A stretch of 24,542 nucleotides of DNA from a virus: IMG/VR virus record IMGVR_UViG_3300009194_000046, positions 1 through 24,542 of that record; one strand, written 5' to 3'. Positions within the stretch are counted from its first letter, which is position 1, and every line of letters starts with the position of its first letter. The notes below the pieces were generated by a model. That model saw only the letters and a program-made list of their open reading frames with translations. It did not search any database and was not told the DNA's origin. Of the stretch, positions 1-24,542 are shown piece after piece. Both the position numbers and the translations under genes were made by a program.

Positions 1-1
1 C

Positions 2-439
2 GAGAAACCCCAGCCCAAGGCGAAGCCCAAGGGCGGCACCAAGCCCAAGGCGGCGAAGCTCGACCTGAGCCAGCTGCCTGCCGACGTATCCCGGGAGGCC
101 GTCGAGGGTTTCATCGAGCACCGCAAAACCCTGAAGAAACCCCTCACGCAGCGGGCGCTGACGCTCAACGTCGACGAGGCGCTGCGCGCTGCTGACCGCA
201 TCCCTGGCATGACCGCCGACCAGGCTCTGGACGAGACCGTGATGGCCGGGTGGCAGGGCGTGAAAGCCGACTGGCTGGCCCGCCGCCAGGGGGCGAGCGA
301 GAACCCCGCCAAGGGCATGAATCAAGCCGAGCGGCTGCACGCCGCCAACCAGCAGGCCATCCGCGAGGCCGTGGAGCGCCGCAATGCCGATGCCGAGGGC
401 AACGGCGACCTGTTCGACAACGACGGAGGGCACTGGTGA
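2..439 (+). CDS. Phage replication protein, C-terminal part (5'-truncated)
   Basis: The reading frame is open from the first bases of the window, so this is the C-terminal 145 residues of a longer protein. It begins with a Lys/Pro-rich linker (repeated KPK and AKP steps). A helical domain follows with the signature TLNVDEALRAAD and then AGWQGVKADW about 30 residues later. This arrangement (a 'QRALTLN...GWQGV' tail) is common at the C-terminus of phage replication initiator or helicase-loader proteins of the lambda-O type, and I infer that role. The acidic end DLFDNDGGHW leads into the next gene by a TGATG overlap. The N-terminal DNA-binding part lies outside the window, so the exact family cannot be fixed. 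An ATG at 209 is internal and not a likely true start. Confidence 0.6.
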   Translation, partial: EKPQPKAKPKGGTKPKAAKLDLSQLPADVSREAVEGFIEHRKTLKKPLTQRALTLNVDEALRAADRIPGMTADQALDETVMAGWQGVKADWLARRQGASENPAKGMNQAERLHAANQQAIREAVERRNADAEGNGDLFDNDGGHW

Positions 440-1125
440 TGACCGATCATGAATTCGAGGCATTCGCCGACGTGTGGAGCCAGGCGCAGGAAATCTACAA
501 CCGCAGCGTGACGTCCGGCACCATCGAGCTGGTCTTCCGTGCCCTGCAAAGCCTCGAGCTGGACGAGATCCAGCGGGCGCTGACCCTGCACATCCAGAGC
601 CCGGACACCGGACAGTTCCCGCCGAAGCCGGGCGACGTGATCAAGTTCGCCCGTGGCGACAGCCAGAGCCGGACACTTCAGGCCTGGGCGAAGGTCGAGC
701 GCGCCATACGCAGCGTGGGCCACTACCGCGACGTGTGCTTCGACGACCCGCTGATCCACGCCGTGATCGAGCGCATGGGCGGATGGCCCAAGGTGGCCAT
801 GGTCGACAGCGAGAAGGACATCGTCTGGCTGCGCCAACGCTTCGAGGCCCAGTACCGCGCCTATGCGATCCACAAGCCCGAGGAGTGGCCGGCCTTCCTG
901 CCGGGCGTGTCGACCCAGCAGAACGCGCAGATAGGTCAGCACTCGCGCGGACGCCTGCCCGGCAAGGACATCGCCGTGATCGGCGACCAGCGGCGCGCCA
1001 TGCAGGTGGCCGAGCGTGGCCGCGGCGCCCTGGCCAACGGCACGCAGGTGAGTCGCGTGACGGGCGGCCAGCTGGCAGGGCTGATCGAGAACATGCAGGC
1101 CAACCAGCAGCAGGGGGTGGCGTAA
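439..1125 (+). CDS. Phage replication protein, DUF6475-like (protein P position)
   Basis: This 228-residue protein starts at ATG 439, which overlaps the TGA of the preceding gene; longer readings in this frame have no better start. The N-terminal third contains a helical segment followed by SPDTGQFPPKPGDVIKF (about residues 53-69). It matches the 'dp..G.F.P.PaDI' pattern of DUF6475-type phage proteins, which lie beside replication initiators and are thought to act like helicase loaders. Further on there are WPKVAM and an aromatic, Arg-rich stretch typical of that family. The C-terminal 60 residues are polar and Gln-rich. Placement directly after a replication protein and before recombination genes supports a replication role. 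Family assignment is from memory of motifs, not a search. Confidence 0.6.
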   Translation: MTDHEFEAFADVWSQAQEIYNRSVTSGTIELVFRALQSLELDEIQRALTLHIQSPDTGQFPPKPGDVIKFARGDSQSRTLQAWAKVERAIRSVGHYRDVCFDDPLIHAVIERMGGWPKVAMVDSEKDIVWLRQRFEAQYRAYAIHKPEEWPAFLPGVSTQQNAQIGQHSRGRLPGKDIAVIGDQRRAMQVAERGRGALANGTQVSRVTGGQLAGLIENMQANQQQGVA

Positions 1126-1667
1126 TGGATCTCAGCCCCCAAGCCCGCCAGACCCTGCAGGCCGTCGTCTTCACTGAGGAGCGCGAAGCCCGCGTCGAGG
1201 CCCTGCTGCGTTTCGGCGCCGAGGCCGGCGCTCGCCCGCTGCTGGAGCTGGTCGCCGACCTGGTGACCCTGGCCGATGAGGTGATCGACAACGGTCGCGA
1301 GCACGCCGTCGACCTGCTGATCCAGGAAACCGACCTTCACCCCTACTCGGCGGACAAGCTCAACTACCCGAGCCTGAAGGGGGCGCTGATCGGCCTCGAG
1401 GCGGCCGAGCGCGTCCCCGACCATGCCCGGGAGCGTGTCTGCCCCGGCTGCGCCTACCGGGCGGGCAGCGTCGCCAACCAGTGCTTCACGACCCAGAGCG
1501 ATGCCGACTCCGTGCTGGAGAACGGCGAGGCCTTCCTGTGCCACGCCCGCGGCATCGATGACGTCAGTGGCGAGCCGACGCGCCCCTGCATCGGCCATGC
1601 CTACGCCGCTCGCCAGCACGCCAAGGACTGCATGGAGGACCGCCACGGTCCCGAGGGGGCGGCGTGA
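1125..1667 (+). CDS. Cys-rich, zinc-finger-like phage protein of unknown function
   Basis: A 180-residue protein whose ATG at 1125 overlaps the previous TAA. The N-terminal half (residues 1-100) is helical and acidic, with an Ala/Leu/Glu composition. The C-terminal half carries a CPGC pair at 106-109, then Cys120, Cys139-His140, Cys155, His158 and Cys169. This spacing suggests one or two structural zinc sites. The phrase EPTRPCIGHAYAARQH is probably a conserved patch. I do not recognise a named family. Its position between a replication protein and ninB, with 4-bp overlaps on both sides, argues for translation coupling and for a job in replication or recombination. A single-stranded-DNA-related or nuclease accessory role is possible but unproven. 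Confidence 0.55.
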   Translation: MDLSPQARQTLQAVVFTEEREARVEALLRFGAEAGARPLLELVADLVTLADEVIDNGREHAVDLLIQETDLHPYSADKLNYPSLKGALIGLEAAERVPDHARERVCPGCAYRAGSVANQCFTTQSDADSVLENGEAFLCHARGIDDVSGEPTRPCIGHAYAARQHAKDCMEDRHGPEGAA

Positions 1668-2122
1668 CACGCACCGCTTCCGCCAACCAGGTCGAGTACG
1701 TGATCCAGCACCCTGGGCAGCTGGCCCCAGTCATGAGCCAGGCGATGGAGATGGCCGGCCGTGGGCTCAAGGGCGGCCCGGTGCGGGTGATCCTGACACG
1801 CATCGAGGAGAAGCGCACCGACGCCCAGAACAAGAAGCTGTGGCCCATGCTGAACGACCTGTCGACACAGGTGGTATGGCACGGCGTCACGCTCAAGCCC
1901 CACGAGTGGAAGGACCTGGCCACTGCCGCCCTGAAGCGCCACCGCATGGTGCCCGGCATGGACGGCGGTTTCGTCATGGTCGGGCTCAGCACCAGCCGCA
2001 TGAGTAAGCGGGTGTTCTGCGACCTGATCGAGTGCATGTACGCCTTCGGTACCGAGCAGGGCGTGCAGTGGAGCGAGCCCGCGCTGGCTCTCTACGAGGA
2101 ATATCGGGAGGCCCGCCAATGA
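1664..2122 (+). CDS. ninB: NinB-family recombination protein
   Basis: A 152-residue protein of usual NinB size, read from GTG 1664, which overlaps the previous stop by 4 bp. Family signatures are clear: RIEEKRTDAQNKKLWPML (about residues 46-63), VVWHGVTLKPHEWKDL (70-85), and VPGMDGGFVMVGLSTSRMSK (96-115), then LIECMYAFGTEQGV. NinB (lambda Orf) binds single-stranded DNA and SSB and replaces RecFOR functions in phage recombination. The catalogue of neighbours (HNH/Ref-like protein, RuvC-like resolvase) makes a coherent recombination block. Nothing looks truncated. The GTG start is the only one placed right for translational coupling. Confidence 0.9.
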   Translation: MTRTASANQVEYVIQHPGQLAPVMSQAMEMAGRGLKGGPVRVILTRIEEKRTDAQNKKLWPMLNDLSTQVVWHGVTLKPHEWKDLATAALKRHRMVPGMDGGFVMVGLSTSRMSKRVFCDLIECMYAFGTEQGVQWSEPALALYEEYREARQ

Positions 2123-2466
2123 TCCCCAAGAGCAAGGCCTGGCGCAGCGAGCGCTATCTGGCATGGGTGCGCAGCCTGCCGTGCTGCATGACCGGTGAGG
2201 AGGGCTGCGAAGCCCATCACGTCATCGGACTCGGCTGGGGGCTGTCCGGCTGGGGGCTCAAGGCCCCGGACGCCTTCGTGATGCCGCTGACCCCGTGGGC
2301 GCATCGCATGGTGCACCAGCGTGCCGACTGGCAGCCCTGGCAGGTGGAGTGGCTGCAGCAGACGATCCGCGCCGGCCTGAGCCACTTCGCCACCGACCCC
2401 GACATCCGCGAGCAGCTGACACTTGCGCTCGCTTTCATCGACGCCATGGAGGGCGCCACGGCATGA
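2119..2466 (+). CDS. Small HNH/Ref-like nuclease (DUF968-type)
   Basis: A 115-residue protein from ATG 2119 (overlapping the ninB stop). The core reads C22-C23, C30, then EAHHVIG (His33-His34), KAPDAFVMPLT (about 48-58) and AHRMVHQ (His62, His66). The Cys/His pattern followed by 'K.pD....PL...H...H' is that of the Ref/DUF968 group of HNH-fold phage nucleases. Phage P1 Ref is a RecA-dependent nuclease of that group. The C-terminus is helical (WQVEWLQQTI, then ALAFIDAME). It is much shorter than P1 Ref and lacks its long basic N-terminal tail. Location between ninB and a resolvase gene supports a recombination/nuclease role. Catalytic activity is inferred from motifs. Confidence 0.75.
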   Translation: MIPKSKAWRSERYLAWVRSLPCCMTGEEGCEAHHVIGLGWGLSGWGLKAPDAFVMPLTPWAHRMVHQRADWQPWQVEWLQQTIRAGLSHFATDPDIREQLTLALAFIDAMEGATA

Positions 2467-2936
2467 GCATCATGGGCATCGATCCCGGCAAGTCCGGGGG
2501 TATCGCATCCATCACCGACGGCCAGGCCGCCGGCATCCCCATGCCGCTGGTCGGCAAGGACATCGACGGCCACGAGCTGGCCGCCATCCTGCGCGCCGCC
2601 GCCCCCGAGCTGGTGATCATCGAGAAGGTCGGCGCCATGCCCAAGCAGGGGGTGACGTCCACCTTCAACTTCGGCGCCGGGTATGGCCGCCTGCTGGGCG
2701 TGTGTGAAGCCCTGGGCATCCCGTACCGCCTGGTGACCCCGCAGGCGTGGAAGAAGCGCGTACTTGCCGGCACCGCCAAGGAGAAGTCCGACGCCATCGC
2801 GTTCGTGAAGCGCGCCTTCCCCATGGTCGACCTCACGCCCGGGCAGAAGCGTGTGCCGCATGACGGTATCGCCGACGCCGTGTGCCTGGCCGAGTACGGC
2901 CGCCAACTGATGACCGGCAACCAGGGAGCGGCATGA
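2463..2936 (+). CDS. RuvC-type Holliday junction resolvase, phage class
   Basis: A 157-residue RNase H-fold protein starting at ATG 2463 (4-bp overlap). MGIDPGKSGG supplies the first acidic residue, Asp7. VIIEKVGAMPKQG supplies Glu54. PQAWKK (93-98) and KEKSDAIAFVKRAFP (107-120) form the conserved basic/helical part, and HDGIADAVCLAEY gives Asp134 and Asp138. This is the complete four-acid set of RuvC-like nucleases, and the length is normal. It should cleave branched recombination or replication intermediates before packaging. A second in-frame ATG at 2472 is possible but gives a shorter protein starting right at the catalytic strand, so 2463 is preferred. Confidence 0.88.
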   Translation: MSIMGIDPGKSGGIASITDGQAAGIPMPLVGKDIDGHELAAILRAAAPELVIIEKVGAMPKQGVTSTFNFGAGYGRLLGVCEALGIPYRLVTPQAWKKRVLAGTAKEKSDAIAFVKRAFPMVDLTPGQKRVPHDGIADAVCLAEYGRQLMTGNQGAA

Positions 2937-2961
2937 AGGCAGCGAGTCAGCGAAAGCTCGA

Positions 2962-3135
2962 GTGGCGGAAGTCAGCGACTACTGCATCCAGGCGGGGCCG
3001 TATCGCCTCGCCAAGGTGGTGATGGGTAAGCACGAATGGTTCGTGCTGCATGCCGGCGACGAGAGGCTGGGCATGTGGCGCGAGGACGCGGCAGCCGCGA
3101 AGCGGGCCGCACAGGCGCATAGCGACGGACGTTGA
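2962..3135 (+). CDS. Small hypothetical phage protein
   Basis: A 57-residue ORF read from GTG 2962. Its product starts VAEVSDYCIQAGPYRLAK and continues through KHEWFVLHAGDERLGMW to a basic Ala-rich end. Third-position GC bias and sensible amphipathic composition suggest it is coding. An ATG at 2933 overlaps the resolvase stop in the manner of its neighbours, but that frame ends after 29 codons. The true protein may therefore start at the GTG, or be a remnant split by a frameshift. No family is recognised. The compact aromatic/β-like pattern (YRLAKVVMGKHEWFVL) resembles small phage proteins that form one β-sheet domain. Function unknown. Confidence 0.5.
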   Translation: MAEVSDYCIQAGPYRLAKVVMGKHEWFVLHAGDERLGMWREDAAAAKRAAQAHSDGR

Positions 3136-3153
3136 GCTGACGACGGGGGAAGC

Positions 3154-3828
3154 ATGGAGCAGGTTGAGGCGGCAGCCAATGCGGTAGTGGGACGTCGACG
3201 CCGGGGTGGTCAGGGGGTGCCATCCCGTCAGGAGCAAGTGCTGCTGGCCAGCCAGGTCGGCGAGCGTCTGCGCGAGGCGCGCGAGATGCAGGGGTATTCG
3301 CAGGTCAAGGCGGCCCAGATGCTGGGTTACGCGAACTCCACCAAGCTGGCCAAGATCGAGGGTGGCCGCGACAGCTCGCAGATCCCGTTGTGGGTCGTGA
3401 AGCGCGCCGGCGTGCTGTATGACGTGTCCATCGACTACCTGCTGGGCAATACCGAATCCATGGAAGTCGGCGAGGTCCGCAATCACGCGGCCCGTGACGC
3501 CATCATCCTGATGCGCGAGGAGTGGGAACGCATCCGCTGGCGGGACATGGTGGCCACCCGCGAGGTTCAGGACCGCCTCGAGGCCGTGGAGTCGCTGGTT
3601 ACCCTGCTCGTCGACCAGGTGGGCGAGGCTGAGGATGCTCTGGCGCGCGTCGAGGAGCTGAACCCCCGTCGCTGGGACAACGTGAAGGGTGGCGCTCGTC
3701 TGCAATCCGCCGTCGATCGTGCCGCCGCCACGGGCCGCACTGCCCAAGGCAAGCTGAAGCGCCTGCATCGCGACGCTCGCTCGGCTGCTGGCGGTGTCCA
3801 GCCGGAACTGGAGCTGGTGTACACCTGA
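3154..3828 (+). CDS. XRE-family helix-turn-helix regulator
   Basis: A 224-residue protein from ATG 3154, preceded by GGGGGAAG at good spacing. A basic N-terminal arm (RRRRGG at about 14-19) leads into a Cro/CI-type helix-turn-helix at about 35-98. This runs from VGERLREAREMQGYSQVKAA through LAKIEGGR to SIDYLLG. The C-terminal 120 residues are helical and charged (EWERIRWRDM, EVQDRLEAVESLVTLL, VGEAEDALARVEEL), probably a coiled-coil or oligomerisation region. It is not a CI-type repressor, because no LexA/S24 peptidase segment is present. It sits at the junction between recombination and packaging genes, 1 bp before the terminase small-subunit ATG, so control of late genes is a reasonable inference. 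Confidence 0.75.
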   Translation: MEQVEAAANAVVGRRRRGGQGVPSRQEQVLLASQVGERLREAREMQGYSQVKAAQMLGYANSTKLAKIEGGRDSSQIPLWVVKRAGVLYDVSIDYLLGNTESMEVGEVRNHAARDAIILMREEWERIRWRDMVATREVQDRLEAVESLVTLLVDQVGEAEDALARVEELNPRRWDNVKGGARLQSAVDRAAATGRTAQGKLKRLHRDARSAAGGVQPELELVYT

Positions 3829-3829
3829 T

Positions 3830-4828
3830 ATGGCGAAGCTGACGGAACAGCAGTGGCGGCAGGCCCGGGAAACCTGGGAGGCGGATTCGCGCAGCGGTTA
3901 CGCCTGGCTGATTCGGGAGCTGGATCTCGACATCTCGGGGCCGGCCGTGCGCAAGCGGGCGCTCAAGGAGGAGTGGGCCAAGGGGGGCGGCAAGGCGAAA
4001 CCCGCCCGGAAACCGAAAACCCGGAAACCCAAGGCGAAAACCGAAAACCAGAAACCCCGCCGGAAACCGGAAACCCCTGTCGAGGACCTGGAGGAACTGC
4101 CGCCGGAGCTCGAAGACAAGGCGGTACCGCTGGAGGAGGCCGATTCGATCCCCTTCGATGAGGCGGGGGAGGAGGTGGGCGGCGCATCTCACAATTTCAC
4201 CCTAACGCGCGTATGCACGCAGTCGCTCGAGGAGGACTTCGGCGACAGCCCGCTGCATGAGATATACGAGACCGATGCTCCCGGCCGCACCAAGTATCGC
4301 CGCCAGTACGCGCGACTCGCCTACAAGCATGCCCTGCTGGGGGCGACGCCTGCTCATGTGGCCAGCCTGCTGGAGGTGACGGAGCGCACCGTCTACGACT
4401 GGATGGAGGTGCACCCCGAATTTCGCGCCGCCATGGAACAGGGCCGGCTCGATGCCGATGCCAACGTGGCGCGCTCGCTGTACAAGAAGGCCACCGGCTA
4501 CACCCACCAGGCGGTCAAGGTGTTCCAGTACCAGGGCGCGCCGGTGGTGGTGCCCTATACCGAGATCGTGGCCCCGGATACCGAGGCCGCGAAGTTCTGG
4601 CTCAAGAACCGCCAGCCCGAGCTTTGGAAGGACAAGGTGGAGGTCGAGGAGAAGCCCGAGGCCGCTATCGTCGACAAGGAGGCGATGGCGCGGGTCTATC
4701 GCGACGCCCTGGAGCATGCCGCCGAGGTCGAGCGCGACATGCAGGGGCGTGCCGAGCGCCTGGGGCTGATCATCGATCACGACAGCCTCGGCACCCCTGG
4801 AGGCGACGCAGGGGGCGGCGATGCCTAA
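3830..4828 (+). CDS. Terminase small subunit
   Basis: A 332-residue protein from ATG 3830. Residues 1-51 form a short helical domain ending in SGPAVRKRALKEEWAK. Residues 52-84 are a Lys/Pro linker with repeated KP steps, followed by a very acidic stretch (85-118). Residues 150-235 contain a helix-turn-helix (TPAHVASLLEVTERTVYDW) and the following phrase ADANVARSLYKKATGYTH, a hallmark of phage terminase small subunits. AAKFWLKNRQPELWKDK (about 250-266) is another family signature. The protein recognises the packaging site and recruits the large subunit, whose gene overlaps it by 8 bp. The repetitive DNA behind the linker is described separately. Confidence 0.87.
   Translation: MAKLTEQQWRQARETWEADSRSGYAWLIRELDLDISGPAVRKRALKEEWAKGGGKAKPARKPKTRKPKAKTENQKPRRKPETPVEDLEELPPELEDKAVPLEEADSIPFDEAGEEVGGASHNFTLTRVCTQSLEEDFGDSPLHEIYETDAPGRTKYRRQYARLAYKHALLGATPAHVASLLEVTERTVYDWMEVHPEFRAAMEQGRLDADANVARSLYKKATGYTHQAVKVFQYQGAPVVVPYTEIVAPDTEAAKFWLKNRQPELWKDKVEVEEKPEAAIVDKEAMARVYRDALEHAAEVERDMQGRAERLGLIIDHDSLGTPGGDAGGGDA
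3998..4076 (+). repeat. Cluster of nine AAACC steps inside the small-terminase gene
   Basis: AAACC occurs at 3998, 4010, 4017, 4025, 4038, 4045, 4052, 4064 and 4071, mostly 7-8 or 12-13 bp apart. It encodes the KP-rich linker of the small terminase subunit. It may be no more than a low-complexity coding repeat. Packaging sites do often lie within or beside this gene in other phages, so a binding-site role is possible. Confidence 0.6.
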
Positions 4829-6344
4829 GAAGAAGGCCCTGCTGCACGAGGACCCGCGCTGGCTGCCGTTCTGCGAGACCTATGCCGGCGACCTGGTGCG
4901 CTTCCAGGTCGAGGTGCTGGAGATGCGGCCCACGCCCCAGCAAATCCAGCTGTTCCGAAGCGTGGCGCCTTCCCGTTCCATGGTGTCGGTGGCGTCGGGT
5001 CACGGCACGGGCAAGACGACCAGCATCGCGGCCATCGTGCTGTGGCACCTGCTCTGCTATCCGCAGTCCATCACGCTTCTGACCGCCAACGACATGGCGC
5101 AGCTCAAGGCGACGCTGTGGAAGGAGATCGGCCTGGCCGTCGAGCGTATCCGCCGCGGGCCGTTCGGCTGGCTGGCCGAGCATATCGAGATTCTGTCCAA
5201 CGGCGTGATGCGCATCATCGGCTTCAAGGACACCTGGTTCGTGGAGTCGAAGACCGCCAACGAGAAGACCGCCAACAAGATGGCCGGTCGCCATGGCGAA
5301 TGGCTGATGATCATCGGCGACGAGGCGGCGACGCTGCCCGATGCCGTGCTGACCACGCTGCGCGGCGCGCTGACCGAGGAGCACAACCGCATGCTGCTCA
5401 CCAGTCAGCCCACGCGCAATGCCGGTTTCTTCTTCCGCACCCATCACGACCTGAGCAAGCTCAACGGCGGCGACTGGACGCCGCTGGTGTTCTCATCCAT
5501 CGAGTCGCCGCTGGTCAACGACGCCGCCCTGCTCGAGCTGTGGGAGAGCTACGACGACGACGAGCGCCGCGTGCGCCTGCTGGGCCAGTTCCCGCAGGAG
5601 TCGGGCAAGCACATGATGAACCTGCCCGTGGCCGAGTCCATGTACCGGCGCGGGCGCATCATCGGCGATGACGAGCCCTATGGCTGGATCATCCTCGCCG
5701 ACATCGCCAGCGGCGAGGGGCTGCGCGACAAGTCGACCATCGTCGCCGCTCGAGTGATCGGCTACGGCGAGCGCGGGCCCGACGCGCGCCGCGTGGAGAT
5801 CGTGGCCGTACCGGTGATGACCAACAACGTGCGCAGCAACCGCTTCGCCGGCGCCATCGCCGAGGAGGGCGACCCGCACGACGGCGTGACCTATGTCGTG
5901 GACTCCGGCGGCCTGGGCATCAACGTCTGCCAGGACCTCGAGGACATGGGCAAGCCCGTGCATCGCATCAACTGGGGCAATCCGTGCTTCCAGAACAAGA
6001 ACAAGGAGCGCTACCTCAACCTCCGCGCGCAGGCCATGCACCAGGCCGCCCGGGCCGCCAAGGAGGGCAGGCTGTCGGTGCTCACCGGCGAGCACCGCAA
6101 CACCATGCTGTCGCAGTCGAGCCGGATACCGAAGACCTTCACCGACAAGGGGCGCATCCGAGTGCCGCCCAAGCACAGCAAGGAGTGGGAGGGCATGGCG
6201 TCGCCCGACCTCTGGGACGCGGTCTGCTTCGCCTTCATCGAGGGGCTGATCTACACCGCCAGCCAAGAAGGGCCGGGCGAGGATCGAACGCTGGGCGAGT
6301 CGCTGGAGAGCGAGGTCGAAGCGCTCTTTGGTGACGTGGTGTAG
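4821..6344 (+). CDS. Terminase large subunit (ATPase and nuclease)
   Basis: A 507-residue protein of normal size, starting at ATG 4821 inside the end of the small-subunit gene. The ATPase domain has Walker A GHGTGKT (residues 60-66), Walker B LMIIGDEA (163-170) with Glu169 as catalytic acid, and coupling motif TSQPTR (195-200). The nuclease domain begins with IILADIASGEG (Asp295). Acidic residues follow in TYVVDSGGLG, and SPDLWDAVCFAF closes the fold, giving the usual RNase H-like metal site. The enzyme pumps DNA into the prohead and cuts the concatemer. The C-terminal tail is acidic and may contact the portal. All key residues are present, so the gene looks functional. Confidence 0.95.
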   Translation: MPKKKALLHEDPRWLPFCETYAGDLVRFQVEVLEMRPTPQQIQLFRSVAPSRSMVSVASGHGTGKTTSIAAIVLWHLLCYPQSITLLTANDMAQLKATLWKEIGLAVERIRRGPFGWLAEHIEILSNGVMRIIGFKDTWFVESKTANEKTANKMAGRHGEWLMIIGDEAATLPDAVLTTLRGALTEEHNRMLLTSQPTRNAGFFFRTHHDLSKLNGGDWTPLVFSSIESPLVNDAALLELWESYDDDERRVRLLGQFPQESGKHMMNLPVAESMYRRGRIIGDDEPYGWIILADIASGEGLRDKSTIVAARVIGYGERGPDARRVEIVAVPVMTNNVRSNRFAGAIAEEGDPHDGVTYVVDSGGLGINVCQDLEDMGKPVHRINWGNPCFQNKNKERYLNLRAQAMHQAARAAKEGRLSVLTGEHRNTMLSQSSRIPKTFTDKGRIRVPPKHSKEWEGMASPDLWDAVCFAFIEGLIYTASQEGPGEDRTLGESLESEVEALFGDVV

Positions 6345-6380
6345 AATGGCGGACTCATCGCCACGTTACGGAGCAAGGGA

Positions 6381-7610
6381 ATGATCCGAGTCCGCCGAGC
6401 CGTCGCCGTCACTCTGGGCGCCGTCGCCCTGTTCGCCGGTGCCGCCCACGCCGAGCCGCTATTTGAAGTGGATGAGCGCCTGGTGGACATTGAGGTGAGG
6501 CAGCAGGCTGAAAGTTACGTCGGTCGCGTCGCCTCAGGGCAGGCCCAGCAGGTGGCTGCAGAGGTCTGCCAGGGCGATGTGAGCAACAATTTCGGTCGCG
6601 GCTATACTCGCCAGCGATGCATGAGCCTCGCAAGTGAGACGTTCTCTGAAATGGTCAGTGAGTATGAGACGAGGCAGTCTCAGCAGCGAAGAGCGGCAGA
6701 GGAGAGGGCTGAAAAGAGAGCGGCCGAACGAGCTGAGCTTGAGGCTGAGTACGAGCGCAGACAGCAGGAGATCGCCGAGGCACGTCGTGAGGCGAAAGAG
6801 CAAGCGATCTCTGCATGGGAGGGCGCTCCCCCTTTGACTGATCGTCAGGCGCGCTTCATCGACGATGTTTTCGGCGGCGTCTACTCCCAGTCGGACCAAT
6901 ATGTTGCCGGCGTCGGCTCAGTGTCTCAGTCAATGCTCCGGCTAGGCGTAGAGCAAGGCCGGCTCCACATGGCCTTCGCTAATCGTTCGCTGAATCCTGT
7001 CGTCGAATCAGTCGACAAGGAGAACCGATCATTCAACTTCCGCATTGGCGGCGGACGCCTGGCCACCATGCAGAGGTCGGCCAATATGGCGGTGCTGACA
7101 GGGTATGATGGCACCCAGTATCTCTATTTCGTGCGCCGCCTTGCTGGGGAGGATCGAGAAAGAATCGGGATGCAGCGCCAGACGGCGGCCGTGGAGCAGT
7201 CCCCATCGCCTCAGCAAGCCCAGCTTGTCGACGCAATCCTGACTCGTGACCAGGTTAGGCAGATCGCTGCCATGATGCTTGATGCCTATCAGGATGGCGG
7301 GGTGGGGGAGATGCGACGCACCGAGCAGCAGTGCTGGCAGGACCTGGCCGCCGCTACCGGCGACGCCGAGGTGATTGCGGCAGCGTGTGGTCTCGCGGCC
7401 TTGGCGGGGTCGACCATCGAGACCGGAAGCGCTGAAGGTGCAGAGCGTCAGCCGGCCCAAGAGTACCAAGGCGCCGCTACCATTGAGCGCATAGAGGGGC
7501 ACATGGCCGACAGCCAGTTCAGCCAAGCCTCCATCGAGCGCATGAAGTCGGAAACCCTGAGCCCGCATATGCAGACCGTAGCCAATGCTCTAGGCAATGC
7601 GGCTCGCTAA
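6381..7610 (+). CDS. Secreted coiled-coil protein of unknown function (moron-like)
   Basis: A 409-residue protein from ATG 6381. A textbook Sec signal peptide occupies residues 1-24 (basic MIRVRR, hydrophobic core, AHA cleavage site). The mature part has Cys63 and Cys80, then a long Glu/Arg/Ala coiled coil (about 96-142). A mixed domain follows with NRSFNFRIGGGRLATM and YLYFVRRLAG, then a C-terminal helical region with a further Cys pair (EQQCWQDL ... AAACGLAAL). No family is recognised. Base composition and codon choice look less GC-rich than the neighbours, and the gene separates terminase from head genes. A -10-like TAGAAT lies at 6342-6347 without a good -35. These traits suggest a horizontally acquired moron expressed on its own, exported to the host periplasm. 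Confidence 0.7.
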   Translation: MIRVRRAVAVTLGAVALFAGAAHAEPLFEVDERLVDIEVRQQAESYVGRVASGQAQQVAAEVCQGDVSNNFGRGYTRQRCMSLASETFSEMVSEYETRQSQQRRAAEERAEKRAAERAELEAEYERRQQEIAEARREAKEQAISAWEGAPPLTDRQARFIDDVFGGVYSQSDQYVAGVGSVSQSMLRLGVEQGRLHMAFANRSLNPVVESVDKENRSFNFRIGGGRLATMQRSANMAVLTGYDGTQYLYFVRRLAGEDRERIGMQRQTAAVEQSPSPQQAQLVDAILTRDQVRQIAAMMLDAYQDGGVGEMRRTEQQCWQDLAAATGDAEVIAAACGLAALAGSTIETGSAEGAERQPAQEYQGAATIERIEGHMADSQFSQASIERMKSETLSPHMQTVANALGNAAR

Positions 7611-7642
7611 CCTCGGAAAACCCCGCGCCACCCTCTGACCTG

Positions 7643-7689
7643 CCTCCCGCATCATGCCCCCATGGGAAACAACCGTGAGGGGCATGACC
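7643..7689 (+). promoter_or_regulatory. Leader with inverted repeat before the head operon (copy A)
   Basis: TCATGCCCC at 7652-7660 is perfectly complementary to GGGGCATGA at 7679-7687, with an 18-nt loop. The second arm includes the GGGG that serves as ribosome-binding sequence for ATG 7690. Upstream, 7643-7664 matches 17 of 22 positions with 24170-24191 before another gene head. The element could be an RNA hairpin that limits translation, or part of a late promoter region. Confidence 0.5.
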
Positions 7690-8517
7690 ATGCAGCAACC
7701 TCCGCTGATCAAGTACAACCTGAAGGAGCGCGGCCGCCAGCATCGCGGCGTCGAGCGCCACTTCGACATTCCGGCCATCGTGGCCAGCATCAACAGCCCG
7801 GCCACGCAGGAGCGCGTGAAGACCCGGGGCATGCTGGGCTACTTCGGTCACTGGCCCCGGGTGCGCTTCGGCATGGAGCCGCTCGAAGGTGGGATCGCCG
7901 ACGGCACGCCGCAAGCCGTCGAGCCGGCGGTGGTGACCACGCACCTGAAGGCCTATGACGACGGCACCGTCGAGCACCAGACCGAATTCCTGGATACCGC
8001 CACCGGGCAGATGGCGTCGCGCATGTACGCCAACCGGGTGGGCGGCTTCTCGACCGCCATCGATCCGCGCAAGCCCGAGCTCTACGGCTTCGACTGGGTC
8101 AATGACCCCAACTACTCGACCAACCGCGGCTACGACCTGGTGCTGGACAGCGTGACCAGCGGCGAGATGACCTTCGACGACGTGGTCTCCGCCGAGCACG
8201 CCGAGCAGATGGCGGCGATGAACCGGCTGTTCGAGATGATGGAGGCCAATCTGCGCCTGGCCATGGACTCCGCGGCCCGCTTCGAGCAGGAGAACGGCGA
8301 CCTGCTGGACCTGCTGAGCAAGCAGGACGAGGCCAGCAAGCAGGCCGGGGCGCTAGTCACCGACAGCGCCGCAGCAGCTGATGCAGTCCGGCAGGTCGAC
8401 CGCGACCGCCGCTACTTCCTGGACAGCGCGCTGCCCAGCTTCCAGAACCCGGAAGCCAAGGAGGAGAACGACCGCGACTATCTGCGCTTGAAGCGCCGGA
8501 TGTTCCATCATGTTTGA
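7690..8517 (+). CDS. Putative prohead protease with scaffold-like C-terminal part
   Basis: A 275-residue protein read from ATG 7690. The in-frame ATG at 7684 lies too close to the GGGG ribosome site. Residues 80-125 carry the prohead protease pattern: VTTHLKAYDDGTVEHQTEFLDT with His96, then RVGGFSTAI with Ser121. These match the His-Ser catalytic set of phage assembly proteases in the herpes-protease-like clan. After about residue 165 the protein is helical and charged (EQMAAMNRLFEMMEANLRL, then RFEQENGDLLDLLSKQDEA), as expected of a scaffold segment fused to the protease. It should shape the prohead and then cleave internal proteins. It heads the structural operon. Assignment is by motif only; other head proteins with similar layout are possible. 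Confidence 0.6.
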   Translation: MQQPPLIKYNLKERGRQHRGVERHFDIPAIVASINSPATQERVKTRGMLGYFGHWPRVRFGMEPLEGGIADGTPQAVEPAVVTTHLKAYDDGTVEHQTEFLDTATGQMASRMYANRVGGFSTAIDPRKPELYGFDWVNDPNYSTNRGYDLVLDSVTSGEMTFDDVVSAEHAEQMAAMNRLFEMMEANLRLAMDSAARFEQENGDLLDLLSKQDEASKQAGALVTDSAAAADAVRQVDRDRRYFLDSALPSFQNPEAKEENDRDYLRLKRRMFHHV

Positions 8518-9235
8518 TCCCGTCAAGGAGGGGCTAGGCGAATTCCTGCAGGACTTCTATGACCAGGTGGTGCCGACCACCAAGTCCCTGCAGGAGTTCG
8601 TCGAGCGCGGCTTTCCGTACTGCGCGGCCTGGGCGCCGGCGCGCATGGTCGACAAGGCCGAGGAGATGCTGGCCTCCTACCAGCGCAACGACACCCACCA
8701 GGGGCCGACGCGACCGCCGAGTCTGCCGGTGATCCTGGTCGCCGTGTCCAAGGACTGGACGCCGACCGAGCGCAGCTTCACCACGCAGATCGCCGACCCG
8801 GTGGACATCACCTTCCCCGAGGACCCCAAGCAGCGCTACTTCCGCGTGCGCACCGTGGCCGGCGAGGTGCGGGCCCAGCTGGCATTCTTCGCCAGTGACG
8901 AGCCCACGGCCAAGAGCCTGGCCGCCCAGTTCCTGCTCTACCTGGACTCGGCCAGCCGCCGCCGCTTCCTGGCGCGCTACCCGTTCGCCGGCCTCGAGCA
9001 CGAGTACCCGGCACAGGTGGAGGCGCCGGACAATCCGGCGATGAACGTCGAGACCGGTAACAAGAACCTCACCGTGCTGGCCGTCGACCTGGTGCTCAAG
9101 GTCACGGTGCCGTTGTTCATGGCGCCCAAGGCCGGCGAGCCCAACGACGGCAAGGGCGTGCCCGGTACCGACGACCCGGCTGGCTATCCGCTGGTGTCCG
9201 AGGTCGATCCCGAGGAGAAGGAGGTCAGCTCGTGA
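8510..9235 (+). CDS. Structural protein of head-neck region, unknown role
   Basis: A 241-residue protein from ATG 8510, overlapping the protease gene by 8 bp. It begins with an amphipathic helix (GLGEFLQDFYDQVV). A β-rich core follows: PVILVAVSKDWTP, VDITFPEDP, YFRVRTVAGEVRAQLAFFASDE, and LTVLAVDLVLKVTVPLFM near the end. The C-terminal 35 residues are acidic and flexible. Alternating β-strands and one long helix (TAKSLAAQFLLYLDSASRRR) resemble tail-terminator or connector proteins, but I cannot assign it firmly. Coupling to the protease gene upstream and to the next gene (strong AAGGAGGT before GTG 9232) places it in the virion-building operon. Confidence 0.6.
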   Translation: MFDPVKEGLGEFLQDFYDQVVPTTKSLQEFVERGFPYCAAWAPARMVDKAEEMLASYQRNDTHQGPTRPPSLPVILVAVSKDWTPTERSFTTQIADPVDITFPEDPKQRYFRVRTVAGEVRAQLAFFASDEPTAKSLAAQFLLYLDSASRRRFLARYPFAGLEHEYPAQVEAPDNPAMNVETGNKNLTVLAVDLVLKVTVPLFMAPKAGEPNDGKGVPGTDDPAGYPLVSEVDPEEKEVSS

Positions 9236-9717
9236 TCAAGCTGCAAGCCAATATCAGCGGCTTCGCCGGCCGCCCGGCGACGGTGCTGGGCGCCTTCGAT
9301 GAAGCCACTGGCATCCTGGTGATAGCCGCCGTGGCCGATGCCATGCCGCGGCGAGACGACTGCGTCCTGGTCGAGACCGATCCCCGCGCCGACCGGGACT
9401 CGCTGTTCGAGTACGGCGATCTCAAGGAGGCCATCACGGCCTACTACGACCTGAAGGGCAGCGTGGCCGACGACGGCCGCAGTGCCTGTCTGCGCTTCAT
9501 GGAGAAGGCCATGCGGGCGGACCCGGCGGGCGGCATCGAGATGGACGGTGTCGATGTCACGGGACCGATCTACCGCATCTCGCCTGATGCCGGCAACGCT
9601 CAGGTTGGCGCACTGGCGCTGTGCCGCTACGCCAAGCGCTACGGCGCGGTGGCCGACACCCTGAGCATGGCCGACGACCTTGCCCGCCTGATGGGCGGCC
9701 AGGCGGTGACCATATGA
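9232..9717 (+). CDS. Hypothetical phage structural-operon protein
   Basis: A 161-residue protein starting at GTG 9232, overlapping the previous TGA, with a strong AAGGAGGT ribosome site just upstream. The N-terminal 60 residues are β-rich (IKLQANISGFAGRPATVLGA, then TGILVIAAVADAM). The rest is helical, with AACL-type helices and GALALCRYAKRYGAVADT. A composition low in Lys and rich in Asp fits the other virion proteins. No domain is recognised. Its location between two head/neck candidates suggests a connector, stopper or assembly factor. It could equally be a non-virion assembly chaperone. Confidence 0.55.
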   Translation: MIKLQANISGFAGRPATVLGAFDEATGILVIAAVADAMPRRDDCVLVETDPRADRDSLFEYGDLKEAITAYYDLKGSVADDGRSACLRFMEKAMRADPAGGIEMDGVDVTGPIYRISPDAGNAQVGALALCRYAKRYGAVADTLSMADDLARLMGGQAVTI

Positions 9718-10055
9718 GCGTCGACCACCACAGCCAGGCCGCCCGGGTCTTCTACCGCCTGGTGCGGGACTTCGCTCAATCTGCCGAATCCTGGAGAGAC
9801 GGCCTGATTGAGCACGACGTCACGCCCGACGAGCGGTGGGACATTACGCTGGTGGCGCGCCGCGTGTACGACGATGCCGGCGAATTCCTGGCCGTCATGG
9901 CTGCCGCCGGCATGGACACCGTCGACCAGCCGTTGCCCCAGAAGCGCCTCGTGCTGCCCACGCCGGATCGGCTTCGTGCCTTCAAGCGCCGAGCCGGTTT
10001 CGAGTCACGCGCCGACTATCGCGAGAAGGGGCGCCCGACATGGAGGACTGACTGA
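9714..10055 (+). CDS. Hypothetical phage protein
   Basis: A 113-residue, mostly helical protein from ATG 9714, which overlaps the preceding TGA. Longer readings upstream fall inside the previous gene. The sequence runs AARVFYRLVRDFAQSAESW, then DITLVARRVYDDAGEFLAVM, and ends in a basic segment (FKRRAGFESRADYREKGRP). The size and helical build resemble small head-completion or adaptor proteins, which is only a suggestion. The stop overlaps the next start as TGATG, so its synthesis is coupled to the SWIM-like protein. Confidence 0.5.
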   Translation: MSVDHHSQAARVFYRLVRDFAQSAESWRDGLIEHDVTPDERWDITLVARRVYDDAGEFLAVMAAAGMDTVDQPLPQKRLVLPTPDRLRAFKRRAGFESRADYREKGRPTWRTD

Positions 10056-11110
10056 TGGCAGGCGATCCGCGAGCCATATCCCGCCTGAGCGGGAGCGCGG
10101 CCGAGGCGCGTAGCCGGGCCCGTGAAGACAGCATGGAGCGCCAGGCGGCGCCCAACATCCTCAACCCCAACGAGGTCAGCGGCGACTACGACGCCAGCCG
10201 CATGCTGATGACCACCCTGGGCGGCGAGGTGCGGCCGATCACCGCCGACGACCTGGCCCAGTTCCGCCACAACGCCCGGGTGGCCGGCCGTCGCTTCAAG
10301 GGCGGCATCACGGCGCGTCAGGTCATCGACATGTCGTTGAAGAAAGATCGAGATCGGGCGCGGCAGCAAATCAATATGGCGGTGCCGTCGGCAGCCCGCG
10401 GCGTGCGCGGCAGCAATCGCCAGGTGGAATCCCTCGAGGTTCGCTTCATCACCAACGCCGGGCCGGACAGCGACGTCCACCGGCACCACGTCACCGTGGA
10501 GTTCACCGGCTACCAGACGGCCATCGCCTCCGGCGCCGAGAGCGTGAAGCGAGCCGCGGCCCGAGTCCGCAAGGAGGGGGTGCGCTTCGACTGCGACTGT
10601 GGCCGCCATCGCTACTGGTTTCGCTACATCGCCACCATTGGGCGCTACAACGCTGGACGCCCCGAGACCGGCTTCCCCAAGATCCGGAACCCGAAGCTCA
10701 ACGGCGTGGCCTGCAAGCACGTGCTGCGCGTCATGTCGGAGATCGAAGGCGGCAGCGCCGTTCAGTCGTTTTTGGCTAGGGCCATCGAGAAGGGGCGGCA
10801 GTCCGAGGACGGCAGCGGCCACATTCGCCAGCGGCAGAAGGAGGCCGAGAAGCTGGCCGAGAAACAGGCGAAGCGGCCCAAGGGTGGGGCGACTGGTACT
10901 GGCGATCGGGACTTCGACCGTTCCCGGCGCGCGCTGCGCAAGCAGAGCCGGGCCACGACCACCAAGCCCAAACGAACGGCCAATGGCAGCAGACGCATGC
11001 AGGCCCTGGGCGGTAACGACAAGGCGCGTGACGCCCTGGTAGCGGCTGCCCGCGACTTGGGCCTGACGCCCGAACAGGCGGTCGCCATTCTTCAAGGAGG
11101 GAAAGGATAA
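10055..11110 (+). CDS. SWIM-zinc-finger-like phage protein of unknown function
   Basis: A 351-residue protein from ATG 10055. A central domain (about 125-228) reads VESLEVRFITNAG, HRHHVTVEFTGY, then FDCDCGRHRYWFRY and, 35 residues later, NGVACKHVLRVM. Cys180, Cys182, Cys220 and His222 (with His185 nearby) match the CxC...CxH layout of SWIM zinc fingers, which bind DNA or protein. Flanks differ sharply: the N-terminus is polar. The C-terminal 120 residues are very basic and Lys/Arg/Ala-rich (RQRQKEAEKLAEKQAKRPK), ending in a short UBA-like helix pair (NDKARDALVAAARDLGLTPEQAVAIL). A nucleic-acid contact, perhaps in DNA packaging or the virion, is inferred. The zinc motif is visible; its function is not. 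Confidence 0.6.
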   Translation: MAGDPRAISRLSGSAAEARSRAREDSMERQAAPNILNPNEVSGDYDASRMLMTTLGGEVRPITADDLAQFRHNARVAGRRFKGGITARQVIDMSLKKDRDRARQQINMAVPSAARGVRGSNRQVESLEVRFITNAGPDSDVHRHHVTVEFTGYQTAIASGAESVKRAAARVRKEGVRFDCDCGRHRYWFRYIATIGRYNAGRPETGFPKIRNPKLNGVACKHVLRVMSEIEGGSAVQSFLARAIEKGRQSEDGSGHIRQRQKEAEKLAEKQAKRPKGGATGTGDRDFDRSRRALRKQSRATTTKPKRTANGSRRMQALGGNDKARDALVAAARDLGLTPEQAVAILQGGKG

Positions 11111-11637
11111 TGCTCAGCAACGTGCCGTCCGGCATCAATGCCATGGCCCGCAACGTGATCATCAACCACCCCAACGCCTACAACTGCGAGGTCTACCGGC
11201 GCCGCGTGGGCCGTACCAGCGCCGACGAGGCCGGCGGCTCTCCGACCATGGGCGGGATGATGGTGCTCAGCTCAGAAGACGAAGACGACATCCGCTGGGA
11301 GCTGGTGGGCCTGGGCTTCGCGCTGCCGGGCGAGCAGTTCCAGGCGTCGTCGATGATGGACCGGCGGGACGCCAACAACGGCTACGCCGACGAGCTGCGC
11401 TTTTTGATCGAGCCCGAGGAGATGATCGGCGACCCTGGCGGCTTCGAGGTGCTGAAGCGCGATGTCATCTACGTGCTGCTGGGCGAGGGCGAGAACGCCC
11501 CCAAGGTGGCTTACGAGATCGTCGATGTCGAGGCGGCGGTCAACGTGCCGCCCTTCGTGACGCGCTATGTCGTCAATCGCCGCGACGACCTCGACATTGC
11601 CGATCCGGCGGAAGCTGAAGACGACACCATCGCCTGA
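11110..11637 (+). CDS. Hypothetical structural-operon protein, possible head-tail connector
   Basis: A 175-residue protein whose ATG overlaps the preceding TAA and is served by a good AAGGAGG. It begins with MLSNVPSGINAMARNVIINH, goes on with NCEVYRRRVGR, and has an acidic middle (LSSEDEDDIRW). The C-terminal half holds β-like strands (YADELRFLIEPE, DVIYVLLGEG, KVAYEIVDVEAAVNVPPF) and an acidic end. This type of small β protein just before the capsid gene is often a connector, decoration or stopper protein. I cannot decide which. It is the last gene of the head operon before a terminator-like hairpin. Confidence 0.55.
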   Translation: MLSNVPSGINAMARNVIINHPNAYNCEVYRRRVGRTSADEAGGSPTMGGMMVLSSEDEDDIRWELVGLGFALPGEQFQASSMMDRRDANNGYADELRFLIEPEEMIGDPGGFEVLKRDVIYVLLGEGENAPKVAYEIVDVEAAVNVPPFVTRYVVNRRDDLDIADPAEAEDDTIA

Positions 11638-11663
11638 CATCGAGACGCTTGCGTCGATCCCTT

Positions 11664-11686
11664 GCCGGCCGTGAGCTGGCTTTTTT
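11664..11686 (+). terminator. Intrinsic terminator before the capsid gene
   Basis: GCCGGC at 11664-11669 pairs with GCTGGC at 11675-11680 (one G-U pair) around a 5-nt loop, and is followed by six T at 11681-11686. A preceding GACGC-TT-GCGTC inverted repeat adds further structure. It lies 27 bp after the stop of the upstream gene. The remaining 115 bp up to the capsid start hold no clear promoter motif. Partial termination here could set the ratio of capsid to upstream proteins. Confidence 0.6.
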
Positions 11687-11801
11687 GCGCCCATACCCGG
11701 AAAAACGCCCGAAACCGGCGCGCGGCACGCCCTCAGACTCGACTCATCCGGCCACCCCGGTCGGCCTTGCAACTACCCGTTGTCGAGCAAAGGAGAGAGG
11801 C

Positions 11802-13478
11802 ATGCCTCACCAGTACCAAAGCCGCGAGACCGCCGAGGTCGCCGAGTTCATCGATGGCCTGAAGCAGGAGTCGGTCAAGGGCGGCGTCTTCGATTCGGCG
11901 GCTGCCGACGATTTCCTGTCCAATGCCATCAACCAGGCCGCCGGCGTGAAAGTGCCGGAATCGCTCCAGGTCGCCCTGGACGAGGCCGACGAGAAGACCG
12001 CCAGCATGATGACGCGGGCCATTCTCGACGGCGTGTCTGCCTATGAGCAGGCACACGGCGCGTCGTGCCCGGCGGACATCATGCAGCAGGCCATGCACCT
12101 GGCCTACGCCACCACCAATGATGCTCGCCGGCAGATGGGCATGCAGCTGGACTCCGCGACCAGCGGTGCCCACGACGTGCACTCCCTTCAGCCCAACCGG
12201 GCCGTGGTCGCCATCCTGGCCACGCTGACCGAAGCCATCCCGTTCGCTCACTACCTGCCGGCGGACATCAAGTCCAACGAGGCCAAGCTGGCCATCATGA
12301 CCCACCAGGCCGGGAAGGATTACGGCAGCTATGGGGCGGGCGACCTCATGGACGGCGGCAACAGCGGCGACGCCTACATCACGTCCGGCCGCGAGCACAT
12401 GTGCACCATCGAGATGGATGCCGGCAGCCCGACCGGCAACATCACCGGCAAGATCACCGCCGTGCAAGCCACGCCGGAGACCTGCGACCCGGCGGCGGCT
12501 ACCGTCAAGCTGATGCGCGGCCGCTCTCTGGTCTACCTCGACGGCATGATCGTCGGCAAGGAGGTCAGCGCCTCCGGTACCGGTACCTCCGCGATCAGCG
12601 GCCAGGTCGTCGTCGACGGCACGACCCACCAGATCGGCGGCACCATCAACCCCGACAACGGCGACATCGCGCTGACCGCCAACCCGGCGCTGCCCGAGTC
12701 CGCCAACGTGCTGGTCGAGGCCTTCATCGACTACGAGCGGGCCCCGGAGCTGACCCCGGAGATCATCACCGCGGTCGAGACCTTCCCGCTGTTCGCCAAG
12801 CCGTGGCGCGTGACCACCACCCAGACCATCGACAGCCGTACTCAGATGGCCAACGAGCTGGGCCTGGACCCGTACAGCGAGGGCGTGCTCGGCATCCAGT
12901 CGCAGTTCGCCAACGAGCGCCACTACGAGGTGCTGCGCAAGGCCCGCCGCCTGGCGTCCCGCAACCAGGAGAGCTTCGACTTCGCCTGGGCCACACAGGG
13001 CGACTACAAGTCACGCTCCGACGTGTGGCGCGACTTCAACGCCGTCGTGGGCACCGTCAGCCAGCGCATGGCGCTGACCACCATGAACCACGGCGTCACC
13101 CACCTGTACGTGGGCGAGCAGGTCGGCGCGCAGATGCAAGGCCTGCCGTCCGACATCTGGGAGCCGTCCGGCGTGGTCGAGCGCCCCGGCATCTTCCGTC
13201 TGGGCCGCCTGTTCGGTCGCTATGACGTCTACTACAGCCCGAAGGTGGTCCTCGAGACCGAGAACAGCGCCGAGGTGCTGTGCGTGGGCCGCGCCACCGA
13301 CGTGACCCGCAACCCGTTCGTGCTGGGCGACGCCGTACCGCCGACCGTGGTTCCGCTGGCCACCAACGCTGACCTGAAGTCCGGCGCCGGTTTCTACGCG
13401 CGCAACTTCACCAGCGTGAACCCGCACCAGCCCAGCTCCACCGGCTGCGCGCTGATCAACGTCACCAACCTGTTCTAA
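11802..13478 (+). CDS. Major capsid protein
   Basis: A 558-residue protein from ATG 11802, preceded by AAAGGAGAGAGG, the strongest ribosome site in the window. Residues 1-125 are helical, acidic and polar (VAEFIDGLKQESVKGG, LQVALDEADEKTASMMTR), like the removable delta domain of large capsid proteins. The body is β-rich with an inserted domain (about 205-310: GSPTGNITGKITAV and later GTTHQIGGTINPD). The HK97-like C-terminal part includes RPGIFRLGRLFGRYDVYYSPK and SGAGFYARNFTSVNP, then SSTGCALINVTNLF. Such ends are typical of major capsid proteins of myovirus type. Very high expression signals and position right before tail genes agree. The N-terminal domain may be cut by the prohead protease encoded at 7690. 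Confidence 0.78.
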   Translation: MPHQYQSRETAEVAEFIDGLKQESVKGGVFDSAAADDFLSNAINQAAGVKVPESLQVALDEADEKTASMMTRAILDGVSAYEQAHGASCPADIMQQAMHLAYATTNDARRQMGMQLDSATSGAHDVHSLQPNRAVVAILATLTEAIPFAHYLPADIKSNEAKLAIMTHQAGKDYGSYGAGDLMDGGNSGDAYITSGREHMCTIEMDAGSPTGNITGKITAVQATPETCDPAAATVKLMRGRSLVYLDGMIVGKEVSASGTGTSAISGQVVVDGTTHQIGGTINPDNGDIALTANPALPESANVLVEAFIDYERAPELTPEIITAVETFPLFAKPWRVTTTQTIDSRTQMANELGLDPYSEGVLGIQSQFANERHYEVLRKARRLASRNQESFDFAWATQGDYKSRSDVWRDFNAVVGTVSQRMALTTMNHGVTHLYVGEQVGAQMQGLPSDIWEPSGVVERPGIFRLGRLFGRYDVYYSPKVVLETENSAEVLCVGRATDVTRNPFVLGDAVPPTVVPLATNADLKSGAGFYARNFTSVNPHQPSSTGCALINVTNLF

Positions 13479-13489
13479 GGGAGTAGCAC

Positions 13490-14029
13490 ATGACTCGACT
13501 GGTGATTGGGCGCCCCGCGATCGGCAAGGCGGGCGCCAATGAGGCCGCCAAGCAGGCATTCAGCGGCGCCGAGTTTCCGCTGACCCTGACGGCCACCAAC
13601 AAGATGACCGTCGTCCTCAGCCTGCCCGAGGCCGGCGTCAAGCTGCGCCCGCTGGCCAGTGGCGTCGCCACTTTCCGCAACTTCGACCGCCTTCAGCGCG
13701 CGGTGTCGAGCATGGAGCAGATCGCCCGGCTCAACAACGCCAAGGCGCTCGTGGAGCTCCAGGCTGGCGAGGATGACGAGGTTGACGAGGCCGGCGAAGG
13801 GGCATCCGAGGCGGGCGACGGGCAGACGGCAGCGCCGGGGGCGGAGGGGGCCAGCACCAATGAGCCGAAGGTGGCCGTGGTGCAGGACGACGACGAGGCG
13901 TTCGTGGTCGAGCTCCAGGGCGTTCACTTCGAGCCCAGCCGTAACCAGGTGCGCGAAGACGGCACGCTGACTGCTGGCGGCCTCAAGGCCTTCGAGCAGG
14001 CCAAGGCGGCCGCCGAGGGCGAGAAATAA
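13490..14029 (+). CDS. Small acidic structural protein, possibly head or tail accessory
   Basis: A 179-residue protein from ATG 13490, 11 bp after the capsid stop, with GGGAG as ribosome site. The N-terminal 85 residues form a β-containing domain (FPLTLTATNKMTVVLSLPEAG, VATFRNFDRLQRAVSSME). A low-complexity acidic and Ala/Gly linker follows (about 92-125). The last 50 residues form a small globular part (FVVELQGVHFEPSRNQVR, then GGLKAFEQAKAAAEG). Two small domains on a flexible linker suggest a decoration or tail-completion protein. It is co-expressed with the capsid and sheath. No family recognised. Confidence 0.55.
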   Translation: MTRLVIGRPAIGKAGANEAAKQAFSGAEFPLTLTATNKMTVVLSLPEAGVKLRPLASGVATFRNFDRLQRAVSSMEQIARLNNAKALVELQAGEDDEVDEAGEGASEAGDGQTAAPGAEGASTNEPKVAVVQDDDEAFVVELQGVHFEPSRNQVREDGTLTAGGLKAFEQAKAAAEGEK

Positions 14030-14043
14030 GGGGGTAGCAACCG

Positions 14044-15696
14044 ATGAGCGTGTCATTCGTTCGACAGCTCGGGGCCGAATCGGGGGTTCAGCTGAACCCC
14101 CTGGTCGACAACTCCGAGATCCCGACCACGGGAAATGAAGACCAGATCTTCGCCATCGCCATGCGCGCCACCCGTGGGCGTATCGATCGTGCCTTCAAGG
14201 TCAATCGCGGCACCGTTCGCCAGCGACTGGGGCACGGTGAGGCGATGCGCGACAACGAGCTCAACGAGGCCTATGTCCACGTCCGCGAGGCGCTGGACAA
14301 TGGCGCCTATGAGGCCGTGGTGAGTCGCCTGCACTCCGAGACCGCCAAGCTGAGCTGGATCGTGGTCAAGGAGGAGGTCACCGGCGAACCCGCTGAGCCT
14401 ACCGGCGCCTTCACCTTCGAGGTGTCCGAAACCGAGCCCTCGACCGACTTCCTGTTCGCGGTCAAGCACCTGGAGTGCTTCAACGACGGCGTCATGGTCG
14501 AGTTCCGTGCCGACGAGAAGCGTGAGGGCGGGGTCAACGTCGCCAACGACGTGATCAGCCTGCGTCTGCTGGAGCCCAACGGCGAGAAGCTGATCGAGGT
14601 CACGGGGTCGCTCGACCGCAACGCCGTGGATGACAACGGCAACTCCTATTACCTGCCGACCGTCATCGAGGCTCGCACCGACCGCATGGAGGTCATCACC
14701 GGCGCGGCGACCACTGTCGCCACCGATTCCGATGCCTATGGCTATGACGCCATGTATCGCGAGAAGTGGGCGACCTCCGCGGTGATGAGCTACTTCGACG
14801 AGGGTGGCACCGCCTACACCGTCGACGACTACGTGCGCGCCCGTGAACAGCTGTACGGCACCCAGCAGGGCTATGCCTACATCGCCTCCGGGGGCAGCGA
14901 GGCCCCGGGGCTGATCGCCGAGCTGGCCAGCCTGTCCTTCGACACCAATCGCCAGCTGCGCGTCGACGTGCCCGGCAACCTGGACGTCGAGGGCGCCATC
15001 GCCTTCGTCGAGCAGCTCAATATGGGCAGCATGGCCGAGGCCCACCTGCTGCACGTCTTCTGGGCGCCGCTGAAGGCCATGGACCCGACCGGCATCAACG
15101 GCAAGCGGCACTTCGGTACCGCCACCCTCAACGTCGCGATGGCGTGCGGCCGCAACGCGCGCGTCAACGCCAAGGGGTTTGCGCCCAAGAACTACCCCAT
15201 CGCGGGGCGCGAATGGCCGGTGAGCCGCCAGGGGATCGTCCAGACCTACACGCCGAACAACCAGGAGCTCAACGCCCTGGCGCGGGCGAAGATCAACCCG
15301 GTGATCTACGAGAACTACTCCGGGGGTGGCCGCTACGTGTTCCGCGACTCGCTGACCAGCGCTCTGGTGGACTCCAGCCTGAAGAAGCTGATCGCCGTCG
15401 CCGACATGTCGACGTCCATCGACGACGCCGTCACTCGTTTCGGCAAGGACATCCTTCAGCTGCCGATGACGGTGGCTATCAAGAAGATGCGCGACTTCCT
15501 GACCACGCACTTCGAGGCGGCTCAGGCGTCCGGCTGGCTGGTGCCGTCCGACGATCCGTCCATGAACGGTGCGGCCTGGCGCTTCGAGGTGCAGCCCAAC
15601 GAGCAGCGGCCGTATGAGCTCATGGATGTGCGCTACTGGCTGCGCTACGACGGCACCACCCGCCAGATCCACGTAACCCAGACGCTGAGCCGCTAA
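14044..15696 (+). CDS. Tail sheath protein
   Basis: A 550-residue protein from ATG 14044. The start reads SVSFVRQLGAESGVQL, then IFAIAMRATRGRIDRAFKVN and NELNEAYVHVREALDNGAYE, the layout seen at the N-terminus of contractile sheaths. The middle (about 105-260) is a variable β-rich insert. The C-terminal domain includes INPVIYENYSGGGRYVFRD, LKKLIAVADMSTSIDDAVTR, and MKKMRDFL-like helices (IKKMRDFLTTHFEAAQASGW). It closes with strands (MDVRYWLRYDGTTRQIHVTQ). These features and the length of 550 fit a sheath, which polymerises around the tube and contracts on infection. The match is by pattern, so a different large tail protein is not excluded. Confidence 0.7.
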   Translation: MSVSFVRQLGAESGVQLNPLVDNSEIPTTGNEDQIFAIAMRATRGRIDRAFKVNRGTVRQRLGHGEAMRDNELNEAYVHVREALDNGAYEAVVSRLHSETAKLSWIVVKEEVTGEPAEPTGAFTFEVSETEPSTDFLFAVKHLECFNDGVMVEFRADEKREGGVNVANDVISLRLLEPNGEKLIEVTGSLDRNAVDDNGNSYYLPTVIEARTDRMEVITGAATTVATDSDAYGYDAMYREKWATSAVMSYFDEGGTAYTVDDYVRAREQLYGTQQGYAYIASGGSEAPGLIAELASLSFDTNRQLRVDVPGNLDVEGAIAFVEQLNMGSMAEAHLLHVFWAPLKAMDPTGINGKRHFGTATLNVAMACGRNARVNAKGFAPKNYPIAGREWPVSRQGIVQTYTPNNQELNALARAKINPVIYENYSGGGRYVFRDSLTSALVDSSLKKLIAVADMSTSIDDAVTRFGKDILQLPMTVAIKKMRDFLTTHFEAAQASGWLVPSDDPSMNGAAWRFEVQPNEQRPYELMDVRYWLRYDGTTRQIHVTQTLSR

Positions 15697-15705
15697 GGAG
15701 AGATC

Positions 15706-16422
15706 ATGAGTGACCTGCAGAACATGCTTCGCGGCCTGATGTACCCCGCGAAGCCGGGCCCGAAGCCCGAGGCCGATCCGGCCGAGGGCTCCCGGCGCTT
15801 CCTGGTGCTGGACGATGCCGGCGAGCCGATGCTCGACAGCGCTGGCGAGCACGAGCAGATGACGCTGCGCATGGACGCCGTGTCCGTGATCCAGCAGTGG
15901 ATCGAGGAAGACGACCTGGACGACGGCGAGAGCAGCGCCGACCGGCTGCTGGCCATGCTGGTGGGCATCGCCGATGACAATCAGGACGGCGAACTCGACG
16001 ACGACGAGAGCGACATCGTCGACGTGGCTCGGGAGGCGGCGTGGGACTACCTGTCCGCCCTGGGCATCGAAGACGAAGACATCGGCCTGCTGCTCGACGA
16101 CTGGGACGAGGAGGCCGCCGAGCGTATTCGTGACGCCGTGGCCGGCGCCCTGCCCGATGGCGAGGAGGAGGCCGACGCCGCGATCAACGACTTCGCCTTC
16201 GACGACGCCGACCAGGAGCCGATGCTCGACGCCGCTTACCGCAAGCAAACCGTGGTCCGGAACGGCAAGAAGAAGCGCGTCAACAAGCGTGTCTCCGGCA
16301 ACGTGCGGCTGTCGGGAAAGCAGAAACTGGCCATCCGCAAGGCCCGCAAGAAGGCGCACAGCCCGCGGGCCAAGGCGCGCCGCCTGAAGTCCATGAAGGT
16401 GCGTCGCCGCATGGGCAAGTGA
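15706..16422 (+). CDS. Charge-bipolar phage protein in the tail module
   Basis: A 238-residue protein from ATG 15706 with AAGGAGA in front. Residues 1-175 are strongly acidic, with runs such as EEDDLDDGESS, DNQDGELDDDESD and DGEEEADAA. Residues 178-238 are strongly basic: RNGKKKRVNKRVSGNVRLS, then RKARKKAHSPRAKARR. The split is abrupt. No known domain is seen, although DNQDGELDDDESD resembles an EF-hand-like acidic loop. Similar acid-base proteins occur in phage structural operons, where the basic end can bind DNA or a partner. Proposed roles are DNA-binding virion protein or assembly factor. It is the last gene before a strong terminator. Confidence 0.6.
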   Translation: MSDLQNMLRGLMYPAKPGPKPEADPAEGSRRFLVLDDAGEPMLDSAGEHEQMTLRMDAVSVIQQWIEEDDLDDGESSADRLLAMLVGIADDNQDGELDDDESDIVDVAREAAWDYLSALGIEDEDIGLLLDDWDEEAAERIRDAVAGALPDGEEEADAAINDFAFDDADQEPMLDAAYRKQTVVRNGKKKRVNKRVSGNVRLSGKQKLAIRKARKKAHSPRAKARRLKSMKVRRRMGK

Positions 16423-16445
16423 CCCGCATGGGGAGTGGGGTGTTT

Positions 16446-16468
16446 GGCGGCCAGTGGCCGCCTTTTTT
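16446..16468 (+). terminator. Strong intrinsic terminator after the sheath operon
   Basis: GGCGGCC at 16446-16452 and GGCCGCC at 16456-16462 form a perfect 7-bp stem with a 3-nt loop, followed directly by six T (16463-16468). It lies in the 64-bp gap between the bipolar protein and the next gene, and should end capsid-sheath transcripts. Confidence 0.85.
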
Positions 16469-16486
16469 CTAATGGGAGCTGATGCA

Positions 16487-17281
16487 ATGACCGATGAGCT
16501 GGACCCGATTACGGTAACCGCGGCCCGAATTGGAAACGGGATGGGCTCCTTGTGGGATGGCATTAATCGCCACTTGGTCGCAGCCATCTATGAAGTCGAC
16601 CACAAGGGCGAGCCCGTGGAAGACGGCCCGTCTGTCCACTGCCTGTTCGTCGATGACGCCAATCTGGAGGCGACCTTCAACTGGCAGTCGCCGTTCGACG
16701 GCGCCGGCCCCGAGGCGCGAGCGCCGACACTGGCCGCCATGTTGCAGAGCGGCGCCATCCAGCCGCTGGCCGAATCGGTCGACAAGTCTGTAGGAGAGGC
16801 CACTAAGGAGGTCAGCGAGACCGCGCGGGGGCGCACGGGCATCACCAAGCTCAACAGCACGCAGGTGTTTACCGGCATGGCCCCAATTCGCTTGCAGGCC
16901 ACGCTCATGCTGCGCGCCTGGCGGGATCCCGCCGCCGAGGTCGAAGCGCCCTTGGACATGCTCTGGGACTGGGCTCTGCCGAAATACCTTGCACCAGAAG
17001 GCACGTTGCTGACCGCGGCTTTGGAGTGGTGGAGAGAGCGCAGAGACCGTGATGTGAATAGCCTTGTCGAGGCGGCCATGCCATCGGCGGCGCCGTCCTT
17101 GCTGGCGGTTCGTTACAAAGGGCGCACTTATGCCCCCCTGGTGATTGAATCCCTCGGGCTTCCCCTGAATTCCCCCTCAGATGAATTTGGCCGCTTCGTA
17201 CAACTCCAGCTGCCAGTCACGTTTGCGACGCTGACCGCTTGGGATGGAAACGACTGGTACAACGCCAAGGGAGTGCAGTGA
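16487..17281 (+). CDS. Putative tail/baseplate structural protein
   Basis: A 264-residue protein taken from ATG 16487, 8 nt after GGGAG; an earlier in-frame ATG (16472) would overlap that ribosome site. It begins acidic (MTDELDPITVTAARIG) and has an aromatic strand region (VAAIYEVDHKGEP). The centre reads TGMAPIRLQATLMLRAWRDPAAEVEAP, spread over about residues 128-155. LDMLWDWALPKYLAPEG and a C-terminal part SLGLPLNSPSDEFGRFVQLQ follow. This pattern resembles proteins capping or initiating the tail tube on a baseplate, but I cannot name the family. Base use is somewhat less GC-rich than its neighbours. The stop overlaps the next ATG. Confidence 0.55.
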   Translation: MTDELDPITVTAARIGNGMGSLWDGINRHLVAAIYEVDHKGEPVEDGPSVHCLFVDDANLEATFNWQSPFDGAGPEARAPTLAAMLQSGAIQPLAESVDKSVGEATKEVSETARGRTGITKLNSTQVFTGMAPIRLQATLMLRAWRDPAAEVEAPLDMLWDWALPKYLAPEGTLLTAALEWWRERRDRDVNSLVEAAMPSAAPSLLAVRYKGRTYAPLVIESLGLPLNSPSDEFGRFVQLQLPVTFATLTAWDGNDWYNAKGVQ

Positions 17282-18039
17282 TGATCCACTTTCCCGTGTT
17301 GCGCACGCGGCGCCTGACCGTGCGCATGAAGGAGCTGGCGATGATCGACGCCATCGCTCTGGCGGCTATTCCGCCGCACCTCAACGAGGAGGCCGCCACG
17401 GCCTTCCTTCGCGCCGCCGTTGATGAGGCCCAAGGGGTGGCGAACCCCGAGGACTGGACGGTGCAGGAGCGCACCATGGCCATCTGCCACTACATGGCGT
17501 CGACGCTGGACGATGGCCCCGACTTCAGCCTGGCCGGCGGACAAGCCAACTTCTCCGACTATCTGATGGGCGAGCAGGATTATCCCGGCGATCGCGTCGA
17601 GGTCGGCCGCATCGAAGGCGACAGTTGGGAGGCGCGACACCTGACCGGCGCCCTGGCCGGTGCCATCGAGCGACTGCAAGGCGAGCTGCCAGGCATCGAC
17701 GGCGCCGCGCATTGGCGTGTCGGGCGCATGGCGGCCCAGCTGATCCCCAATGGCCAGGCGGTGCCCGCCGAGGGCGATGTGGATGCCGCCCTGCTGGAGC
17801 GCATGCGGGTCATCGCCCAGTACCCGGAGAGCGTCTTCGTGCAGCTGTTGGGGGCGTTCGAGACCGCCTGCCGCCAGTTGGATCACCTGTTCCTGATGGA
17901 TGCGGACGAGCACGGCCTCATGGCCCTGCCTCGGGAGGATAGCGCGGCTGCAAAGCCGCCGGCGCGATTTCCAGCTGGCACCTGCATCACCGAGCTCGCG
18001 CGACACCTGGGCGGAAAACCAGCGCCTGCTGGCCCATAG
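17281..18039 (+). CDS. Tail assembly chaperone-like protein (zero-frame product)
   Basis: A 252-residue protein from ATG 17281, overlapping the preceding stop. N-terminal residues 1-65 read MIHFPVLRTRRLTVRMKELA, then helices LNEEAATAFLRAAVDEA and VQERTMAICHYMAS. The core (66-140) has FSLAGGQANFSDYLMG, then RVEVGRIEGDSWEARHLTGALAGAIERLQ. This motif group is found in phage tail assembly chaperones and T4 gp26-like hub proteins. The end of the frame (SAAAKPPARFPAGTCI and beyond) looks non-globular. A second frame continues the coding signal to 18253, typical of chaperone genes that use recoding. Chaperones of this kind protect the tape measure during tube assembly. Confidence 0.6.
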   Translation: MIHFPVLRTRRLTVRMKELAMIDAIALAAIPPHLNEEAATAFLRAAVDEAQGVANPEDWTVQERTMAICHYMASTLDDGPDFSLAGGQANFSDYLMGEQDYPGDRVEVGRIEGDSWEARHLTGALAGAIERLQGELPGIDGAAHWRVGRMAAQLIPNGQAVPAEGDVDAALLERMRVIAQYPESVFVQLLGAFETACRQLDHLFLMDADEHGLMALPREDSAAAKPPARFPAGTCITELARHLGGKPAPAGP

Positions 18040-18253
18040 CCTGACCCTATATTCGTCGACATCGCTACCCGACGCGCTGCGCATGACTCACAGCGAGGCC
18101 GAGGCCTTCTTCGAGGGCAAGGCGTATGCCGAGTGGCGCAAGGGCAAGGAGCAGGAACTGAAGCTACAGGCAGCGGTGAACGACCGACTCAACGGCGTCA
18201 TTCGAGCCTGTGGGGCAATCGTGAAAACGGTGGCATCGCTGGGGCGTCGGTAG
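17897..18253 (+). CDS. Frame-shifted extension of the tail chaperone gene (probable +1 or -2 recoding)
   Basis: This frame is open from 17897 (after a TGA at 17894) to TAG 18253 and overlaps the end of the zero frame by about 140 bp. From about 17990 it reads like real protein: DTWAENQRLLAHSLTLYSS, then ALRMTHSEAEAFFEGKAYAEW and a basic helical end. The only ATG in the likely coding part (18083) has no ribosome site, and the ATG at 17900 gives an implausible basic start. A shift from the upstream frame is therefore the simpler explanation. A TTT-C after a CGA codon at 17965-17971 is a plausible +1 slip site. The fusion would be about 323 residues. An indel in the source genome would look the same. 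Confidence 0.5.
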   Translation, partial: WMRTSTASWPCLGRIARLQSRRRDFQLAPASPSSRDTWAENQRLLAHSLTLYSSTSLPDALRMTHSEAEAFFEGKAYAEWRKGKEQELKLQAAVNDRLNGVIRACGAIVKTVASLGRR

Positions 18254-18294
18254 GGCGCCATGAGGTGCCAGGCCATGCGCGACAGGAGGGCGAT

Positions 18295-18648
18295 GTGGCA
18301 GAACCAACTACCAGCGCAGCGGCGGCAACGGCGGCGACCGGCATCGGACTGGCGGCCATGCTGCCCTGGATCGATGCCAACGCCCTGATGGGTGCCGCGC
18401 TGGGGGCCGGACTCGTGGCCTACAGCAAAACCGACATGCGCACCTGGCAGAGAATCGGCGCCCTGCTGTTCTCCGCCCTGTGCGGTTACTTCATGACACC
18501 CGAGATTGTTGCCCAGACCCCGGTCACCCACGACGGTGCCGGCGGCTTCATTGGCGCCATCGTCGTCGTCCCGCTGTCGCTGAAACTCATCCAGCACGTC
18601 GAGAGGTTCGACCTGGCGACGTGGCTCGATCGCCGGAAAGGCAAGTGA
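18295..18648 (+). CDS. Putative holin (Phage_holin_8-like)
   Basis: A 117-residue membrane protein from GTG 18295, five bases after AGGAGG. An Ala/Thr-rich N-terminus (VAEPTTSAAAATAATGIG) is followed by hydrophobic segments at about 30-46 (ALMGAALGAGLVAYS), 53-68 (RIGALLFSALCGYFMT) and 83-100 (GGFIGAIVVVPLSLKLIQ), and a basic tail WLDRRKGK. The order and the phrase PWIDANALMGAALGAG fit the putative-holin family seen in proteobacterial phages. It opens the lysis cassette, whose next genes encode another small membrane protein and the muramidase. It would form the membrane lesion that releases the endolysin. Longer upstream readings lack membrane-protein character. Confidence 0.7.
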   Translation: MAEPTTSAAAATAATGIGLAAMLPWIDANALMGAALGAGLVAYSKTDMRTWQRIGALLFSALCGYFMTPEIVAQTPVTHDGAGGFIGAIVVVPLSLKLIQHVERFDLATWLDRRKGK

Positions 18649-18657
18649 GGCACGGCA

Positions 18658-18966
18658 ATGGCTGAGACAGGGCTTATTCAAAGCATCGTGCCGGTCGTGG
18701 CGGCATGCAGTTACTTCCTCGCCGCCTTGCGACTGGCCTCGTTCCGCCGCGAGGGGCGGCGCTACAAGCGGCATGTGTCGCTGCTGGCCAGCGCCCTGGT
18801 CGGCACTCTGCTGTGCGCCGGGCTCGAGATCGTGTTCTTCGAGCCCGACGTCAGCGTCTTCCAGGGCGCCTTGGCCCTGCTGTTCTTCGTCCTGACGCTT
18901 CGCGCGCGGGGCAATGTCGCCACCCTGATGAGGATGACCCATGACGGCACCACTCCGACGCGGTAG
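18658..18966 (+). CDS. Second holin candidate, three-TM
   Basis: A 102-residue protein from ATG 18658. Three hydrophobic stretches lie at about 8-28 (SIVPVVAACSYFLAALRL), 40-61 (VSLLASALVGTLLCAGLEIV) and 66-82 (VFQGALALLFFVLTL), with a basic loop RREGRRYKRH between the first two. This is the layout of 3-TM (class I type) holins, for example the HP1-like group. The last 26 bp overlap the endolysin gene, so production of the two is linked. It may be the true holin, with the preceding protein as antiholin or the other way round. Confidence 0.65.
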   Translation: MAETGLIQSIVPVVAACSYFLAALRLASFRREGRRYKRHVSLLASALVGTLLCAGLEIVFFEPDVSVFQGALALLFFVLTLRARGNVATLMRMTHDGTTPTR

Positions 18967-19741
18967 TCGCGGCGAGGCTGTGCGCCAACTGCAACGCGCC
19001 CTCGGCTTCACGGCCGACGAAACCGACGGCATCTATGGGCGTGACACGGCGCGCGCCGTGCGCCGCTTCCAGGCTTCTCGTGGGCTGGTCACCGACGGGA
19101 TTGCCGGACAGAAGACCATGGAGGCGCTGTTTGACCAGGATGTGACGCGGCGGCTCGGGCAGACGGACATTGAGCGCGTCGCCGCACGGCTGGGCGTCGA
19201 GACGGCTGCCGTCATGGCGGTCAACGAGGTCGAGTCCCGGGGCAGCGGCTTCCTGGACGACGGACGCCCGGTGATTCTGTTCGAGCGCCACGTCATGCGC
19301 CGCAATCTGCGCGACATCGGGCGCGATGCCGACCTGCTGGCAGAGCACCTGCCCGGCATCGTCAACAGCACGCCCGGCGGCTACGACGGTGGCAGCGCCG
19401 AACACGATCGTCTGCACCTGGCGCGTCAGATCGACGAGGCCTGCGCCATCTGTGCGGCGTCCTGGGGGCTGTTCCAGATCATGGGGCATCACTACGCCGC
19501 GCTCGGCTTCGATACCCCGCAAGCCATGGAGGCGGCCGCCAACGAGAGTGAGGGCGCCCAGCTGGAGATGTTCGCCGCCTTCGTCGAGGCCGACCCTCGC
19601 CTGCATCGTGCGCTTCGCGACCATGACTGGGAGGCGTTCGCCAGAATCTACAACGGCCCGGCGTATGCGAAGCACGACTATCACGGCCGCATGGCGGCGG
19701 CCTTCAAGGACCATGATGAAGCGTTGAAGGAGGCGGCATGA
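18941..19741 (+). CDS. Endolysin: peptidoglycan-binding domain plus N-acetylmuramidase
   Basis: A 266-residue enzyme from ATG 18941. Residues 5-65 form a PG_binding_1 domain (LRRGSRGEAVRQLQRALGF, then DGIYGRDTARAVRRFQ and GIAGQKTMEAL). Residues 75-262 match the N-acetylmuramidase/DUF3380 family: VNEVESRGSGFLDDGRPVI with the conserved Glu98, LFERHVMRR, STPGGYDGG, ASWGLFQIMGHHY, and IYNGPAYAKHDYHGRM near the end. Neither signal peptide nor SAR segment is visible, so it should need a holin to cross the membrane. It hydrolyses the glycan strand at lysis. Length and domain order are normal and complete. Confidence 0.93.
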   Translation: MTAPLRRGSRGEAVRQLQRALGFTADETDGIYGRDTARAVRRFQASRGLVTDGIAGQKTMEALFDQDVTRRLGQTDIERVAARLGVETAAVMAVNEVESRGSGFLDDGRPVILFERHVMRRNLRDIGRDADLLAEHLPGIVNSTPGGYDGGSAEHDRLHLARQIDEACAICAASWGLFQIMGHHYAALGFDTPQAMEAAANESEGAQLEMFAAFVEADPRLHRALRDHDWEAFARIYNGPAYAKHDYHGRMAAAFKDHDEALKEAA

Positions 19742-20022
19742 CGATAGCAGCGGTAGCGATAGGCGTTGCCATGGCCATCCTGGGCCACCTGATCCACCTG
19801 CTGAAGAAGGTGGTCGAGGCCAGGGCGTCGGGGCAGCGAATCGGGCTCATCGAGTTCGTCAAAGCGCGGCCGTACCGCACCGCCCTGGGGATGGCCGGTA
19901 GCGCCGCCGCCATGGGCTATTTGCTCGACTCGGGGGATGTGACGGCAATGACCGCGCTGGGCGTCGGCTACATGGCGGACAGCGGCCTGGCCATGCTGGG
20001 CAAGCGAGGGGGCAGGGCATGA
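19738..20022 (+). CDS. Small phage membrane protein in lysis cassette
   Basis: A 94-residue protein from ATG 19738, overlapping the endolysin stop and the spanin start (ATGA both ends). A first hydrophobic helix (TIAAVAIGVAMAILGHLIHLL, split here by one residue group at 3-22) is followed by a basic cytoplasmic-like segment (KKVVEARASGQR) and ARPYRTALGMAGSAAAMGYLL. It ends with TALGVGYMADSGLAMLG. Proteins of this build recur beside phage lysis genes. It may be a pinholin-like or antiholin protein. Function is not certain; conserved location is the main argument. Confidence 0.55.
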   Translation: MTIAAVAIGVAMAILGHLIHLLKKVVEARASGQRIGLIEFVKARPYRTALGMAGSAAAMGYLLDSGDVTAMTALGVGYMADSGLAMLGKRGGRA

Positions 20023-20312
20023 TGAGTCGACTGTGGCAATTGCTGGCCGGCGCCCTGGGGCTGGCGGTCGCCGTGCTGGGATTCCTGTTCCAGAACGCCC
20101 AGCGGCAGCGCGACAACGCCCGTCAGCGTGCCGATCGCCAGCAGCGGCGAGCGGAGACCGCCGAGCAACGACTGAGTCAGCGTGCGGCCGCCGATGCGGC
20201 CAGCGCCAAGGCCAAAGACGAGGGAGATCGCCATGTTGAGCAGGTTCGCGACGAGGCTCGCGATGGTCGCCGTGACCATTTTGCCGATGGCTGGATGCGA
20301 GACGACGCCTGA
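20019..20312 (+). CDS. Inner-membrane spanin (Rz-like)
   Basis: A 97-residue protein from ATG 20019 (a second ATG follows at once). One N-terminal anchor helix (LWQLLAGALGLAVAVLGFLF, 5-24) is followed by a Gln/Arg/Ala-rich coiled coil (RQRDNARQRADRQQRRAET, then AEQRLSQRAAADAASA) and a charged end. This is the layout of i-spanins, which join an outer-membrane lipoprotein to fuse the two membranes at the last step of lysis. The overlapping lipoprotein ORF in another frame confirms the pairing. It is shorter than lambda Rz (153 residues), but within the range for spanins. Confidence 0.82.
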   Translation: MMSRLWQLLAGALGLAVAVLGFLFQNAQRQRDNARQRADRQQRRAETAEQRLSQRAAADAASAKAKDEGDRHVEQVRDEARDGRRDHFADGWMRDDA

Positions 20313-20508
20313 CACCATCTTCGTGCAGGAGCCGCTTCCGGTACCGGATCGCCCGGCGCTGCCCAAGGTGCCGGCCGATGACATGCGTTGCCTGCCGGAC
20401 GACGCCTACGAGGCGCTGGCCACGCGCGACGCCGAACTGCAAGGGCATGTGGGGCGCCTCGAGGCCATCCTGCGCACCACTCATCGCCAGGAAAAACGCG
20501 CCCCCTAG
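20233..20508 (+). CDS. Outer-membrane lipoprotein spanin (Rz1-like)
   Basis: A 91-residue protein from ATG 20233, preceded by GGGAG, starting inside the i-spanin gene in a different frame (80-bp overlap). A lipoprotein signal peptide (MLSRFATRLAMVAVTILPMA) ends in a lipobox-like MAGC with Cys22. The mature part is Pro-rich (EPLPVPDRPALPKVPADD), then has a short helix (HVGRLEAILRT). Partial overlap of a Pro-rich lipoprotein with an i-spanin gene is diagnostic of Rz/Rz1 pairs. It would sit in the outer membrane and bind the i-spanin through the periplasm. Confidence 0.85.
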   Translation: MLSRFATRLAMVAVTILPMAGCETTPDTIFVQEPLPVPDRPALPKVPADDMRCLPDDAYEALATRDAELQGHVGRLEAILRTTHRQEKRAP

Positions 20509-20533
20509 CCCCGCGGGGCGGCGATAGGCTGAC

Positions 20534-20591
20534 ACTTCCAGGCCATGCACGTCATGGCCACCTCAAACCTGTCCAACCACGGGGCCATGCC
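20534..20591 (+). promoter_or_regulatory. Leader with alternative hairpins before the tail tube gene (copy B)
   Basis: GGCCATG at 20541-20547 pairs with CATGGCC at 20553-20559 over a 5-nt loop. The same CATGGCC can pair with GGCCATG at 20583-20589, which includes part of the GGGG ribosome site before ATG 20592. The element shares GGGGCCATGCCATGA with the leader at 24223. Just upstream, 20508-20519 (GCCCCGCGGGGC) is a short palindrome without a T-run. Confidence 0.45.
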
Positions 20592-21092
20592 ATGACCGTC
20601 TCCAATGCCTCTTACCTGAAGGGCTTCTACGACCAGACCAAGGCTATGGGTCAGAAGGTCGTGAACTCCGACTTCACCTTCGAGATCGAGGGCTTCGAGC
20701 AGAACTATCTGCTGGCTCGCCAGTGCCCGTGGCCGGATGTGGCCGTGCAGGGCGAGATCGAGGTGCCGTCGCCGCTGGGCACCGCTCTGTTCGAGCCGCA
20801 GCAGATCCGCACCAACCACCAGGGCCAGGTCACCTTCATGGAGACGGTGGCCGGCACCATCGACCAGATGCTGGTCGACATCATCACCAACGGCGGCACC
20901 TTCAACGCCAAGATCTACGAGGGCACGCCCGAGCGCTACCTGCGCTACAAGCGCATCACCGACGCCTTCATCCAGATCGACGACCCGGATCGCGACTGGG
21001 AGAACCGCAGCCAGGTACTGACCTTCAGCGGCACCATGTTCTTCCACTACTTCGGCGAGATCGTGGAAGGCAACAGCTCGGATTATCGCTGA
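20592..21092 (+). CDS. Putative tail tube protein
   Basis: A 166-residue protein from ATG 20592. It reads SNASYLKGFYDQTKAMGQKV, then FTFEIEGFEQNYLLARQCPW, EIEVPSPLGTALFEPQQIRT, and FMETVAGTIDQMLVDIITNGG. It ends with DRDWENRSQVLTFSGTMFFH. Size (T4 gp19 is about 163 residues) and alternating β-strands with one central helix fit a contractile-tail tube protomer. Being first gene of the unit that follows with hub and spike genes fits this too. The tube lies in a separate unit from the sheath, with the lysis genes in between. Identification is moderate; a baseplate protein with the same fold is the alternative. Confidence 0.55.
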   Translation: MTVSNASYLKGFYDQTKAMGQKVVNSDFTFEIEGFEQNYLLARQCPWPDVAVQGEIEVPSPLGTALFEPQQIRTNHQGQVTFMETVAGTIDQMLVDIITNGGTFNAKIYEGTPERYLRYKRITDAFIQIDDPDRDWENRSQVLTFSGTMFFHYFGEIVEGNSSDYR

Positions 21093-21469
21093 TGGCTACC
21101 CTGACAGCGCTGGTGACGCGCTTCGTCGAGAAGGAGCGGGGCGCGGCCAACATTCTGCCTTCGGAATCCGTCACGGCTCAGGCCGTGGCGGCCGTCTCGT
21201 ACTATGCCGGGTTCGCGGCGCTGACCAACCTCGAGGAGGGGGCAGCCATCGACGAGAGCGTCGACATCACGGTGTCGGAGTGGGCGGAGATTCGCCCGCT
21301 GTTCGTGCTCTATGTCGAGCGCGAAACCGCGTTGCAGATGGAGGCGACCGGCATCCTGAGTGCGGGCGGCGGCTATGGGCGCTCGAGCTCCGAGGTCGGC
21401 GGCGAGATCGCCCAGATTGAGGCCGACATGCCGCGCCGCGTCTTCTTCCATCCCGTGGTGACGGTGTGA
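21092..21469 (+). CDS. Hypothetical tail-module protein
   Basis: A 125-residue protein from ATG 21092 (overlaps the TGA of the tube gene). It starts ATLTALVTRFVEKERGAA, continues with helical AVSYYAGFAALTNLEEGAA, and has SEWAEIRPLFVLYVERETAL. A Gly/Ser-rich loop then leads to the end ADMPRRVFFHPVVTV. Small helical proteins between tube and hub genes are often tail completion or chaperone proteins. The family is not recognised. Translational coupling to the tube gene suggests matched amounts. Confidence 0.55.
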   Translation: MATLTALVTRFVEKERGAANILPSESVTAQAVAAVSYYAGFAALTNLEEGAAIDESVDITVSEWAEIRPLFVLYVERETALQMEATGILSAGGGYGRSSSEVGGEIAQIEADMPRRVFFHPVVTV

Positions 21470-21473
21470 CGTC

Positions 21474-22373
21474 ATGGAGCTCTACTTCGGCGAGAACGGC
21501 GACCAGCGCATTCGCGGCGACTTCATCCGCCGGGCGGTGCTGCGCTCCGACCTGGTGCCGATACCGCTGACCCTCGAGGCCGAGATCCGCGTCGGCACCG
21601 AGACCGCTGCCGAGTTCGATGTCGGGCGTTCGATCACCACCTATGACGGCGACGAGCTGGAGATCATCAAGTCCGAGCACGTCCAGCAGGCGCGCATGCA
21701 GGGCGACGACCTGTCCGGCTACGTGAGACTGATCGCCACCCTGAAGCCGGTAACGCCGGTGGCGTTCATCAAGCCCCGGGCGGTCATCAAGCACGGCGCC
21801 TCGCTGACTGAGGTCTACCGCGCGTGCGGGGCGACACTGCGCGGGATCGAGGGCGACTTCCCGGTGCCGCGCTTCGTCTGCCTGGCCGGCGAGGCCCACA
21901 CCTACCATATCGCCCGCGCACTTCAGGAGGCGGGCGGCGTCGTCCGGTGGCGCAACGGCCGGCTGGCGTTCATTCCACTGGGCAGCCTGTTCAACCAGGA
22001 GCCCGTCGACACCATCGTCGACGCTGCCTCCGATGATGTGGAGTCCGGCTTCCTCGAGCGCCACGACATCCCCTGGTTCTACAGCCTCGATGCCAATGGC
22101 GAGTTCGTCTACGGCAACCGCGGCAAGCCTCGGGCGGCTCGCTTCCAGCCGGGCGCCAACGCGATGACGCTTCGCAACATGACGGGATGCCTGGTGCTGG
22201 CGAAGACCACTCGCCTGAAGTACACGCAGAAGGTCGCGGCCGGCGACCTGATCGAGGTCGTGGGCGGTGAGCCCCTGGTGGCGATGACGGTCGCCAACCT
22301 GTTCATTCCCGGCGCGGATGGCGAGGAGCCCGAGCAGTTCACCCGGGTGTGGCTGGGGAGGTGGGAGCGATGA
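21474..22373 (+). CDS. Baseplate hub protein (gpD/gp27-like)
   Basis: A 299-residue protein from ATG 21474. The N-terminal half is β-rich (LVPIPLTLEAEIRVG, then GDELEIIKSEHVQQ). The central part ACGATLRGIEGDFPVP, then LAGEAHTYHIARALQEAGGV and WRNGRLAFIPLGSLF, matches the hub domain where a helix is followed by an aromatic strand. The C-terminal part carries KYTQKVAAGDLIEVVGG, a barrel-like strand set typical of hubs. It would form the trimeric ring on which the spike (next gene, 4-bp overlap) is mounted. The neighbouring spike and PAAR genes support this strongly. Length is near that of small P2-type hubs. Confidence 0.72.
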   Translation: MELYFGENGDQRIRGDFIRRAVLRSDLVPIPLTLEAEIRVGTETAAEFDVGRSITTYDGDELEIIKSEHVQQARMQGDDLSGYVRLIATLKPVTPVAFIKPRAVIKHGASLTEVYRACGATLRGIEGDFPVPRFVCLAGEAHTYHIARALQEAGGVVRWRNGRLAFIPLGSLFNQEPVDTIVDAASDDVESGFLERHDIPWFYSLDANGEFVYGNRGKPRAARFQPGANAMTLRNMTGCLVLAKTTRLKYTQKVAAGDLIEVVGGEPLVAMTVANLFIPGADGEEPEQFTRVWLGRWER

Positions 22374-22840
22374 GTAATACCGGCAGCGGCCTGCTGTCCG
22401 GCAAGTGGCCGGCCGTGGTGACGTCTTACGACGCCGAGAGCCGGACGTGCGAGGTCAGCATCCCGGGCGTCACCGACGGTGCCGAAGGCGGACTGATCGC
22501 CGAGATCGAGTACCCCATCGGCGACAAGTCCCGCCACGAGACGATGACCGAGATCGAGATACTGCCAGGCGACAAGGCGTGGGTGGAGTTCATCCAGGGC
22601 GATCCGCGCTACCCGCTGATCACCGGCTGGCGGAATCCGACGACCGGCAACTCCGTCGGCTGGCGGCGCTGGCATCACGCCAACATGCAGTTGTTGACCG
22701 ACGCCGAGATGCGGCTTCAGTCCGGCGGCCTGGTGCACGTCAGTGCCAAGGACAGCATCACCCTGCAGGTGGGCAACTCGACCATCACTCTGACGCCAGG
22801 CGACATCACCCAGCTGGCGAGCATGATCAACCTGAATTGA
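22370..22840 (+). CDS. Baseplate central spike protein (gpV/gp45-like)
   Basis: A 156-residue protein from ATG 22370. Residues 10-90 form an OB-fold: GKWPAVVTSYDAESRTCEV, then SIPGVTDG and ILPGDKAWVEFIQGDPRYPL with ITGW, the diagnostic 'G..V.v.F..Gdp..P.i.G' motif. The C-terminal part (about 100-150) has short alternating strands (AEMRLQSGGLVHVSAKDS, ITLQVGNSTITLTPGDI), a triple β-helix needle. It pierces the outer membrane when the sheath contracts. It ends without an iron or zinc tip motif, in line with a separate PAAR gene at 23825. The layout is complete. Confidence 0.83.
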   Translation: MSNTGSGLLSGKWPAVVTSYDAESRTCEVSIPGVTDGAEGGLIAEIEYPIGDKSRHETMTEIEILPGDKAWVEFIQGDPRYPLITGWRNPTTGNSVGWRRWHHANMQLLTDAEMRLQSGGLVHVSAKDSITLQVGNSTITLTPGDITQLASMINLN

Positions 22841-22852
22841 CGAGGAGGCCGC

Positions 22853-23338
22853 ATGGCTGCCGATCTACTGTTCTCATTCGATGAGCTGAGCCGCAAGGAC
22901 AAGGCGGTCAAGCAGCTCGAGAAACACTTCACCCGGGCCGGGGCTGCGCCGGTGAGCGTCGAGGTCGAGCCGCGCATCAAGCGCACCAGCGGGGTCAGCT
23001 ACCGCGAGGTCAGCCTGACGTTCGCCGACAGCCAGGTGGTCAAGCTGCGCATCAAGAAGCCGGGCGACATCTTCCAGGTGCTGCTCAACAAGAAGGTGAT
23101 GCCGCTGCGCCACCAGGATGATCACCCGAAGGCCATCGGCGAGATCGTGAAGGCCATGGATAGCGGGCGGTCAGCCTTCCAGAAGCGTCTCGCCAAGGCC
23201 AAGGTGCAGCTTCCCAAGCGCATGAAGACCTCGGCGCCGCGCATGGAGAAGCGCCTCGAGGAGAAGCGTGACGCCCTCAAGGAGGCCGTGGAAGACGCCC
23301 GCCAGCAGCTCGCCGAGCTCAAGCCTGACGCCGCCTGA
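22853..23338 (+). CDS. Phage protein with a DarA_N-like core, function unclear
   Basis: A 161-residue protein from ATG 22853, after GAGGAGG. The centre reads REVSLTFADSQVVKLRIKK, then PGDIFQVLLNKKVMPLRHQ and DDHPKAIGEIVKAM. This pattern is like a small domain seen at the N-terminus of the phage P1 DarA-type antirestriction proteins and in stand-alone phage proteins. The C-terminal half is a Lys/Glu/Arg coiled coil (EKRLEEKRDALKEAVED). A role in virion assembly or in protection from host restriction can be imagined, but only the motif resemblance is visible. It sits between spike and PAAR genes, so a baseplate or ejected protein is also possible. Confidence 0.5.
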   Translation: MAADLLFSFDELSRKDKAVKQLEKHFTRAGAAPVSVEVEPRIKRTSGVSYREVSLTFADSQVVKLRIKKPGDIFQVLLNKKVMPLRHQDDHPKAIGEIVKAMDSGRSAFQKRLAKAKVQLPKRMKTSAPRMEKRLEEKRDALKEAVEDARQQLAELKPDAA

Positions 23339-23343
23339 TTGCC

Positions 23344-23850
23344 ATGGCCAATACCGAAACATGGACGCCGGCGCCCGACGTGCTGTTCAGCCTGCCGGAG
23401 ACCAGCGGCCCGGTGTCGACCACCATCAGTGTGGCCGTGGAGGGCGTCGACCCCGCGACCGGGCTGCCGGAACCGGTGGCGGTGATCGGCTACCGGGGGA
23501 GCATCACGCCGGAACAGGGCGTGTTGGCGGTAGCGGGCGGCCCCGGCGGGCTGACGGTAAGCGCTACCAGCCTGGCCGGCCTGTTCCCCATCGACTTCAT
23601 CGACGTCCTGCAGGATGGCCAGGTGGTCCGCGTGCCCGACTGGGGCTCGCTGCCCGCCAGTGCCGAGGAGGTGATCGAGTTCCGGCCGAGCCGCGACACC
23701 ACGCGCGCCTACCGACTCGACGTGATCGCCGACCTCGAGGATGGCGGCGAGGCCTACACGTCGTACCTGATCGAGATTCACCAGGACTGGACCGCCGGCC
23801 GCGACCGGCTGAAGGAGGAGATCGATGCCCGCCGTGACACGACAGGGTGA
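23344..23850 (+). CDS. Hypothetical β-rich tail protein
   Basis: A 168-residue protein from ATG 23344, 5 bp after the preceding stop. Its body consists of short strands (TISVAVEGVDPATG, VAVIGYRGSITPE, GLTVSATSLAGLF, PIDFIDVLQDGQVVRV) and a C-terminal EVIEFRPSRDT, then YRLDVIADLEDGG and SYLIEIHQDW. A β-sandwich virion or baseplate protein is likely from this pattern. There is no recognised family. The last 26 bp overlap the PAAR gene, whose ribosome site AAGGAGGAG lies inside it, so the two are co-translated. Function not known. Confidence 0.55.
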   Translation: MANTETWTPAPDVLFSLPETSGPVSTTISVAVEGVDPATGLPEPVAVIGYRGSITPEQGVLAVAGGPGGLTVSATSLAGLFPIDFIDVLQDGQVVRVPDWGSLPASAEEVIEFRPSRDTTRAYRLDVIADLEDGGEAYTSYLIEIHQDWTAGRDRLKEEIDARRDTTG

Positions 23851-24115
23851 TGGTTGCACCGGCCATGGCGCCTTCCCGCCGCGCAACAGCACGAGCGGGA
23901 GCGGCAACGTCATGGTCAATGGCATTCCGGCGCACCGCCAGGGCGACGGCTGGGCCACGCACTGCAACGATGTGCCGGTCTGCCATGGTGGCGCGCTGGC
24001 ATCCGGGTCCGGCACCGTCAACGTCAACGGCAAGCCCTTGGGGCGAATCGGCGATCCCGTGGACTGTGGCTCTGCCGTGGCCGCAGGCTCGCCAGACGTA
24101 TTTGCCGGCGGCTAA
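23825..24115 (+). CDS. PAAR-domain spike tip protein
   Basis: A 96-residue protein from ATG 23825. It has the full single-domain PAAR layout. MPAVTRQGDGCTGHGAFPPR comes first, then a repeat NVMVNGIPAHRQGD that is echoed by NVNGKPLGRIGD. His14, His37, His46 and Cys53 are candidate metal ligands. The cone-shaped domain caps the spike and gives a sharp tip (T4 gp5.4 function). The gene follows the spike gene at short distance, completing a two-part needle. Length 96 is usual. There is no toxin extension. Confidence 0.88.
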   Translation: MPAVTRQGDGCTGHGAFPPRNSTSGSGNVMVNGIPAHRQGDGWATHCNDVPVCHGGALASGSGTVNVNGKPLGRIGDPVDCGSAVAAGSPDVFAGG

Positions 24116-24125
24116 GCCCGCCACA

Positions 24126-24160
24126 GAGCCCCGCGCGGCCAGGAAAAGCCGACCGGGCTC
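24126..24160 (+). terminator. Possible terminator hairpin after the PAAR gene
   Basis: GAGCCC at 24126-24131 and GGGCTC at 24155-24160 form an outer stem, with an inner GGC/GCC pair around AGGAAAA. A weak pyrimidine tract (24162-24175, CCCCTTTCTCTCCC) follows instead of a clean T-run. It lies just after the stop of the PAAR gene. Confidence 0.4.
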
Positions 24161-24169
24161 GCCCCTTTC

Positions 24170-24233
24170 TCTCCCATAGCATGGCCCCATGACGCGCCCG
24201 TGTGGCGCCATCCCGCAACCAAGGGGCCATGCC
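24170..24233 (+). promoter_or_regulatory. Leader with inverted repeat before the last gene (copy C)
   Basis: GCATGGCCCC at 24179-24188 is perfectly complementary to GGGGCCATGC at 24223-24232, with a 34-nt loop. The second arm carries the GGGG ribosome-binding sequence of ATG 24234. It resembles the leaders at 7643 and 20534. The first arm, with the CTCCC that precedes it, is the best-conserved part between this copy and the one at 7643. Confidence 0.5.
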
Positions 24234-24542
24234 ATGACTGGAACTTCACCGCCCGTTCTCTGGAACGACAGTAGCGCCATGCCGGTGGGCATGTCGCTGG
24301 GTCAACTGCTGTACCGCATTCGCCGGCCTCGCCCTGACGAAGACGACGGCCTGATCTTCGATAGCGTGACCCTCGGCGACGTGCTCGAGGAGGCCGAGGC
24401 CATCTTCGAACTCGACGCCCTGGTGGCCACCAGCTCCTCCCTGGGGCGCAAGGTGCGCAGCCTGGAGCGCGTGATGAATACCGGCGGCGGCGAGCTCAGC
24501 GTCGTGTCCTCGCAGGTCTCCAGCCCGTTCAAGCGCCAGGGC
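24234..24542 (+). CDS. Tail-module protein, 3'-truncated by the window end
   Basis: An ORF from ATG 24234 that is still open at the last base; 103 codons are seen. The product starts MTGTSPPVLWNDSSAMPVGM, then LGQLLYRIRRPRPDEDDGL and VTLGDVLEEAEAIFELDAL, and is helical with a Ser-rich end (ELSVVSSQVSSPFKRQ). It may be a tape measure or baseplate protein, since neither has appeared so far and the gene opens a new unit behind a leader element. The visible part carries no diagnostic motif, so I leave it unnamed. Confidence 0.55.
   Translation, partial: MTGTSPPVLWNDSSAMPVGMSLGQLLYRIRRPRPDEDDGLIFDSVTLGDVLEEAEAIFELDALVATSSSLGRKVRSLERVMNTGGGELSVVSSQVSSPFKRQG

Follow-up and report, generated by a model that had tools for sequence, protein, structure and literature searches.

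The window analysed here is the entire IMG/VR record of 24,542 bases, and it is a piece of the genome of a P1-like myovirus. Every late gene lies on the + strand. These genes include those for the prohead protease Pro (similar to P1 Pro; 7690..8517, +), the capsid (start at 11802), the tail sheath (start at 14044), and the tail tube (start at 20592), followed by the 5' part of a gene for a DarA-like internal head protein (24234..24542, +), which is truncated where the record ends and whose homologue, L033:4527-6437, matches phrog_1926. Near relatives are found in genomes of Halomonas salipaludis and Ectothiorhodospira; locus L070, in Halomonas salipaludis WRN001, is one prophage of the group. 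As relatives we used P1-like myoviruses and prophages, and the leaders of Pro and tail-tube homologues were taken from viral contigs and genomes; when 369 genomes were scanned for further tail-tube prophages, just one was found, and it was already known. A search of the window against Rfam gave no family match. Between the terminase gene and Pro there is a gene at 6381, the protein of which has no PHROGs match, and a 9-bp repeat, GGCGGACTC/GAGTCCGCC (6349-6396), lies on both sides of its start region.

The first-pass annotation described inverted repeats before the genes at 7690, 20592, and 24234 (copies A, B, and C). According to the comparison with relatives, all three copies are predicted late promoters. 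In the leaders of Pro and tail-tube homologues, a GGAAAA box is found about 80 nt upstream of the start codon, regardless of the gene that lies upstream. When the spacing of [CT]ANNNT after GGAAAA was recorded without requiring a -10 hexamer, the sole peak was at 28-29 nt (9 of 17 leaders). The promoter pattern, that is, GGAAAA, 28-30 nt, and a -10-like hexamer, has five matches in the window against 0.27 expected, and in copies A, B, and C the distance from GGAAAA to the sigma-70-like -10 (CATCAT, TAGGCT, and TAGCAT, respectively) is exactly 29 nt. The box, about 45 nt before the expected RNA start, would be the place of an activator, and the timing of these promoters is presumably late. The annotation also stated that no such element occurs before other gene heads, which is wrong as far as the promoter is concerned: a fourth one (GGAAAA-N29-CAGACT; 11699..11739, +) lies upstream of the capsid unit. 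We rejected the match at 18013 as a promoter, since its DNA encodes a conserved protein motif (ENxRLLAHSLTLYSS) and the ATG at 18083 has no preceding ribosome site; this leader was entered one base off in the opening-cost, arm-position, and shuffle analyses described below. Among close phages (L003-L006 and L019-L023), the sequences on the 5' side of the box are unrelated to each other and those on the 3' side are nearly identical, and the box appears to be the boundary of exchangeable cargo genes between late units.

In copy A, the box (7615..7620, +) is followed by the hexamer CATCAT (7650..7655, +), from which an RNA start at about 7662 is expected. The first arm of the inverted repeat, TCATGCCCC (7652..7660, +), begins inside this hexamer, and the second arm, GGGGCATGA (7679..7687, +), overlies GAGGGG, the ribosome site for the protease (ATG at 7690). 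The arms of this 9-bp repeat are exact, as originally described, and dinucleotide shuffles of the leader give p = 0.007. In computed folds, opening the ribosome site costs 20.9 kcal/mol in read-through RNA and 6.2 kcal/mol in late RNA. In L006, copy A is reduced by one pair and one length step. In copy C, the box (24142..24147, +) is followed by TAGCAT (24177..24182, +; expected RNA start about 24189), the first arm GCATGGCCCC (24179..24188, +), and the second arm GGGGCCATGC (24223..24232, +), which overlies the ribosome site of the DarA-like gene (ATG at 24234). The arms of this 10-bp repeat are likewise exact (p = 0.004 by dinucleotide shuffles of the leader), and the computed opening cost falls from about 17.6 to 9.4 kcal/mol, the latter being a cost that still remains in late RNA. 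Around the first arm, copies A and C do share the reported similarity, but it consists mostly of the -10 region common to both promoters.

Copy B is a different case. Its promoter (GGAAAA-N29-TAGGCT; 20490..20530, +) precedes the tail tube unit, and the two arms that had been proposed, CATGGCC (20553-20559) and GGCCATG (20583-20589), do exist, but the pairing has p = 0.083 and is not kept in relatives. The same CATGGCC pairs more tightly with another GGCCATG at 20541-20547 across a 5-nt loop. The resulting local hairpin, GGCCATG-cacgt-CATGGCC (20541..20559, +), lies downstream of the promoter, is kept in the close relatives L019-L023, and is the structure predicted in the read-through fold; in this fold the hairpin leaves the ribosome site free, and copy B is predicted not to be a ribosome-site lock. 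In the capsid leader, a weak 6-bp repeat, CTCGAC (11738-11743) / GTCGAG (11782-11787) (11738..11787, +), adjoins the ribosome site on its upstream side; it adds just 2.0 kcal/mol to the opening cost, and p = 0.908 against shuffled leaders. Another hairpin of this leader, CCGGCC...GGTCGG (11745-11775), is kept in relatives and lies within the late RNA, 5' of the ribosome site.

A scan for terminator-like sites found none in the gap before copy A or copy C, whereas the capsid unit, with its weak lock, is preceded by one; with four units, this association is anecdotal. The site is a terminator-like stem with a T run (11664-11686) directly upstream of the capsid promoter, and L192 and L196 retain a GC stem and T6 at this site. 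In some relatives, hairpins like intrinsic terminators extend over the late promoter or over its box, namely in the tail-tube leaders of L246, L287, L293, L284, L274, and L046 and in the Pro leader of L007; these hairpins are perhaps another means against read-through.

To evaluate the pairing beyond the window, we collected from the DNA of the relatives a non-redundant set (at most 70% similarity) of leaders with GGAAAA promoters, in which start codons were picked via Shine-Dalgarno matches. We scored the helices that a 12-nt window near the -10 can form with the final 28 nt of the leader up to the ATG, and compared this helix score with that of controls in which the halves were swapped between leaders, so that composition and motifs are preserved. 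We judged pairing by this swap test rather than by a formal count of covariations because MAFFT, when aligning copy C and its relatives, places the second arm wrongly. For the window from hexEnd-1 to +10 (hexEnd being the end of the -10 hexamer), the score is 13.94, as against 10.08 (sd 0.34) for swapped leaders (z = 11.3, n = 45). In the same test, windows that start at least 7 nt after the -10, or that lie at least 22 nt upstream of its end, have no excess pairing. Some phages have longer stems, which account for a weaker excess (z = 3.9) at about 10-20 nt on the upstream side of the -10 end. The excess is also found in the strict set of intergenic leaders (z = 8.1, n = 27), in held-out leaders, fetched later and unlike those of the first set (z = 3.2, p = 0.002, n = 15), and in leaders of tail-tube genes whose starts are exact (z about 4, n = 35). 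Striking single helices are those of L203 (14 bp), L136 and L032 (13 bp each), the Pro leader at L101 5519 (12 bp), and L106 (11 bp). Only 14 of the 46 leaders are individually significant, in part because some of the pattern matches are false promoters; in AT-rich phages, some matches are surely not promoters, and these dilute the signal without creating it. Arm sequences are unrelated from leader to leader, whether the promoters belong to one genome or to different phages, and the loops range from about 10 to 45 nt.

A second comparison was made within gene families. Homologues of Pro with a GGAAAA promoter have a mean helix score of 19.9 (n = 8), compared with 13.3 for those without (n = 14; p = 0.0046), and for DarA-like homologues the corresponding scores are 19.0 (n = 12) and 11.3 (n = 15; p = 0.0021). 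That is, the homologues that head a unit carry a strong repeat, and the internal ones mostly lack it. This contrast is conservative, since some of the high-scoring "internal" homologues have variant boxes. In the same contrast, tail tube and capsid homologues show no score difference linked to the promoter. Since this is so, and since copy B and the capsid leader have no strong lock, the lock is not universal.

The position of the arms is also informative. In the 14 clear cases, the first arm always covers hexEnd+4 and spans about -2 to +8 from the -10 end, that is, it sits between the -10 and the expected transcription start; the second arm has its peak 7 to 10 nt before the ATG, which is the Shine-Dalgarno position, and follows the ribosome site rather than a set distance from the promoter. 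Because a normal sigma-70 start is about 7 nt past the -10, most of the first arm would be missing from RNA initiated at the promoter. The computed costs agree with this geometry: in the lock group, the mean opening cost decreases from 13.5 kcal/mol for far-upstream 5' ends to 6.5 kcal/mol for a 5' end at +7, and is flat thereafter. Over all 46 leaders, opening costs 4.05 kcal/mol more in read-through RNA than in late RNA, and 0.99 kcal/mol more when the upstream halves are swapped.

We consider it probable, on the basis of these sequence comparisons and computed folds, that copies A and C each combine, in one element, a late promoter and a translation lock of the type known from T4 gene e. 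In T4 genes e, soc, 49, and I-TevI, RNA from upstream hides the ribosome site, and RNA from a late promoter located in the 5' arm leaves it open (PMC3014915, PMC2988022). On account of these read-through parallels and the same geometry, we class copies A and C as probable locks that would work like that of T4 e. For both copies, the folds predict a helix that hides the Shine-Dalgarno sequence or the AUG in upstream-initiated RNA, and the genes upstream are co-oriented, with no terminator between; the placement of the promoter within the 5'-arm DNA is a matter of geometry only, namely the spacing to the -10, the position of the first arm (hexEnd-2 to +8), and the cost curve. The nucleotides from within the -10 to about the expected start are complementary to the Shine-Dalgarno region of the gene itself. 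In the proposed mechanism, RNA that reads through from upstream units would contain both arms, fold, and hide the ribosome site, and RNA from the late promoter would have its 5' end at or within the first arm, be unable to form the fold, and be translated. The late unit would be insulated from read-through because only the RNA of its own promoter is open. We infer both the true transcription start and the translational repression from promoter geometry and predicted folds. The first-pass annotation counted transcripts that start downstream of the first arm as evidence against its hypothesis, but it overlooked that this arm overlaps the promoter; a start there is therefore the expected case, and is just how the switch would work.

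Several other explanations of the repeats should be considered. If transcription started upstream of the first arm, there would be a hairpin within the late mRNA, which might serve as a translational operator or as a stabiliser of the 5' end and be opened by a phage protein or a particular condition. This, the idea of the first-pass annotation, would fit the second arm, which overlies the Shine-Dalgarno sequence, and also copy B, which does have a hairpin downstream of the expected start. However, the conserved -10 puts the expected start about 7 nt on, within or past the first arm, the well-characterised T4 gene e shows the same geometry (PMC3014915), and there is no arm sequence in common that could be a common protein site; we consider this explanation unlikely. 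The variety of arms and loops also bears on the alternative that the repeat is a DNA operator, with a dimeric protein bound to both arms around the transcription start. The first arm overlaps the -10 and the start region, a typical place for a repressor, but the arms differ within one genome (GCATGGCCCC, TCATGCCCC, and CTCGAC) as well as between phages, the loop varies from about 10 to 45 nt, and the second arm tracks the ribosome site instead of the promoter distance, which together make an operator highly improbable. Given the differing arms and loops, the earlier suggestion of a site for a phage-encoded regulator finds no support, and no conserved sequence for recognition by a ligand or a protein, as in an operator or riboswitch, was found among the leaders compared.

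Alternatively, the repeats might be terminators of read-through that overlap the promoter, the block of translation being secondary. A T run does follow the second arm in some relatives (the Pro leader of L007, and L046, L246, and L284), but copies A and C and most other locks have long loops and no T run, and the scan detected no terminator at A or C; we regard this possibility as quite improbable. As for chance pairing in GC-rich leaders, the values given above for copy B and the capsid leader do not exceed chance expectation within the window, but the swap tests of the full and strict sets, the held-out leaders, and the two homologue contrasts are all against it, and chance can scarcely be the explanation. 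The translation lock remains our preferred reading. Since many relatives keep the pairing though the arm sequences differ, what is selected is the structure and not a protein-binding sequence, and the "selection on structure" and "translation switch" that had been suggested from three copies are well supported.

P1 is a related phage, with Pro and the tail tube, and its late units are likewise under activator-type promoters without a -35. As annotated in P1, its late promoters have a -22 box, AAGTNACT, 5 nt before the -10; with up to one mismatch, the window contains no match to this box, and in this respect its promoters are not of the Lpa-dependent type of P1. Lpa (PF25716) had no match in nine relatives when the P1 sequence alone was the query, and the window itself is a fragment; in phage D6, late promoters could not be located by the P1 pattern. 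In P1 itself (NC_005856), the -10 and the Shine-Dalgarno sequence of LPsit (46576-46625) are covered by an 11-bp repeat (p = 0.0005), and LPsit is the sole clear case. LP23 (58773-58830) and LPdar (lydA holin; 31183-31217) have repeats of 7 and 6 bp, respectively, joining the -10 region and the ribosome site. The eight annotated late promoters taken together give p = 0.19 in the helix swap and p = 0.048 in the opening-cost swap, so that they are weak as an independent test and only suggestive of a lock. We see about even chances for the proposition that insulation of late units is the rule among P1-like phages, including P1, with the DNA from the -10 to the start being the antisense of the gene's ribosome site. 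If it is true, the translation of each locked unit needs the unit's own promoter and is blind to read-through from the prophage or from early transcription. The proposition is testable in P1 (LPsit, LPdar, and LP23) by existing genetics. Our literature search, from the scope of which subscription journals were mostly absent, found no account of such locks in P1-like phages or of the P1 repeats.

In IS10 and IS50, fold-back inhibition acts against read-through. In IS200, an RNA structure hides the ribosome site of the transposase gene tnpA (PMC12594629). The three elements resemble the present case in that RNA structure hides the ribosome site, here of the transposase; unlike the present case, they have one such gene per element and an unrelated promoter, and late-gene control is not involved.

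T4 is one of the closest parallels. As a positive control, our method recovers the experimentally known lock of gene e with the same geometry: its arm TACCTTCTA begins within the -10 and extends to about 7 nt beyond it, as in the leaders studied here. The differences are in extent and setting. In T4, few genes are concerned, and late promoters genome-wide give z of about 2, whereas here many late units of another phage group are involved; the promoter is also different (GGAAAA-N28/30 and a sigma-70-like -10), the phages are temperate, and the genes predicted to be locked are mostly those of morphogenesis (the protease and the DarA-like protein, and in places the tail tube, capsid, and portal). 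Such a lock would help to explain how temperate phages can do without terminators between late units arranged head to tail. It would also add a constraint that promoter models ignore, namely the need for the discriminator to pair with the ribosome site. As an engineering part, a promoter together with its lock could be an expression unit immune to read-through. What in T4 is a curiosity of a handful of genes is apparently a recurring element of late-promoter design in another group of phages.
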